NCBI RefSeq assembly: GCF_030162935.1
Contig: NZ_JASAUZ010000001.1
Coordinates: 310,001 to 374,000, forward strand
Length of the DNA stretch: 64,000 nucleotides
Reading direction: 5' to 3'
DNA from: Comamonas halotolerans
GTDB lineage: Bacteria; Pseudomonadota; Gammaproteobacteria; Burkholderiales; Burkholderiaceae_C
Made by a program: the position numbers and the translations under genes. Of the stretch, positions 1-64,000 are shown one piece after another. The first letter of the stretch is position 1. Each line of letters starts with the position of its first letter. The notes under the pieces are model-generated. The model made no database searches and was not told the DNA's origin. It saw only the letters and a list, made by a program, of their open reading frames with translations.

Positions 1-408
1 GTCGACGAACTGGAATCCGTACTCGCTTTTGCACGCTCCGAAAGCATTCGACGAGGTGGTGGCCTATCTCTATTGCGCATAGCCCAAAGAGGAGCCTGCA
101 AAGCTGCAGATAACGAATGGCAATGCGGCTGGACACTAGCTATCGATGTCGACCAAGATGGCTCTGCTGACAACGATCAAGCTACATTGCGCCAGTCCAG
201 CAGTAGTTACAACAACTTAGTCATCTCCGCCTCAGCCAACAGCGACGCCATTCTCATTGACCGCTGGGGCACCCTCTCTCTTCTTGATGCTGGCAATATT
301 TTTGTACTAAGCGCAAGTCCGACTGACCAGCCCAGTGCAAATACCAACAAATTGTGCATCCAAGCTGGAGGCCTCATACGAAAGACAAGTGTTCTGAACG
401 CTTGCTAG
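1..408 (+). CDS. Type IV pilus minor pilin, FimT/GspH family (5' truncated by window edge)
   Basis: The reading frame is open from the first base and ends with TAG at 406-408, so the start codon and the prepilin leader lie outside the window. The visible part has the FimT/GspH (FimU-like) layout: an ARSESIRRGG segment just after the hydrophobic helix, then EWQCGW, a DxDxDGxAD-like loop, and a C-terminal LCIQAGG with a last Cys. The same landmarks in the same order occur in the next gene, so the two are tandem paralogues. Such proteins are low-abundance pilins that prime type IV pilus assembly together with PilV, PilW, PilX and PilY1, all encoded downstream. The family is well supported; whether it is closer to FimT or FimU is not resolved. 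Confidence 0.8.
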   Translation, partial: VDELESVLAFARSESIRRGGGLSLLRIAQRGACKAADNEWQCGWTLAIDVDQDGSADNDQATLRQSSSSYNNLVISASANSDAILIDRWGTLSLLDAGNIFVLSASPTDQPSANTNKLCIQAGGLIRKTSVLNAC

Positions 409-467
409 CCACTCATCCCTGAACCGCCTATCCATCCAAGACATTTGCTATAGATGAAGGATTTCCG

Positions 468-1037
468 ATGAATACCTACTTCGTCATGCATAGTGCCTAC
501 ACATCCTCATCCAGCGGGATGACACTGGTTGAGCTACTGATTAGCCTTGCCATCATGTCCATCTTGCTTGGCTTTGGGCTTGCCGGTTTCCGGGTCATTC
601 ATGAGCGCTGGCAAGTGACACAAGCCATACGTGCCATGGAATCATCTTTCAGGCTCGCACGCTCAGAATCGATCAAACGAGGTGGCCGCGTCGGCATTCG
701 AAAAATCGAAAACGAAATCAATGGCTGCCAAAACGCAACGACCAGCCGAGAGTGGGGATGTGGCTGGCTTGTATATGCAGACCAAAACAGCAATGGCTCA
801 TGGGACGCACAGCACGACACACTGCTTCAAGAATTTCGTCCAGACGCCAAAGTCAATGTTCGGCGCTCAGCCAATGGAAGTAGCCTCAACTTCAACCGAT
901 ATGGCATGACCCACCTCAACGCCATTGGCTTTACTTTTTCCCTCTTGCCTTCCGACAGTACTACGCAAAACGCTCAAACGCTATGCATTAGTTCTGGCGG
1001 ACGGATGCGAACCATTCAAGCAACAAGCTGTCAATGA
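468..1037 (+). CDS. Type IV pilus minor pilin, FimT/GspH family
   Basis: A 189-residue prepilin. A PilD-type cleavage site lies between Gly17 and Met18 (sequence GMTLVE), with Glu22 as the conserved Glu5 of the mature pilin and a hydrophobic helix to about residue 43. The soluble part carries ARSESIKRGG, EWGCGW, a DQNSNGSWD loop that looks able to hold a metal ion, and a C-terminal LCISSGG followed by a terminal Cys. It is clearly paralogous to the preceding truncated gene. It ends in an ATGA overlap with pilV, so the two are translationally coupled. Expected role: minor pilin in the priming/tip complex, inserted in the inner membrane before assembly. Confidence 0.85.
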   Translation: MNTYFVMHSAYTSSSSGMTLVELLISLAIMSILLGFGLAGFRVIHERWQVTQAIRAMESSFRLARSESIKRGGRVGIRKIENEINGCQNATTSREWGCGWLVYADQNSNGSWDAQHDTLLQEFRPDAKVNVRRSANGSSLNFNRYGMTHLNAIGFTFSLLPSDSTTQNAQTLCISSGGRMRTIQATSCQ

Positions 1038-1687
1038 AAATGAAAAAAGCAATGTTTCATCATTCCAAACAGCGTGGCATTACCCTGCTCGAGTCCTTAA
1101 TCGCCATATTGGTAATGGCTCTCGGAATTCTGGGTATCTTGGGAGCGCAGATGCGCACCCTCAGCAACACACAGACCAGCTTTCATCGTGCCCAGGCAAT
1201 AAGACTTATAGAGGATCTTAGCGAGCGTTTAATGACCACACCCAATGCTCTACGCAATGCCGACACCTATAAATCCCCCTGGGAAGCAGCGCCAAAAGAC
1301 GGCAAAGAAAAAAATGAGGAAGAGATAGCTGATTGCTACACCCAAGCTTGTGACAACACTGAACTCGCTCAATTTGACATAAGCCAATGGAAGGCCAAAG
1401 TGGCGAATACTCTACCCAGTGGCAACGCCAGTATCTTCTTTGCGGACGATGAGACTATCGATACTAACCGACGGCAGCTAGGCGTCATGGTCAGTTGGAG
1501 AGAAAACGAAAGCTCTACAACGAATGATTACCTCAACCCTTTAAACACCAGTAAGGGTAGCGGAGATGGAGAAGAAAAAACTTGCCCCGCCAATCAAACC
1601 TGCCATTTGCAGTTTATCCCCATCGTTGCCCGTTGCGCCCCATACTTCTCTGGCAGCAGTGTTCAGTTTTTCTGCCCAGGCAGTTGA
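1034..1687 (+). CDS. pilV: Type IV pilus modification/minor pilin PilV
   Basis: A 217-residue prepilin starting at the ATG that overlaps the stop of the upstream pilin (ATGA at 1034-1037). The prepilin site is Gly15/Ile16 (RGITLLES) with Glu20 at mature position 5, followed by a helix ending around GILGILGAQ. The pattern GITLLESLIAILVMALGILG is characteristic of PilV. The globular part has four or more cysteines (DCYTQACDN, TCPANQTC), so internal disulfides are likely. An alternative ATG two codons downstream (1040) would not change the mature protein. It works with PilW, PilX and PilY1 in the minor-pilin complex. Confidence 0.85.
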   Translation: MKMKKAMFHHSKQRGITLLESLIAILVMALGILGILGAQMRTLSNTQTSFHRAQAIRLIEDLSERLMTTPNALRNADTYKSPWEAAPKDGKEKNEEEIADCYTQACDNTELAQFDISQWKAKVANTLPSGNASIFFADDETIDTNRRQLGVMVSWRENESSTTNDYLNPLNTSKGSGDGEEKTCPANQTCHLQFIPIVARCAPYFSGSSVQFFCPGS

Positions 1688-1717
1688 TCTCTCACCGTCA
1701 CCTAAAGAGCTCAGTGT

Positions 1718-2611
1718 ATGCATTTATTATTTCCTGAACATTCAGGGGTTTCTAGCAGAAAACCACCCTCACCCAAGCATCATCAACAAGGAGTTTCATT
1801 AATTGAGCTCTTAGTTGGTATTGCAATAGGTCTGCTTACCGTTGCCGTTGCCATGGGAGCACTAATGAGTTCGCGCAGTGTCACTGCCACCGTAGGTGAT
1901 TCAAGCCAGTTTCAGCAACAGTCCTCATATGCATACAGAATTTTTGCCCAACAATTAAGGCAAGCAGGTTCTATGCGATTAAATCTTGCGCCTGATAAAT
2001 CCGAGGGAGCGACTATTGATATCAACGATCCTGTAGCTTTCGAAACCTCGGCAGAAGGCTTTAATCCCAAAAAAGACATTTTAAACGGATTAGATAACCC
2101 AGGAGACAATGAATTCCAACTCAGCATCGGCTACCGAAACTACGAAGAAATGCTACATATAGCAACAACAGATAATAATCGCGCCTCTTTGATGCGTAAT
2201 TGTCTGGGACAGGCAGGCGGAGATGATATTGTTCAGAGTCATTTTGTTTTGCGAAACAATACTCTACTGTGTGCTGGCGAAGGCAATGCCCAACCCATTT
2301 TAAACAATGTTGCAAATTTTCAGACGCGATATTTGCTGCAAGAAACTCCTCATGGCAATCCAAAAATCCAATATGTGACGGCGACTGGCGTAAAAGGCCA
2401 GTGGAACAAAGTTTTTGCAGTCGAGGTTTGTTTAACGCTGTTTGGCAACGAAGTTATTGATATGCCTGCTGGCAGCAGCTATGCAGACTGCCCGGACGCG
2501 GACGGCTTTATTACTCAGATTGATATGACAGCTTTGGCAGATCCTCGCAAAAACCGTGCACACAAAACATTTCGCTCCGTTTTTCAACTGCGCAGCCAAG
2601 GCCTTCTGTAA
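1718..2611 (+). CDS. pilW: Type IV pilus assembly protein PilW
   Basis: A 297-residue prepilin with a relatively long leader: cleavage is expected at Gly25/Val26 in QQGVSLIELLVG, Glu30 is the conserved mature Glu5, and the helix runs to about residue 48. The downstream FQQQSSYAYRIFAQQLRQAG segment is typical of PilW (long second-helix region after the N-terminal helix). Its size and its place between pilV and pilX fit PilW, the largest minor pilin of the priming complex. The gene is noticeably AT-richer than the housekeeping genes later in the window. Confidence 0.85.
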   Translation: MHLLFPEHSGVSSRKPPSPKHHQQGVSLIELLVGIAIGLLTVAVAMGALMSSRSVTATVGDSSQFQQQSSYAYRIFAQQLRQAGSMRLNLAPDKSEGATIDINDPVAFETSAEGFNPKKDILNGLDNPGDNEFQLSIGYRNYEEMLHIATTDNNRASLMRNCLGQAGGDDIVQSHFVLRNNTLLCAGEGNAQPILNNVANFQTRYLLQETPHGNPKIQYVTATGVKGQWNKVFAVEVCLTLFGNEVIDMPAGSSYADCPDADGFITQIDMTALADPRKNRAHKTFRSVFQLRSQGLL

Positions 2612-2631
2612 AAAAATTAATCCCCTGCATC

Positions 2632-3390
2632 ATGCAAAAAAAGTCCATCCAATTTATTTACCGCCAACGCGGTGTAGCCCTATTTGTGGTGATTATTTTT
2701 GTCATGCTCTCCATGTTGCTGGCTCTGTGGGCTTCGCGAACAGCGTGGTTCAACGAAATGGTTGTGGGCAACGATGCCGACTATCAACGCGCTTTTGAAG
2801 CCGCGCAAGCGCTGATACAAGATGCAGAACTTGATATACGCAGAGAACAGGCAAGCGGTGCGGCATGCATCAGTGACGATAAGGATCCAAAGATATGCCG
2901 AAAAGGAGAAAACATTAAAAAATTCCCTATTGAAGACCAAGACATCGGCATCTTACTGGCTGAACTTGACAGTTTAGAAGGCGTCAAATGTCACGATGCA
3001 ATATGCGCCAAGTTCACTGCTCAGCAAGATTTCTGGAACAACTCAGATCCCAAAAAAGGCATAACGCTAGCGCAGATGCAAGGAGTCGGCAGCGATAAAG
3101 CACCCGCTGCGCGCTATGGTGATTACACCGGCGCTAAAACCGGCGCAACCAGCAACCCCATTCTTGCTGAACGCACCCTTGGTCGGGGAGGTTGGTACTG
3201 GATAGAAGTTCTGCCCTATGCCAAAGGTGCTGGCAACTCTGCGCTAATCAGCAACAGTGCCACCAATCTTTTGGACATCAGTCTTGACGCATATGTGGTT
3301 TATCGCATCACTGCGCTAGCGCAGGGACTCAAGCCCAATACTCAGGTTGTCTTGCAGCAAACCTATGCGCGCCAACGACAAAAAGACTGA
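2632..3390 (+). CDS. pilX: Type IV pilus assembly protein PilX
   Basis: A 252-residue protein with a prepilin-like N-terminus: Gly14/Val15 in RQRGVALFVVI, then a hydrophobic helix to about residue 36. There is no Glu at mature position 5, which is the usual situation for PilX-type (GspK-like) tip pilins and supports the assignment. A conserved AFEAAQALIQDAE stretch follows, also typical of PilX. The 3' end lies about 55 bases before the chosen pilY1 start, so the two are probably co-transcribed. Role: minor pilin that bridges the pilin core complex to PilY1. Confidence 0.85.
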   Translation: MQKKSIQFIYRQRGVALFVVIIFVMLSMLLALWASRTAWFNEMVVGNDADYQRAFEAAQALIQDAELDIRREQASGAACISDDKDPKICRKGENIKKFPIEDQDIGILLAELDSLEGVKCHDAICAKFTAQQDFWNNSDPKKGITLAQMQGVGSDKAPAARYGDYTGAKTGATSNPILAERTLGRGGWYWIEVLPYAKGAGNSALISNSATNLLDISLDAYVVYRITALAQGLKPNTQVVLQQTYARQRQKD

Positions 3391-3445
3391 TGCGAAAGCT
3401 GGCTTCACGCCCCCACTTTTTTGTATGTTCACACAGGAGTTCACC

Positions 3446-6400
3446 ATGCGCCGTCTGACCGTTGACCAACCACGCAGTCGCAAAACCTTGCTGGCACTTG
3501 CTGTGGGCGCTGCGCTGGCACCGCACGGCGCTCATGCACTAGATTTGGCGCAATCGCCGCCAGGCACCACAGATCCTTATGTAGCACCGAACGTCATTAT
3601 TTCAATTGATGACTCTGGCAGCATGGGTTTTCGCTTGGATGCTGGTAATGCAACCAATGCAATTAACACTACAGTACCCAATGCTGACGGAAGCTGGGAC
3701 ACCCGTAGCCGTAGAATGAACGTGCTGAAATATGCCCTGAAGCAAGTATTTAATGATAGAGACCTGCTACCAGATGGAAAAATTCGTTTGGGCTGGCAAT
3801 CAATGTGGAACAATGGAAATTCTGTAAGTTATTACAACAATCTGAGTTATTGGTATGGTACAGGGTTAAATCCAGGGCTAGGGAGAACACCTGGTGCCAA
3901 TAATGTAGGCAGTGGAAATAAAAATAGCATCAAGGTTCTCGACAATACCCATCGTACAAATTTCATTGAGTTTGTTGATTATCTTCTTCCACAAGGAGGC
4001 ACGCCTTCTCACACCATGTTCCAACAAGCAGATGATTACTTGCGCAAAAAAAATGGAAGCAACCCTGTCAACGGAGGACCATGGGCAACTAATCCTGGTG
4101 GCAATGATGCACTTAGCAAAGAGTTTTTAGGCTGTAGACGTAATTATCACATCATGATGACAGACGGGCGTTGGAACAGCACAGCCTCTGGAGGAAATAG
4201 AGAAAGTACATCTTTCTATCTACCGGACGGCACCTATTACACCGCCAACGGCGATCAAACAAAGGTTTTCTACGACAAATATGCCAACACGTTGGCCGAC
4301 TGGGCTTTTTATAGCTGGTCGAATAACCTACAGCCCTCTATCTATAGCTCGACAGACTCAAAGAAGCAAATATCACTTTCTGGCGAATATCGTTCAGCCC
4401 CCAATAGCGAAGTTATTGGAGGAGTCCCAATTAATAAGTATTGGAACCCAAAATATAACCCTGCAAACTGGCCGCACTTGGTTACCTATACCATTGGATT
4501 CAGTGAAGAGGCCATTACATGGCCAGGTGCATCAAGCATTATCCGTCCCACTGAAACTACTCCTTTTGGCTATGATGGAAGCTTTCCAAACTTAGTTAAC
4601 GGAAGTCTGTCTTGGCCAAATACGAACGATGGTGAAAACGTGAGAGCCCTAGACCTATGGCATGCAGCAATTAATGGACGAGGGCGTTTTTACGCAGTCA
4701 GCAAAGGTGAAGATTTAGAAAAAGCATTTAGAGAAATTATTGGGGTCATTAAGACACAGGCTGAGCCAGACCGCAGCTCCGCCGCCGCCACTGGAATGTC
4801 CATCAACGACAAACCTGTCGGCATGTTTATTACCAGCAACAACCCCAAAGAGGCATGGCGAGGAGATATATGGGGATCAAAAATCGAATTATCCAATGAA
4901 AACGACCCATCAAAACGCGAAGTTAACACCTCATCTTTGTGGGGCGGAAAAAGCGCAGCGAGTATTCTGGACGCGAAATCGCCAGAAGATCGAACAATAT
5001 TGACTTGGAGTGACAATGACAGTGCCCCTGGCAAACCATTTCTCTGGTCAAACCTGAGCGCTGCACAAAAAGCATGCTTAAGCATACAAGCAGATAGCAC
5101 AACACCGTCTGATTGTGAAACAAATAATTCTTTAGATGCCCGAGGCGAAGATCGGCTGAATTACATCCGCGGAGATCGCAGCCAAGAGCTTAGTGCAGAA
5201 AAAGGCGTTTTCCGCAATCGCCAAACCCGGCTTGGCGATATCGTGAACTCCAATGTTTGGTATACCGGCGCTCCAGTTAGCAATTATTCATTCAAGGGTT
5301 ATTCGAAATTCACCTACGACAACAAAAGCCGCTTACCCATGATTTATGTGGGCGCCAATGATGGCATGCTACATGGATTTTCGGCAGATGATGGTAGCGA
5401 AAAAATTGCTTATATCCCTCGAGGTGTGTTACCCAACCTGACACGCTTGACCTGGCCATCGTTTGACGACAACCATCGCTACTTTGTCGATGGTTCCCCC
5501 ATGACAGGAGATGTAGACCTCGGTACAGGTGATAAGAACAGTGCGCAATACACCCCTGAATGGCATACCATGCTGGTTGGAACACTTGGGGCAGGCGGTA
5601 AAGGCTATTTCGTGTTGAATGTTACCGACCCTGCAGACTTCTCTAACGCCAACGCGGCATCCCTCGTGGTGATGGACAAAACCATGCACAGCGACGAGAC
5701 CATCAACTGCGTTGCAACCCCCCCAAAAGCTGGAGAAACAACATGCGCCAACCACGATGATGCTGATATAGGCCATATTTTTGCCATCCCCACTACCGAC
5801 GATAGCAATCCATTACATGCGAACCAAATCGCCCGACTCAACAACGACCGCTGGGCAGTAGTTATGGGCAATGGCTACAACAGCAAAAATGGACGTCCTG
5901 TTTTACTGATTCAATATCTGGATGGTGGCAAAGAACTACTACGTTTGCCTGCCACCAGCACAGTGAACAATGAAGAGAATCATCAAGACAATGGGTTGTC
6001 TGCGCCCCGCTTGGTAGACATCAACAATGATGGACGCCCTGACGTCGTCTACGCAGGAGATCTGCATGGCAATATGTGGAAATTTGTCATTGCAGCAAAA
6101 AATCCAGATGACTGGGGCGTGGCGTTTGATCGAGAACCTCTTTTTACTGCACTTGGTGGCACTGCTGGCACTCCTGAAAAGCGTACATTGGTGCAATCTA
6201 TTACTGCAGCTCCTACTGTTCGCGCCAATGATCGCACCAAAGTTACAGGCACTGGGAACGACAAAAAAATATTATCCGTAGGAGGCATGATGGTAGCCTT
6301 TGGCACAGGGCGCAATGTCACCACTTCAGACCCCGACAATACTGACATTCAGACTCTGTACTCTGTACTCGACAATACGCGGTATACGACCACCTACGAC

Positions 6401-7045
6401 ACCAGTACCAAACAAAGCTTTCTAGCTGTACACCCCGGTGATAGCAGCAAAAACATTCCTGTACCCACTCCTTTGGGTGACGGGCTTGATACAAAATCAA
6501 ATCAATCTAAGCTGGCTCAGCAAAAAGTAGGTCAACATTATGAGGGTGAAGGAACAAGCGAAAACCACGATTACTGGCAAATAGACAAGACCAGCGACGG
6601 CGATGCCCTCTCCGTAGATTGGAATAAACACAGTGGCTGGTATCTTGACCTACCGGAAACAGGAGAGCGTTTGCTCAAACCCATGAGCTTGTATGACGGC
6701 AGCAATATTCTGGCTGTTTATTCTCAAGTACCAGCGAAAGGCTCAGACAAGCTGAATGAACGAGAAAGCTGTGAGTCCTCCGCAGTGGATGAGGAACGCC
6801 AATACCTCACACTAATCAACATCATGGATGGCATGCGCCCATCCGTACAACTCATGGATAGAAATGGTGATGGCACCTTTGATCTGGTAGCTGATAACGG
6901 TGTTTCTCGCATGACAATCGTCAAAGGGGCCCACCGCATTATCAACCATGCAACGGACTCAACAGACTTTGGCAAGGGTGCCTCTTTCACCCTTGCACGA
7001 ATGCCCGAACAGTCGCTGCGTCCTAGCTGGCGCCAACTCAAATAA
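3446..7045 (+). CDS. pilY1: Type IV pilus tip adhesin / biogenesis factor PilY1
   Basis: The frame is open from 3347, inside pilX, but the ATG at 3446 is preferred: AGGAG lies 6 bases upstream and the product then starts with a signal peptide (about 31 residues, ending HGAHA). The resulting 1,199-residue protein has an N-terminal von Willebrand A-like domain with a MIDAS motif (Asp55-x-Ser57-x-Ser59 in DDSGSMG) and a C-terminal PilY1 beta-propeller. The propeller carries two EF-hand-like calcium loops, DINNDGRPD (Asp858-Asp866) and DRNGDGTFD (Asp1138-Asp1146). PilY1 caps the pilus with PilVWX and FimT/U, and acts in adhesion, retraction control and surface sensing. The vWA part is AT-rich and contains an A8 run at 4046-4053 that could slip. 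Confidence 0.9.
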   Translation: MRRLTVDQPRSRKTLLALAVGAALAPHGAHALDLAQSPPGTTDPYVAPNVIISIDDSGSMGFRLDAGNATNAINTTVPNADGSWDTRSRRMNVLKYALKQVFNDRDLLPDGKIRLGWQSMWNNGNSVSYYNNLSYWYGTGLNPGLGRTPGANNVGSGNKNSIKVLDNTHRTNFIEFVDYLLPQGGTPSHTMFQQADDYLRKKNGSNPVNGGPWATNPGGNDALSKEFLGCRRNYHIMMTDGRWNSTASGGNRESTSFYLPDGTYYTANGDQTKVFYDKYANTLADWAFYSWSNNLQPSIYSSTDSKKQISLSGEYRSAPNSEVIGGVPINKYWNPKYNPANWPHLVTYTIGFSEEAITWPGASSIIRPTETTPFGYDGSFPNLVNGSLSWPNTNDGENVRALDLWHAAINGRGRFYAVSKGEDLEKAFREIIGVIKTQAEPDRSSAAATGMSINDKPVGMFITSNNPKEAWRGDIWGSKIELSNENDPSKREVNTSSLWGGKSAASILDAKSPEDRTILTWSDNDSAPGKPFLWSNLSAAQKACLSIQADSTTPSDCETNNSLDARGEDRLNYIRGDRSQELSAEKGVFRNRQTRLGDIVNSNVWYTGAPVSNYSFKGYSKFTYDNKSRLPMIYVGANDGMLHGFSADDGSEKIAYIPRGVLPNLTRLTWPSFDDNHRYFVDGSPMTGDVDLGTGDKNSAQYTPEWHTMLVGTLGAGGKGYFVLNVTDPADFSNANAASLVVMDKTMHSDETINCVATPPKAGETTCANHDDADIGHIFAIPTTDDSNPLHANQIARLNNDRWAVVMGNGYNSKNGRPVLLIQYLDGGKELLRLPATSTVNNEENHQDNGLSAPRLVDINNDGRPDVVYAGDLHGNMWKFVIAAKNPDDWGVAFDREPLFTALGGTAGTPEKRTLVQSITAAPTVRANDRTKVTGTGNDKKILSVGGMMVAFGTGRNVTTSDPDNTDIQTLYSVLDNTRYTTTYDTSTKQSFLAVHPGDSSKNIPVPTPLGDGLDTKSNQSKLAQQKVGQHYEGEGTSENHDYWQIDKTSDGDALSVDWNKHSGWYLDLPETGERLLKPMSLYDGSNILAVYSQVPAKGSDKLNERESCESSAVDEERQYLTLINIMDGMRPSVQLMDRNGDGTFDLVADNGVSRMTIVKGAHRIINHATDSTDFGKGASFTLARMPEQSLRPSWRQLK
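4046..4053 (+). repeat. A8 homopolymer within pilY1
   Basis: Eight consecutive A residues lie in the vWA-encoding part of pilY1. A one-base slip would truncate the protein early. A second short run (C7, 5718-5724) lies in the propeller region. Runs of this length can be mildly mutable, but the sequence alone does not show switching. Confidence 0.5.
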
Positions 7046-7059
7046 GTAAAGCAGCATTT

Positions 7060-7491
7060 ATGACCATGAGAAAAAGCCAAGGTTTTACGCTGATTGAGCT
7101 GCTGATTGTGGTGGCAATCATTGGAAGCATCAGTGCATTCGCCTATCCCAGCTACACAGAATATGTGATGCGTGGGCACCGCGCAGATGCACGTGCTGGC
7201 TTGCTACAAACACAGCTGTGGATGGAGCGTGCGGCAACGGCGACAGGCGTGTACCCCACAGTATTGCCTGCAGAGCTGACTTGGGCCAATGACAACAGCA
7301 AACGCTACACCATTGGATTTGCGGCCGATAATACCAATGCAGCTTTCACACTGACAGCTATTCCTAAAGAAGGCCCTCAAAGCGAAGACCGCTGCGGAAC
7401 GCTGACGTTGACGCATACAGGGGCACGTGGCGTAGAAGATCAACCCACAGGAAGGTCCACCATGAGCGCTGCAGATTGCTGGAACCGCTAG
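7060..7491 (+). CDS. pilE: Type IV pilin PilE-like minor pilin
   Basis: A 143-residue prepilin. The cleavage site is Gly8/Phe9 in SQGFTLIELLIVVAIIG with Glu13 as mature Glu5, which is the textbook class-a pilin N-terminus. The segment YPSYTEYVMRGHRADAR is typical of PilE-like proteins at the end of Comamonadaceae minor-pilin operons. Two cysteines (RCGTLTL and ADCWNR) probably form the C-terminal disulfide loop. It is the last gene of the pil cluster, 14 bases after pilY1. An in-frame ATG two codons later would only shorten the leader. It may be a minor pilin rather than the major PilA. Confidence 0.85.
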   Translation: MTMRKSQGFTLIELLIVVAIIGSISAFAYPSYTEYVMRGHRADARAGLLQTQLWMERAATATGVYPTVLPAELTWANDNSKRYTIGFAADNTNAAFTLTAIPKEGPQSEDRCGTLTLTHTGARGVEDQPTGRSTMSAADCWNR

Positions 7492-7521
7492 GCATTGGCT
7501 GTGCGTTACCATTCAGACGCA

Positions 7522-8646
7522 ATGACTGAAGCTACGCACATTCCATCGCCCCATATGCAACAAGCGCTTGACTTTGCCCGTCAGGCGCTTTTTCTATCCA
7601 ACCCCAATCCACGCGTCGGCTGCGTGCTGGTGTCTTCTACAGGCGTTGTCATTGGTCAGGGTTTCACCCAGCAGGCTGGTGGGCCTCATGCCGAAGTCAT
7701 GGCGCTGCGTGATGCACAGGCTCGCGGTCATGACACGCGTGGGGCGACAGCTTATGTCACGCTTGAGCCTTGTTCCCACACTGGCCGTACCGGCCCCTGT
7801 TGCAACGCGTTGATAGACGCCGGAATTGCGAAAGTTGTGGGAGCGATTACAGATCCGAACCCGCAGGTGGCGGGACAAGGTTTTGCCAAATTGCGCGCCG
7901 CAGGTGTTGAAGTTGCAATGGACGATGCAGCTGGAGTGGCTTCGCGCGAGTTGAATATTGGTTTTTTCAGCCGCATGGTGCGCGGCACACCATGGGTGCG
8001 CATGAAGGCCGCAACTTCGCTGGATGGAGTGACGGCTTTGCACAATGGCCAGAGCCAGTGGATCACGGGCGCAGCAGCGCGTGCAGACGGTCATGCCTGG
8101 CGGGCACGTGCGTGCGCCATTCTGACCGGTATTGGCACGATTTTGGAAGATAACCCGCGCTTGAATGTGCGTGAGATAGACACTCCACGCCAACCCAAGA
8201 TTGTGGTGGTCGATAGCAAGCTGGACATGCCACTGGATGCCCATGTGCTTCAAGCTGTCAACGGCTGCATCATCTATACCAGCAGCACCAGCACCTCTAA
8301 AGCCGCAGCGCTGCAAGCCTTGGGAGCCACCGTCGTTGTACTGCCTAACGCGCAGGGCAAAGTCGATCTCGCGGCCATGCTGCGCGATTTAGGCCAGCGT
8401 GGCACCAACGAGCTGCATGTGGAGGCAGGCTTCAAACTCAATGGATCTTTCCTGCGTGAGGGTTTGGTGGATGAGCTGCTTCTGTATCTGGCCCCCAAGC
8501 TGCTAGGTGCGGGCGCCATGGGAATGGCCAACTTTGGCCCCTTGAATGCACTGTCTCAAGCCACTCCCTTGCAATGGCAAGATATCCAGCGCATAGGCGA
8601 TGATCTGCGTGTGCTGGCCCGCATTGCTGGGCGCGATCAGTTTTAG
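7522..8646 (+). CDS. ribD: Bifunctional diaminohydroxyphosphoribosylaminopyrimidine deaminase / 5-amino-6-(5-phosphoribosylamino)uracil reductase RibD
   Basis: Catalyses two consecutive cytosolic steps of riboflavin synthesis. The N-terminal deaminase domain (about residues 8-150) has the zinc ligands His56-Ala-Glu58 and Cys84/Cys93 in the PCSHTGRTGPC motif. The C-terminal reductase domain (about 155-370) begins RPGTPWVRMKAATSLDG-like and contains HVEAGFKLNGSFL. The frame extends upstream to a TTG at 7495, but the ATG at 7522 is preferred and gives 374 residues, close to the family norm. It follows pilE by 30 bases; no FMN riboswitch precedes it, so it may depend on read-through from the pil operon or a local promoter. 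Confidence 0.92.
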   Translation: MTEATHIPSPHMQQALDFARQALFLSNPNPRVGCVLVSSTGVVIGQGFTQQAGGPHAEVMALRDAQARGHDTRGATAYVTLEPCSHTGRTGPCCNALIDAGIAKVVGAITDPNPQVAGQGFAKLRAAGVEVAMDDAAGVASRELNIGFFSRMVRGTPWVRMKAATSLDGVTALHNGQSQWITGAAARADGHAWRARACAILTGIGTILEDNPRLNVREIDTPRQPKIVVVDSKLDMPLDAHVLQAVNGCIIYTSSTSTSKAAALQALGATVVVLPNAQGKVDLAAMLRDLGQRGTNELHVEAGFKLNGSFLREGLVDELLLYLAPKLLGAGAMGMANFGPLNALSQATPLQWQDIQRIGDDLRVLARIAGRDQF

Positions 8647-8717
8647 CCGCATGCCGCGAAGCAAACCCTCTGGCGTCTGACACGGGGGCCATCATTGCAT
8701 CGCTATATCTCTAAGCC

Positions 8718-10505
8718 ATGTCACAACATCCGCAGCAACCTCATCGCATTTTGGCGCGCCACCATTGGCTGTTCGCATGCCTGTGTGCTGCTGCCCTGCT
8801 CCTGAGCGCTTGCGGCAGCTTGCCACCCATGCCTCCGCGCACTGCCAGTACAGCACTTGCGTCTCCGCAAAGTACGGCCTTGGGCCAAATGGTGCAAGCC
8901 CAGCGTCTAGCCGCGGGCACTGCTTACAACTCCGGGTTTACTTTGCTCGGTGGCGCTGATTCTGCATTCTCCAGCCGCCTCGCACTGGTGCAAGCGGCAA
9001 CGCAGACTTTGGATCTGCAGTACTACGCCATCCACGCCGATCCCAGTACCGCACGGTTGCTTGAAGCCGTGGCGCATGCGGCACAGCGTGGTGTACGAGT
9101 ACGTGTCCTGTTGGATGACTTTCATGGTGCAGGCAAAAATGCGCAAGTCATGTGCCTGGCTTTTGTGCCTGGCATTGAGATGCGCATGTTCAACCCTCTG
9201 ACTGGGCCACGCAGCTCAACCATCATGCGAGCCTTGTCGACGTTGACCGATTTCCAGCGCGCCCAGCAGCGCATGCACAACAAGCTTTTTATTGCAGACA
9301 ACACGATCGGCATAACGGGTGGGCGCAATCTGGGCGATGCCTACTTTGACGCACTTGATAGCGACAACTTTATCGACCTTGACATCATGGCCGCAGGCCA
9401 TGTGGTGCGCCAGCTTTCCTCCAGCTTTGACCGCTACTGGAATGACGCGCGCGCCTACCCTGTCAGCGCACTCGTATCAGAGCAAGCCTTGCTCGAGATG
9501 CGCAGTACTGCCAACAAGCTGGCAACACAGACAGAATCGCAGCAAATTCAGACTGCCATGAACGGCAGCAAGACAGCACATTTGGAACCGATGGATTTAC
9601 AAGCGGTTGAATGGATTTGGGCCCCAGCCTTGGTATTGGCCGACGCACCAGAAAAAATTCCCGCACCGCCCGAGGACACACAGAGCGTTGCGACATCCAA
9701 TGAAATGACTGAGGCAATAGCAGAGCAGCCCTCTGCACCTGAAGTACTAACGCTGGCTCCCAGCCTCTCTTCTGGCTTGAGCAACGCCGCAAAAAGGAAG
9801 CCATCAGCCAACCGCCAAACCCTGCGTGAAGTGATACATCCGGTCTCTGGCCAAGAAAACGTAGTTAGCGGCTTGCTGGCTTTGATTGATCAGGCCAGCA
9901 CCGAAGTACTCATCGTATCGCCCTACTTTGTTCCAGGCGACGATATGAAAGAAGCTTTTGCACGCGCCCGCGAGCGCGGGATTCGCCTGCGCATTCTGAC
10001 CAATTCCCTGGCCTCCAACGATGCACCGTTGGCACATGCAGGCTACGCACGCCACCGCAAGGATTTGCTGGCGCAAGGCATTGAACTGTATGAATTACGC
10101 AGCTTGCAAGACGGCAAGGCTGACACGGGAACCCTGCGTAATACTGCCGGGCACATCTCAGGCTCACAAGGTGGTTCGCGGGCTATGCTGCATTCCAAGA
10201 TGCTGGTGCTTGATCACAAGCTCACCGTAGTCGGCTCCATGAATCTGGATCTGCGCTCACAGTTGCAAAACACTGAAATTGCGCTATTGATTGCCTCAAG
10301 ACAGCTGGCGCAAGAGGCTACCGAAAACATCGAGGCCAGTCTGAACAAAGCGGCGTGGCTGGTAGAGGACACCCCCGAAGGACTGGTATGGCGTGCGCCT
10401 GAAGGCAGCGACTGGGGAGATCAAACCAGTGAACCTGATGCCAGCCTGCCACTGCGCATGATGATTCGCATCATCGGCCCTCTGGCTCCTGACCATTTGC
10501 TTTGA
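8718..10505 (+). CDS. Phospholipase D-family cardiolipin synthase (ClsC-like lipoprotein)
   Basis: A 595-residue protein with a lipoprotein signal (LLLSACGS, lipid-modified Cys about residue 32) and two HKD phosphodiesterase motifs: His187-x-Lys189-x4-Asp194 (HNKLFIADN) and His492-x-Lys494-x4-Asp499 (HSKMLVLDH). This architecture matches ClsC-type cardiolipin synthases, which transfer phosphatidyl groups at the membrane. Family members are usually about 470-530 residues. The excess length here is a low-complexity stretch rich in Ala, Pro, Glu and Ser between the two catalytic halves (about residues 305-370). It could alternatively act on other phosphodiester substrates. It is convergent with dusC. 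Confidence 0.8.
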   Translation: MSQHPQQPHRILARHHWLFACLCAAALLLSACGSLPPMPPRTASTALASPQSTALGQMVQAQRLAAGTAYNSGFTLLGGADSAFSSRLALVQAATQTLDLQYYAIHADPSTARLLEAVAHAAQRGVRVRVLLDDFHGAGKNAQVMCLAFVPGIEMRMFNPLTGPRSSTIMRALSTLTDFQRAQQRMHNKLFIADNTIGITGGRNLGDAYFDALDSDNFIDLDIMAAGHVVRQLSSSFDRYWNDARAYPVSALVSEQALLEMRSTANKLATQTESQQIQTAMNGSKTAHLEPMDLQAVEWIWAPALVLADAPEKIPAPPEDTQSVATSNEMTEAIAEQPSAPEVLTLAPSLSSGLSNAAKRKPSANRQTLREVIHPVSGQENVVSGLLALIDQASTEVLIVSPYFVPGDDMKEAFARARERGIRLRILTNSLASNDAPLAHAGYARHRKDLLAQGIELYELRSLQDGKADTGTLRNTAGHISGSQGGSRAMLHSKMLVLDHKLTVVGSMNLDLRSQLQNTEIALLIASRQLAQEATENIEASLNKAAWLVEDTPEGLVWRAPEGSDWGDQTSEPDASLPLRMMIRIIGPLAPDHLL

Positions 10506-10565
10506 AGCTCACGGAAGACTTGATGGCAATCCGGCGTTGAGCACCGTCCTTCAAACCCGAGCGCG

Positions 10566-11630
10566 TCAACCCAGTACTGGCACTGAATCAGGCATGCGCT
10601 GTGCATACGCTGCCAGCTCGTCTTTTTGCAAAGTGAACGCAACGTCAAAACGTGCACATTCCTGCTCCAGCCAATCGGCCACCAGGCTTTGCTGTGTCAG
10701 CACGCGAACACTCTGAAAAGCGGTCTCCGCTTCGGGGTAGCAGCGTCGCATCAAGTTCAGCCATTGCTTCAAGCGTCCGGCACGCTGATTGGGCGTCAAG
10801 TCACGGCATACCAGCCACCAAAAACGCTGCAGACGCGGCAAGAGGTCTGCCCACCGCACCACAGGGGGGGCGTCGGCAGGTACATCGTCGCAATGACGAA
10901 TACCTTGCATCATGGCCTGTCGCAGCGCCAAAGCCAAACCAGGGTCTGCAACACTGCCACGCCCCAACATCAAGTCGTCGCAACCTGATTGTTCGCGGCA
11001 GCGCAAGGCATCCTGCACGGTCCAGATCTCTCCGTTGGCCACCACTGGCACCTGAACCACCGCTTTGATGTCTGGAATCAGCTCCCAATATGCAGGCGGC
11101 CGGTAGCCTTCCACCTTGGTCCGCGCATGCACCACCAACTCACATGCACCGTTCTCCACCATGGCCAGCGCACATTCACGCATCAGGGTTTTGTCGTTGA
11201 AACCCATACGCATCTTGGCGGACACAGGCAGATGTGCGGGGACAGCCTGCCGTACAGCAGCTACCAGCCTGGCAATTGATTCCGGATCTTGCAGCATGGA
11301 TGCCCCGCCACCATGACGGTTCACTGTTTTGGCCGGGCAGCCAAAGTTCAGATCAATGCCTTCCGGATTCAAACGCGCCAAATTGGCAGCATTCTCGGCC
11401 ATCCACCCTGGATCAGAACCCAGCAGTTGCGCACGTACAGGCACGCCTGACAAGGTTTTGCTTCCATTGCGTAACTCAGGCATATAGCTCAGAAACACAC
11501 GGTCTGGCAGCACCGAGCCACTGACGCGAATGAACTCGGAAACGCAGCGATCCACGCCCCCCACACTGGTGAGCACATCGCGCAACACAAAATCGAGCAA
11601 GCCCTCCATCGGGGCCAACAACAGTCTCAT
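10566..11630 (-). CDS. dusC: tRNA-dihydrouridine(16) synthase DusC
   Basis: An FMN- and NADPH-dependent enzyme reducing uridine 16 in the tRNA D-loop. The ATG at 11630 (MRLLLAPMEG) is preferred over an upstream in-frame TTG, because the family starts at the LAPMEG FMN-binding segment. Visible motifs are NFGCPAK with catalytic Cys98, the following GGGASML, and VHARTKVEGYRPPAYW. The C-terminal RLKQWLNLMRRCYPEA stretch is typical of the DusC (U16) subgroup rather than DusA or DusB. At 354 residues it is somewhat longer than the E. coli enzyme because of a C-terminal tail. Confidence 0.88.
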   Translation of the reverse strand: MRLLLAPMEGLLDFVLRDVLTSVGGVDRCVSEFIRVSGSVLPDRVFLSYMPELRNGSKTLSGVPVRAQLLGSDPGWMAENAANLARLNPEGIDLNFGCPAKTVNRHGGGASMLQDPESIARLVAAVRQAVPAHLPVSAKMRMGFNDKTLMRECALAMVENGACELVVHARTKVEGYRPPAYWELIPDIKAVVQVPVVANGEIWTVQDALRCREQSGCDDLMLGRGSVADPGLALALRQAMMQGIRHCDDVPADAPPVVRWADLLPRLQRFWWLVCRDLTPNQRAGRLKQWLNLMRRCYPEAETAFQSVRVLTQQSLVADWLEQECARFDVAFTLQKDELAAYAQRMPDSVPVLG

Positions 11631-11736
11631 GACAATTCCAGCGACAACCAAGATGCGTTATGCATGAAACAAGTTGTCAAACAGATACTTCAGGCGCTGC
11701 CAGCTGTCACTTATAAGGCTGTCAGCACCACGGCAT

Positions 11737-12918
11737 TCAGGCTGCGGCCTTTTGTTTCAAGCGCCACAGTGAAGTGACTTCGGCAGCACGCGCAACATGC
11801 AACGCATCTGTGCTGTCTTGTACCTTACCGTGCGTCGGCGAAGCATCCATGCGGTAGACCACATACAAGCCCGCATCGTCGATCCATTGCATCAACTCTT
11901 CGCGGCTACGCAAACCCAGGTGCTCAGCCAGATCCGACAAAATCAGCCAGCCCTCACCATCAGGCAGCAGGTGATTGCGCAAGCCGCTCAAGAAGCCGCG
12001 CAGCATGGTGCTATTTTCATCGTAGACCGCTTGCTCCAGTGTGGTCACTGCACGGGCGGGAACCCAAGGCGGGTTGCAAACAATCAAAGCGGCGCGACCT
12101 TCAGGAAATAGATGGGTTTGCTGCAGCTCGACCTTCTCGCTCAAACCCAGACGCTCCATATTCTCTTGCGCACAGGCCAGAGCGCGTGGCGACATATCTG
12201 TGGCAATCACACGCTGAACACCGCGCTTGGCCAGCAAGGCTGCCAGCACGCCGGTGCCAGTACCGATATCGAATGCCAACTCACGCATGCCCAGGGCCAA
12301 AGGTGCTTCGTTAACCATGGCCACATATTCACCACGTACTGGAGAAAACACACCGTAGTGTGGGTGAATGCGCGCATTCTTACCCAGCAGCGGCATATCC
12401 ACCCCTTTTTTGCGCCATTCGTGCGCACCTACTACACCCAGCAGTTCACGCAGCGTCAGCACTTGCGCTGCTGCGTCACTCGCGGGTGCCCCCCAAGCTT
12501 CGGTACAGGCTTTTACCCAGTTAGGTGCCCTGCGCAATTTGATCGAATAGTCGGCTTGCAAAACAATCAGCACGCAGCCCAACACGCGAGCACGCTGCCC
12601 CTGTGCCATGCGGTGTTTGTGAAAGACTTCGGCAGGCGTGGACTCAGGCCTGTTACTCAATGCACGTTGTTGCTTGCGCGCTTTGGCCGTACTTTTGCCT
12701 GCGGGTTTGTCCAGGCGACGCTTGAGCGCATCCAGCAACAAACGTGCATTGTGAAAATCTCCCTGCCAAAGCAGGGCCGTACCTTCACAGGCCAGAAGGT
12801 AGGCAGTATCAGCCGACATGGTGTCATCCGCCACCACCACACGGCGTGGCGCAGGCAGGCCGCTTTCGCTGCGCCATTGCGCTTGGTGGTCAATGCCGTT
12901 GTGTTGCCATTGCAGCAT
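11737..12918 (-). CDS. Class I SAM-dependent methyltransferase (small-domain, NPPW motif)
   Basis: A 393-residue protein. The C-terminal half is a Rossmann methyltransferase: motif I FDIGTGTGVLAALLAK (about residue 215), an acidic TDMSPRALACA loop, and the catalytic NPPW motif (CNPPWVPA). NPP[WYF] motifs are used by enzymes methylating amino groups of bases or of protein Gln (PrmC, RsmC/RlmG-like). The N-terminal half begins with a poorly conserved domain containing a basic Lys/Arg/Gln-rich stretch (GKSTAKARKQQR). This points to a nucleic-acid or ribosome substrate but does not identify it. It lies downstream of the GNAT gene behind a strong terminator, so it probably has its own promoter. 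Confidence 0.65.
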   Translation of the reverse strand: MLQWQHNGIDHQAQWRSESGLPAPRRVVVADDTMSADTAYLLACEGTALLWQGDFHNARLLLDALKRRLDKPAGKSTAKARKQQRALSNRPESTPAEVFHKHRMAQGQRARVLGCVLIVLQADYSIKLRRAPNWVKACTEAWGAPASDAAAQVLTLRELLGVVGAHEWRKKGVDMPLLGKNARIHPHYGVFSPVRGEYVAMVNEAPLALGMRELAFDIGTGTGVLAALLAKRGVQRVIATDMSPRALACAQENMERLGLSEKVELQQTHLFPEGRAALIVCNPPWVPARAVTTLEQAVYDENSTMLRGFLSGLRNHLLPDGEGWLILSDLAEHLGLRSREELMQWIDDAGLYVVYRMDASPTHGKVQDSTDALHVARAAEVTSLWRLKQKAAA

Positions 12919-12944
12919 GTGGAATTCCTGAAAGGTCGAAGTAG

Positions 12945-12972
12945 AAAAAAATCGGCCCGCCGAAGCGGGCCG
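12945..12972 (-). terminator. Rho-independent terminator downstream of the GNAT gene
   Basis: On the minus strand an 8-bp GC stem (CGGCCCGC / GCGGGCCG) with a TTCG tetraloop is followed by ATTTTTTT. This is a near-ideal intrinsic terminator for the acetyltransferase transcript, placed 11 bases after its stop codon. Confidence 0.9.
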
Positions 12973-12983
12973 TTGGGCAGTAG

Positions 12984-13505
12984 TTAGTTTAAGGGACGCT
13001 TTAAACGCACTTCCTCAATCTTGATACCACCAATGACGGCTGTCTTGGCCGTTGACATTTCACGTTTGAACCCCGCCAGCTCATGGAAGCGCAAAGCGCG
13101 TTCATTACGCAGCGGCACCCAAACGGTCACATTGGTACAGCCTTCTTCTTGCAGACCTTCACGGGCCGCATCCCACAGCGTCACGCCGACACCTTTGTTC
13201 CAGTGCGAAGGGGCTGCGTAAATAGCCCACACCTCGCCAGTTGTCTGGCGAGATTTTTCGTCACGGGAACGGTCAAAACCAACAAAGCCCACGATCTTGT
13301 CGCCGTCAATGGCCACCTGCACTTGAGGCTCGCAGTATTCAATGGCCTCACGCCAGTAAGCTTGACGCTTCTCAACGGAAGACATGGCTTTCAATTGGTC
13401 GTCAGGCACGATGCCACGGTAGGCTTCCAAAGCAGAAGCAGTGTGGATTTGTGCAATCGCCTTCGCATCACGAAGGGTTGCAGGACGAACCTGGTAATTG
13501 GACAT
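12984..13505 (-). CDS. GNAT-family N-acetyltransferase
   Basis: A 173-residue, single-domain acetyltransferase. The N-terminus YQVRPATLRDAKAIAQIH is a typical GNAT opening. Strand 4 and the acetyl-CoA pyrophosphate loop are seen as EVWAIYAAPSHWNKGVGVTLW (Q/R-x-x-G-x-G/A variant), followed by VWVPLRNERALRFHELAGF, the usual motif B region. The substrate cannot be told from sequence. It is monocistronic: a terminator follows directly, and a 208-base spacer separates it from the upstream aldehyde dehydrogenase gene. Confidence 0.8.
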   Translation of the reverse strand: MSNYQVRPATLRDAKAIAQIHTASALEAYRGIVPDDQLKAMSSVEKRQAYWREAIEYCEPQVQVAIDGDKIVGFVGFDRSRDEKSRQTTGEVWAIYAAPSHWNKGVGVTLWDAAREGLQEEGCTNVTVWVPLRNERALRFHELAGFKREMSTAKTAVIGGIKIEEVRLKRPLN

Positions 13506-13653
13506 GGAAAAACCGAAACGGAAAACTAGGTGTTGAAAACGAAAGTCGGCAATTGTCAGTGAAAACGCGAATTTCGCTTATGCCTATTCGATGTAGCCAT
13601 TTGGACAAGTACGGCTGTCAAAGGTTTCTTGCCCATCGAAAAAGGATGTGCTA

Positions 13654-13699
13654 GGCCGTTAAAACGGCCTTCAGCAAACCGCCTGTTGCAAGCGGCTTA
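13654..13699 (-). terminator. Tandem inverted repeats downstream of the aldehyde dehydrogenase gene
   Basis: The 208-base gap 13506-13713 holds a perfect inverted repeat GGCCGTT-AA-AACGGCC (13654-13669) and an imperfect one (about 13676-13698, CCGC/GCGG core). They lie just downstream of the minus-strand aldehyde dehydrogenase. No long U-run follows, so a terminator role is only likely. I see no gene in the rest of the gap, which should hold the promoter of the GNAT gene. Confidence 0.4.
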
Positions 13700-13713
13700 A
13701 GAGTGGCAAACGC

Positions 13714-15153
13714 TCATCCCCAGCGTTTGATCAGCGCCATGATGCGCTCAAACTTGGCACCGTAAGGAGGGTACAGCCAAGTTGCAGGACTCCATTTTGC
13801 TTGCAAAAAGACACCCTTTTGATGAGAAAAGCGTAAAAAACCATGGATGCCGTGATACGCCCCCCAGCCACTTGGGCCAACACCCCCAAAAGGCAGGCCC
13901 TCATGCGCAACATGCATCAAAGTATCGTTGACGGTGACGCCACCGCTGACTGTGCGCCGCAAAATGCTGTCGCGCAGCTTGTCGTCACTGCCAAACCAGT
14001 ACAGCGCCAAGGGGCGCTCACCGGCATTGATGGCATGAATCACGTCATCCAGCCGGTCATAGCTGATGACGGGCAGCAATGGTCCAAAAATTTCCTCCCG
14101 CATGATGTCCATGCCCGAATGCACATTCCACACCAAGGCTGGCGTCATCTGTCGTTGCACGGCATCTCCCCAGCCTGGTGCTGACGTCGCAGCAGATGCC
14201 ACTGCAGGCTCCAGCCACTGAACATGCGCCCCTTGGGCTTCGGCCTGCTGTGCAAGATTGCGCAATCGGTTGAAATGCTTTTGGTTGATGATGGCTGCGT
14301 AATCAGGATTACCGGATAACGTGGGAAACAACTGAGACACCGCCTTGCGATAAGCCTGCTCAAAAGACTGCTCTTGGCCTCGGGGCAACAGCAAATAGTC
14401 CGGCGCAATACAAGTCTGTCCAGCATTGAGCAATTTGCCGTGCGCAATACGCAGTGCTGCTTGCTCCATATCGCAGTCATTGCTGATGATGCAGGGCGAT
14501 TTGCCTCCCAACTCCAGCGTGGTTGGCGTCAGGTGCTGCGCAGCAGCCATGGCAACCTTACGCCCTACAGCAGTGGACCCAGTGAATACCAGATGATCAA
14601 AAGGTAAACCCGCAAAGTGGCTGGCGACCTGCGCATCACCCTGCACCACGCAAAACTCATCAGGTGCAAAAAACTGACCTATTACATGCGCCAGCTGCGC
14701 ACTGGTGTGCGGCGTGAGCTCACTGGGCTTGAGCATGACACGATTTCCTGCGGCAATCGCGGCAATCGCCGGGCCAAGCGCCAGCTGCAGAGGGTAGTTC
14801 CATGGCGAAATAATGCCCACTACCCCTAAAGGCTGGCGTTCAATCCGCCCTATTCCAGGTAGCAAATGCAACGGCGTCCATACACGCTGATGGCGCATCC
14901 ACTTGCCCAGATTGCGCAGCGTGTGGGTGAGCGTGGTGCGTAGCACCATGAGATCCGCCATCTCTGTGAGCTGGGGCGAGCGCACGCCAAAATCGGCCTG
15001 CACGGCGGCAGCCAAGGTCGTGCCGTGTTCATTCAGGATTTTCTGGATGCGCAGCAAGCGCTCTTTGCGCACCAGCACAGGCACCTCAACGTGCAGACGG
15101 CTGGCCTGATGCTGAAGCTCAAAGGCTTGATGCAGAGGCGAGGGTTGGTGCAT
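13714..15153 (-). CDS. NAD(P)-dependent aldehyde dehydrogenase (coniferyl-aldehyde dehydrogenase-like)
   Basis: A 479-residue aldehyde dehydrogenase. The start at ATG 15153 is supported by GGAGAG upstream; an earlier TTG has no ribosome-binding site. Visible are the cofactor-binding SPWNYPLQL and MLKPSELTPHT, the TGSTAVGR loop, Glu214 in LELGGKSP and nucleophile Cys248 in NAGQTCIAPDY. The APDY ending and the hydrophobic C-terminus (ending YPPYGAKFERIMALIKRWG) are typical of the subgroup containing coniferyl aldehyde dehydrogenase and fatty aldehyde dehydrogenases. It oxidises aldehydes to acids; the true substrate, aromatic or aliphatic, is not decided by sequence. Confidence 0.85.
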   Translation of the reverse strand: MHQPSPLHQAFELQHQASRLHVEVPVLVRKERLLRIQKILNEHGTTLAAAVQADFGVRSPQLTEMADLMVLRTTLTHTLRNLGKWMRHQRVWTPLHLLPGIGRIERQPLGVVGIISPWNYPLQLALGPAIAAIAAGNRVMLKPSELTPHTSAQLAHVIGQFFAPDEFCVVQGDAQVASHFAGLPFDHLVFTGSTAVGRKVAMAAAQHLTPTTLELGGKSPCIISNDCDMEQAALRIAHGKLLNAGQTCIAPDYLLLPRGQEQSFEQAYRKAVSQLFPTLSGNPDYAAIINQKHFNRLRNLAQQAEAQGAHVQWLEPAVASAATSAPGWGDAVQRQMTPALVWNVHSGMDIMREEIFGPLLPVISYDRLDDVIHAINAGERPLALYWFGSDDKLRDSILRRTVSGGVTVNDTLMHVAHEGLPFGGVGPSGWGAYHGIHGFLRFSHQKGVFLQAKWSPATWLYPPYGAKFERIMALIKRWG

Positions 15154-15222
15154 GCGCGGTCTCTCCAAGGGGTTTTTCTATCGTCTCGCCGTTTAGCCCA
15201 ACCGGGCTGATCTGCATGCGCT

Positions 15223-15603
15223 TTAGCGTTCGTGCACTTCGCGGGGTTGCACGTCACTCACATCGCCAGCCACTTTCGACAAGATGCCGCCGCGCTTGCT
15301 ACCCGCAGCAGGGGTAAAAGGTGCAGCGCTTTCTTGCGGGGATTCACCTGTCGCAGCGCCACCTGCCATGCCACCAAAGCCGCCTGCACGCTGGTACATG
15401 CTGGTCCAGCTACTGCCTGCACGCATCGGCATAGCCCACGGCGTGACCGCTTGCCCTGTAAGCTTGGCCCACACTGCACGAATTCCCCAGACAGCGGCCA
15501 ATACGCAGGCCACAGAAAGCAGGCTCAGGAAAAACACAACGCCCACTGCCAACATGACAAGGCGTACCGTCCAGCGAACCGCCCAGTTCAAAAAATCATT
15601 CAA
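15223..15603 (-). CDS. Small membrane protein of unknown function downstream of clpB
   Basis: I do not recognise this protein. From a TTG start at 15603 (AAAGG seven bases upstream) it has 126 residues; a GTG at 15633 is an alternative and would add ten. Residues 10-45 form one long or two short membrane segments (VRLVMLAVGVVFFLSLL, then VACVLAAVWGIRAVW). The rest is a Gly/Ala/Ser-rich, probably disordered tail that becomes charged at the end (QPREVHER). It begins 52 bases after the clpB stop with no terminator between, so it is probably co-expressed with clpB and therefore heat-inducible. A membrane role linked to proteostasis is only a guess. Confidence 0.6.
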   Translation of the reverse strand: MNDFLNWAVRWTVRLVMLAVGVVFFLSLLSVACVLAAVWGIRAVWAKLTGQAVTPWAMPMRAGSSWTSMYQRAGGFGGMAGGAATGESPQESAAPFTPAAGSKRGGILSKVAGDVSDVQPREVHER

Positions 15604-15655
15604 AGCAATGCCTTTCAATCGCAGCCAGCGCACAAAGCGCTGGCTGTTGGTGGGC

Positions 15656-18265
<2,610 letters not shown>

Positions 18266-18305
18266 GAATGGCTTCCTTCAACAGCAAATCTATAACTGCT
18301 TCCCA

Positions 18306-18332
18306 ACTAAGGGCTTTTTCGGCTTTTTCAAG
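18306..18332 (-). promoter_or_regulatory. Heat-shock (sigma-32/RpoH) type promoter of clpB
   Basis: On the minus strand CTTGAAA (18332-18326), a 12-base spacer, then CCCTTAGT (18313-18306), about 40 bases upstream of the clpB ATG. The -35 element is a perfect RpoH match; the -10 is a variant of CCCCATNT and resembles that before dnaK (CCCCTAGTT, same spacing). The remainder of the gap 18266-18504 shows no gene and should also hold the promoter of the cytochrome b561 gene. Confidence 0.65.
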
Positions 18333-18504
18333 AGTATTTACACACTGAAAGATGCAACTTTCAGGGCAAAAAACTCTGCTTCGCGATGCAATTTCAGTCT
18401 ACAAGTTCCTTGCAATCTTTTGAATCTTGCATTCAAGCGCATTGAATGATCTGTCAGAAGATGGCTCCTAGACTGACTGACTTTCCTGCACTCACCTTGC
18501 CTTT

Positions 18505-19065
18505 ATGTCCTCCACAACTCCCCGCAACCGCTACACCCTGACCGCCATCGGATTGCACTGGCTGCTGGCTATCGGCCTGTTGGGTTTGCTGGTCCTGGGC
18601 TGGTATATGGTGGGACTGCCGTTTTCACCGACCAAGCTGAAATACTACAACTGGCACAAATGGGCAGGTGTCACACTCTTGGCATTGAGCATGCTGCGCT
18701 TGCTTTGGCGCCTAACGCACCGCCCGCCAGCGCTGTCTGAACGCATGGCTTCTAGCATGCCCCAATGGCAGCAGGTGGCACATCACGGCGTGCACCACCT
18801 GATGTATGTGCTCTTTTTTGCTGTCCCGTTAATCGGCTGGGCCTACAGTTCAGCAGCAGGATTCCCTATCGTATGGTTTGGCGTGTGGCAGCTGCCTGAC
18901 TTTGTACACCCCAATCCAGATCTGGCCGAAGCCATCAAGCCTTGGCACATGATCACTGCGTACACCCTGGCGGCATTGATTGCAATGCACATCGCCGCAG
19001 CACTGAAACACCAGTTCATAGACCGCGATGGTCTGCTGCTGCGCATGCTGCCTGACCGCCATTGA
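18505..19065 (+). CDS. Cytochrome b561-family protein
   Basis: A 186-residue four-helix membrane protein of the prokaryotic di-heme cytochrome b561 family (YceJ/CybB type). Likely heme ligands are His13-region IGLHWLLAIG, His in NWHKWAGVTLLALSMLRLLWR, His in the third helix (HHLMYVLFFAVPLIGW) and IAMHIAAALKHQFIDRD in the last. The C-terminal LKHQFIDRDGLLLRMLP is a family signature. It is followed by two yceI genes; the b561-YceI pairing is also known in E. coli (yceJ-yceI). It probably transfers electrons between quinol and a periplasmic acceptor. Confidence 0.88.
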   Translation: MSSTTPRNRYTLTAIGLHWLLAIGLLGLLVLGWYMVGLPFSPTKLKYYNWHKWAGVTLLALSMLRLLWRLTHRPPALSERMASSMPQWQQVAHHGVHHLMYVLFFAVPLIGWAYSSAAGFPIVWFGVWQLPDFVHPNPDLAEAIKPWHMITAYTLAALIAMHIAAALKHQFIDRDGLLLRMLPDRH

Positions 19066-19099
19066 TTTTTCTTTGCCCGAATGTCACAAGGATTTCACC

Positions 19100-19672
19100 A
19101 TGACTTTCACCACCACTTTGCGTGCCAGCGTACTGGCTACTGCAGCCCTGTTCGCCACAGCAGCCATGGCTCAACAGGCACTGGTTCCCGCACAAAGCAG
19201 CATCCACTTCACCGCCAAGCAGCTGGGTGTTCCTATGAACGGACACTTCAAGCAGTTTGATGCACAGGTGCAGTTTGATACGGCCAAGCCAGAAACCAGC
19301 AAGATCCATTTCACAGTGGATACAGGTAGCGCCACCATGGGCAGCAAAGAAACAGATAGCAACCTGCTGAGCGCAGACTGGTTCAACATTGCCAAATTCC
19401 CCAAGGCCACATTCGATTCCAGTGCAGTCAAAGCACTCGGTGGTGGCAAATACCAAGTCGATGGCACGCTGACCATCAAAGGCAATACGGAAAAAGTCTC
19501 GGTCCCCGTACAACTGACACAGTCAGGCTCCAACACAGTGGCTACAGGCACCTTGCCGCTCAAGCGTTTGACCTTCAAGATTGGTGACGGTGACTGGGCT
19601 GATACATCCATGGTGGCCGATGAGGTCACCGTGCAGTTCAAGCTGACGCTCACCGGCATGGGCAAGCTGTAA
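19100..19672 (+). CDS. YceI-family periplasmic polyprenyl-binding protein (copy 1)
   Basis: The ATG at 19100, behind AAGGATTTCACC, is chosen over an upstream in-frame start because it gives a proper signal peptide (cleavage after AAMA, about residue 23). The 190-residue product has the YceI lipocalin-like barrel motifs: SSIHFTAKQLGVPMNGHFKQF near the start, then DWFNIAKFPKATFDS and the YQVDGTLTIKGNTEKVSVPV strand region. YceI proteins bind isoprenoid chains, often ubiquinone-like, in the periplasm. It shares an operon with cytochrome b561 and a second YceI paralogue. The variant ending (TLPLKRLTFKIGDGDWADTSMVADEVTVQF) is that of the b561-associated subgroup. Confidence 0.88.
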   Translation: MTFTTTLRASVLATAALFATAAMAQQALVPAQSSIHFTAKQLGVPMNGHFKQFDAQVQFDTAKPETSKIHFTVDTGSATMGSKETDSNLLSADWFNIAKFPKATFDSSAVKALGGGKYQVDGTLTIKGNTEKVSVPVQLTQSGSNTVATGTLPLKRLTFKIGDGDWADTSMVADEVTVQFKLTLTGMGKL

Positions 19673-19802
19673 AGCCGCTCGAACTCTTTAACTGCTGGAC
19701 AGCGTTCATACTTTGCCGTTCAACAACGCAGGTGTGTTCACCAACCAGCAGACCATGTTTCCAAACCGCGCCCTTTCCTTTTCACTTATCAAGGAGATTT
19801 CC

Positions 19803-20375
19803 ATGCGTTCTACCCTGTTTGCCTTGGCCACCGCCGGTCTGCTGGCTACCGCTGCCCACGCCGCACCTTCCACTTACGCCATCGACCCGACACACACCTT
19901 TGCCACCTTCGAAATTGACCACTTTGGCGCATCCACCAACCGCGTGCGCTTTGACAAAAAAAGCGGCACCGTTCAGTTTGACAAGGCCGGTAAGAGTGGC
20001 AAAGTGGAAGTGATTCTGGACATGAACGGCTTGAACTCCGGCACCGCCGCGTTCGACAAGCATTTGAAGAGCGCCGACATTTTCAACACTGAAAAATTTC
20101 CAGAAGCCAAGTTTGTATCCGACAAGTTTGTATTTGACGGCGACAAACTCAAGGAAGTTACCGGCCAACTGACGCTACTGGGTGTAACCAAGCCCATGAC
20201 CATCAAGGCCAACAAGTTCACATGCTATGACAGCCCGATGCTCAAGCGAGAGGTGTGCGGTGGCGATTTTGAAGCCACCATTGACCGTACCCAATGGGGT
20301 GTCAATTACGGTGTTGACTGGGGCTTCGCCAAGGACGTACGCCTGGTGTTGCAAATGGAAGCTGTCAAACAGTAA
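19803..20375 (+). CDS. YceI-family periplasmic protein (copy 2)
   Basis: The start at ATG 19803 is supported by AAGGAG and by a signal peptide ending TAAHA (residue 20). The 190-residue product follows the classic YceI pattern: YAIDPTHTFATFEIDHFG, FDKKSGTVQFD, HLKSADIFNTEKFPEAKF, LTLLGVTKPMTIKANKF and FEATIDRTQWGVNYG. Unlike copy 1 it keeps two Cys (TCYDSPMLKREVCGGD), so a disulfide is likely. The two tandem copies are well diverged and presumably carry different lipids. It is the last gene of the b561 operon. Confidence 0.9.
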   Translation: MRSTLFALATAGLLATAAHAAPSTYAIDPTHTFATFEIDHFGASTNRVRFDKKSGTVQFDKAGKSGKVEVILDMNGLNSGTAAFDKHLKSADIFNTEKFPEAKFVSDKFVFDGDKLKEVTGQLTLLGVTKPMTIKANKFTCYDSPMLKREVCGGDFEATIDRTQWGVNYGVDWGFAKDVRLVLQMEAVKQ

Positions 20376-20407
20376 TTCTCTTGTCAGGCCGTAGTGCTGC
20401 ACCATGC

Positions 20408-20433
20408 ATAACGGGCCTGCGCAGGCCCGTTAT
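20408..20433. terminator. Perfect 26-bp palindrome after the b561-yceI operon
   Basis: ATAACGGGCCTGC joined directly to its reverse complement, 33 bases after the stop of the second yceI gene and facing the convergent moaE. A strong hairpin, but with no U-run on either side, so termination is probable rather than certain. Confidence 0.55.
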
Positions 20434-20551
20434 CTCGATTGTGCCGACACATAAGCCTAAAACAAAGCGCCCTCTACAGGCGGTGCGTTCAAGAGACTGA
20501 AGCAAGGGGCTGCCAATCGCCCAGAGACAAGGCAAAGCCCGCATTGAAAAA

Positions 20552-21019
20552 TTATGCTTCCCAGCGTGCCAGCGCTTGCTCGTCGCTCACCCGCGCATCC
20601 ACCCAACGCGCACCTTCAGAGGTTTGTTCTTTCTTCCAAAAAGGTGCTTCAGACTTCAAATAGTCCATGATGAACTCGCAAGCTTGAAAACTCATGCCGC
20701 GGTGCGCAGAGGTAACGCCCACAAACACAATCTGATCCATGGGCAATAGCGGCCCCACACGGTGAATCACCTTGGCCGCGTAAATACCAAAGCGCTGCGT
20801 AGCGCGATCAATAATGAGTTCTATGCTTTTTTCAGTCATCCCAGGGTAATGTTCCAACTCCATGGCTGAAACATCGCTGCCCTCATTGCGATCGCGTACG
20901 GTACCCACAAAACTGCACACCGCCCCCACTCGCGCATCCGCATGGCGCAATGCAGCCAGCTCCGTGGAAACATCAAAATCTTCGCTTTGGATCAAAACAC
21001 GAGGTGCATTCATATCCAT
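20552..21019 (-). CDS. moaE: Molybdopterin synthase catalytic subunit MoaE
   Basis: Transfers sulfur from the MoaD thiocarboxylate to precursor Z to make molybdopterin. From the ATG at 21019 (MDMNAPRVLIQ; a second ATG at 21013 is equally possible) the protein has 155 residues, the usual length. Motifs seen are GAVCSFVGTVRDRNEG, MELEHYPGMTEKSI, VIHRVGPLLPMDQIVFV and HRGMSFQACEFIMDYLKSEAPFWKKE, with the catalytic Lys in the last two segments. In related genomes moaE normally follows moaD directly; here moaD lies about 4.4 kb away on the same strand. Confidence 0.95.
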   Translation of the reverse strand: MDMNAPRVLIQSEDFDVSTELAALRHADARVGAVCSFVGTVRDRNEGSDVSAMELEHYPGMTEKSIELIIDRATQRFGIYAAKVIHRVGPLLPMDQIVFVGVTSAHRGMSFQACEFIMDYLKSEAPFWKKEQTSEGARWVDARVSDEQALARWEA

Positions 21020-21126
21020 GATTGTCGCAGCACGCAACGCCAAGCATGTCCACACGCGTACCAAAGCCGGCATCATCGCGGTAGCATTGCGCCCCGCTCG
21101 TATCTGTATTGAGACACACACCCAGT

Positions 21127-21381
21127 ATGGCCACCCAAACCATCGACACCCCTGAGTACATGCTCTACCCCTCCCCACGCAACGAACATCGCGTGGTTTT
21201 TGAGCACCAGTGCTTTGTGCCCTATCCGTACGCCATCATCCACCTGCCAGACTTTGACTTCGAAGGCCGTTCCACTCTGTTTTCCGCACGCCGCAAGGCC
21301 GATGACAAGAATGGTCAGTTGGTCACCTGCGAGCTGGAAATCGACATCCTGCGCTTTGAACGACTGTTCGACCCTGAATAA
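21127..21381 (+). CDS. Conserved small protein of unknown function
   Basis: I do not recognise this 84-residue protein. The ATG at 21127 is preferred to an upstream in-frame start. It is soluble, acidic at the C-terminus and rich in aromatic residues, with a notable FEHQCFVPYPYAIIHLPDFDF stretch (positions 24-44) and a single Cys. It is divergent from moaE and 12 bases before the next gene, so the two small genes are probably one transcript. The codon use looks like that of its neighbours, so I take it as real. Confidence 0.6.
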   Translation: MATQTIDTPEYMLYPSPRNEHRVVFEHQCFVPYPYAIIHLPDFDFEGRSTLFSARRKADDKNGQLVTCELEIDILRFERLFDPE

Positions 21382-21393
21382 GAGGCAAAGCAG

Positions 21394-21714
21394 ATGGATG
21401 ACACCAGCCAGATTCAGCCACCAGAAAGCTTTGCCGAACTATTTCGCAGCCGTGCGGGAGTTCTAAAGACACCAATTGCAGATGTGATCTCCCGCTATGA
21501 GCTGTGCGAGGACCTGGCCTGCCACCTGGTTGAGCAAGCGCAGACTGTTTACCACTCTGGCAACACCTCCGAAGAGGGCGTGCTGCTGGGCTTTTACAGT
21601 GCCGTTACCGCGGAAGGTAGTGCCGTCAGCTGCCAGGAAGCGCGGTGGATCATTCAGCGCTTGGCTGAATTGCTTGAATGGAAGACACCACAACTCCCCA
21701 TCAGTCCTGCGTGA
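21394..21714 (+). CDS. Conserved small protein of unknown function
   Basis: A 106-residue, acidic, mostly helical protein without signal peptide or membrane segment. Features are ADVISRYELCEDLACHLVEQ, the glycine-containing GNTSEEGVLLGFYSA, and a C-terminal helix EARWIIQRLAELLEW. AGAGGCAAAGCAG upstream supports the ATG. It probably forms an operon with the preceding 84-residue gene, and its 3' end overlaps the convergent LysR gene by 14 bases. No function can be assigned from the sequence. Confidence 0.6.
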   Translation: MDDTSQIQPPESFAELFRSRAGVLKTPIADVISRYELCEDLACHLVEQAQTVYHSGNTSEEGVLLGFYSAVTAEGSAVSCQEARWIIQRLAELLEWKTPQLPISPA

Positions 21715-22618
21715 GCCGAGAACTAAAGCCCTGCGAGACTTTATCGCGCAAGAACTCCATGAGCAAAATTTGGGCTTGCGTTTGGTAGCGCGCTGGCACA
21801 AACAGCAAATAGATGTCAGCCCGCAAAAATGCCAAGTCTTGCAAAGGCAAAGACAAACGCACCAACTGACCACTGGCTATCTCCGCGTCCACCATGTACT
21901 GTGGCACCAGCCCTGCGCCCATTCCCTGCAAGATGGCATCTCGCAAGAAAAAGAAGTTGGCAGACATCAAGCGTGGCTGCACATGGATGTGGCGCTTGTC
22001 AGCCTCTGTTTGCGCAGCAAAGCGCAGCTTTTCAGCCGTCATACCAGAGGTGATCAAAGGACGATGCTTCAACGCTGACAAAGTGTGCACATCTCCATGC
22101 TGCTGCACCCATTGAGGTGCAGCACAGGCCACATAGTCAACCACGCCGCAATGCTGACTCACCAGATGGTTAGGCACTTCGTTCATCACGCGGACAGCAA
22201 AATTCACCGCACCTTGCATCAAGTCTTCGATGTCGTTGTCAAAGATCACATCCAGAGTGATACCTGGGTAGAGCTCCATAAACTCGATGAACCACGGTGC
22301 CATCGCGTGTTGCCCATAGCCACTGGGTACGCTAAAGCGCACTGTGCCACGTAAACCGCACCCCTGGTTTTCTAGCGACTCCTGCGCAGCCATCACCTCG
22401 TGACGGATATTTTTTCCATGCGCATAGAGCTGCCGCCCTAACTCGGTGGGCTCCAAATGACGCGTACTCCGTTTGAGCAGTTCTGCCCCCAGACTTCGCT
22501 CAAACTGATTTAAGCGTTTGCTCACGTTGGCGCGTGTCATGCCGAGTTTGGCTGCTGCTCTGCTGAGATTGCCCGCATCCACGATATCCACTAACAAGGA
22601 CAAAGCATTCACATCCAT
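21701..22618 (-). CDS. LysR-family transcriptional regulator
   Basis: A 305-residue LysR regulator; ATG 22618 is preferred over a TTG two codons upstream. The N-terminal winged helix-turn-helix is clear (LLVDIVDAGNLSRAAAKLG, then TRANVSKRLNQFERSLGAELLKR). The rest is the two-lobed effector domain, with FSVPSGYGQHAMAPWFIEFM and an insertion-free middle. It is divergent from the CoA-transferase/Bug pair across a 119-base AT-rich spacer, the standard arrangement in which the regulator controls the neighbouring catabolic genes and itself. The inducer is unknown, presumably the substrate bound by the Bug protein or its CoA ester. Confidence 0.88.
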   Translation of the reverse strand: MDVNALSLLVDIVDAGNLSRAAAKLGMTRANVSKRLNQFERSLGAELLKRSTRHLEPTELGRQLYAHGKNIRHEVMAAQESLENQGCGLRGTVRFSVPSGYGQHAMAPWFIEFMELYPGITLDVIFDNDIEDLMQGAVNFAVRVMNEVPNHLVSQHCGVVDYVACAAPQWVQQHGDVHTLSALKHRPLITSGMTAEKLRFAAQTEADKRHIHVQPRLMSANFFFLRDAILQGMGAGLVPQYMVDAEIASGQLVRLSLPLQDLAFLRADIYLLFVPARYQTQAQILLMEFLRDKVSQGFSSRLTQD

Positions 22619-22737
22619 TGTCAACCTTTAGTTTGCATATATGTTGAATATTAATTGCAATTGTCAAAACTAAATAACAAAAACACAATGCAAACACTGC
22701 ACAACCGTGATGAACAAGGTGCAGCAGAAACCGGAAC
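22619..22737. promoter_or_regulatory. Divergent promoter/operator region between lysR and the CoA-transferase gene
   Basis: An AT-rich 119-base spacer. On the minus strand TTGACA followed about 18 bases later by CATATA could be the lysR promoter. TTG-(N)11-CAA (within TTGAATATTAATTGCAA) is a partly symmetric T-N11-A site of the kind LysR proteins bind, and it overlaps that promoter. Confidence 0.4.
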
Positions 22738-23952
22738 ATGCCAAACCAAACCACCATTCCAATGCTCCCCTTAGCAGGGGTTCGTGTTCTAGACTTATCC
22801 CGCGTTCTTGCAGGCCCGATGTGCGCCATGGCCTTGGCTGATTTAGGTGCTGATGTCATCAAAGTGGAACACCCCGCACGCGGTGATGACACCCGTGACT
22901 GGGGTGTGCGGGTAGGCAGCCGAAACACCTCTTATTTCAACAGCGCCAACCGCAACAAACGCTCTGTCACCTTAGATCTGCAGCACCCCGAAGGCGTAGC
23001 CATTGCCAAGCAACTGGCCGCTCAGTGCGATGTGGTCATCCAGAACTTCAAGGTCGGCGGTGCAGAAAAGCTCGGCCTGGGCTATGAAGATCTCAAGCCA
23101 GCCAATCCAGGTCTGGTGTATTGCTCCATTTCTGGCTATGCACGCTTTACGCCTGAAGCACAGCGCCCAGGTTACGACCTGGTGGTGCAAGGTGAGTCAG
23201 GAGTGATGGCCACCAATGGTGAATATGGACAAGGGCCACTGAAGTTTGGTGTAGCCGCCGTGGACATGTTCACTGGCATGTACTCTGCCCAAGCCATCTT
23301 GGCTGCGCTGTTTGCGCGTCAGACGACAGGCCAGGGCCGCCATGTACAGATGGCGCTATATGACTGCGGGCTCATGATTAGCTCGTATTACGGCATGGAA
23401 GCAATGCTCAAGGCAGGCGATCCACCAAAGTTCGGCAATGCGCACCCTTCCATTGTTCCCTATGGCGTATTTGAGGCAGCAGACGGCCCCTTGGTCATTA
23501 CAGTGGGCAACAACGGCCAATTCCAGCGCTTTTGCAATGAAGTCATTGAGCGCCCCGAATGGAGCAGCGACGAGCGCTTTGCCACCAATACTGCACGCTC
23601 GGCCCACCGCGATCTTTTGCTGCCACAAATCCGCGAAACATTGCAAGGCTTTACCCGCGCGCAACTGCTGAAACGCCTGACGCAAGCCCAAATTCCCTGC
23701 GGTGAAGTGCTGGGTATGTTGGATGCCCTGCAATCGCCGCGAACTCAGCAAGCAGGCTTGTTACACCACTTTGAAGACAGCGAGGCGGGACCTCAAGCGG
23801 TACTGGCTCCGCCATATGCGATGGATGACCAGCGCTTGCCAGTGCGTCGCCCACCGCCTCACTTGGGCGAACACACCAAGGACGTATTGAGCGAGCTTTT
23901 ACAGCTCAGCCCTCAAGCTCTCGATGAATTACACGCAGGTGGCGTGATTTAA
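22738..23952 (+). CDS. CaiB/BaiF family (class III) CoA-transferase
   Basis: A 404-residue cytosolic enzyme moving CoA between carboxylic acids. Motifs in order: PLAGVRVLDLSRVLAGPMCAM, DLGADVIKVEHP, DTRDWG, RNKRSVTLDL, then the segment with the presumed catalytic Asp176 (VDMFTGMYSAQ, equivalent to Asp169 of formyl-CoA transferase) and TTGQGRHVQMALYD. The C-terminal GEVLGMLDALQSP and RRPPPHLGEHTKDVL are family features. It lies 30 bases before a Bug-type binding protein and divergent from a LysR gene, so an organic-acid utilisation module is likely. The acid cannot be named. Confidence 0.88.
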   Translation: MPNQTTIPMLPLAGVRVLDLSRVLAGPMCAMALADLGADVIKVEHPARGDDTRDWGVRVGSRNTSYFNSANRNKRSVTLDLQHPEGVAIAKQLAAQCDVVIQNFKVGGAEKLGLGYEDLKPANPGLVYCSISGYARFTPEAQRPGYDLVVQGESGVMATNGEYGQGPLKFGVAAVDMFTGMYSAQAILAALFARQTTGQGRHVQMALYDCGLMISSYYGMEAMLKAGDPPKFGNAHPSIVPYGVFEAADGPLVITVGNNGQFQRFCNEVIERPEWSSDERFATNTARSAHRDLLLPQIRETLQGFTRAQLLKRLTQAQIPCGEVLGMLDALQSPRTQQAGLLHHFEDSEAGPQAVLAPPYAMDDQRLPVRRPPPHLGEHTKDVLSELLQLSPQALDELHAGGVI

Positions 23953-23982
23953 GCCATATCACCGAACAAGAAGGAGACTTTC

Positions 23983-24975
23983 ATGAGCACACTCAACCGC
24001 CGTCAATTGCTGGCATTTGGTATCAGCGCCCCAGTCTTAGGAATAGGCAGCCTGGCACAGGCACAGGCTGCATGGCCTAACAAGATCATCAAGCTGATGG
24101 TGGCCTTCCCCGCTGGTGGCCCCACCGATACGGCGGCCCGCATTGTGGGGCAAAAACTGTCAGAGCGTTTGGGCCAGCAAGTGATCATAGAAAACAAGCC
24201 CGGTGCATCTGGATCTATCGCCACCGCCAGCTTTATCAAGAGCCCTGCAGACGGTTACAACCTTTCCATGTTTGGCATGCCTTCATTGTTGGCACCGTTG
24301 ATGTACAAAAACAATTTGTACAACGTCACCAAAGACTTCATACCTGTGGCCACCGTGTATGACTTGCCCATGGCTATAGTGATCAACCCACAGGTGCTGC
24401 CAGGCATCAACACGCTGCCAGAGCTGATTCGTCATATTCAAAACAGCAAACTGCCCATGGACTTCACCAGCTCCGGCACTGGAAGCTTTGGTCATTTGGC
24501 CATGGAACAGCTCAAAGATCTGGGCAAATTTGATCTGATGCACGTCCCATATCGTGGCAGTTCTCCCGCCGTGGCAGACCTGCTGGGTGGCCAGATCGGG
24601 ATTATGTTTGCAGACGTGGTGGCTGCACTGCCCCATATTCAGGCCGGAAAGCTCAAAGCCCTTGCTCTGAGTTCCCCCAAAGCCAAAGCCATGCTGCCTA
24701 ACGTACCCACCATCTCTGAGCAAGGTTTTCCAAATTTTGACTTTGACTCATGGGGTGGATTGATTGCACCACTGAACACACCTCAAGCTATCGTGGATCG
24801 CCTCGCGCAAGAAACCAAGTCCATCATCTCCAGCGACAAAGAGCTACAACAAAAACTGCTCAATGCAGGTGCAATCGCTGCCTTCCAGGATGGCAAGCAA
24901 ATGCATGCACGCTTGGTTGCTGACTACGCGCGCTGGAGCCATATCGTCAACACCAAAGGCATCAGTGCGAACTAG
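23983..24975 (+). CDS. Bug/TctC-family tripartite tricarboxylate transporter substrate-binding protein
   Basis: A 330-residue periplasmic binding protein, preceded by AAGGAG. The N-terminus (NRRQLLAFGISAPVLGIGSLAQAQA) has twin arginines and a hydrophobic core, so either Sec or Tat export is possible. Family motifs are WPNKIIKLMVAFPAGGPTDTAAR, VIIENKPGASGSIA, the MHVPYRGSSPAVADLLGGQI segment and FDFDSWGGLIAPLNTP. Bug proteins are greatly expanded in Comamonadaceae and Bordetella and bind carboxylates. No TctA/TctB membrane genes are nearby, which is common for orphan Bug genes. Confidence 0.93.
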   Translation: MSTLNRRQLLAFGISAPVLGIGSLAQAQAAWPNKIIKLMVAFPAGGPTDTAARIVGQKLSERLGQQVIIENKPGASGSIATASFIKSPADGYNLSMFGMPSLLAPLMYKNNLYNVTKDFIPVATVYDLPMAIVINPQVLPGINTLPELIRHIQNSKLPMDFTSSGTGSFGHLAMEQLKDLGKFDLMHVPYRGSSPAVADLLGGQIGIMFADVVAALPHIQAGKLKALALSSPKAKAMLPNVPTISEQGFPNFDFDSWGGLIAPLNTPQAIVDRLAQETKSIISSDKELQQKLLNAGAIAAFQDGKQMHARLVADYARWSHIVNTKGISAN

Positions 24976-24998
24976 GCGAAGCTGCAAGCCTCGCTGAA

Positions 24999-25029
24999 AA
25001 GATGCCCTCTTTAGACCAGAGGGCATCTT
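24999..25029 (-). terminator. Terminator between the Bug gene and the molybdenum-cofactor operon
   Basis: A perfect 12-bp stem AAGATGCCCTCT / AGAGGGCATCTT with a 7-base loop. Read on the minus strand the stem is followed by TTTTC, so it mainly ends the moa/moe transcript; it can also stop the convergent Bug transcript. Confidence 0.75.
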
Positions 25030-25038
25030 GGGATGGAT

Positions 25039-25371
25039 TTACGCCTTTGACTTCGCACTGTCGGCGTAGCGATTCAAAATCCGCTGCACCTGACCATGGG
25101 TCCAAGCGCCACCCTTGGCTGCAGCAATTCCCCGCTGGTTAAGCACTTCAGCCATTTTTCGGTGTGTGAGTCCCTGCGCAACGAACTCGGCAAACACAGC
25201 TTCATGCTGCCTGGCAAAAGCATCGGCTGCGCTTTTCCGCTTTTGCACCGTGGCACGAATATTGTCTGCGCCCGCTTTACCTAATTGCACGCCACGCGCT
25301 TTGGCTTCACTGAGCGCCTTGCGAGTCCGGCTGCTGATGGCAGCGTCAATATCGGTTTTAGCTTCTGTCAT
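25039..25371 (-). CDS. Serine-recombinase C-terminal (helix-turn-helix) domain protein, catalytic domain absent
   Basis: A 110-residue protein that resembles only the C-terminal part of large-family resolvases/invertases: the end of the catalytic-domain linker helix (SSRTRKALSEAKARGVQLG) and then a recombinase-type helix-turn-helix (MAEVLNQRGIAAAKGGAWT, followed by QVQRILNRY). The N-terminal resolvase fold with its catalytic Ser is missing, yet the gene has a proper ATG and starts only 9 bases after the moaD stop. It is thus the last gene of the alaA-to-moaD strand and is followed by a terminator. It could be a decayed element remnant or a domesticated DNA-binding protein. Its intact frame and operon position favour a functional gene. 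Confidence 0.7.
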   Translation of the reverse strand: MTEAKTDIDAAISSRTRKALSEAKARGVQLGKAGADNIRATVQKRKSAADAFARQHEAVFAEFVAQGLTHRKMAEVLNQRGIAAAKGGAWTHGQVQRILNRYADSAKSKA

Positions 25372-25380
25372 ACGCTCCGC

Positions 25381-25632
25381 TCAACCACCGGTCACAGGAG
25401 GAAAGAAGGCGACTTCATCGCCTGCTTTCAAGGGAGCGTTGCCTTGGCACATGTCTTGATTCAGGGCCATGCGCACCGCTTTGCCATGTGCCAATGCAGC
25501 CGCCGCGGCCTCGCTGCGCGCCATCAGTTCCTCGCGCAGCATACCTACTGTGGCTGCGTCAGTGTGCAGTTCTTCACTGCCTGTGCCCATGGCCTCACGG
25601 ATGGAGGCAAAGTAGCGCACGGTGATATTCAT
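25381..25632 (-). CDS. moaD: Molybdopterin synthase sulfur-carrier subunit MoaD
   Basis: An 83-residue ubiquitin-like protein whose C-terminal Gly-Gly (PPVTGG) is adenylated and thiocarboxylated, then used by MoaE to build the dithiolene of molybdopterin. Beginning ITVRYFASIREAMG and DEVAFFPPVTGG are diagnostic. It lies 19 bases after moeA in the same operon. The partner moaE is present in the window but not adjacent. Confidence 0.95.
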   Translation of the reverse strand: MNITVRYFASIREAMGTGSEELHTDAATVGMLREELMARSEAAAAALAHGKAVRMALNQDMCQGNAPLKAGDEVAFFPPVTGG

Positions 25633-25651
25633 AGAGTTACTCCTTGGCCGT

Positions 25652-26890
25652 TTACATCAGCGCGGTAAACGGGATAAAGCGCACGGTATCACCTGGCTGG
25701 ATTTGCGTCAGCGGTGGGTTGTCAATCAAGCCATCCCCCCACACCGTCGAAGTCAGCACACCTGAACCCTGATTGCCAAACAGCTCCAGACCGCCATGTA
25801 CAGCATGGCGCGCGCGCAGAAATTCACGGCGTTTTTCCTTCTTAGCCCATTCAAACTGAGCGGTAACCTGGATCGCTTGAGGCTCTACATCCTGTAGGCC
25901 TTGCAATCGCAGCACGAATGGGCGTACCAGCAACAAAAAAGTGATGAAGCTGGAGACCGGGTTACCCGGCAGACCCATAAAGTGGGCCACACCTTGTGAT
26001 GCATCCTTGCCATTGCGAAACACCTTGCCATAGGCAAATGGCTTGCCGGGCTTCATGGAAATCATCCACAGGTTCAGCTCACCTTGCTGCTCCACAGCAG
26101 GCTTGACGTGATCCTCTTCGCCGACCGATACCCCCGCACTGGAGAGTACCAAGTCACAATCTTGCGCAACTCTATGAATAGCCTGTACGGTTAGCTCTCG
26201 GTTGTCCGGCAGAATGCCTCCATCCACTACTTCACACCCCAGACGCTGCAACAGCGCACGCAAGAAGTAGCGGTTGCTGTTGTAGATGCTGCCAGGGCGC
26301 ATGTCTTGCGGAGCAACCGTACCGGGCAACACCAGTTCGTCTCCAGTAGAGAACAGCGCCACACGTGGCTTGCGTCCCACGGGCAGCTCAGCCAGACCAA
26401 TGCTTGCAGCCAGACCCACGGCAGCAGGTGTCAGGCGCATGCCTTGGGACAGCACCGTGCTGTTGAGCGCAATGTCTTCACCTGCACGGCGGATGTTCTG
26501 CCCTGGCTTAGGAACTGCGTTGAATTGCACACGGCCATCCTCCAGCACCGTCGTGTCTTCCTGCATCACCACCGCATCAGCGCCGGGTGGCACAGGTGCG
26601 CCAGTGAAGATGCGCCCCACTGTACTGGGCTGCAGCTGCGTGCCCACATGACCAGCAGGAATGCGCTGGCTTACTGGCAACGCAACACCGGCTGCTGTGA
26701 CTTCGGCCGTGCACACCGCATAGCCGTCCATTGCAGAATTATCCTGGGGCGGCACTTGCAAGGCCGAGATGCAGTCCTGCACCAGCACGCGACCGTCCGC
26801 GCTGAACAGATCAACGTGCTCCACACCCAGGAACTGGGCCTGCGCAAGCACATGGGCCAGTGCATCATCCAAAGTTGTCATCGCAGCCAT
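25652..26890 (-). CDS. moeA: Molybdopterin molybdenumtransferase MoeA
   Basis: Inserts molybdate into adenylated molybdopterin. The 412-residue protein shows the MoeA order: PPQDNSAMDGYAV, GRIFTGAPVPPGADAVVMQE, the MoCF-binding domain RVALFSTGDELV, SVGEEDHVKP, MGLPGNPVSSFITF and the C-terminal beta-barrel (EFLRAR...). The start ATG (26888-26890) overlaps the TGA of mobB, so the two are translationally coupled; an ATG three codons later is an alternative. Length is normal. Confidence 0.95.
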   Translation of the reverse strand: MAAMTTLDDALAHVLAQAQFLGVEHVDLFSADGRVLVQDCISALQVPPQDNSAMDGYAVCTAEVTAAGVALPVSQRIPAGHVGTQLQPSTVGRIFTGAPVPPGADAVVMQEDTTVLEDGRVQFNAVPKPGQNIRRAGEDIALNSTVLSQGMRLTPAAVGLAASIGLAELPVGRKPRVALFSTGDELVLPGTVAPQDMRPGSIYNSNRYFLRALLQRLGCEVVDGGILPDNRELTVQAIHRVAQDCDLVLSSAGVSVGEEDHVKPAVEQQGELNLWMISMKPGKPFAYGKVFRNGKDASQGVAHFMGLPGNPVSSFITFLLLVRPFVLRLQGLQDVEPQAIQVTAQFEWAKKEKRREFLRARHAVHGGLELFGNQGSGVLTSTVWGDGLIDNPPLTQIQPGDTVRFIPFTALM

Positions 26891-27444
26891 CAGGCGTTTC
26901 CTCCTCTGTATGCAAAACGGCTGGCATTGGCCAGCATCCAGTCGGCAATGTGCGCAGGCTGGTTCAAATTTAAGACCGCAATGTGTGCAGGCGGCTGCAC
27001 GGGAAGTGCCGCAACATCATCGGTAGCCAGTGCCACCACGTACGGATCATCAGGAAAGCGCAGCGGCTTGGCTGGCTTGTCACTGGCAGCATCGGGGGCA
27101 CGCCAGATTTCCACTTTAGGCAAGTCACCGTGCTTAAAGCCTTCAATCAGCACCCAATCCACGGAATGATCCAACTCCGCCAACATGGCGTGCACATCCA
27201 GGTCTTGCTCTGACTCGAACTCACGCACCAGCGCCAAGCGCTTGTCACACACCAGCAATACCTCCGATGCACCTGCTTGGCGGTGGCGCCAGCTGTCTTT
27301 ACCCGGAATGTCAATGTCTACATCATGATGGGCATGCTTGACCGAAGAGACTCGCTGCCCCCGTGCCCGCAGCGAAGCAATCAACTGCTCTACCAAGGTC
27401 GTCTTTCCCATTCCCGAAAATGCCGCAAAGCCCAATGCTTTCAT
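26890..27444 (-). CDS. mobB: Molybdopterin-guanine dinucleotide biosynthesis adapter protein MobB
   Basis: A GTP-binding helper for MobA in making the molybdopterin guanine dinucleotide cofactor. The ATG at 27444 (MKALGFAAFSGMGKTTL) is preferred, because the Walker A (SGMGKTT, Lys14) sits near the N-terminus in this family. Further motifs are VKHAHHDVDIDIPGKDSWRHR, which fits the MobB signature after strand 2, and WVLIEGFKHGDLPKVEIWR. The 184-residue length is usual. MobA is not in the window. It implies that the organism makes MGD-type molybdoenzymes. Confidence 0.9.
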   Translation of the reverse strand: MKALGFAAFSGMGKTTLVEQLIASLRARGQRVSSVKHAHHDVDIDIPGKDSWRHRQAGASEVLLVCDKRLALVREFESEQDLDVHAMLAELDHSVDWVLIEGFKHGDLPKVEIWRAPDAASDKPAKPLRFPDDPYVVALATDDVAALPVQPPAHIAVLNLNQPAHIADWMLANASRFAYRGGNA

Positions 27445-27469
27445 GCGTTTTGCTCTCTTCCAAATGCAA

Positions 27470-27494
27470 CCGGCGCTTGGAATGCAAGCGCCGG
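27470..27494 (-). terminator. Hairpin between thrC and mobB
   Basis: A perfect 10-bp GC-rich inverted repeat (CCGGCGCTTG / CAAGCGCCGG, 5-base loop) in the 78-base gap after thrC. No U-run follows, so it may partially terminate, protect the upstream mRNA, or both. It suggests that the threonine and molybdenum genes are not expressed at equal levels. Confidence 0.45.
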
Positions 27495-27522
27495 TGACTG
27501 TTTCAAATATCAAGCCTAAGCA

Positions 27523-28947
27523 TTAATCACAATGCTGCTGGATATAGGCTTTCACGTTCTCGACATCCGATTCCATCACTACCACGCGCTTGGGCAAATC
27601 TTCAATGCCTTCAAACTTGGCTGGACGCTCGGGCTGCCGACCCAAGGCCTCTTCAATAGTGGCCGCAAACTTGATAGGCAGTGCAGTCTCCAGAACAATC
27701 ATGGGTTCAGCGCGCAAATGCTCACGCCCCACTTTCACACCGTCGGCGGTGTGGGTGTCAATCATTTGGCCCAGACGCTCGTAGCAGTCCTTGATGGTAG
27801 CCAAACGGTCAGCGTGCGTGCTCTTGCCACTGACAAAGCCATACTTGGCAGCAGCATCCTGGAAACAGGCATCCTGGCTCAAATCGAACTTGCCTTGCTT
27901 GCCCACACCATCTGCAAAAAGCGCTTTGGTACGTACGCCATCGCGGCCCACCAGATCAAAGATGAAACGCTCAAAGTTGCTGGCCTTGGAGATATCCATC
28001 GAGGGGCTCGATGTCTCATAGGTATTGGCAGAGCCACGCACCTGGTACACGCCTGTGCGGAAGAACTCATCCAGCACATCGTTTTCGTTAGTCGCTACCA
28101 CCAGCTGTGCAATCGGCAACCCCATCTGGCGCGCGACATGGCCTGCGCAGATATTGCCGAAGTTGCCCGATGGCACGGTGAAGCTCACCTTTTCTTCGTT
28201 GCGCGTTGTCGCTTGCAGATAACCTGCAAAGTAGTACACCACCTGAGCCAGCAAACGCGCCCAGTTGATGGAGTTGACAGTACCGATTTTGTACTTGGCC
28301 TTGAACACGTGGTCGTTAGACACAGCCTTGACAATGTCCTGGCAATCGTCGAACACACCTTCAATGGCGATGTTGTGAATGTTCTCATCCTGCAGGCTGA
28401 ACATTTGCGCCTGCTGGAAGGGGCTCATGCGGCCATGCGGACTGGTCATGAACACGCGCACACCTTTTTTGCCACGCATGGCGTATTCAGCGGCACTGCC
28501 GGTATCTCCTGATGTCGCGCCCAGAATATTCAACTCTTCGCCACGACGCGCCAGTTCGTATTCAAACAGGTTGCCCAGCAATTGCATGGCCATGTCCTTG
28601 AAGGCCAGCGTGGGGCCGTTGGACAGCGCTTCAATCAGCAAATTGCCTTCCAGCGTGCGTACGGGCACGATGGCGTCGGTGCCAAAAACGTCCTTGGTGT
28701 ACGTTTTGGCGCACAGGACGCGCAGGTCGTCGGCAGGAATATCGTCGATGTACAACGACAGAATCTCAAATGCCAGCGCTGCGTAGCCTTGCTCAGCCAG
28801 CACCTTGCGCAGCTCGGACAGCTTGCTGTCACTGATCTGGGGATATTCAACAGGAAGGTACAGGCCGCCATCGGGAGCGAGGCCTTCCAGCAGGATGTCG
28901 CAAAAGCGTTTGCGATCAGCGTGACCGCGGGTAGACAGATACAGCAT
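27523..28947 (-). CDS. thrC: Threonine synthase
   Basis: PLP enzyme converting O-phosphohomoserine to threonine. The 474-residue length and N-terminus MLYLSTRGHADRKRFCDILLEGLAPDGGLYLP mark the longer, E. coli/yeast-type class. PLP Lys117 is in GPTLAFKDMAMQLLG; the phosphate-binding Gly-rich segment is ATSGDTGSAAEYA. The ATG overlaps the stop of hom by one base, indicating translational coupling. Nothing unusual. Confidence 0.97.
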   Translation of the reverse strand: MLYLSTRGHADRKRFCDILLEGLAPDGGLYLPVEYPQISDSKLSELRKVLAEQGYAALAFEILSLYIDDIPADDLRVLCAKTYTKDVFGTDAIVPVRTLEGNLLIEALSNGPTLAFKDMAMQLLGNLFEYELARRGEELNILGATSGDTGSAAEYAMRGKKGVRVFMTSPHGRMSPFQQAQMFSLQDENIHNIAIEGVFDDCQDIVKAVSNDHVFKAKYKIGTVNSINWARLLAQVVYYFAGYLQATTRNEEKVSFTVPSGNFGNICAGHVARQMGLPIAQLVVATNENDVLDEFFRTGVYQVRGSANTYETSSPSMDISKASNFERFIFDLVGRDGVRTKALFADGVGKQGKFDLSQDACFQDAAAKYGFVSGKSTHADRLATIKDCYERLGQMIDTHTADGVKVGREHLRAEPMIVLETALPIKFAATIEEALGRQPERPAKFEGIEDLPKRVVVMESDVENVKAYIQQHCD

Positions 28948-30281
28948 CAGTTCAACTCTTCTTTGCGGATGCGAGTAATCGGTGCCAGCACGGTTGGCAG
29001 CCCCTGGATCTCGGCCAATGCCTTGTCCATTTCACCTTCGCGGGTGTCATGCGTCAGGATGATCAAGTCGGTCTGGGTCGAACCTTCACCACCGACTTCA
29101 TCGGCTTCGCGCTGCAATACGGCATCGATGCTGATGCCTGCACTGGCCAGCAGCGAAGTGATCTTGGCCAGCACACCTGCCTCATCCGCCACACGGATGC
29201 GCAAGTAATAGCTGGTGACGATTTCAGCCATGGGCAGCACAGGCAGCTCGTTGCCCGCTGCGGCCAGGGTATGGGCCTGGAACGCCAGCGCAGGCACGCT
29301 GTGCGCAGGATCTGCACCGTGCAAACGGGCAATATCAACCAGATCCGCAATCACGGCCGAAGCAGTGGGCTCGGAACCAGCACCCTTGCCGTAGTACAGC
29401 GTAGTGCCCACCGCATCGCCATGCACCACGACTGCGTTCATCGCTCCTTCAACATTTGCGATCAAGCGCTTGGCAGGGATCAGCGAGGGGTGCACGCGCA
29501 ACTCCACGCCCTTGTCCGTGCGCTTGGTGATGCCCAGGAGCTTGATACGGTAGCCCAGTTGCTCGGCATACTTGATATCCGCACCAGCCAGCTTGGTGAT
29601 GCCTTCCACATAGGCCTTGTCAAACTGCACAGGGATACCAAAAGCGATGGCACTCATCAAGGTGGCCTTGTGCGCCGCATCCACACCTTCAATGTCGAAA
29701 GTGGGATCTGCTTCAGCGTAGCCCAGACGCTGAGCCTCCTTGAGCACCACGTCAAAGTCCAGCCCCTTGTCACGCATTTCGGACAGGATGAAGTTGGTGG
29801 TGCCGTTGATAATGCCTGCCACCCACTGGATGGAGTTAGCCGTCAGACCTTCGCGCAATGCCTTGATGATCGGGATACCGCCAGCCACAGCCGCTTCATA
29901 GGCCACAATCACGCCCTTTTCCGCTGCAGCCTTGAAGATTTCGGTGCCATGTACTGCCAGCAAGGCCTTGTTAGCCGTCACAACGTGCTTGCCTGCTGCA
30001 ATGGCTTCCAGTACCAGCGCCTTGGCAATGCCATAGCCACCAATCAATTCCACCACCACATCGATGTCGGGATTGGCAATGACCTCACGTGCATCACCCA
30101 CCACCTTGGCGGCATCACCCACCACCTGCTTCGCGCGCGTTGTGTCCAAGTCGGCCACCATGGCAATCTCAATGCCACGACCCGCACGGCGGCGGATCTC
30201 TTCTTGATTGCGCTGCAGCACGTTGAAAGTGCCGCTGCCAACGGTGCCAATGCCCAACAGGCCTACTTGGATCGGTTTCAT
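28947..30281 (-). CDS. hom: Homoserine dehydrogenase
   Basis: NAD(P)H-dependent reduction of aspartate semialdehyde to homoserine. Of the 444 residues, 1-130 form the nucleotide-binding domain (GLLGIGTVGSGTF), the central part is the catalytic domain (GIINGTTNFILSEM, GYAEADPTFDIEGVDAAHK with the catalytic Asp/Lys) and the last 90 residues are an ACT domain (YYLRIRVADEAGVLAKI), through which threonine inhibits. The monofunctional ACT-containing form is standard in betaproteobacteria. It belongs to the alaA-hom-thrC transcript and takes its substrate from Asd (53.1 kb). Confidence 0.97.
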   Translation of the reverse strand: MKPIQVGLLGIGTVGSGTFNVLQRNQEEIRRRAGRGIEIAMVADLDTTRAKQVVGDAAKVVGDAREVIANPDIDVVVELIGGYGIAKALVLEAIAAGKHVVTANKALLAVHGTEIFKAAAEKGVIVAYEAAVAGGIPIIKALREGLTANSIQWVAGIINGTTNFILSEMRDKGLDFDVVLKEAQRLGYAEADPTFDIEGVDAAHKATLMSAIAFGIPVQFDKAYVEGITKLAGADIKYAEQLGYRIKLLGITKRTDKGVELRVHPSLIPAKRLIANVEGAMNAVVVHGDAVGTTLYYGKGAGSEPTASAVIADLVDIARLHGADPAHSVPALAFQAHTLAAAGNELPVLPMAEIVTSYYLRIRVADEAGVLAKITSLLASAGISIDAVLQREADEVGGEGSTQTDLIILTHDTREGEMDKALAEIQGLPTVLAPITRIRKEELN

Positions 30282-30355
30282 AAGTCTCTTACGCTTTTAC
30301 TTCAATTAAAGTACTGCCACGCTTACGGGGTCTGCGCTGACAGCTATCAAAAAAA

Positions 30356-31642
30356 TCATGCTGCCACTTGCAGCTTGGCCTTGCCTTTACCTGCAGCCTT
30401 GGCGCTCACCACCTTGTCAGTGCCATGACGCAAGCGATACTTCGCCAGAAAAGCTGCCAAGCGGTTGATGGCTTCACGCAGGTCTGCCTCGTGCGGCAGG
30501 AACACAATGCGGAAGTGATCTGGATGTGGCCAGTTAAAGCCCGTGCCTTGCACCAGCATCACCTTGGTCTCTTGCAGCACTTCCAGGAAAAATTCCTGGT
30601 CGTTCTGGATCGGATAAACCTCGGGATCCAGTCGGGGGAACATGTACAAAGCACCCTGCGGTTTAACGCAGCTCACACCAGGAATCGCATTGATCATTTC
30701 CCAGGCCAGATCACGCTGCACGCGCAGACGTCCGCCTTCACACACCAAATCCTTGATGGACTGGTAGCCACCCAGTGCTGTCTGTACGGCCCACTGACCG
30801 GGCACGTTGGCACACAAACGCATGTTCGAGAGCATGTTCAGGCCCTCGATGTAATCTTTTGCGCATTTCTTGTCACCCGAGATCACCATCCAGCCGGCAC
30901 GATAGCCACAGGAGCGGTAAGCCTTGGACAAGGAATTGAAAGTCAACGTCAGCACGTCCTGGGACAGGCTGGCCATCGGCACATGCTTGACATCGTCATA
31001 CAACACCTTGTCGTACACCTCGTCTGCAAAAATCACCAGGCCGTGTTCACGCGCGATCTCGATAATGCCCAGCAACAGCTCATTGGAGTACAGCGCGCCG
31101 GTGGGATTGTTCGGGTTGATGACCACAATGCCTTTGGTGCGGGGCGAGACCTTGGCACGGATATCGTCCAGATTGGGCATCCAGCCGTTGTCTTCGTCAC
31201 AGATGTAGTGCACCGGCGTGCCACCCGACAGACTGGTCGCCGCTGTCCACAGCGGATAATCCGGCGCAGGCACCAGCAACTCGTCGCCGTTGTCCAGCAA
31301 GGCATTGGTTGCCAGATTGATCAGCTCCGAGGCGCCGTTGCCCAGATAAATGTCATCCAGCGTCACACCCTTGATGCCCTGGTGCTGGGTTTCGTGCATG
31401 ACCGCCTTGCGCGCAGCAAAAATTCCCTTGCTGTCGGAATAGCCTGCCGAGTTGGGCAGATTGCGAATCATGTCCTGCTGCACTTCTTCCGGTGCATCAA
31501 AGCCAAATACGGCCAAGTTGCCGATATTGAGCTTGATGATCTTGTGACCATCTTCTTCCATCTGTTTCGCCGCGTCCATGATCGGCCCGCGGATGTCATA
31601 ACAGACGTTGGCTAATTTGGCGGATTTTTGGACGGTCTTCAT
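30356..31642 (-). CDS. alaA: Alanine aminotransferase AlaA-like PLP-dependent transaminase
   Basis: A fold-type I aminotransferase of 428 residues; ATG 31642 is chosen because the family begins SAKLANVCYDIRGPI. Lys240 in FNSLSKAYR binds PLP; other landmarks are the LNIGN loop, PAPDYPLWTAA, NPNNPTGALYS, DEVYDKVLYDD and the final Arg region DHFRIVFLP. The sequence pattern is close to E. coli AlaA (pyruvate/glutamate transamination). A Lys/Ala-rich C-terminal tail of about 20 residues (AKAAGKGKAKLQVAA) is an addition. The gene precedes hom with a 74-base gap. Confidence 0.88.
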   Translation of the reverse strand: MKTVQKSAKLANVCYDIRGPIMDAAKQMEEDGHKIIKLNIGNLAVFGFDAPEEVQQDMIRNLPNSAGYSDSKGIFAARKAVMHETQHQGIKGVTLDDIYLGNGASELINLATNALLDNGDELLVPAPDYPLWTAATSLSGGTPVHYICDEDNGWMPNLDDIRAKVSPRTKGIVVINPNNPTGALYSNELLLGIIEIAREHGLVIFADEVYDKVLYDDVKHVPMASLSQDVLTLTFNSLSKAYRSCGYRAGWMVISGDKKCAKDYIEGLNMLSNMRLCANVPGQWAVQTALGGYQSIKDLVCEGGRLRVQRDLAWEMINAIPGVSCVKPQGALYMFPRLDPEVYPIQNDQEFFLEVLQETKVMLVQGTGFNWPHPDHFRIVFLPHEADLREAINRLAAFLAKYRLRHGTDKVVSAKAAGKGKAKLQVAA

Positions 31643-31818
31643 GGCAGTGGTTCCAGATTGCTCGAAGTGGCCCCGAAGCGCGACCGCGCCCCGGTGAAAC
31701 CTATAATTTGAACACAGTTCGGGGCAATTGCCTCCCCTTAAACCGAGGTGCCCATGCACCTTGCGCGCAGAGGGCGCCAGCCAGCACATTGCAGCGCTTC
31801 ATCCAACAAGGAATCCAC
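31643..31818. promoter_or_regulatory. Divergent promoter region between alaA and the Mth938-like gene
   Basis: A 176-base spacer with a perfect TATAAT on the plus strand at 31702-31707 that fits a promoter for the gene at 31819, although no good -35 is seen at the right distance. The leftward alaA promoter must also lie here. Confidence 0.35.
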
Positions 31819-32187
31819 ATGCAACTCCACGCCGATCAAACCGATGTGCAAATGGTCACTGGCTATGGCTTCGGCTGGATTGCCGTGAACAAGCAAAAGC
31901 ATTCGGGCAATATCCTGCTGGGCGCCAGTGGTTTCTTGCGCCCTTGGAACTGCAGCAACTTTGAGTCCCTCACCTCCGAGCATTTCAACGAACTGGCCGA
32001 ACTCAACGCTGAATTGATCATCTTCGGCTCAGGATCGAAGATACGCTTCGTACATCCGTCATGGCTGCAAGCCCTGATGCAAAAGCGTATTGGCATCGAG
32101 ACCATGGACACCCATGCGGCTTGTCGTACTTACAACGTTTTGGCTGCAGAAGGCCGAAATGTGATAGCCGCACTGTTGTTGGAGTAA
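31819..32187 (+). CDS. Mth938-like domain (DUF498) protein
   Basis: A 122-residue protein; ATG 31819 with AAGGAATCCAC upstream is preferred over an in-frame start further up. The order of landmarks GYGFGWIAVN, LRPWNCSNFESLT, ELIIFGSGSKIRFVHP, GIETMDTHAACRTYNVLAAEGRNVIAALLL matches the Mth938-like family (NDUFAF3/C2orf17-related fold). In bacteria its role is not established, and in eukaryotes relatives help assemble respiratory complex I. Soluble, presumably cytoplasmic. Confidence 0.82.
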   Translation: MQLHADQTDVQMVTGYGFGWIAVNKQKHSGNILLGASGFLRPWNCSNFESLTSEHFNELAELNAELIIFGSGSKIRFVHPSWLQALMQKRIGIETMDTHAACRTYNVLAAEGRNVIAALLLE

Positions 32188-32201
32188 TATCCGCTGGGGG
32201 C

Positions 32202-32230
32202 TCGTCAAAATTAGCGTTTCAGGGTAAAAT
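32202..32230 (+). promoter_or_regulatory. Predicted sigma-70 promoter of the peroxiredoxin gene
   Basis: TCGTCA (32202-32207), a 17-base spacer and TAAAAT (32225-32230), followed by about 94 bases of leader before the peroxiredoxin ATG. The -10 is 5/6 and the -35 4/6 of consensus with ideal spacing. Confidence 0.45.
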
Positions 32231-32324
32231 CGCAGGTTGCGGTCGGGGGCGTACTTATCCATAAAAGCAATACTTACCCTACACCCCTCGGCATTCCAAC
32301 GACTACTCCCGAGAGAAAAAGCGC

Positions 32325-32813
32325 ATGGCGATCGTTGTCAATAAACCCCTTCCGGAATTTGAAGCTAACGCGACAGGTGGCGTGAAGGTCACCAACACCT
32401 CGCACACAGGCCAGATTCTGATTCTGTACTTCTACCCGAAGGACAACACGCCTGGTTGCACCACCGAAGCCATGCAGTTCCGCGACAAGTTCAAGGACTT
32501 CGAAAAGGCTGGTGCAGTGGTGTTTGGCGTTTCGCGTGACAACATGAAATCGCACGATGACTTCAAGGAAAAGCTGGAGTTGCCTTTCGAGCTGATTGCG
32601 GACACTGAAGAGAAAATGTGCCACATGTTTGGCGTGGTCAAAAACAAGATCATGTACGGCAAGAAGGTCAAGGGCATTGAGCGCTCGACTTTCCTGGTCG
32701 ATGCCAACGGAATTTTGGCGCAAGAATGGCGCGGCTTGAAGGTACCTGGCCACGTGGACGAAGTCCTCAAAGCCGTCAAAGCCCTGAAGACAGCCGCCAA
32801 AAAGGCAGCCTAA
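32325..32813 (+). CDS. Peroxiredoxin, Bcp/PrxQ-like
   Basis: A 162-residue thiol peroxidase. The peroxidatic Cys45 is in YPKDNTPGCTTEA, the typical PrxQ active site with Pro, Thr and Cys. The resolving Cys found five residues later in E. coli Bcp is replaced (Met50); the only other Cys is Cys99 (EEKMCHMFGV), so the enzyme may use Cys99 or an external thiol. C-terminal GIERSTFLVDANGILAQEWRG is conserved in the family. It reduces hydrogen peroxide and organic hydroperoxides in the cytoplasm. It is followed by its own strong terminator. Confidence 0.9.
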   Translation: MAIVVNKPLPEFEANATGGVKVTNTSHTGQILILYFYPKDNTPGCTTEAMQFRDKFKDFEKAGAVVFGVSRDNMKSHDDFKEKLELPFELIADTEEKMCHMFGVVKNKIMYGKKVKGIERSTFLVDANGILAQEWRGLKVPGHVDEVLKAVKALKTAAKKAA

Positions 32814-32916
32814 ACACCACATTCATGACACTGCCATATTGGCAGGCGTCAAGACATGCATAATGGGCCTCATGCCTTTGCGCGTAACGACTCAGCATTG
32901 CAAGCCACTTCCCTCC

Positions 32917-32956
32917 AAAGCCGCTCGGGCCTATGCCCAGCGGCTTTGTGTTTTTT
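32917..32956 (+). terminator. Rho-independent terminator between the peroxiredoxin and phoH genes
   Basis: AAAGCCGCT paired with AGCGGCTTT around an inner GGGC/GCCC stem with a CTAT loop, then GTG and six T. It ends 30 bases before the phoH ATG, too close for a complete promoter in between, so phoH may be transcribed through it (see findings). Confidence 0.85.
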
Positions 32957-32986
32957 ACAGCCCTGAAAACGAGGACTGAATCACTT

Positions 32987-34798
32987 ATGCCCCTGCCTCC
33001 AGCCCCAGCCAAACGCGCTGCACGCGTTGCCAAGGAAGCCTTTAGCGTCACAGCTCGCACCACCAAGCGCAGCACCGCAATCAAGCCAGCAGTGATTGAG
33101 TTGGATGATGATTTGCTACCCTCCGTTACGGAGACTTCCGCTGATTTGCACCCGAGCCCACGCAGCACCAGGAAAGTCAAGGCAGACAGCACCGCCAGTG
33201 CAGCCACAACTGCTGCAGCACAAAGCCTGGCTCAGCAACGAACAGCCGTACAGCAGGCCGCTGCCGCTGCCAGCCCGACGAACAGGCCAGTTGCCAAATC
33301 CCCAACCAGCCCGCAAGCCAAATTGCCAGCAACCTCAGCAAATATTGCACCCCAAATCAGCAAACCCAAACCCAAGACCACCCCGGTGAGCAAAAAGCGC
33401 ACTGGTCAAACTTGCCTGTTCGTGCTTGACACCAATGTGTTGCTGCACGATCCCACCAGTATCTTCCGCTTTGAAGAACACGACATCTTCCTGCCTATGG
33501 TGGTTCTGGAAGAGTTGGATGGTCACAAAAAAGGCATGACCGAAGTGGCGCGCAACGGTCGCCAGGTTAGCCGCACACTGGACGCCCTTGTGGATGCTCA
33601 ACAAGATGCAGACCTGGCTATCGGCCTGCGCCTGGGTGCCAGCGGTCACAAAGGAGCCACAGGCCACCTGTTCTTCCAGACCGCACCTCTGGACTACAAG
33701 CTCCCCTCCAGCCTCCCACAAGGCAAGGCAGACAACCAAATCTTGGGCGTGGTACAGGCATTGCGCACTGCCAAGCAAGGCCAGCAAGAAGTGGTTCTGG
33801 TGTCCAAAGACATCAATATGCGCGTCAAAGCCCGTGCTCTGGGCCTGCCTGCCGAGGATTACCGCAACGACAAGACCCTGGATGATGGCGATCTGCTCTA
33901 CACAGGCAGCTTGGCACTTCCTGCAGATTTCTGGAAGAAAGCCAAAAACGTCGAGAGCTGGCAGGATCGCGGCAAGACCTACTACAGCTTCACCAGCCCG
34001 CTGTCCGGACAGATGCTCATCAACCAGTATGTGTACTTTGATGCGCCAGGCGAATCCAGTTTGCACGCACGTGTTGCAGAGATCCGCGACAAAACTGTGG
34101 TGCTTGAGACGCTGCGTGATTACAGCAGCACCAAACACAATGTCTGGGGCGTGAATGCACGCAATCGCGAGCAGAACTTTGCACTCAATTTGCTGATGGA
34201 TCCGAACGTAGACTTTGTCTCACTGACCGGAACAGCAGGCACCGGCAAGACTTTGATGGCCCTGGCTGCCGGTTTGAGCCAAGTTCTGGACGACCGCCGT
34301 TACACCGAGATCATCATGACCCGCGCAACCGTCAGCGTAGGCGAAGACATTGGCTTCTTACCAGGCACCGAGGAAGAGAAAATGGGCCCCTGGATGGGCG
34401 CACTGGATGACAATCTGGAATTTTTAGCCAAGGGAGATGGAGGAAACCCTGGTGAATGGGGCCGCGCAGCGACCAATGAGCTGATTCGCAGCCGCATCAA
34501 GATCAAGAGCATGAACTTCATGCGTGGACGCACCTTCCTGAACAAGTACGTCATCATTGATGAAGCACAAAACCTGACGCCCAAGCAGATGAAGACCTTG
34601 ATCACCCGCGCCGGCCCCGGCACCAAGATCATCTGCATGGGCAACCTGGCGCAAATTGACACCCCGTACCTGACCGAAGGCTCCTCGGGTCTGACATTTG
34701 CCGTGGATCGCTTCAAGGGCTGGCCCCACAGCGGTCACATTCAACTGGCGCGTGGCGAACGTTCGCGTCTGGCTGACTTTGCCAGTGAGGTGCTGTAA
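32987..34798 (+). CDS. PIN domain-PhoH ATPase fusion (PhoH2-type)
   Basis: A 603-residue protein starting at ATG 32987 (GAGG upstream). Residues 1-140 are a low-complexity Ala/Pro/Lys/Ser-rich stretch. A PIN nuclease domain follows (LDTNVLLHDP with Asp148, then VVLEELDGHKKG), and the PhoH P-loop ATPase has Walker A GTAGTGKT (Lys421) and Walker B VIIDEAQNLTPKQMK. PIN-PhoH proteins in other bacteria show ATP-dependent RNA unwinding and RNA cleavage, so a role in RNA metabolism is likely. The stop is directly followed by the start of the next gene (TAAATG). Confidence 0.9.
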   Translation: MPLPPAPAKRAARVAKEAFSVTARTTKRSTAIKPAVIELDDDLLPSVTETSADLHPSPRSTRKVKADSTASAATTAAAQSLAQQRTAVQQAAAAASPTNRPVAKSPTSPQAKLPATSANIAPQISKPKPKTTPVSKKRTGQTCLFVLDTNVLLHDPTSIFRFEEHDIFLPMVVLEELDGHKKGMTEVARNGRQVSRTLDALVDAQQDADLAIGLRLGASGHKGATGHLFFQTAPLDYKLPSSLPQGKADNQILGVVQALRTAKQGQQEVVLVSKDINMRVKARALGLPAEDYRNDKTLDDGDLLYTGSLALPADFWKKAKNVESWQDRGKTYYSFTSPLSGQMLINQYVYFDAPGESSLHARVAEIRDKTVVLETLRDYSSTKHNVWGVNARNREQNFALNLLMDPNVDFVSLTGTAGTGKTLMALAAGLSQVLDDRRYTEIIMTRATVSVGEDIGFLPGTEEEKMGPWMGALDDNLEFLAKGDGGNPGEWGRAATNELIRSRIKIKSMNFMRGRTFLNKYVIIDEAQNLTPKQMKTLITRAGPGTKIICMGNLAQIDTPYLTEGSSGLTFAVDRFKGWPHSGHIQLARGERSRLADFASEVL

Positions 34799-35206
34799 AT
34801 GGCGATCAGTTGGGTTGCAGCACTCAAGATGGTGCCCTGGGCAGATGTCATTCAAGCAGCTCCCAGCGTGCTCAAAGCCGCAAAAGGCCTGATGAAAAAA
34901 AGCCCTGAACAAGAGCTTGAAGAAGCTGCACAGGCTGCTGCGCACTCCGATCAATCTCAACCTGCACTGGCCAGCAATCCCGGCGAGCTTGCGCTGCAAC
35001 AAGTAGCGATACTTGAAGCACGCATTCAGCACCTGGAATCCGCCCAGCGTGCATCCAATCAGGTGCTGGAGAAAATGGCGGAGCAACAAGCCCAGATCGT
35101 CAAAACCGTGGGATTGCTACGCACTGGCGCCACACGCTTGGCATGGGCATGTGGGATTCTCGGAGTAGCAGTCATAGGCTTGCTGATTGCGGTAATCCGC
35201 ATGTAA
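34799..35206 (+). CDS. Predicted tail-anchored coiled-coil protein coupled to phoH
   Basis: I do not recognise this 135-residue protein. It has a helical N-terminus (ALKMVPWADVIQAAPSVLKAAKG), a Gln/Ala-rich linker, a coiled coil (LQQVAILEARIQHLESAQRASNQVLEKMAEQQAQI, about 65-100) and one C-terminal membrane helix (LAWACGILGVAVIGLLIAVI). No signal peptide. It begins immediately at the phoH stop, so translation is coupled, and the operon ends at the terminator that follows. It could anchor PhoH or RNA-processing factors at the membrane; that is inference. Confidence 0.65.
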   Translation: MAISWVAALKMVPWADVIQAAPSVLKAAKGLMKKSPEQELEEAAQAAAHSDQSQPALASNPGELALQQVAILEARIQHLESAQRASNQVLEKMAEQQAQIVKTVGLLRTGATRLAWACGILGVAVIGLLIAVIRM

Positions 35207-35324
35207 AAAAGGCGCTGGTTGCGGGTTGGGGGTTGCGCTCTGCCCTCATAGGCTTGGCGGGTACATCACCCACCCAAAGTCTATGAATGCAGCCGTTTGC
35301 AGCAACTCTCTAAATTGACCAACA

Positions 35325-35357
35325 AAAAAGGCCTTGTCTTTGCGACAAGGCCTTTTT
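35325..35357. terminator. Bidirectional terminator between the phoH operon and dnaB
   Basis: AAAAAGGCCTTGTC / GACAAGGCCTTTTT with a 5-base loop: a 14-bp stem whose A-tract and T-tract make it work in both directions for the convergent transcripts. Confidence 0.92.
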
Positions 35358-35383
35358 ATTTCAGCAACACCAGGGCAACCATT

Positions 35384-36808
35384 TCAGTAGTCGTCTCCAG
35401 CCCCCATGGCAAGGTTTTCAAAACGTGTCTGGTTCTTCTGGAAGTACAGCTTCACCGTTCCTGTGGGGCCGTTACGCTGTTTGCCAATAATGACCTCTGC
35501 CACATTGGGCTCCTTGGAGTCTTTGTTGTAGTAATCGTCACGGTAAATAAACATGATGATGTCCGCGTCCTGCTCAATAGCACCGGATTCACGCAAGTCA
35601 GACATCATGGGACGTTTGTCTGTGCGTTGTTCCACCGAACGATTCAACTGCGACAGGGCAATCACCGGACATTGCAACTCTTTGGCCAACATCTTCAAGC
35701 CACGGGAGATTTCACCCAGCTCGGTGGCGCGGTTATCTCCACCGCCGCCGCTGGAGCCACTCATCAGCTGCAAGTAGTCGACCACGATCAGGCCAAGCTT
35801 GCCGCAGGTGCGCGACAACCGTCGGGCATTGGCCCGCAGCTCGGAAGGAGTCAGACCTGGTGTTTCATCAATGTGCAGAGAAATCTGGCTGAGCTTTTCC
35901 ACTGCCTCGGTCAGGCGCGCCCATTCATCATGCTCCAGCTTGCCGGTACGCAAATTCCCCTGATTGACACGACCGATAGAGCCGACGATACGCACCGCCA
36001 ATTGAGCGGCGCCCATTTCCATGGAGAAGATGGCAACCGGCAAGCCTTCGTTCAGTGCGACGTGCTCGGCAATATTCACCGCAAACGAGGTCTTACCCAT
36101 AGATGGTCGCGCCGCCAGCACCACCAGGTCACCCGCTTGCAAGCCGGATGTCATGCGGTCCAGATCTGCAAATCCGGTAGGCACACCGGTCACATCCATG
36201 GGGTTATCGGCCATTTCCTGCACGCGGTCCAGCAGGTCTCCAACCAGAGAATCCATACTCTGGAAACCCTGCTTCATGCGGGATCCCTCTTCACCAATGG
36301 CGAAGATTTTCTGCTCAGCCTCATCCAGAATGCGCTCCACCGGCTTACCCTGGGGATTCAGCGCATTGGTGGCAATTTCATCGCTCACCGTGAGCAACTT
36401 GCGCAAGATACCCTTCTCTCGCACGATTTCCGCATAGCGGCGAATGTTCGTCGCACTGGGCACATACTGGGCCAGCTGATTCAGATAGAGGATGCCCCCC
36501 ACCTCTTCGGCCTTGCCCATGCCCTGCAGGTGCTCAAACACGGTAATTACGTCCGCAGGCTTGCTGTCATTGATCAGCTTGCCGATGGCCGCATAAATCA
36601 GTTGATGCTCGTGGCGATAGAAATCCTTGTCTGTGAGCAAGTCCCCAACGCGATCCCACGCATTGTTGTCCATCAACAACCCACCCAGCACACTGGACTC
36701 CGACTCCATGGAGTACTGCGGCAGGCGCAGCTTTGCCACCTGCTGATCTTCATCAGTCATTGGCACACCAAACACATCATCTTCCAACGGAGGCATTACG
36801 GAGGACAT
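35384..36808 (-). CDS. dnaB: Replicative DNA helicase DnaB
   Basis: The hexameric 5'-3' helicase of the replication fork. Its 474 residues show the N-terminal collar domain (AKLRLPQYSMESESSVLGGLLMD), the linker, and a RecA-type domain with Walker A ARPSMGKTSFAVNIA, the Walker B LIVVDYLQLM and the Q/DnaB motifs (SQLNRSVEQRTDKRPMMSDLRESGAIEQDAD). No intein is present. It lies downstream of rplI, separated by a terminator and 250 bases. Confidence 0.97.
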   Translation of the reverse strand: MSSVMPPLEDDVFGVPMTDEDQQVAKLRLPQYSMESESSVLGGLLMDNNAWDRVGDLLTDKDFYRHEHQLIYAAIGKLINDSKPADVITVFEHLQGMGKAEEVGGILYLNQLAQYVPSATNIRRYAEIVREKGILRKLLTVSDEIATNALNPQGKPVERILDEAEQKIFAIGEEGSRMKQGFQSMDSLVGDLLDRVQEMADNPMDVTGVPTGFADLDRMTSGLQAGDLVVLAARPSMGKTSFAVNIAEHVALNEGLPVAIFSMEMGAAQLAVRIVGSIGRVNQGNLRTGKLEHDEWARLTEAVEKLSQISLHIDETPGLTPSELRANARRLSRTCGKLGLIVVDYLQLMSGSSGGGGDNRATELGEISRGLKMLAKELQCPVIALSQLNRSVEQRTDKRPMMSDLRESGAIEQDADIIMFIYRDDYYNKDSKEPNVAEVIIGKQRNGPTGTVKLYFQKNQTRFENLAMGAGDDY

Positions 36809-36993
36809 CTATCAACCTAAAAAATACAAGCTCATGATCGTAGCGCTGCGCAGCCATTGCGTCACCAGCAATCACAGCAACAACGTGAAACCACGGCATG
36901 GCAAGCACATCTTGCAAGCGAAGAATGCTTTTGAAATAAGAACTTGCAACGCATATTCAACCTACGTCACAAGTATGCTTTTTGGCATAAAAC

Positions 36994-37021
36994 ACAAAAG
37001 CCGCCCAAAGGCGGCTTTTGT
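36994..37021. terminator. Terminator of the rpsF-priB-rpsR-rplI operon
   Basis: ACAAAAGCCGCC / GGCGGCTTTTGT with a CAAA loop, 38 bases after the rplI stop on the minus strand, followed there by GTTTTATG. The remainder of the 250-base gap 36809-37058 holds no gene that I can support and should contain the dnaB promoter. Confidence 0.88.
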
Positions 37022-37058
37022 GGTGTCGGAAAGACTTCCGAGAAAGTACGGGAAAAGC

Positions 37059-37514
37059 TTAAGCAGCTTCGCCAGCCACTTCCACGTTCACTTCCACAAC
37101 CACATCGGTGTGCAGTGCCACTTCCACGGTGGAAGCAGAAACAGTCTTGATAGGACCATTAGGCATACGCACTTGAGCCTTGTGCACGGAAGTAAAGCCT
37201 TGAGCCTTCAGAGCGTCGGCAATGTCGTAGTTGGTTACGGAACCAAACAGACGACCGTCCACACCAGCCTTTTGCGACAGCTTCACGGTGAAGCCGTTCA
37301 GCTTTTCGCCTTCAGCTTGAGCAGCAGCCAGCTTCTCGGCAGCAGCCTTTTCCAGTTCAGCGCGCTTGGCTTCGAACTCGGCCTTGGCAGCAGCAGTAGC
37401 GCGGCGTGCTTGACCCGAAGGGATCAGGAAGTTACGTGCGTAGCCGTCTTTCACCTTGACGATATCGCCCAGGTTACCCAGGTTCACAACCTTTTCGAGC
37501 AGGATGATTTGCAT
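37059..37514 (-). CDS. rplI: 50S ribosomal protein bL9
   Basis: 151 residues in the classic two-domain layout: N-terminal [32 protein letters not shown] that binds 23S rRNA, a long connecting helix rich in Ala/Glu/Lys (about 42-75) and a C-terminal domain ([13 protein letters not shown]). Last gene of the rpsF operon. Confidence 0.98.
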
Positions 37515-37526
37515 GGTTGTGACTCC

Positions 37527-37808
37527 TTAGATCTTGTGCTGGTCAGTGTAGGGCAGCAGAGCCAGGAAGCGAGCGCGCTTGATGGCAGTGTTCAGCTGAC
37601 GCTGGTAAATAGCGCGTGTGCCGGTCAGGCGTGCGGGGATGATCTTGCCGTTTTCGGCGATGAAGTCACGCAGTGTGTCTACATCCTTGTAATCGATCTC
37701 TTCAACACCAGCAACTGTGAAGCGGCAGAAACGCTTGCGCTTGAACAGCAGCGACTGGGTGTTGCGCTTTGGGCGCTTGTCTTTGTTGAATTTCTTGAAC
37801 GTGGCCAT
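37527..37808 (-). CDS. rpsR: 30S ribosomal protein bS18
   Basis: 93 residues, with the S18 hallmark [24 protein letters not shown] and the C-terminal [34 protein letters not shown]. It binds S6 on the platform of the small subunit. It lies 18 bases after priB, 12 bases before rplI. Confidence 0.98.
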
Positions 37809-37826
37809 TACTGGACCTCTTGAAAA

Positions 37827-38117
37827 TTAATTTTGTTGAACATCCTGGATGTGCAGCACCACGGTTTTGCTGTTTCGCGGTGTGGCCAAGAAACCCTGAA
37901 ACTTCCAGATGCTTCCCGGTGCTTGTCGAGCAAGTCGCTCAGCCAACGCACCAAATGCCACCGCTTTCACAACTGTCGAGACTTTTCGCGAGCCACCTGC
38001 CTCCACTTGGGTGGATTCGTGCATCAGGCGCAAATCCAAGGCAGGCAATCCAGCAGGCGTGTAACGCAGAGCTTGAAGCTCGTCGATACAGGCGGTCAGG
38101 ACAACGTAGTTTTCCAC
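37827..38117 (-). CDS. priB: Primosomal replication protein N PriB
   Basis: A 96-residue OB-fold single-strand-binding protein used in PriA-dependent replication restart. It starts with GTG (GTGGAAAACTACG, 38117). Features: YVVLTACIDELQALRYTPAGLPALDLRLMHES, then FGALAERLARQAPGSIWKFQGFLA. Its position between rpsF and rpsR is the standard one in beta- and gammaproteobacteria and confirms the identity despite low overall conservation. Confidence 0.9.
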   Translation of the reverse strand: MENYVVLTACIDELQALRYTPAGLPALDLRLMHESTQVEAGGSRKVSTVVKAVAFGALAERLARQAPGSIWKFQGFLATPRNSKTVVLHIQDVQQN

Positions 38118-38133
38118 TCCAAGCGAAACCTAA

Positions 38134-38496
38134 TTAGGCTTCAGCAGCTTGGTTGGCCTTACGAGCTTCTTCGCGCTCGACAGTCTTCATCATGGAAGAA
38201 GCCGATGTATCGGCCTTCTTCTTCTGAACTGTCAGGTGACGCAGCACAGCATCGTTGAACTTGAACGCGTGTTCCAGTTCAGCCATCACAGCCTGGTCAG
38301 CTTCGATGTTCAGGCAGATGTAGTGAGCCTTGGCGAGCTTGTTGATCATGTAAGCCAGCTGACGACGGCCCCAGTCTTCTTCACGGTGCACAGCACCACC
38401 GCCAGCGGTGATCATGCCCTTGTAGCGCTCCAGCATGGCTGGAACTTGCTCGCTTTGATCCGGATGGATCAACAAAATGATTTCGTAATGACGCAT
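38134..38496 (-). CDS. rpsF: 30S ribosomal protein bS6
   Basis: 120 residues from the ATG at 38496 ([22 protein letters not shown]), preceded by GGGAG; an in-frame ATG upstream is rejected because it would add 19 residues foreign to S6. C-terminal tail [29 protein letters not shown] is longer than the folded core, as in many proteobacteria. First gene of the rpsF-priB-rpsR-rplI operon, with a structured leader. Confidence 0.97.
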
Positions 38497-38517
38497 GAAA
38501 ACTCCCTTTTGGGTTAA

Positions 38518-38546
38518 GCCCCCCGCTGCGCCTGTAGCGGTGGGGC
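38518..38546 (-). promoter_or_regulatory. Structured leader before rpsF (candidate S6:S18 autoregulatory element)
   Basis: On the minus strand a 10-bp GC stem with a bulged A (GCCCC-A-CCGCT / AGCGG-GGGGC) and an 8-base loop, ending 22 bases before the rpsF start codon. There is no U-run, so it is not a terminator. rpsF leaders in many bacteria carry a stem with an unpaired CCG bound by the S6:S18 complex; an ACCG lies in the 5' arm here, but the match to that motif is not proven. Confidence 0.4.
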
Positions 38547-38625
38547 AAGGCAAAACGCAAGATTATAGACACTCCCTCTAGCCTTGTACACTCGGCGCTT
38601 CGAAATACCCTTTGGCGACACAGCT

Positions 38626-38653
38626 CTTGAAAGACTGAAAGCCGCCCCCATGT
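38626..38653 (+). promoter_or_regulatory. Heat-shock (sigma-32) promoter of grpE
   Basis: CTTGAAA (38626-38632), a 13-base spacer, CCCCATGT (38646-38653): a perfect match to the RpoH consensus CTTGAAA-N13-CCCCATNT. It lies 37 bases before the grpE ATG. Confidence 0.88.
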
Positions 38654-38690
38654 GAACTGGCAAGGTTCACTCTTTAGAGACGCTATCCAC

Positions 38691-39245
38691 ATGTCAGAAC
38701 AAACAAACACGTCCCACGTAGCCCCTGTAGACGCATCCCCCGAGGAAGTCGAAGCTGCGATGGCCGCTAATGTGGCCGACGAAATCTCTCGACTGCAAGC
38801 CGAGGTGAACGAGTTGAAGGCGAAAAACGCCGAAATGGCAGACCAGTACCTGCGTGCCAAGGCTGATGCTGAAAACATGCGCCGCCGCGCAGACGAAGAA
38901 GTCAGCAAAGCCCGAAAATTCGGCATCGAGAGCTTTGCAGAAAGCCTGCTGCCTGTGTGTGACAGCCTGGACGCAGCACTGGCCATCCAGAATGCAACCT
39001 CGGAGCAATTGCGCGAAGGCACGGACGCCACCTTGCGCCAACTGCAACATGCTCTGGAGCGTAACAAGGTGGTGATCGTGGCGCCTGAGGCGGGCAGCAA
39101 GTTTGATCCGCACCAGCACCAAGCCATTTCGGTGGTGCCAGCCGAACAAGAAGCCAACACCATTGTGACCGTGCTGCAAAAGGGCTATCTGATTGCAGAT
39201 CGCGTACTGCGCCCCGCCCTGGTCACCGTGGCGGCCCCAAAGTAA
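38691..39245 (+). CDS. grpE: Nucleotide exchange factor GrpE
   Basis: 184 residues from the ATG at 38691 (MSEQTNTS); an upstream in-frame GTG overlaps the promoter and is rejected. It has an acidic N-terminus, a long dimerising coiled coil ([32 protein letters not shown], about 40-80) and the C-terminal beta-domain with the signature [23 protein letters not shown]. It releases ADP from DnaK. First gene of the grpE-dnaK-dnaJ cluster. Confidence 0.97.
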
Positions 39246-39284
39246 GTGCATAAGCACACAGCGCAAATTAATTCAACGATATGG

Positions 39285-39312
39285 CTTGAAAACCTAGTGT
39301 TCACCCCTAGTT
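39285..39312 (+). promoter_or_regulatory. Second heat-shock-type promoter, directly before dnaK
   Basis: CTTGAAA (39285-39291), 12-base spacer, CCCCTAGTT (39304-39312), 42 bases before the dnaK ATG. The -35 is perfect; the -10 is the same variant as in front of clpB (CCCTTAGTT), with identical spacing. Confidence 0.6.
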
Positions 39313-39354
39313 ACAAGCCAATCAAACCAACATTTCAGTATTCGGAGCATTCAA

Positions 39355-41295
39355 ATGGGCAAAATCATCGGTATTGACCTGGGCACAACCAACAGCTGCG
39401 TTGCCATTATGGAAGGCAACACAACTCGCGTGATCGAAAACAGCGAAGGTGCACGCACCACGCCTTCGATCATTGCCTACCAGGAAGACGGCGAAATCTT
39501 GGTTGGTGCATCGGCCAAGCGCCAGGCAGTCACCAACCCCAAGAACACCATCTACGCAGCCAAGCGTCTGATCGGCCGCAAGTTTGATGAGAAGGAAGTG
39601 CAAAAGGACATCGACCTGATGCCTTTTACCATCACCAAGGCTGACAACGGTGACGCCTGGGTTGAAGTGCGTGGTCAAAAGCTGGCGCCTCCCCAAATCT
39701 CTGCCGAGGTACTGCGCAAGATGAAGAAGACCGCCGAGGACTTCCTGGGCGAGGCTGTGACTGAAGCCGTGATCACCGTGCCTGCATACTTCAACGACGC
39801 ACAGCGCCAAGCCACCAAGGACGCGGGCCGCATCGCTGGGCTGGAAGTCAAGCGCATCATCAACGAGCCTACTGCTGCTGCTCTGGCTTTTGGCCTGGAC
39901 AAGGTGGGCAAGGGCGACCGCAAGATTGCCGTGTATGACCTGGGTGGCGGCACCTTTGACGTGTCCATCATCGAAATTGCTGATGTGGATGGCGAAAAGC
40001 AGTTTGAAGTGCTGTCAACCAACGGCGACACGTTCCTGGGCGGCGAAGACTTCGACCAGCGCATCATTGACTACATCATTGCCGAGTTCAAGAAAGAACA
40101 AGGCGTGGATCTGTCCAAGGACGTGCTGGCTCTGCAACGCCTGAAGGAAGCGGCGGAAAAGGCCAAGATCGAGCTGTCCAACTCAGCACAGACCGACGTC
40201 AACCTGCCTTACATCACCGCTGATGCAACTGGCCCCAAGCACCTGAACATCAAGCTGACCCGCGCCAAGCTGGAAAGCCTGGTGGAAGACCTGATCGAGC
40301 GCACCATCGCTCCATGCCGCACTGCCATCAAGGACGCAGGCATCTCTGTATCTGACATTCAGGACGTGATCCTGGTGGGTGGTATGAGCCGCATGCCCAA
40401 GGTGCAAGAGAAGGTCAAGGAATTCTTCGGCAAGGATCCTCGCAAGGACGTGAACCCTGACGAAGCCGTGGCCGTCGGTGCTGCCGTGCAAGGCCAGGTT
40501 CTGGCAGGCGACCGCTCTGACGTGCTGCTGCTGGACGTGACACCTCTGTCTCTGGGTATCGAAACCCTGGGCGGCGTCATGACCAAGATGATCACCAAGA
40601 ACACCACGATTCCCACGAAGTTCGCACAGACCTTCTCCACTGCAGACGACAACCAGCCTGCCGTGACTATCAAGGTGTTCCAGGGCGAACGTGAAATGGC
40701 TTCGGGCAACAAGGCACTGGGTGAATTCAATCTGGAAGGCATTCCAGCCGCTCCACGTGGCGTGCCTCAGATCGAAGTGACCTTTGACATTGACGCCAAC
40801 GGCATCTTGAACGTTTCTGCCAAGGACAAGGGTACTGGCAAGGAAAACAAGATCACCATCAAGGCCAACTCCGGTTTGTCGGAAGAGGAAATCCAGCAAA
40901 TGGTCAAGGATGCGGAACTGAACGCAGCCGACGACAAGAAGAAGCTGGAGCTGGTGCAGGCCAAGAACCAGGGCGAAGCCGCTGTTCACAGCATCAAGAA
41001 GAGCCTGGGTGAGCACGGTGACAAGCTGGAAGCAGCCGAAAAGGAGGCTATTGAAGCTGCCGTGAAGGAGTTGGAAGAAGCTTTGAAGACCGAAGACAAG
41101 GACGCCATCGAAGCCAAGACCACTGCCTTGATGACTGCCAGCCAAAAGCTGGGCGAGAAGGTGTATGCCGAATCTCAAGCAGCTGCTGCAGGCGGTGCTG
41201 GTGCCGAGGCTGCAGCAGACGCAGCGCAGGCCAAGCCCGCTGGTGCGAGCGACGACGACATCGTGGATGCCGAAGTCAAGGAAGTGAAGAAGTAA
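39355..41295 (+). CDS. dnaK: Chaperone DnaK (Hsp70)
   Basis: 646 residues. ATPase domain motifs are [55 protein letters not shown] and [11 protein letters not shown]; the linker [17 protein letters not shown] leads to the substrate domain and a helical lid. It ends in an Ala/Gly-rich region and the acidic [14 protein letters not shown] tail typical of proteobacterial DnaK. Works with DnaJ, GrpE and ClpB. Confidence 0.99.
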
Positions 41296-41392
41296 TTTGG
41301 ACGCAGCGGCATTCCTGACCGCTTGCCGCCGCGCTGCCGCCTCTCAAGGCGACTTGCGCGGCGTTCCTGTTTTTTACCGGCAGTAAATACCA

Positions 41393-42532
41393 ATGTCCAA
41401 ACGCGACTTTTACGAAGTCCTCGGCGTGACAAAGAACGCCTCGGACGAAGAATTGAAAAAAGCCTACCGCAAGTTGGCAATGAAATACCACCCTGACCGA
41501 AATCAGGGTGAGAAATCCAAGGAAGCCGAAGAGCGTTTCAAGGAGGTCAAAGAGGCCTACGAGATGCTCTCGGACAGCCAAAAACGCGCGGCCTATGACC
41601 AATATGGCCACGCTGGTGTGGACCCGAACAATGGCATGGGCGGCGGCGCAGGCTTTGGCGGTGGCGGTTTTGCAGAAGCCTTTGGCGATATCTTTGGCGA
41701 CATGTTCGGCGGTGGCCGTGCTGGTGGTGCACGAGGAGGCCGTCAGGTCTACCGTGGCAACGACCTGAGCTACTCCATGGAAATCACGCTGGAGGAAGCC
41801 GCCAAGGGCAAGGATGCGCAGATTCGCATTCCCAGCTGGGAGGCATGCGACACCTGTCACGGCAGCGGCGCCAAGCCTGGCACCAGCCCCAAGACTTGTA
41901 CTACCTGCGGTGGTCAGGGATCGGTTCAGATGCGCCAGGGCTTTTTCAGCGTGCAGCAAACCTGCCCGCATTGCCGCGGCACTGGCAAGATCATTCCTGA
42001 GCCCTGCACAGCCTGCAGCGGACAAGGCAAGATCAAGCGCCAAAAGACGCTGGAGGTGAAGATTCCAGCAGGCATTGATGACGGCATGCGCATTCGCTCC
42101 ACCGGCAACGGTGAGCCAGGCATGAATGGAGGCCCTCCGGGTGACCTGTACATCGAAATTCGCATCAAGGAACACGACATCTTCGAGCGTGAAGGCGATG
42201 ACCTGCACTGCCAGGTGCCGGTGAGCTTCATCACTGCAGCTTTGGGGGGCGAGATCGAGGTGCCGACACTGCAGGGCAAAGCTGCGATCGATATTCCCGA
42301 AGGTACACAGGCCGGAAAACAGTTCCGCCTGCGCGGCAAGGGTATCAAGGGTGTGCGCTCCAGCTATCCCGGCGACCTGTACTGTCACATCGTGGTGGAA
42401 ACACCGGTGAAACTCACCGAATACCAACGCAAGTTGCTGCGTGAACTGGAAGAGTCACTGAAAAAAGGCGGTGCCAAGCATTCCCCCAATGGTGAAAGCT
42501 GGACAGACAAGCTCAAGCGCTTTTTCAGCTAA
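41393..42532 (+). CDS. dnaJ: Chaperone DnaJ (Hsp40)
   Basis: 379 residues, class A. J-domain 1-70 with the HPD motif in [21 protein letters not shown] (positions about 31-51), a Gly/Phe-rich stretch, a zinc domain with four CxxCxGxG repeats ([32 protein letters not shown]) and the C-terminal substrate domains. It stimulates DnaK ATPase. About 97 bases after dnaK; a terminator follows. Confidence 0.99.
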
Positions 42533-42560
42533 TTTTCTTAAAAGCAATATTTGCATACCG

Positions 42561-42584
42561 ACCCTGCTTAGGCAGGGTTTTTTT
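42561..42584 (+). terminator. Terminator of the grpE-dnaK-dnaJ cluster
   Basis: ACCCTGC / GCAGGGT with a TTAG loop, then a run of seven T; 28 bases after the dnaJ stop. Confidence 0.92.
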
Positions 42585-42851
42585 ATGCGAGACAAAGCTC
42601 TTCACGACAGTTAAGACCAATGTACGAGCAAGGTTTTGCAAATATTACTGATGCTTCATTCTTTACTGAAAAACAATAAAAACAAACAACATCAGACACT
42701 TGAAGCACAGGGTTTACCCTTGATCGCTGAGAGAAATACAAATTTTCATCGCGCAAGAAAATCCTGCCGCTCTTATAGAAGACATGCTCAGCAGATATGC
42801 GCTGTACTTCCTAGAATCCCGCCACTTATTACCTCAAGTGGATTTTTTTCT
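42585..42851 (+). other. AT-rich leader region before the PQQ dehydrogenase gene
   Basis: I see no gene in this stretch. It is AT-rich compared with its neighbours and presumably contains the promoter of the dehydrogenase. The dehydrogenase frame is open upstream to 42636, but that segment is low-quality coding sequence and is not included in the protein. A 10-bp inverted repeat (AATATTTGCA at 42546-42555 and TGCAAATATT at 42637-42646) spans the dnaJ terminator. Confidence 0.5.
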
Positions 42852-45266
42852 ATGTCAAACCTTAGCCCGAATGCAAGCGGCCCTGTGTGGCCGCGCATTT
42901 TTGGCGCAGTACTCACCCTGATTGGCCTGGTACTGTTGATTGGCGGCATCCGCCTCATGTCCCTCGGCGGATCCTGGTACTACGTGTTCGCCGGTGCTGC
43001 CACTCTCATTTCCGGTGTCTTGCTGGTCCGTGCCAAAGCAGAAGGCGGCCTGCTGTATTTGGTCGTCGTGATTGGCACGGCCATTTGGTCACTGGCGGAA
43101 GTGGGCACCACATTCTGGGGCTTGGTACCCCGCTTGGCTCCCGTACTGGTTCTGGGCGTGATCGCGGCTCTGGCCATGCGCGCTTTGCGCCCTAATGCAA
43201 AGAACATCGCACTTCCTGCGGTGGCCATACAGGCTGTGGTGTTAGCCGCGGGTGCGGCTTCCCTGACAACACCGCACAATGTCATTGAAAACACGGCCAG
43301 AAAGGGCGTGGATATCGTCAATGACCTCGGCGCCGTGACCGATGCCAAAAGCGAACACAACAGCTGGAAATACTACGGCGGCGATGCCGGCAACCAGCGC
43401 TTTGCAGCGTTTGACCAGATCAATACCAACAACGTCAATGAACTGGAAGTAGCCTGGACCTATCGTACCGGCGCACAGACTGGCGGCGGCAACGAAGACC
43501 AGAACACGCCCATCCAGGTGGGCGATTCCTTGTACCTGTGCACCCCCCAGAACAAGGTGATTGCATTGAACGCCGAAACCGGCGAAGAAAAGTGGGTGTT
43601 TGACCCCAAGACCAACGAAAACAAGTGGTGGAGCCGCTGCCGTGGCGTGGCCTACTATGAAGTGCCTGCGTTCCAGACCGCTAAGAAGACCAACACTGCA
43701 GCCAAGCCTGCACAGTGCGAAGCACGCATCATCACCACCGACAAGGATGGCCGCCTGTGGGCGCTGGATGCACAAACTGGCGCGGTGTGCCAAAACTTTG
43801 GCGACACTGGCAAGGGCTATACCGACCTAAGCGTGGGCATGGGCGAGTACCAGCAGTTCTACTACATGCCCACTTCACAACCCCTGGTGGCTGGTGACCG
43901 CGTGATCATCGGTGGATGGGTCTGGGATGGTCGCCAAACCGACCAGCCATCCGGTGTCGTGCGAGCCTATAGCCTGGTTGACGGTTCGCTCGACTGGGCA
44001 TGGGATTTGGGCAATGCCGAAATCACCAAGCTGCCCCCTGAAGGCCAGACCTACACCCGTGGTACCCCCAATTTCTGGTCCAACGGTTCCTATGACCCTG
44101 AACTGGACTTGATCTATCTGCCCTTGGGCAACGCCACGCCGGACTTCTGGGGCGCACACCGTACGCCCAAGATGAACGAGTACGCCACCACCATCGTGGC
44201 CATCCAGGGCAAGTCCGGCAAAGAAGCCTGGAAGTTCCAGACCCTGTACATGGACACCTGGGACTACGACAACGGCACGCCTCCCACACTGATGGATTTG
44301 CCTGACGGCAACGGCGGTGTGAACAAGGCGTTGGTGGCAGCCACCAAGACCCACCAGTTGTTCCTGCTGGACCGTACCAACGGCAAGCCGTTGGCTGAAG
44401 TCAAGGACCTCCCCGCACCCAAGGAATTCCAGGAAGGCGATGCCACGTCTGACGTTCAGCCTTGGTCGGTCGGCATGCCCCAGGTGGCACCGATGGACAT
44501 GCAGGAAAAAGACATGTGGGGCGCCACCATGTTTGACCAGCTGTACTGCCGCATTCAGTATAAGAAGCTGCGTTACGACGGCCCCTACACCAAGCTGACC
44601 ACCGAACCCACTTTGATCTACCCCGGTTACTACGGCGGCTTCAACTGGGGTGGTCATGCGTTTGACCCACGTACCAATATGTACATCGTCAACGACATGC
44701 GCATGCCGCAGATTGGCTTCTTGGCACCCCAGGACACCGCAGCTGACCAGCTGGCGAAGCTGAAGGCCGGAGATGGCGGCCACAAGTCTGGCTGGGCGAC
44801 GCACTTGCAAGTGGGCACACCTTACCAGTCCATCCGTGGTGCCTTCAACTCCTTCCTGGGCTTGCCTTGCCATCAGCCTTCGTGGGGCAACCTGACCGCG
44901 ATTGATATGAACACCAGGCAAATCGCCTGGCAAGTTCCGCTGGGAACCGTTGCTGGCTCAAAGATGGGCGGCGTCACAGTGGATGTACCCATGCCCATAG
45001 GCATGCCTTCACTGGCTGGCCCGATTGCCACGGCCGGTGGTCTGACCTTCTTTGCCGGCTCCATGGACCGCTATTTCCGAGCCTTCGACAACAAGACAGG
45101 CCAGGAAGTGTGGAAACACCGCATGCCTGTGGGCGCCCAAGCTGCTCCCATGTCTTACCTGTCACCCGAATCGGGGCGCCAGTTTGTAGTGATCTCTGCA
45201 GGTGGCGCACGCATGACTACGGAAAAGGGGGACTATGTGATCGCCTACGCTTTGCCGAAGAAGTAA
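42852..45266 (+). CDS. Membrane-bound PQQ-dependent dehydrogenase, glucose/quinate/shikimate family
   Basis: An 804-residue quinoprotein from the ATG at 42852. Residues 15-137 form five membrane helices that bind ubiquinone; the periplasmic part is an eight-bladed propeller beginning SWKYYGGDAGNQRFAAFDQI. The presumed catalytic Asp471 (DTWDYD) and Lys499 (AATKTHQLFLLD) match Asp466 and Lys493 of E. coli glucose dehydrogenase in context and spacing. PQQ and calcium are required cofactors. Substrate may be glucose, another sugar, or quinate/shikimate; Comamonas relatives rarely use sugars, which favours a cyclitol or alternative polyol. A PqqU-like receptor gene follows. No pqq biosynthesis genes are in the window. 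Confidence 0.9.
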   Translation: MSNLSPNASGPVWPRIFGAVLTLIGLVLLIGGIRLMSLGGSWYYVFAGAATLISGVLLVRAKAEGGLLYLVVVIGTAIWSLAEVGTTFWGLVPRLAPVLVLGVIAALAMRALRPNAKNIALPAVAIQAVVLAAGAASLTTPHNVIENTARKGVDIVNDLGAVTDAKSEHNSWKYYGGDAGNQRFAAFDQINTNNVNELEVAWTYRTGAQTGGGNEDQNTPIQVGDSLYLCTPQNKVIALNAETGEEKWVFDPKTNENKWWSRCRGVAYYEVPAFQTAKKTNTAAKPAQCEARIITTDKDGRLWALDAQTGAVCQNFGDTGKGYTDLSVGMGEYQQFYYMPTSQPLVAGDRVIIGGWVWDGRQTDQPSGVVRAYSLVDGSLDWAWDLGNAEITKLPPEGQTYTRGTPNFWSNGSYDPELDLIYLPLGNATPDFWGAHRTPKMNEYATTIVAIQGKSGKEAWKFQTLYMDTWDYDNGTPPTLMDLPDGNGGVNKALVAATKTHQLFLLDRTNGKPLAEVKDLPAPKEFQEGDATSDVQPWSVGMPQVAPMDMQEKDMWGATMFDQLYCRIQYKKLRYDGPYTKLTTEPTLIYPGYYGGFNWGGHAFDPRTNMYIVNDMRMPQIGFLAPQDTAADQLAKLKAGDGGHKSGWATHLQVGTPYQSIRGAFNSFLGLPCHQPSWGNLTAIDMNTRQIAWQVPLGTVAGSKMGGVTVDVPMPIGMPSLAGPIATAGGLTFFAGSMDRYFRAFDNKTGQEVWKHRMPVGAQAAPMSYLSPESGRQFVVISAGGARMTTEKGDYVIAYALPKK

Positions 45267-45277
45267 AGCAAACGCAC

Positions 45278-45304
45278 AAAGGGTGGCCAAAGGCCACCCT
45301 TTTT
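45278..45304 (+). terminator. Terminator of the PQQ dehydrogenase gene
   Basis: AAAGGGTGGCC / GGCCACCCTTT with an AAA loop and following T residues, 11 bases after the stop. It separates the dehydrogenase from the receptor gene, so the pair need not be one transcript. Confidence 0.88.
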
Positions 45305-45440
45305 CACAAGCCCTGTGCACTGTCCCAAAACCACCCCCACCACATGCGTGCCCGATGGCTTGGGGACAGATTGCTGAGCTAGCCACACACTCTGCCAACC
45401 AACATTGAATTTTTCTGCTGTTTTCATGGAAGTTCACACC

Positions 45441-47570
45441 ATGCCTGCTTTCACCCCGTCCGTTCTAAGCCACGCTGTCACTGCACTGCTTGGTGGCCTG
45501 ATGCTGACGGCCCACGCACAAACCACACCACCCACCTTGGACGCAATCGAGGTACGCTCAGCCGCAGGCAACTACAGCCTGCAGACGCTGCCCACCTCCG
45601 CAACTGTGCTGGACGGTGAGCAGGTGCGTGATCAACAAATGCAGGTCAACCTCTCCGAAGGTTTGGCGGGCGTGCCAGGCTTGCAAGTCAAAAACCGCCA
45701 GAACTATGCACAAGACCTGCAATTGTCCATACGCGGCTATGGCGCTCGCTCCACCTTTGGTGTGCGTGGTGTACGCCTGTATGTGGACGGTATTCCCGCC
45801 ACCATGCCTGATGGCCAGGGTTCACTCTCGCATATCGACATTGCCAGCATGGAGCGCGTTGAAGTGCTGCGCGGCCCCTACTCGGCGTTGTATGGCAACT
45901 CGGCAGGCGGCGTGCTCAGCGTGTTTACCGAAGCACCGGAAGGCCGCCCATTTGTAGAAAGTGGCGTGAACTTTGGCAGCGATGGTCAAAAACGCTTTGC
46001 AGCCAAGGCAGGCGGACAAACTGCTCAGGGCCTGAGCTATGTGGTCAGTGCCAGCCGTTTCCTGGCCGATGGCTACCGCGACCATAGTGCTGCCGATCGT
46101 AATACGGCCAACGCCAAGCTCAGCACCGCCATTGGTGATGACGCGCGCCTGACTGTCACCGCCAACACGATGAAGTCGGATGCGCAGGATCCCCAGGGCC
46201 TGACATGGGAACAGTACCGCGCCAGACCTCGTCAATCCTCCGGCGTGGCAGAAACATTCAACACCCGCAAGTCGCTGGAGCAGACACAAATTGGTGCCAC
46301 TTACGAACGTCGCCTGAACGCCAATCACAGCATGGCATTGACAGCTTATGCTGGTCATCGCTCCATGGAGCAGTACCAATCGATTCCATTGAAGAATCCT
46401 GCTACAGGCTACGCTATTCAAGAAAATGCCAAGCATGCAGGCGGTGTGATCGACATGTCGCGTGACTATGCAGGCCTGGATGCTCGCTGGACCGGCAAGT
46501 TTGAAGATGCCCCCATCCCCGTGACAGTGACTGCAGGCCTGGCTCTGGACTATGTGCGGGAAGACCGCCAAGGCTATAAGAACTATGTCGGTGACGTGAA
46601 TGCACCTACCGCCACCGGAGTCAAAGGTGAGTTGAAGCGCGATGAAAAAAACACCATCCGCAATGTAGACCCCTATATCCAGGCCACGTGGAAGCTGAGC
46701 CCTACCTGGACGCTGGATACCGGCATGCGCTATAGCCGTGTCAAATTCGAATCCGATGACAGCTATATCCGAGCAGGCAACCCTGATGACTCCGGCAATG
46801 TCACCCACAGCAAGGCCCTGCCCGTGGTTGCGCTGTCGCACCAGCTCACACCCAACGATACGGTGTACGCCAGTGCAGGTCGAGGCTTCGAGACCCCTAC
46901 ATTTGCCGAGCTTTCATACCGCCCGGACTTCACCGGCGGCTTGAATCTTGCGCTGCAACCCAGCGTCAGCACCCAGTACGAGTTGGGCTATCGCCAACGC
47001 CTCACAGGCGACATCAAAGGCATGTGGAGCACTGCGGTGTTCTATTCGAGCACCAAGGACGAAATCGTCAGCGATGCCTCACTGGGTGGCCGCACCGCCT
47101 ACCGTAATGCAGGCAAGACACACCGCTTCGGAGCAGAGCTGCAAGCCGACATCCAGCTCTCGCGCCAATGGGACGTGCAAGCTGCCTACACATACTTGAA
47201 CGCCAAATTCCGCGAGGGTGATACTGCAGACAATATGCTGCCCGGCCTGTCCAAACACAACGCATTTGTGGGCGTGAACTTTCGCCCCGCAGCGCAATGG
47301 CGCATGGGCCTTTCGGCGCAGCACGCCAGCAAAGTCTTTGTCAATGATGACAACACTGCCGCAGCCCCCGGCTTCACGATTGCATCAGCGAGTGTGGGCT
47401 ACACCAAAGACCTGGGAGCCTGGACGCTCAACGCCTTTGCTCGTGTTGACAACCTGTTCGATCGCCAGTATATAGGTTCGGCCATCGTCAATGATGGCAA
47501 CGGACGTTTTTATGAATCCGCGCCAGGACGCAATTGGAGCACCGGCGTGAATCTGCGCTACAACTTCTAA
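45441..47570 (+). CDS. pqqU: TonB-dependent outer-membrane receptor, PqqU/YncD-like (probable PQQ importer)
   Basis: A 709-residue receptor from the ATG at 45441 (GGAAG upstream), with a signal peptide ending TAHA (26 residues), a TonB box region LDAIEVRS, a plug domain and a 22-strand barrel ending in LRYNF with terminal Phe. The plug contains VPGLQVKNRQNYAQDLQLSI and RLYVDGIPATMPDGQGSLSH. From memory these are nearly identical to E. coli YncD, now known as the PQQ transporter PqqU; the barrel segments GRGFETPT, GGRTAYRNAGKT and RVDNLFDRQYIGSAIVNDGN also agree. Adjacent placement to a PQQ enzyme supports PQQ uptake. Confidence 0.88.
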   Translation: MPAFTPSVLSHAVTALLGGLMLTAHAQTTPPTLDAIEVRSAAGNYSLQTLPTSATVLDGEQVRDQQMQVNLSEGLAGVPGLQVKNRQNYAQDLQLSIRGYGARSTFGVRGVRLYVDGIPATMPDGQGSLSHIDIASMERVEVLRGPYSALYGNSAGGVLSVFTEAPEGRPFVESGVNFGSDGQKRFAAKAGGQTAQGLSYVVSASRFLADGYRDHSAADRNTANAKLSTAIGDDARLTVTANTMKSDAQDPQGLTWEQYRARPRQSSGVAETFNTRKSLEQTQIGATYERRLNANHSMALTAYAGHRSMEQYQSIPLKNPATGYAIQENAKHAGGVIDMSRDYAGLDARWTGKFEDAPIPVTVTAGLALDYVREDRQGYKNYVGDVNAPTATGVKGELKRDEKNTIRNVDPYIQATWKLSPTWTLDTGMRYSRVKFESDDSYIRAGNPDDSGNVTHSKALPVVALSHQLTPNDTVYASAGRGFETPTFAELSYRPDFTGGLNLALQPSVSTQYELGYRQRLTGDIKGMWSTAVFYSSTKDEIVSDASLGGRTAYRNAGKTHRFGAELQADIQLSRQWDVQAAYTYLNAKFREGDTADNMLPGLSKHNAFVGVNFRPAAQWRMGLSAQHASKVFVNDDNTAAAPGFTIASASVGYTKDLGAWTLNAFARVDNLFDRQYIGSAIVNDGNGRFYESAPGRNWSTGVNLRYNF

Positions 47571-47615
47571 ACGAAGCCACTCTGCCTGCGTACGCAGGCA
47601 GCTTGCAAGCCACAG

Positions 47616-47647
47616 CGCCAGCTCCTCAAACAGGACTGGCGTTTTTT
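47616..47647 (+). terminator. Terminator of the pqqU gene
   Basis: CGCCAG-C-TCCT / AGGA-CTGGCG with a CAAAC loop, then TTTTTT. A perfect 20-base palindrome CTGCCTGCGT/ACGCAGGCAG (47582-47601) lies just before it, between the stop codon and the terminator. Confidence 0.8.
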
Positions 47648-47877
47648 GATGGCCCAGACACTCCGCATGCCTATCACTGCTGCTGTCTGGAGTAGACAGG
47701 TTTGGACTTCCTTGTTGATAAACCCATATAACCCAAGCAAGCCATCGCAGATCACGAAGGCTTTAATGGTGCTTTCATGCCTCCAGACTTCGCATTGCGC
47801 GATGACAAAGGCATAAATATGGTGAGAAAATACTTTTAACTTCTCAAAACGAGAAGACTGAAAAAGAGTTCCCCGCC
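47648..47877 (+). promoter_or_regulatory. Upstream region of the LysR gene at 47878
   Basis: No credible gene is seen on either strand. Near the 3' end an inverted repeat CTTCTC-AAAAC-GAGAAG (47840-47856) lies 21 bases before the LysR start codon and could be an autoregulatory operator. Confidence 0.4.
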
Positions 47878-48819
47878 ATGAAAAATTCCGAACGCAGTTT
47901 TGCACGCCGAATCGACCTAACCTCGCTGCAGCTGTTTGTCGCTGTGTGTGAGCTTGGCAGTATTGGTCGCGCTGCCGAGCGTGAATACATTGCCGCTTCC
48001 GCAGTCAGCAAACGCCTGTCAGATCTGGAAGCCGCCGTAGACACGGCACTCCTGTATCGCCACAGCCGCGGCGTGACTTTGACACCCGCCGGCGAAAGCC
48101 TGTTACATCACGCTCGCAATGTGCTGTACGGACTGGAACGCATGCAAGGCGAGCTCTCGGAATATGCTGATGGTGTACGCGGACATGTCCGCGTGCATGC
48201 CACCATCTCGGCGATTGTGCAGTTCCTGCCAGAGGACTTGGGCGCCTTCAGCAAGGAGCATCCACAGATCAAGATTGACTTGCAGGAACATCTTTCTGCC
48301 GACGTGCTGCAAGCCGTGCAGGAAGGCACGGCTGATATCGGCATCTGCAACATGGGCCAAGCCAATACCAACGGCCTGCAAACCCGCCCTTACCGCACAG
48401 ATAACCTGGTGCTCGTCGTACCTCAAGATCATGAGCTTGCTCAGCGCGACGCCATTTCTTTTGAGGAAGTGCTGGAGTGGGACATCGTAGGCCTGCACGG
48501 TGGCAGCTCCATCAGCCTGGCCATGCGCGGTGCGGCCGCACGCTCTGGCCATCCCTTGCATCAGCGTATTCAGGTCACAAGCCTGGATGCAATGTGCCGC
48601 ATGATTGACAACGGACTGGGTGTTGGCCTGATCCCCGATCGTGCGTTTGAGCTCATGCACGGCGTGGGCAATTTGAAGAGTGTGCCTTTGACTGACAGCT
48701 GGGCGCAACGCACCTTGAGTCTGGTGGCTCGTGACTTTGATGCGCTGCCTGTGACATCGCGTTTGCTGGTGGAACACCTCGGCAAAGGCTGGGTGCCTAC
48801 ATCCAAGGCTGTTGCCTAA
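47878..48819 (+). CDS. LysR-family transcriptional regulator
   Basis: A 313-residue LysR protein. The DNA-binding region is LQLFVAVCELGSIGRAAEREYIAASAVSKRLSDLE (positions 17-51), followed by the linker helix and an effector domain with VRVHATISAIVQFLPEDLGAF, DIGICNMGQANTNGLQTRPY and the C-terminal LGVGLIPDRAF. It precedes leuC on the same strand with a 42-base gap, so it could control the leu genes or the pqqU side; in related Comamonadaceae a LysR gene commonly stands before leuC. Not a typical leucine regulator by sequence alone. Confidence 0.88.
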   Translation: MKNSERSFARRIDLTSLQLFVAVCELGSIGRAAEREYIAASAVSKRLSDLEAAVDTALLYRHSRGVTLTPAGESLLHHARNVLYGLERMQGELSEYADGVRGHVRVHATISAIVQFLPEDLGAFSKEHPQIKIDLQEHLSADVLQAVQEGTADIGICNMGQANTNGLQTRPYRTDNLVLVVPQDHELAQRDAISFEEVLEWDIVGLHGGSSISLAMRGAAARSGHPLHQRIQVTSLDAMCRMIDNGLGVGLIPDRAFELMHGVGNLKSVPLTDSWAQRTLSLVARDFDALPVTSRLLVEHLGKGWVPTSKAVA

Positions 48820-48861
48820 AATTTCAAGAGACAACTTCCCAACCCACGAAGAGAACAAATT

Positions 48862-50283
48862 ATGGGACGCACCCTTTACGACAAGATTTTTGATGAGCAC
48901 GTCATCCACACCGAGGAAGACGGCACATCCATTCTGTACATTGACCGTCACCTCGTGCACGAAGTGACCAGTCCGCAGGCTTTTGAAGGCCTGCGCATGG
49001 CGGGTCGCAAGCTGTGGCGCATCAGCTCCGTGGTAGCCACGGCCGATCACAACACGCCTACCAATGGCTGGGAGCGTGGTTATGACGGTATTGAAGACCC
49101 TATCAGCAAGGAACAGATCACCACACTCAACAGCAATATTGCCGAGTTTGGCGCAGCAGCCTTCTTCCCCTTCATGGATAAAGGCCAGGGCATTGTTCAC
49201 GTGATGGGCCCTGAGCAAGGCGCTACTCTGCCCGGCATGACTGTGGTGTGCGGTGACAGCCACACCTCCACCCACGGAGCATTCGGTGCGCTGGCGCATG
49301 GCATTGGCACATCCGAGGTCGAGCATGTGATGGCTACCCAGACTCTCTTGGCCAAAAAGGCCAAGAACATGCTGGTCAAAGTGAACGGCAAGGTCGCACC
49401 TGGTGTGACTGCCAAAGATATCGTGCTGGCCATCATCGGCAAGATTGGTACGGCAGGCGGTACCGGCTACACCATCGAGTTTGCAGGCGAAGCCATTCGT
49501 GATCTCAGCATTGAGGGCCGCATGACTGTGTGCAACATGGCCATTGAAGGCGGTGCACGCGCCGGCTTGGTGGCTGTGGATGACAAAACCATCAACTATG
49601 TCAAAGGTCGGCCTTTGGCCCCAACCGGCGCCGAATGGGATGCCGCTGTGGCGTACTGGAAGACACTGCACTCCGATGACGATGCGCAATTCGACCGTGT
49701 GGTCGAACTCAATGCTGCTGAAATCGTGCCACAAGTCACCTGGGGTACTTCTCCTGAAATGGTGCTGGGCATTGACGCCATCGTGCCCGATCCAGACAAG
49801 GAACAGGACCCGAACAAGCGCGGCGCGATTGAGCGTGCGCTGACCTATATGGCGCTGGAGCCCGGCAAGCCTTTGAACGACATTTTTGTCGACAAGGTAT
49901 TCATTGGCTCCTGCACCAACAGCCGTATCGAAGACATGCGCGAAGCTGCAGCTGTGGTGAAGAAACTGGGGCAGAAAGTGGCCAAGAACATCAAGCTGGC
50001 CATGGTGGTGCCTGGCTCTGGTCTGGTGAAAGAACAGGCTGAGCGCGAAGGCCTGGACCAGATTTTCAAGGCCGCAGGTTTTGAGTGGCGCGAACCCGGT
50101 TGCTCCATGTGCCTGGCCATGAATGCAGACCGCCTGGAGCCCGGTGAGCGCTGCGCATCGACCTCCAACCGCAATTTCGAAGGCCGACAAGGCGCTGGTG
50201 GCCGCACCCACCTAGTCAGCCCTGCCATGGCTGCTGCTGCTGCCATTCACGGTCACTTTGTGGACATCCGACGCTTTAGCTGA
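48862..50283 (+). CDS. leuC: 3-isopropylmalate dehydratase large subunit LeuC
   Basis: An aconitase-family [4Fe-4S] enzyme subunit for leucine synthesis. The 473 residues carry cluster ligands Cys351 ([11 protein letters not shown]) and Cys414/Cys417 (GCSMCLAMN). N-terminal [21 protein letters not shown] and [32 protein letters not shown] (about residues 130-160) are standard. It needs LeuD (50.9 kb), from which it is separated here by two small genes. Confidence 0.98.
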
Positions 50284-50303
50284 GAAAGCATCAAGGCCGA
50301 GAG

Positions 50304-50654
50304 ATGAAACGCCCCAAATTAGAGCAAGCAGATATCGAGCTCAACGTGCCACAAATGCCTAAGCTCTTTTGCATTCTGATGTCGTTTTTCTCTCCTTTTA
50401 TTGGGACCATCGCTTTTTTAGCTGCGGGAAACATTTATCCGATTCTCATCTACCTTTTCATCTTCTCTGTGCCTTTGGCTGTGTTGTGCATCATCAGCCT
50501 TGTCTTTGAACTCGGAACCATCTGCCAAGCCAGAACAACATGCATTGCCGTTATGGCACTCGGTTTTTTTATGACCTTGGCCTTGTTTCCCTCACTCGTC
50601 CAGCTGTCAAGTTGGCTCACTCCCAATCATCTCGTCAGAGCCTGGATGGGCTAG
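50304..50654 (+). CDS. Small membrane protein of unknown function within the leu operon
   Basis: I do not recognise this 116-residue protein. It has three predicted membrane helices (about 20-43 LFCILMSFFSPFIGTIAFLA, 47-70 ILIYLFIFSVPLAVLCIISL, 78-100 TCIAVMALGFFMTLALFPSL), a polar N-terminus and a short C-terminal tail. It begins 20 bases after the leuC stop (GAGAG upstream) and its base composition is distinctly AT-richer than leuC and leuD. The arrangement suggests a gene inserted into the leuC-entericidin-leuD block. Function unknown. Confidence 0.6.
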   Translation: MKRPKLEQADIELNVPQMPKLFCILMSFFSPFIGTIAFLAAGNIYPILIYLFIFSVPLAVLCIISLVFELGTICQARTTCIAVMALGFFMTLALFPSLVQLSSWLTPNHLVRAWMG

Positions 50655-50753
50655 ACCCTTAATGAACCGATATGCGCAGCTGCCCCACTCACGTCGACAA
50701 CATCCGCAAGTTCACATAATCTTGTTTTCTACTCTGACTTCGCGAGCCACACC

Positions 50754-50879
50754 ATGAAGCCTTCCTTCACGATTCTTTTGATCGGCTTGGCCTTTACTTT
50801 GGGCGCTTGCAACACTGTCCAGGGCATTGGTCAGGACGTGCAGCAAGCCGGTAGCGCCATTGAGCGCGCAGCCCGCTAA
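50754..50879 (+). CDS. Entericidin A/B family lipoprotein
   Basis: A 41-residue lipoprotein: a short signal (MKPSFTILLIGLAFTLGAC, lipid-modified Cys about residue 19) and an amphipathic remainder, NTVQGIGQDVQQAGSAIERA. The pattern N-T-x-x-G-x-G-x-D-x-x-x-x-G is the entericidin signature. Entericidins of E. coli act as a small antidote/toxin lipoprotein pair at the envelope; here only one copy is seen, between leuC and leuD, a position shared with many Comamonadaceae. Confidence 0.85.
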   Translation: MKPSFTILLIGLAFTLGACNTVQGIGQDVQQAGSAIERAAR

Positions 50880-50906
50880 TCTGGCAACCGAACACCTTCG
50901 AACGTC

Positions 50907-51563
50907 ATGCAAAAATTCACCGTACACAAGGGCCTTGTCGCCCCCATGGATCGCGAGAACGTCGACACCGACGCCATCATTCCCAAGCAGTTTCTGAAGT
51001 CGATCAAGAAGACCGGCTTTGGCGTGAACGCATTCGATGAATGGCGCTATCTGGACCAGCCTGGTGAGCCCGGTGTGCCAGAAGAGCAGCGCAAGCCCAA
51101 TCCGGACTTTGTGCTGAACCAGCCTCGCTACAAAGGTGCCAGCATCTTGCTGACACGCAAAAATTTTGGCTGCGGCTCCAGCCGTGAACATGCGCCCTGG
51201 GCGCTTGACCAATATGGTTTCCGCGCCATTCTGGCACCCAGCTTTGCCGACATTTTCTTCAATAACAGCTTCAAGAATGGCTTGCTGCCCATCGTATTGC
51301 CAGAAGCCACGATTGACCTGCTGTTCAACGAAGTCAAAGCCTTCCCAGGCTACGAACTGACGATTGATCTGGAGCGCCAGGTCATCGTGCGCCCTCAAGG
51401 CGAAGAAATTGCCTTTGATGTCATTCCTTTCCGCAAGTACTGCTTGCTTAACGGCTTTGACGACATTGGCCTGACCATGCGTCACGCTGACAAGATCAAG
51501 GCCTTTGAAGCTGAACGCCTGGCTCAAAAGCCCTGGCTGTCGCGCAGCTTGGTACAGGCTTGA
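50907..51563 (+). CDS. leuD: 3-isopropylmalate dehydratase small subunit LeuD
   Basis: 218 residues, swivel domain of isopropylmalate isomerase. Motifs are [35 protein letters not shown] and [19 protein letters not shown]. It follows the entericidin gene by 27 bases. Normal length. Confidence 0.98.
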
Positions 51564-51679
51564 AACAACTACAACATCTATAAATAAATACGCTGCCCGT
51601 GCGGTGCGCTGAGCTTGCGGATCCCCTCTGTCCCTGCTCAACACACAGCACCGGCAGTTTTCTAACGTCGAGGAACAAC

Positions 51680-52756
51680 ATGAAAATTGCAGTTTTGCCA
51701 GGAGATGGCATCGGCCCGGAAATCGTTGCAGAAGCCGTGAAGGTGCTCAACGCGCTGGACTTGGATCTGCAGATGGAAACTGCGCCCGTGGGCGGCGCTG
51801 GCTATGAAGCAGCGGGCCATCCCCTGCCACCTGCGACCCTGAAGCTGGCGCAGGAAGCCGATGCCATCTTGTTTGGCGCAGTGGGTGACTGGAAGTACGA
51901 CACACTGGATCGCCCCCTGCGCCCCGAGCAAGCCATTCTGGGCCTGCGCAAGGCTTTGGGTCTGTTTGCGAACTTCCGTCCGGCAATCTGCTACAAAGAG
52001 TTGACCCACGCTTCCAGCCTCAAGCCTGAACTGGTCGCTGGCCTGGACATTCTCATCATCCGAGAGCTGACAGGGGACATCTATTTTGGTCAGCCACGCG
52101 GTCGCCGCAGCGCCCCCGATGGGCACTTTCCTGGCAGCGAAGAAGCGTTCGATACCATGCGCTACTCTCGCCCCGAAATCGAGCGCATCGCGCACGTTGC
52201 CTTCCAGGCTGCACAAAAGCGCAACAAGCGCGTGACCAGCGTTGACAAGTCGAATGTGCTGGAAACCTTCCAACTGTGGAAAGACGTAGTCTCCGAAGTT
52301 GCCCAGCAGTACCCCGACGTCACGTTGGATCACATGTATGTCGACAATGCCGCCATGCAACTGGTCAAGGAACCCAAGCGCTTTGACGTGGTCGTCACTG
52401 GCAATATGTTTGGAGACATCCTTTCCGACGAAGCCTCCATGCTGACTGGCTCCATTGGCATGCTGCCCTCGGCATCGCTGAACGATAAAAAGCAAGGCCT
52501 GTACGAGCCCAGCCACGGTTCTGCTCCGGACATTGCTGGCAAAGGCATCGCCAACCCCCTGGCAACCATCTTGTCGGCTGCCATGATGCTGCGCTTCTCG
52601 TTGAACCAGGAAGCTGCTGCGCAGAAGATCGAAGCTGCCGTGCAAAAAGTGTTGGCCGATGGACTGCGCACCGCTGATATCTACAGCGAAGGTACGACCA
52701 AAGTCTCCACCCGCGAAATGGGCGATGCGGTCGTTGCAGCATTGGCTGCCCTGTAA
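51680..52756 (+). CDS. leuB: 3-isopropylmalate dehydrogenase LeuB
   Basis: NAD-dependent oxidative decarboxylase, 358 residues. ATG 51680 with GAGGAACA upstream is chosen; the open frame before it is not leuB-like. Motifs are [83 protein letters not shown] and [18 protein letters not shown]. Completes the leuCDB block; leuA is not in the window. Confidence 0.98.
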
Positions 52757-52765
52757 GCATCCCAA

Positions 52766-52800
52766 GCCGCGTGTTTCTCATCCATGCACGCGGCCTTTTT
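52766..52800 (+). terminator. Terminator of the leu operon
   Basis: GCCGCGTG / CACGCGGC stem with a 13-base loop, followed by CTTTTT, 10 bases after the leuB stop. Confidence 0.85.
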
Positions 52801-52943
52801 CGCGCAGCTAATCCCTGCAAAGCAAATTTCAGGTGTTGTGACAGGCTTTTGCCGCCACAATGCCACTACAACGAACGGCGGCGCGCAGTGTGCAGAGATT
52901 AGTTTCTCTAAAGCCGCATTAGTTAAGCTACAATTTCAAAATC

Positions 52944-53039
52944 ATGTTTGCCATGTCCATCACCGCCGTCTCAATGACAACTGCCTTGCTGGCAGGCGTG
53001 ACTGCGTGCGCGGCAACCATTACGACGATTAAAGGCTGA
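52944..53039 (+). CDS. Possible 31-residue hydrophobic/lipoprotein-like peptide upstream of asd
   Basis: A short frame ATG-TTT-GCC-ATG to TGA with an N-terminal hydrophobic stretch and LLAGVTACAA, which resembles a weak lipobox with Cys22. TACAAT 15 bases upstream could be a -10 element, but no clear ribosome-binding site is visible. The region 52801-53148 otherwise holds no gene. It may be a real small envelope peptide, like the entericidin upstream, or just the asd leader. Confidence 0.3.
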   Translation: MFAMSITAVSMTTALLAGVTACAATITTIKG

Positions 53040-53148
53040 CACAGCCCGGTTCGTCGCGCGCCCTTTTACCGGCCAGACGAGCCGGCTGCAGAAAGCCAGA
53101 TTGAGCTAATACATCTGTCTTCGCAACTTCTTTTAAGGGCGTTTCAAA

Positions 53149-54261
53149 ATGAGCAAGCAATTGGTAGGTTTGGTGGGCTGGCGTGGCATGGTCGGTTCCG
53201 TTTTGATGGACCGCATGCAGGCCGAAGGTGACTTCGCGCTGATCGAGCCCGTGTTCTTCTCCACCTCCAACGCTGGCGGCAAGGCTCCTGCCATGGCTAC
53301 GGTGCATACCGAGCTGAAGGACGCTAATGACATCTCCGAACTGTCCAAGTGCGACATCATCATCACCTGTCAGGGCGGCGACTACACCAAGGAAGTCTTC
53401 CCCAAAATCCGCGCTGCAGGGTGGAATGGTCACTGGATTGACGCAGCATCTTCGCTGCGTATGGAAGACGATGCTGTCATCGTGCTGGACCCGGTCAACG
53501 ACGACCTGATTCAGAAGAAGCTGGCTGCCGGAGGCAAGAACTGGATTGGCGGCAACTGCACCAACTCCATTTTGCTCATGGGCCTGGGAGGCCTGTTCAA
53601 GGCTGGCCTGGTGGAATGGGTGTCCTCCATGACCTACCAAGCAGCTTCGGGTGGCGGTGCGAACCACATGCGCGAACTGCTCAAAGGCATGGGTGTGGTG
53701 CACGCCGCTGTGGCCGATGAACTGGCCACACCAGCATCCGCCATTTTGGATATCGACCGTAAGGTGGCACAAACCATCCGCACCGACGTGCCTACCGAGT
53801 TCTTCGGGGCCCCTTTGGCTGGTGGTCTGATTCCCTGGATCGACGTACAACTGCCCAACGGCCAATCCAAGGAAGAATGGAAAGGTCAGGCCGAAGTCAA
53901 CAAGATCCTCGGCACAGAAGCGACAATTCCGGTCGATGGCCTGTGCGTACGCATCGGCGCCATGCGCTGCCACTCTTTGGCGCTGACATTGAAGCTGAAG
54001 AAGGATTTGCCTTTGGAAGAGATCGAAGCACTGATCAAGGGTGGTAATCCTTGGGTCAAGTTCGTGGCTAACGACCGCGCTGAAACCGTCAAGGAGCTGA
54101 CACCAGCCGCCACGACTGGTGGCCTTGAAGTCGCTGTGGGTCGCGTGCGCAAGCTGAACATGGGCGGTGAATATCTGTCTGCTTTCGTCATTGGTGACCA
54201 ACTGCTGTGGGGCGCTGCGGAGCCCCTGCGCCGCATGTTGCGCATCTTGCTGGCCAAGTGA
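53149..54261 (+). CDS. asd: Aspartate-semialdehyde dehydrogenase
   Basis: Reduces aspartyl phosphate, branching to lysine/DAP, threonine and methionine. The 370 residues show [18 protein letters not shown], catalytic Cys137 ([14 protein letters not shown]), [24 protein letters not shown] [14 protein letters not shown] and the His-containing [17 protein letters not shown]. This is the gram-negative type. Product feeds hom (29 kb). Confidence 0.97.
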
Positions 54262-54272
54262 ACAAGGCTTTG

Positions 54273-54320
54273 CCTGAACATGAAAAAAGGAAGCTCTGGC
54301 TTCCTTTTTTCATGTTCAGG
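54273..54320. terminator. Long perfect inverted repeat after asd
   Basis: A 22-bp perfect stem (CCTGAACATGAAAAAAGGAAGC and its complement) with a TCTG loop and a TTTTTT tract in its 3' arm, 12 bases after the stop. A strong terminator, unusually long. Confidence 0.88.
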
Positions 54321-54655
54321 GCGCTGCTGCCTTGTCGTCATCACACAACAATAACCATTCATAACACGAACCGTCCCCGGACTTAAAGCAATACAAGGCT
54401 TCAATTCTTTGCTGTGAAGCAGGATGACCGCATCCTTGTCAATCGCAAGCGGTACAGCTTGTCATAATCACAGCCTGACAAGGCTTTCTCGTGGGAGGCC
54501 ATGTTTTTTCGCACTTTGGCTTTGCTTGTCACCCCCTGGCAATACTGCTAATGTCTTTGTCAGTACCACCATCCGCAGGAGAGCCTGAGTGCGGTACTTC
54601 GATAAGAACAACCGCCGTCCTCACTTCGGCACAACATTTGGACGTGACCCAAAAC
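54321..54655 (+). promoter_or_regulatory. fimV upstream region
   Basis: No gene supported. The stretch contains two TTGTCA elements and an inverted repeat CTTGTCA-(N11)-TGACAAG (54458-54482), which could be an operator or mRNA hairpin. The fimV frame stays open back to 54491 but the added sequence would precede, and spoil, a good signal peptide. Confidence 0.4.
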
Positions 54656-57319
54656 ATGCATCGTTGGAAACTTTCAGCCTTGGCCGCAGCCGCCTTTGTA
54701 TCTGCTGCACTGACAACCACCGATGCGTCCGCACTAGCGTTGGGCCCACTCAATGTCCGTTCTGCTCTGGGCGAAAAGCTGAACGCCGAAATTACCATTC
54801 CGCAAGCAACGACTGCAGAGATTGACAGCTTGGTGGCGCGAATCGCTTCTGCAGAAGTGTTTCATGCCCAAGGCATGGATTTCAGTGCAGCTGCGCGGTC
54901 TATCCAGGTGCAGCTTCAACGCAACGCTGATGGGACTACCAGTCTGCACCTGACCAGCAGTTCCCCCATTCAAGAGCCTTTTGTGGACTTGGTTCTGGAG
55001 ACGCAATGGAGCACAGGGCACCTGGTTCGCAGCTACACCATGCTGCTGGATCCTCCTGCTTCACAACGCACAAGCCCAGTGATCACCACTGCGCCACAAG
55101 TAGCGGCGCCCTCTGTATCTGTCACTCCTCCTAATAACCGTGCTGCCAGTGCCCCACGCCAGCGCAGCACGCCAATCCCCCCCCCTGAGTCTTCGAACAC
55201 TGACTCGAGTGATGTGGCTAGCAATGTCCAGGTTCGTGCAGGCGATACAGCCGGACGCATTGCCAATGCCAACCGTCCATCAGGAGTTTCGCTGGATCAA
55301 ATGCTGGTAGCCATGTTGCGCAGCAATCCCAAGGCATTCATCAACGGCAACGTCAACCGTATCCGCGCAGGCGCCGTCGTGCAAATGCCTAGCCGTGACC
55401 AGGCGCTTGAGACCTCCGCCAGTGAAGCCCGTCAGATCGTGGCAGCCCAAAGTCGTGACTTCAATGCCTACCGTCGCAGCTTGGCCGCCAAGGCACCTCA
55501 AGCAGAAGTGCAAGCTGCTGACCGCAGCTCCAGCGGCCAGGTGCAAGCCAACGTGGCAGAAACACGTCCTTCCGCAGAGACTCCTGACAAGCTGACACTT
55601 TCCAAAGGCGCTGTACAGAATGCTGTCGCTGAAGCCCAGCTCGCAGAACAAAAACAGGCTCAGGACCAAGACAGCCGCCTCAATGAATTACAGCGCAATC
55701 TGGCAGAGCTCAATGAGCTGGCGCAAAGCTCCACGACACCCACGGCTTCTGTGACCACTGCACCTGCAGCCACCGACGCAGCACCAGCATCTGCTGCAAC
55801 TCCGGCAGCCGTAGAAGCAACGCAAACCGCGTCTTCTAACGAAACAGCAGGCACTGCTGCGCCTACCGTTGAAGTACCCAATGCCACAGCAGCGGCAGCC
55901 GCTGAAACTGCCAGTGCAGCAGTGGATGACAGTGCATCCAAAGCAGCTGAACCAGCCCCTGCAAAGCCTGCACCCAAACCAAAGGCTGTCGTTCCTCCCC
56001 CCCCCCCTGAACCTGAACCGTCTTTGCTGAGCAACCCACTGGTTCCTGCGGGAGCTGGTCTTGTCGCACTGCTCCTGGGGTTGTTGGGTTACACCGCGTG
56101 GAAGCGTCGCCGTGCTGCCCAGGTCGCTCACGATCCCAGTATGGGGGATAGCCAGTTGCAGCCTGACTCCTTTTTTGGTGGCAGCGGCGGGCAGCAGGTA
56201 GACACGAGTGCTTCAGAAGAGGGTGCCACCACCATGGCTTACTCGCCCAGCCAGCTTGACGGTGGGGGCGATGTTGATCCGGTTGCCGAAGCAGATGTGT
56301 ATCTGGCTTATGGCAGAGATGTACAGGCAGAGGAAATTCTAAAGGAGGCGCTGCTCAGTCAGCCTGATCGACTGTCCATCTACGTCAAGCTGGCGGAAAT
56401 CTACGTCAAGCGCCATGACATCAAGGCGCTTGAGAGCATTGCACGCAGCATGCAAGCGACCAGCGGCAATCAAGACCCCGAGTGGCTGCGCGTGATCGAA
56501 ATGGGGCGCCAAATGGACCCCACCCATCCTTTCTTCGCATCGGCAGAATCGGCCGACACAGGTAAGAAGCCTTCTTCGGCTTTTGCATCTGCAATTGACG
56601 CAACTTCAGTCGATCCCACCAATCTCAAGAAGGGCTCCTCAGCAGCTCCCGCTGCTGTCGCAGCAGCGGCGGCAGTGCAGGCTCCCCCTGAAATCGACTT
56701 CAATCTAGAGAAGCAGACCAGCTCCTCACGTCCAAGTACCGAAACGCAAGACATTGATGATGTTGGACTGGAGTTGAGCAGCACCTTAGACAGTGGGCTG
56801 GACGTCACTGCCGACCAATCCTTGCAAGCCCCTCCCACCTTGGTGCAGGACACGCAAATGGAAGAGGGCCATAGCGCACACGACCTAAATGATCTGGATT
56901 TGGACCTATCGGGCTTTGATGCCTCCGTCAAAGCCTCCGCAGCAGCCCCTGCCGCACCAGAGCCCGATCTCACACTGGATTCAGGCCTGGACATCGACCT
57001 GGAAAGCCCGTTGCCTTCAGAAACTGCGCAGACCAGCGACCCTTTCTTGACGCCAGACGACTCCGAGCCCCAAGATGGACTGGACTTTGACCTGGGTTCC
57101 CTTGATTTGGACTTGGGTGCTGATACCGAGCCTGCAGCGCCTGCCGAGCCAGTGCACAATCTGCCCAATGACCCCCTGTCTACCAAGCTGGACTTGGCAC
57201 AGGAATTCAACGCTATCGGCGACAGCGAAGGTGCCCGCGCCTTGATTGAAGAAGTACTGGCAGAAGCCAGCGGCCCACTCAAGCAGCGAGCACAAAAGAT
57301 GCTGTCTGAAATTGATTGA
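54656..57319 (+). CDS. fimV: FimV/TspA-family pilus and polarity protein
   Basis: An 887-residue inner-membrane protein. The start at 54656 gives a signal peptide ending DASALA with the family motif ALALGPLNVRSALGEKLNAE. A periplasmic LysM-like peptidoglycan-binding region follows (NVQVRAGDTAGRIANANRP, then GVSLDQMLVAML), then an Ala/Pro/Thr-rich spacer, one membrane helix (about 462-482) and an acidic cytoplasmic part with the C-terminal FimV/TPR motif KLDLAQEFNAIGDSEGARAL. It promotes type IV pilus assembly and polar localisation, linking to the pil genes at 1-7.5 kb. Two poly-C tracts interrupt the coding sequence (9 and 11 C). Confidence 0.9.
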   Translation: MHRWKLSALAAAAFVSAALTTTDASALALGPLNVRSALGEKLNAEITIPQATTAEIDSLVARIASAEVFHAQGMDFSAAARSIQVQLQRNADGTTSLHLTSSSPIQEPFVDLVLETQWSTGHLVRSYTMLLDPPASQRTSPVITTAPQVAAPSVSVTPPNNRAASAPRQRSTPIPPPESSNTDSSDVASNVQVRAGDTAGRIANANRPSGVSLDQMLVAMLRSNPKAFINGNVNRIRAGAVVQMPSRDQALETSASEARQIVAAQSRDFNAYRRSLAAKAPQAEVQAADRSSSGQVQANVAETRPSAETPDKLTLSKGAVQNAVAEAQLAEQKQAQDQDSRLNELQRNLAELNELAQSSTTPTASVTTAPAATDAAPASAATPAAVEATQTASSNETAGTAAPTVEVPNATAAAAAETASAAVDDSASKAAEPAPAKPAPKPKAVVPPPPPEPEPSLLSNPLVPAGAGLVALLLGLLGYTAWKRRRAAQVAHDPSMGDSQLQPDSFFGGSGGQQVDTSASEEGATTMAYSPSQLDGGGDVDPVAEADVYLAYGRDVQAEEILKEALLSQPDRLSIYVKLAEIYVKRHDIKALESIARSMQATSGNQDPEWLRVIEMGRQMDPTHPFFASAESADTGKKPSSAFASAIDATSVDPTNLKKGSSAAPAAVAAAAAVQAPPEIDFNLEKQTSSSRPSTETQDIDDVGLELSSTLDSGLDVTADQSLQAPPTLVQDTQMEEGHSAHDLNDLDLDLSGFDASVKASAAAPAAPEPDLTLDSGLDIDLESPLPSETAQTSDPFLTPDDSEPQDGLDFDLGSLDLDLGADTEPAAPAEPVHNLPNDPLSTKLDLAQEFNAIGDSEGARALIEEVLAEASGPLKQRAQKMLSEID
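55177..55185 (+). repeat. C9 homopolymer in fimV
   Basis: Nine consecutive C encode Pro175-Pro177 just before the LysM-like region. Slippage by one base would remove everything downstream, including the membrane helix. Confidence 0.9.
55997..56007 (+). repeat. C11 homopolymer in fimV
   Basis: Eleven consecutive C encode part of Pro447-Pro451, eleven residues before the membrane helix. The length is in the range that undergoes slipped-strand mispairing in known contingency loci. Confidence 0.9.
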
Positions 57320-57368
57320 TACACCGCATTTTTTCTGAAGCGGCGCTGCCGCTTGCGCAGGAGCCCAC

Positions 57369-58184
57369 ATGCGCTTAGCCCTTGGGGTGAGCTACAACGG
57401 CCAAACGTACAACGGTTGGCAGAGCCAAAAGGATGGCAACACCATCCAAGACAAACTTGAAGCGGCCCTGGGCCGCTTTGCTACTCAGGACGTGTCCACT
57501 CTGTGCGCGGGTCGGACAGACTCCGGCGTGCATGGGCTGATGCAGGTCGTGCACTTTGACACCCCCATCGTCCGTCCCGACAGCTCATGGGTGCGTGGCA
57601 CCAATACTTTCTTGCCGCCAGACATTGCAGTGCAATGGGCGCGAGCCGTGCCTGACAGCTTTCACAGCCGCGCCTGCGCCACGTCACGCCGCTATGCCTA
57701 TGTACTGCTGCAGTCCCCCGTGCGCCCCAGTGTGGAGAATGGTCGTGTGGGCTGGGTATTCAACACCCTGGATGGCGATGCAATGCGGCAAGCAGCCTCC
57801 TATTTGGTGGGCGAACACGATTTCACGTCGTTCCGCGCATCAGCTTGCCAAGCACTGACCCCCGTCAAGCACCTGCACCGCATCGACATTGCTCGTCGCA
57901 CGCTCATTGATGCAAGCGTGCATGGCATGGAGTGTTGCTACTGGCGCTTTGAGTTTGAGGGCAATGCATTTTTGCATCATATGATTCGCAATATCATGGG
58001 CTGCCTGATCTACGTGGGCCAGGGCAAGCATCCACCATCCTGGATTCAGCAAGTGTTACGAGCACGCTCTCGCGATGTTGCTGCTCCCACTTTTTCTCCT
58101 GACGGTTTGTATTTCATGGGACCACGCTACGATACCAAGTGGGGTTTGCCCGATCATGTGCCCGGCTTTGACTGGCTACCTTAG
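57369..58184 (+). CDS. truA: tRNA pseudouridine(38-40) synthase TruA
   Basis: 271 residues. Catalytic Asp51 in CAGRTDSGVHG; other motifs LGVSYNGQTYNGWQSQ, FHSRACATSRRYAYVL, HDFTSFRA and FLHHMIRNIMGCLIYVGQGK. It modifies the tRNA anticodon stem-loop at positions 38-40. Start of a truA-trpFBA-accD string, 49 bases after fimV. Confidence 0.97.
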   Translation: MRLALGVSYNGQTYNGWQSQKDGNTIQDKLEAALGRFATQDVSTLCAGRTDSGVHGLMQVVHFDTPIVRPDSSWVRGTNTFLPPDIAVQWARAVPDSFHSRACATSRRYAYVLLQSPVRPSVENGRVGWVFNTLDGDAMRQAASYLVGEHDFTSFRASACQALTPVKHLHRIDIARRTLIDASVHGMECCYWRFEFEGNAFLHHMIRNIMGCLIYVGQGKHPPSWIQQVLRARSRDVAAPTFSPDGLYFMGPRYDTKWGLPDHVPGFDWLP

Positions 58185-58208
58185 GCCCAGCCTTGGCCTC
58201 CAACGCTT

Positions 58209-58928
58209 ATGAATACTGTGTCGACAGCTTCTATTTCACGCACACGAATCAAAGTCTGCGGCCTGACCCGTGAATGCGATGTGGATGCCGCGGTCGCGGC
58301 TGGGGTGGACGCTTTGGGTTTTGTGCTCTATGCGCCAAGTCCACGGGCTGTCACCCTTGAGCGTGCGGCCCAACTGGCCCGGCGTTTGCCGCCTTTCATC
58401 ACTCCTGTGCTTTTGTTTGTCAACGCACAGGCGCAACACATCGCCGCTGCCGTGCATGCGATTCCTCATGCTTTGCTGCAATTTCACGGTGATGAAACAC
58501 CGGAAATGTGCGCACAAGTGACCGGAAACGGGCGCCATCGCTTTCTGCGCGCAGCACGTATTCCCCTCGGCGAAGACGCCAAGGACTTTGACCTCGTAAA
58601 ATACGCAAAACAATACTCTCAGGCCCAGGCCATTTTGTTAGACGCCCATGTGGACGGCTACGGTGGTGCAGGCAAAGCATTCAATTGGTCACTCCTTCCA
58701 ACAAGCGTCAACGCTCACCTCGTTTTGTCTGGTGGGCTTACGCCTGCAAACGTGACCGATGGCATTCGCCAAGTCAGACCCCGCTGCCAGTCTTTGGCAG
58801 TTGATGTCAGCTCCGGCGTAGAAGCCAACAGCCCTGACGGCAAGCCGCTCAAGGGCATCAAGGATGCTGAAAAGATTCAACGCTTCGTAGACGCAGTACG
58901 CGTTGCCGATGCCCAAATTGCCCCCTAA
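58209..58928 (+). CDS. trpF: Phosphoribosylanthranilate isomerase TrpF
   Basis: 239 residues with a short N-terminal extension before the catalytic-Cys motif [16 protein letters not shown] (Cys19 region). The barrel includes [47 protein letters not shown] (catalytic Asp near the start) and [10 protein letters not shown]. Step 3 of tryptophan synthesis. Confidence 0.96.
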
Positions 58929-58933
58929 TCCTG

Positions 58934-60202
58934 ATGTTCGAATACTCCTATCCCGATGCTCAAGGCCACTTCGGCCCCTACGGTGGCAGTTTTGCCAGCG
59001 AGACACTCACGCACGCGCTCTCGGAACTGCGCGATGCCTACTCCAAATACCAGAATGACCCTGAGTTCATCGCTGAATTCAAGTCAGAACTGGCACACTT
59101 TGTTGGCCGCCCCTCGCCCGTCTATCACGCAGCCCGCATGTCCCAGGAAATGGGCGGCGCGCAGATCTATCTGAAGCGTGAAGACCTCAACCACACTGGC
59201 GCACACAAGATCAACAATGTGATTGGTCAAGCCATGCTTGCCAAGCGCATGGGCAAGCCACGCATCATTGCCGAGACCGGAGCCGGTCAGCACGGCGTGG
59301 CTACTGCCACCATCTGCGCACGCTACGGTCTGGAATGCGTGGTGTACATGGGCGCTGAAGATGTCAAGCGCCAAAGCCCCAATGTCTATCGCATGAAGCT
59401 GCTGGGCGCCACGGTGATTCCGGTGGAGTCAGGCTCCAAGACTCTTAAGGATGCGCTCAATGAAGCCATGCGCGACTGGGTCGCCAATGTAGACAACACT
59501 TTCTACATCATTGGCACCGTGGCTGGGCCTGCCCCCTACCCTGCCATGGTGCGTGACTTCCAGAGCGTGATTGGCGAGGAGTGCCTGACACAAATGCCTG
59601 AAATCTTCAAGGAATTGAAGATGGCCAATGAACAGCCTGATGCGGTTGTGGCCTGCGTGGGTGGAGGCTCCAATGCCATGGGTATCTTCTATCCCTACAT
59701 CCCCTACGAAAACACCCAACTGATCGGAGTGGAAGCCGCTGGTGAAGGCCTTGACACAGGCAAACACTCGGCATCGCTGCAAAAAGGCAGCTCTGGTGTG
59801 CTGCACGGCAACCGCACCTTCATCATGCAGGATGACAACGGCCAGATCCTGGAGACACACTCCATCAGCGCAGGTCTGGACTACCCAGGTGTGGGTCCAG
59901 AGCATGCATGGCTGCAAGAAATCGGGCGTGCGCAATACGTTGGCATTACCGACAAGGAAGCGCTGCAAGCCTTCCACTACCTGTGCCGTGCTGAAGGCAT
60001 CATTCCTGCACTGGAATCCAGCCATGCCGTGGCCTATGCCATGAAGCTGGCCAAGACCATGCAGCCCGAGCAATCCATCCTGGTCAGCCTGTCTGGTCGC
60101 GGTGACAAAGACATCGGCACCGTGGCCGACTTGTCAGGTGAAGATTTCTATGACCGCCCATCCATGCGCGGTTTGACAGTGAAGGGAGGGCCTGTCGCAT
60201 GA
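58934..60202 (+). CDS. trpB: Tryptophan synthase beta subunit TrpB
   Basis: 422 residues, PLP enzyme joining indole and serine. PLP Lys92 in [11 protein letters not shown]; other motifs [39 protein letters not shown] and SGRGDKD. It starts 6 bases after trpF and overlaps trpA (ATGA). Confidence 0.98.
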
Positions 60203-61020
60203 GCCCGAATCAGTCTCGTATTGCCGCCACCTTTGAGAAACTGAGTGCCGAAGGCCGCAAGGCATTGATTCCTTATGTGACAGCAGGCTTTCCGTTTGCA
60301 GCCATTACACCGTCACTCATGCACGGCATGGTGGAAGCAGGCTCGGACATCATTGAGCTGGGCGTGCCTTTCTCCGATCCCATGGCAGATGGCCCCGTCA
60401 TCCAGAAAGCTGGTGACCGCGCCATTGCCAATGGCGTCGGCCTCAAGCAGGTGCTGGGCTATGTGCGCGAGTTCCGCCAAAAGAATCACACCACTCCGGT
60501 GGTACTCATGGGTTACGCCAACCCTGTAGAGCGCTACGATCAGATTCATGGTGAGGAAGCATTCATCAACGATGCCGCCGAAGCCGGAGTGGACGGCATC
60601 TTGGTGGTGGACTACCCACCAGAGGAAAGCGAGGCTTTTGCAGCCAAGCTACGCACCAGGGGCATGGATCAAATTTTCCTGCTGGCCCCCACCAGCACCG
60701 ATGAGCGCATCCAGCAAGTGGCGCGGATTGCCAGCGGCTACGTTTACTATGTCTCGCTCAAGGGCGTAACCGGATCCAACGCTCTGGATGTGAATGCCGT
60801 GGCGCAAATGATGCCGCGCATCAAGCAACACATCGCCTTGCCTGTAGGCGTGGGCTTTGGCATTCGTGATGGCCAAACCGCGCATGCCGTGACCCAGGTT
60901 GCCGACGCTGCCATCATCGGCAGCAAGATCATTCAGTTGCTGGAAGATCAACCCCACGAAAAAATTGTTCCACTGGCTATTGATTTCTTGCGCGGTGTGC
61001 GCAAATCGATGGACGCATAA
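60199..61020 (+). CDS. trpA: Tryptophan synthase alpha subunit TrpA
   Basis: 273 residues, TIM barrel cleaving indole-3-glycerol phosphate. Catalytic Glu53 and Asp64 in [30 protein letters not shown] and [11 protein letters not shown] for phosphate binding. The ATGA overlap with trpB ensures equal synthesis of the two subunits. Confidence 0.98.
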
Positions 61021-61079
61021 TGCGGAGCTTGGCTGCAAGGTATTGCCCCGCAGCCCGACCGCCCTGAAGAGGAAAACTT

Positions 61080-61961
61080 ATGTCCTGGCTTGAAAAACTT
61101 CTGCCTGCCAAAATCCAGCAAACCGAACCCAAGGATCGCCAACAGCAGATCCCTGAGGGCCTGTGGGTCAAGTGCCCCAGCTGCGAGTCGGTGCTCTACA
61201 AGACGGATCTGGAAAGCAATCAGAACGTATGTCCCACTTGCGGACACCACCACCGCATTGGCGCACGCGCGCGTCTGAATCATTTCCTGGATGGCGAAGG
61301 CCGTTACGAAATCGGCCAGGAAGTCATTCCTGTCGACCCCCTGAAGTTTCAGGACAGCCGCAAATATCCACAGCGCTTGAAAGAGGCCCTTGAAAACACA
61401 GGCGAAACCGATGCCTTGATCGTCATGGGAGGCACCGTCAAGGGTATTGAATTGGTGGTTGCTTGCTTCGAGTTTGACTTTATGGGCGGCTCCATGGGCT
61501 CTGTGGTGGGCGAACGCTTTGTGCGCGGCGTGGAAACCGCTATCGAACAAAAAGTGCCATTTTTGTGCTTTACAGCCACCGGTGGCGCACGCATGCAGGA
61601 AGGTCTGCTCAGCCTGATGCAAATGGCCAAGACCAATGCCGCTTTGACGCGCCTGGCCAAGAAGGGCCTGCCTTATATCTCCGTGCTGACCGACCCGACC
61701 ATGGGTGGTGTGTCTGCAGGTTTTGCCTTTGTGGGTGACATTGTGATGGCCGAGCCCAAGGCGCTGGTCGGCTTCGCAGGCCCCCGCGTCATCGAGACCA
61801 CGGTACGTGTAAAGCTGCCCGAAGGCTTCCAGCGCTCTGAATTCCTGCAGGACAAAGGTGCGGTAGACATGATTGTGGACCGCCGTGAACTGCGTGACAC
61901 CGTGGCTTCAACACTGGCCATGCTGCAACGCATGCCTGCAGATGCCGTCGTCCAAGACTGA
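61080..61961 (+). CDS. accD: Acetyl-CoA carboxylase carboxyltransferase beta subunit AccD
   Basis: 293 residues. N-terminal zinc ribbon with Cys32, Cys35, Cys51 and Cys54 ([11 protein letters not shown] and [11 protein letters not shown]), then the carboxyltransferase crotonase fold: [57 protein letters not shown]. First step of fatty acid synthesis with AccA. The usual neighbour folC does not follow here. Confidence 0.98.
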
Positions 61962-61979
61962 CTCTGCGAATGCCCTTGC

Positions 61980-62008
61980 AAAAAAGGCTCCTGACAGGAG
62001 CCTTTTTT
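61980..62008. terminator. Bidirectional terminator between accD and the YggT gene
   Basis: AAAAAAGGCTCC / GGAGCCTTTTTT with a TGACA loop; A and T tracts allow termination in both directions. Confidence 0.92.
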
Positions 62009-62041
62009 GTGTGCGAATCATCAGCCATCACTGCGCACTGT

Positions 62042-62620
62042 TCAGCGTAACACCACCGGAATACCCGTGGCACCTGCCAGCAAACCGAATTGCACATTGG
62101 CCAGCACCATCATCAAGACTTGAATCAGCACAATCGCCGCCAGCGCCGACAAATCAATGCCTCCAACCAAAGGAATGACCTTGCGCAGCGGACGTAGCAC
62201 GGGCTCGCTCAAGCGATGCAAGATGCTGACCAACGGAGAGTGTGGCTGCACCCAGGTCAAAATGGCATAGACAATCAAAATACCCATCATTCCGGTGAGC
62301 GCCATGCGCAGCAATCCGAACACGGCCACCAAAGGGATCAGCAGGAACGATCCCACAGCACCGCGCAACAGCCACATCAGCACATACTGCACAAAAACGA
62401 CCAACAACGCAGCCGCCAGGCTGGAGAGATCGTAGCGGCTGCGATTGGGAATGACTTTACGCAGCGGCATGACCAGCCAATCGGACAGCGCGAACACCAG
62501 CTTGCCAATGGGATTGTTAAACGGAATCCGCTGAACCTGCATATAAAGACGCAGCAGGGATGCTCCTGCCACCAAACCACATGCCACTTCCAGCAAAAAT
62601 TGAAGAATTTGAACAATCAT
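62042..62620 (-). CDS. YggT family membrane protein
   Basis: A 192-residue protein with two YGGT repeats, each of two membrane helices: residues about 5-60 (LRLYMQVQRIPFNNPIGKLVFA and the VMPLRKVIPNRSRYD loop) and 110-165 (YAILTWVQPHSPLVSILHRLS, then VLRPLRKVIPLVGGIDLSAL). ATG 62620 is preferred to a TTG three codons earlier. YggT proteins are linked to cell division, osmotic stress and potassium homeostasis, with no fixed biochemical role. Confidence 0.9.
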   Translation of the reverse strand: MIVQILQFLLEVACGLVAGASLLRLYMQVQRIPFNNPIGKLVFALSDWLVMPLRKVIPNRSRYDLSSLAAALLVVFVQYVLMWLLRGAVGSFLLIPLVAVFGLLRMALTGMMGILIVYAILTWVQPHSPLVSILHRLSEPVLRPLRKVIPLVGGIDLSALAAIVLIQVLMMVLANVQFGLLAGATGIPVVLR

Positions 62621-62745
62621 CGAGATCAAAAGGTTGAATCACTACGCCCATTAAAACGCAGCACATGCAAAGCAGTGCGGTATCAGCCTACGTATTGCAG
62701 CATGCACAGTAGGCCATCATAGCCACCGTATTGCCGCCATCTATC

Positions 62746-63384
62746 ATGACTCCTGCGCTGACCCTGGTCTCCTTGCCCCTTTTTCCACTGCACACGGTGC
62801 TTTTTCCGGGTGGCTTTCTGCCTCTACGAGTATTCGAGCAACGTTATCGCACCATGGTACGTTGCTGCCGTGAGCAGGGAGCCCCATTTGGTGTCGTCAC
62901 CCTGCTCAGTGGACGTGAAGTGCAACAGCCCGATGAGCCTCTGGAAAGTTTCCACTCCATAGGCACCATTGCCAGCATTGATTCGGTCACTCCTTTGCGA
63001 ACCGGCCTGGAACTGCTGCAGTGCAGCGGCAAGGACCGCTTTCGCATCACACATGCACGCAAACTCACAGGTGGCTTGTGGGTAGCTGATGTTGAACTGC
63101 TGCCCTCGGACATCAGCACCCCTATTCCACCGGATCTTCAACCCACCGTTACCGCCTTGCGTCAAGTGCTGCAACGACTTCCGCAGCGCCATCTGGACAC
63201 GGCCAGCGAAGCACAGTTTGCAGATGCGGGCTGGGTGGCCAACCGCTGGTGTGAACTGTTTCCCATGGGTGAGCAACTGCAACTGCAATTGCTGGAAATG
63301 AGCAGCCCACTGCTGCGCCTGGACCTGGTGACTGATGTACTGGAACGTGCTGGCATCGTGCCTCAGCAACACATCGCTTCCTGA
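62746..63384 (+). CDS. LON substrate-binding-domain protein
   Basis: A 212-residue protein consisting only of the N-terminal (LAN) domain of Lon protease: LPLFPLHTVLFPGGFLPLRVFEQRYRTMVRCC (positions 11-42), FGVVTL, IGTIASIDSV and RFRITH. Neither the AAA+ nor the Ser-Lys protease domain is present. Such stand-alone proteins are common in proteobacteria; an adaptor or ligand-binding role is assumed. ATG 62746 is preferred over a TTG five codons upstream. Confidence 0.88.
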   Translation: MTPALTLVSLPLFPLHTVLFPGGFLPLRVFEQRYRTMVRCCREQGAPFGVVTLLSGREVQQPDEPLESFHSIGTIASIDSVTPLRTGLELLQCSGKDRFRITHARKLTGGLWVADVELLPSDISTPIPPDLQPTVTALRQVLQRLPQRHLDTASEAQFADAGWVANRWCELFPMGEQLQLQLLEMSSPLLRLDLVTDVLERAGIVPQQHIAS

Positions 63385-63592
63385 GAGCACGCATCAAGCA
63401 AAGCCAACACTCAAAAAAACAATTTGAATACATACACTTAGAACAAAAAACCAAGTGCAAAACTTGGCTGACCATGGTTTCTTTCACACGGAAAGATCCG
63501 TGATTGCGTGTACTGCAAGCTGAAACAGCCTAAAAAAACTAAAATCGCTGGTTTTGGCAAGTCTTCCCAGCCTTTTGCGCTGCGCTCATTCA
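63385..63592 (+). promoter_or_regulatory. lysS upstream region with two small hairpins
   Basis: No gene is seen. Two inverted repeats lie here: CCAAGT-(5)-ACTTGG (63451-63467) and CACGGA-(4)-TCCGTG (63487-63502). They are too small and lack U-runs for confident terminators; they could form a leader structure. Confidence 0.35.
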
Positions 63593-64000
63593 ATGTCTGA
63601 ACATCAAAATACCCCCGAGGCAGAAGTTGCTGCCCCCCAAGACGAAAACAAACTCATCGCTGAGCGCCGCGAAAAACTGAAAGCCTTGCGCGAAGCCTCC
63701 AAGGCCGCAGGCACTGCCGCGTTCCCCAACGACTTCAAGCCTGCTGACCGCGCTCTGCCTTTGGTCGAAATGCACGGCGAGAAGGAGGCCGAAGCGCTGG
63801 AAGCTGAAGCCATCACCGTGTCCGTAGGCGGCCGCATGATGCTCAAGCGCGTGATGGGCAAGGCCAGCTTTGCCACCGTGCAAGACGCCACCGGACGTAT
63901 CCAGGCTTATGTCACCCGCGACGCCGTGGGTGAAGACGTTTACGCTGACTTCAAGAAGTGGGATCTGGGCGACATCATTGCTGTCGAAGGCACGCTGATG
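63593..64000 (+). CDS. lysS: Lysyl-tRNA synthetase LysS (3' truncated by window edge)
   Basis: The first 136 codons of a class II lysyl-tRNA synthetase, open to the end of the window. It begins [20 protein letters not shown], then the usual [15 protein letters not shown] helix and [14 protein letters not shown]. The OB-fold anticodon-binding domain starts as [23 protein letters not shown] and continues [27 protein letters not shown]. Catalytic motifs 1-3 lie outside the window. Confidence 0.95.

Follow-up and report, generated by a model that had tools for sequence, protein, structure and literature searches.

Comamonas halotolerans most likely obtains PQQ by scavenging: it would produce PQQ dehydrogenases as apo-enzymes, make no PQQ of its own, and import the cofactor through a PqqU-type receptor. 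We give this reading a probability of about 0.87. The case rests on the identity of the genes, the retention of binding residues in the receptor, the lack of recognisable PqqB, PqqC and PqqD, the co-occurrence of receptor and PQQ enzymes among relatives, and a recurrent linkage of their genes; from these we infer ligand, transport, cofactor loading, electron transfer and substrate. In the proposed mechanism, the receptor would bind free external PQQ at low concentration and TonB would drive its passage through the outer membrane. Once in the periplasm, PQQ would load onto the membrane dehydrogenase encoded next to the receptor and onto a second one encoded elsewhere, and the loaded enzymes would oxidise a sugar, polyol or similar compound, passing the electrons to ubiquinone.

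The features that the analysis draws on are given below, the coordinates being those of the window (the whole 64,000-nucleotide stretch analysed) except where another contig or locus is named.

39355-41295: dnaK, preceding dnaJ, assigned by eye
41393-42532, plus strand: dnaJ, the upstream neighbour, an open reading frame assigned by eye (same order in loci L127, L133, L140, L007, L008 and L013)
42852-45266, plus strand: membrane-bound PQQ-dependent dehydrogenase with Gcd-like architecture, 804 amino acids (ATG at 42852, stop at 45266)
45278-45304, plus strand: terminator-like hairpin of 11 pairs that leads on its 3' side into a run of five U, of which three are paired
45441-47570, plus strand: PqqU-like TonB-dependent outer-membrane receptor, 709 amino acids (likeliest start ATG 45441)
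47878-48819, plus strand: LysR-family regulator (PF00126, PF03466), the downstream neighbour, followed by a leuC-like gene assigned by eye
Contig 12 (G000 C12; L001, L160), 290878-292722: second membrane PQQ dehydrogenase, both Gcd histidines present
L013, 4575-6001, and L140, 6869-7927 on its reverse strand: porin-like gene between dehydrogenase and pqqU in one relative, assigned by eye

The first-pass annotation had read a PQQ dehydrogenase followed by a PqqU-like receptor at this place, and both genes are indeed there, complete and on the plus strand. The hairpin between them and the second, unlinked dehydrogenase go beyond what it described.

PQQ synthesis, PQQ enzymes and the receptor among relatives

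The source genome (4.05 Mb in 74 contigs, rated 100% complete) has the composition of a PQQ scavenger, with PQQ enzymes and without synthesis genes. It encodes two PQQ dehydrogenases, the window gene and the unlinked one on contig 12 (PF01011). Profile searches covered PqqB, PqqC, PqqD and PqqE, and returned no match to the first three and a single PqqE match at 52.7 bits, where the cut-off is 381; matches below the cut-off occurred in all 14 control genomes too. Since the PqqC model scored above its cut-off in 94 of 399 relatives and the PqqE model in 3 of 53 genomes of the genus, both models work in the family, a control that covers these two. The first-pass annotation, having seen no pqq genes in the window, had suggested a cell that makes the apo-enzyme and imports PQQ from other organisms. 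No pqq operon was found in the full genome either, and the absence from a genome rated complete, together with the PqqU match and its kept residue signature, supports that suggestion.

The second dehydrogenase gene adjoins a weak radical-SAM match and a DUF4130 gene, neighbours that give no hint of a pathway.

Across the 53 genus genomes, receptor and enzymes are nearly always present or absent together. At thresholds of E <= 1e-120 for PqqU and E <= 1e-20 for PQQ enzymes, PqqU was detected in 37 and PQQ enzymes in 38: both in 37, neither in 15, an enzyme alone in one, and the receptor alone in none. The lone enzyme-only genome (G429) is rated 59% complete, and one of those with neither (G410) 75%. 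PqqE scored above its cut-off in three genomes, all of which carry PqqU, leaving 34 of the 37 importer bearers without it; PqqC was searched in 5 of the 53. On a dnaJ tree of the 53 genomes, seven independent pairs differ in PqqU, with the enzymes agreeing in six, going the opposite way in none and showing no difference in one (sign test, p = 0.031), while the reverse test starting from the enzymes gave six pairs and p between 0.031 and 0.0625; both rest on this one gene, with 31 of 50 inner branches well supported.

One of the three genus genomes with an above-cut-off pqqE, G406, holds pqqU, a PQQ dehydrogenase and that pqqE within about 15 kb on a single contig (C2:336049-350536, part of it in L130).

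The association is looser in the family as a whole. Among 399 genomes, 159 have both a PqqU-like match and a PQQ enzyme, 47 the match only, 31 an enzyme only and 162 neither. The 47 genomes with a match and no enzyme are drawn from 206 with a match, and five of them fall among the 84 highest-scoring; the other 79 of these 84 have a PQQ enzyme, 47 of them without PqqC above the cut-off. For genomes with a PQQ enzyme, a PqqU-like match was found in 89 of 100 without PqqC and in 70 of 90 with it, so the importer is common among PQQ makers too.

Linkage of pqqU with PQQ dehydrogenase genes

We surveyed the surroundings of pqqU in 118 loci, 37 from the genus and 81 from elsewhere in the family. The latter are the 80 top-scoring PqqU matches (from 79 genomes, G380 contributing two) plus G105, and are thus neither a random sample nor all 206 genomes. 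Distances were measured between alignment edges rather than gene ends, and the PqqE matches of this survey were disregarded because their reference had been read in the wrong frame of an unoriented locus. In 22 loci pqqU has a PQQ dehydrogenase gene within about 2 kb, in several arrangements and always on the same strand: 11 of the 37 genus loci (10 of the 36 surveyed, and the window, counted from its coordinates) and 11 of the 81 others. None was seen at this distance in the remaining 96, some of which have short flanks. Seventeen further loci have a PQQ dehydrogenase within about 8 kb (16 of 17 on the same strand), most of these enzymes being 36-39% identical to the alcohol-type reference. 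No PQQ dehydrogenase match at all was found in 79 loci (L010 and L011 among them), of which 62 offered 5 kb or more on each side.

The pairing described in the first-pass annotation is therefore conserved in part: three other genus genomes have the same pair at the same site and 11 of 37 genus loci have a PQQ dehydrogenase within about 2 kb, while the other 26 do not. The order dnaK-dnaJ-dehydrogenase-pqqU-lysR-leuC is found in the window and in G403, G411 and G421, the last with an extra porin-like gene (by eye) between dehydrogenase and pqqU. In G425 the dehydrogenase and pqqU occupy another site, with a TetR-like gene (by eye) between them on the opposite strand. One further genome, G402 (L126, about 8450-10410), has the same dnaJ-lysR site with the dehydrogenase missing and a pqqU that lacks part of the plug and no longer has an intact frame; this genome retains another PQQ enzyme on a different contig.

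Both the order and the kind of enzyme vary beyond this site. The membrane dehydrogenase precedes the receptor in the window, G403, G411, G421 and G425, and follows it in G105 (from another genus) and G384. An alcohol-type PQQ dehydrogenase follows the receptor in five other Comamonas genomes (G219, G289, G399, G400 and G428) and precedes it in G380, G035 and G222, and Acidovorax sp. NO-1 has an alcohol dehydrogenase, an aldehyde dehydrogenase and pqqU in that order.

We had first favoured a single operon for the window pair, and set this aside on finding a hairpin in the window and in two relatives. The hairpin starts 12 bases beyond the final base of the dehydrogenase stop codon and folds at -20.3 kcal/mol (z = -4.05, a stability matched by 1 of 200 shuffles), and C. 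avium (L007) and C. kerstersii (L008) carry similar hairpins directly after their dehydrogenase gene. A simple terminator scan did not list it, probably because the T run is partly paired in the stem. Although its U tract counts only five bases, the hairpin suggests that the dehydrogenase and receptor genes are probably separate transcription units. In G105, where pqqU comes first, the gap between the two genes has no obvious hairpin with a U tract by eye. What keeps the two genes adjacent is then probably that the one would serve little purpose without the other, rather than a shared transcript.

The LysR gene was also considered as a regulator of the pair and rejected, as it keeps leuC even in G402, where the dehydrogenase is absent. 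It is 93-96% identical and stands ahead of leuC in four site-sharing relatives (L126, L127, L133 and L140) as it does in the window, and so probably goes with leuC rather than with the dehydrogenase and receptor.

Since the carriers of the dnaJ-leuC site fall in one six-genome clade, this site fits a single inheritance event. The receptor might then import PQQ as proposed while its position beside a dehydrogenase came about by chance, was passed down within one Comamonas clade and carries no functional meaning. The hairpins that separate the genes in three species and the 26 of 37 genus loci with no PQQ dehydrogenase within about 2 kb speak for such an accident. Yet the linkage recurs in varied orders and with both membrane and alcohol-type enzymes, all 22 close pairs share a strand, and the chance expectation lies well below 1 in 118 by a hand estimate that ignores relatedness (about three 4-kb targets per 4.5 Mb). 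We therefore consider a meaningless adjacency unlikely, though it deserves to be kept in mind.

Identity of the receptor and of the linked dehydrogenase

Over its full length the receptor resembles E. coli PqqU more closely than it does other TonB receptors. Its best PDB matches are 6v81 (647 bits) and 9c4o (646 bits), with the next-best receptor at 69 bits, and it scores 805 bits with the NCBIfam PqqU model against 216 with the siderophore receptor model and 99 with the B12 receptor model; the better match to a siderophore or vitamin receptor that would have told against the first-pass annotation was not seen. In the alignment with E. coli PqqU, 317 of 649 columns are identical (49%). The near-identical plug segments that had first suggested the kinship hold up, as NRQNYAQDLQLSIRG and YVDGIPATMPDGQG of the window receptor are identical stretches in the E. 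coli protein.

The 805 bits fall below the curated cut-off of the PqqU model (NF041535, 1200 bits), which is an annotation threshold and not a property of the protein. E. coli reaches this cut-off, and none of the 399 family or 53 genus genomes does, so that model would not name these receptors. We instead base the label PqqU-like on the residue signature given in the main text of Munder et al. (2025, PMC12124388), namely an aromatic residue (Y, F or W) at position 99 with R304 and R365. The window receptor has F107, R308 and R377 at these positions, in a numbering that includes one codon before ATG 45441 (alternative starts lie at 45405 and 45426). The full signature is present in 35 of the 37 genus receptors; of the remaining two, one is broken and the other truncated where its contig ends.

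We compared the 11 PQQ-contact positions named in the same main text, which speaks of twelve residues; N477 was used because N447, which also occurs in that text, falls on a W of E. coli in the alignment. Eight positions are identical, with Q92, K278, R308, Q312, Q314, R377, Y494 and R552 of the window receptor aligning to PqqU Q84, K274, R304, Q308, Q310, R365, Y481 and R536. At the other three, F107 replaces Y99, a change accepted by the authors of PMC12124388 in their main text, Q121 is replaced by S, and N477 by A. The identical positions include K274, R304, R365 and R536, the charged residues whose exchange in E. coli led to slower growth or a longer lag (PMC12124388, main text). N477A, with Q121S or Q121A, is common to an entire group of receptors at 69-81% identity. 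Among named relatives, the window receptor is closest to those of C. avium (80% identity) and C. kerstersii (75%), followed by Acidovorax sp. NO-1 (73%) and others. C. testosteroni ATCC 11996 has a PqqU-like gene as well (L014).

A receptor 68% identical comes from a record titled Pantoea sp. 18069 (G435; L012 and L147) that is placed in the genus of the window, and the name looks wrong.

Because the substrate of a TonB receptor is hard to infer from overall identity (PMC12124388, main text), we weighed a substrate other than free PQQ, such as a PQQ-metal complex, a related quinone or a metal carrier. The altered contacts at Q121 and N477 would suit such a substrate, as would the family genomes that carry a PqqU-like match without a PQQ enzyme. 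Against this, all four charged residues are identical, F at position 99 is an accepted variant, the two altered contacts characterise the whole receptor group, and within the genus the receptor co-occurs with PQQ enzymes. A different substrate is improbable on this balance, and import of free PQQ is the reading that we keep.

The dehydrogenase scores 920 bits with TIGR03074, above the curated cut-off of 832.65, and 684 bits with PF01011 (profile searches), and a hydropathy scan finds several hydrophobic stretches in residues 10-141, ahead of the propeller. It is 37% identical to E. coli Gcd and retains the D466 and K493 positions. Gcd histidines 262 and 775, which presumably have roles in that enzyme, are both absent, the residue opposite 262 depending on the alignment. 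Examined as Gcd proper, by these two histidines and by grouping with E. coli Gcd, the window enzyme showed neither. All six full-length pqqU-linked membrane dehydrogenases lack both histidines, and in a quick tree of 43 of the 46 rows (L105, L058 and L174 were omitted as too short) they form one clade together with L109, a second copy of the G425 row. We had considered glucose or quinate as the substrate from the family name, and dropped both; with the two histidines missing and the enzyme in a separate clade, glucose should not be assumed.

A seventh linked membrane enzyme, in G384 (L174), fits the six imperfectly. It consists of two matching pieces about 440 bases past pqqU, with H at 262 and I at 775, and the open frame around the second piece is just 409 amino acids long.

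That the linked dehydrogenase is a relic or devoid of PQQ chemistry, as the histidines missing from all six full-length enzymes might suggest, is very improbable, given an intact frame, 63-80% identity to the corresponding enzymes of G403, G411, G421 and G425, the kept D466 and K493 positions, the same loss of both histidines in 12 rows outside the linked set (L109 excluded), and an alcohol-type enzyme in L009 that by eye also lacks the GGHG motif.

Significance and comparison with known systems

PqqU-based scavenging is itself already published and known from E. coli and other bacteria (PMC12124388). The main text of that paper describes import of PQQ at nanomolar concentration and finds most PqqU bearers without PQQ synthesis, with synthesis genes in only 23% and PQQ dehydrogenases in 67% (Munder et al., 2025). 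On gene linkage, it considers PqqU together with the PQQ biosynthesis operon, in four Burkholderiales genomes. Our literature search found no report of PqqU beside PQQ dehydrogenase genes, as far as the search covered the main text of PMC12124388, nothing on the gene context of PqqU by a term search of PMC7193533, and no experiment on the window receptor. On PQQ dependence in Comamonas it returned indirect mentions and two relevant titles only: papers of 1986 and 1995 whose titles, in the reference list of PMC4307304, name the C. testosteroni alcohol dehydrogenase as an apoenzyme. The co-occurrence pattern in the genus is thus apparently unreported so far, and the recurrent neighbourhood of pqqU and PQQ dehydrogenase genes seems to be undescribed.

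We tentatively propose, at somewhat less than even odds, a broader picture in which receptor and apo-enzyme form one inheritable scavenging unit. Most PQQ-using Comamonas species would depend on others for PQQ and would gain or lose importer and enzymes together, and one line would keep pqqU beside a clade of dehydrogenases that lack H262 and H775 and oxidise a substrate other than glucose. If so, the linked enzyme would indicate which substrate PQQ is mainly scavenged for. Neighbours of pqqU can serve to identify the enzymes that the collected PQQ supplies. Members of microbial communities share PQQ across species, and a genus whose importer and PQQ enzymes are jointly present or absent, with 34 of 37 importer bearers lacking PqqE above the cut-off, offers a clean natural test of interspecies cofactor dependence. 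Scavenging would also offer an explanation for the apo alcohol dehydrogenase of the old C. testosteroni titles listed in PMC4307304.

The nearest precedent is the set of PqqU scavengers of Munder et al. (2025, PMC12124388), which likewise carry PqqU without PQQ synthesis, whereas the main text there, as far as the search covered it, treats linkage to the biosynthesis operon and not to PQQ dehydrogenase genes. E. coli PqqU (YncD; 6v81, 9c4o) is a full-length TonB receptor match at 49% identity, sharing eight of 11 contacts with F accepted at position 99; the window receptor differs in Q121S and N477A and in scoring 805 bits against the 1200-bit cut-off. It also adjoins a PQQ dehydrogenase gene, whereas about 1.4 Mb separates gcd (138835-141225) from pqqU (1520963-1523065) in E. 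coli K-12, in line with the first-pass annotation. With E. coli Gcd the window enzyme shares the TIGR03074 architecture, that is, a hydrophobic N-terminus and a PQQ propeller with the D466 and K493 positions, but it is 37% identical, has no histidine at 262 or 775 and belongs to a different clade. Within the genus, the comparison is with the quinohaemoprotein alcohol dehydrogenase of C. testosteroni (PDB 1kb0). This is a PQQ enzyme of the kind that adjoins pqqU in other Comamonas, whereas the enzyme beside pqqU in the window is of the membrane type.
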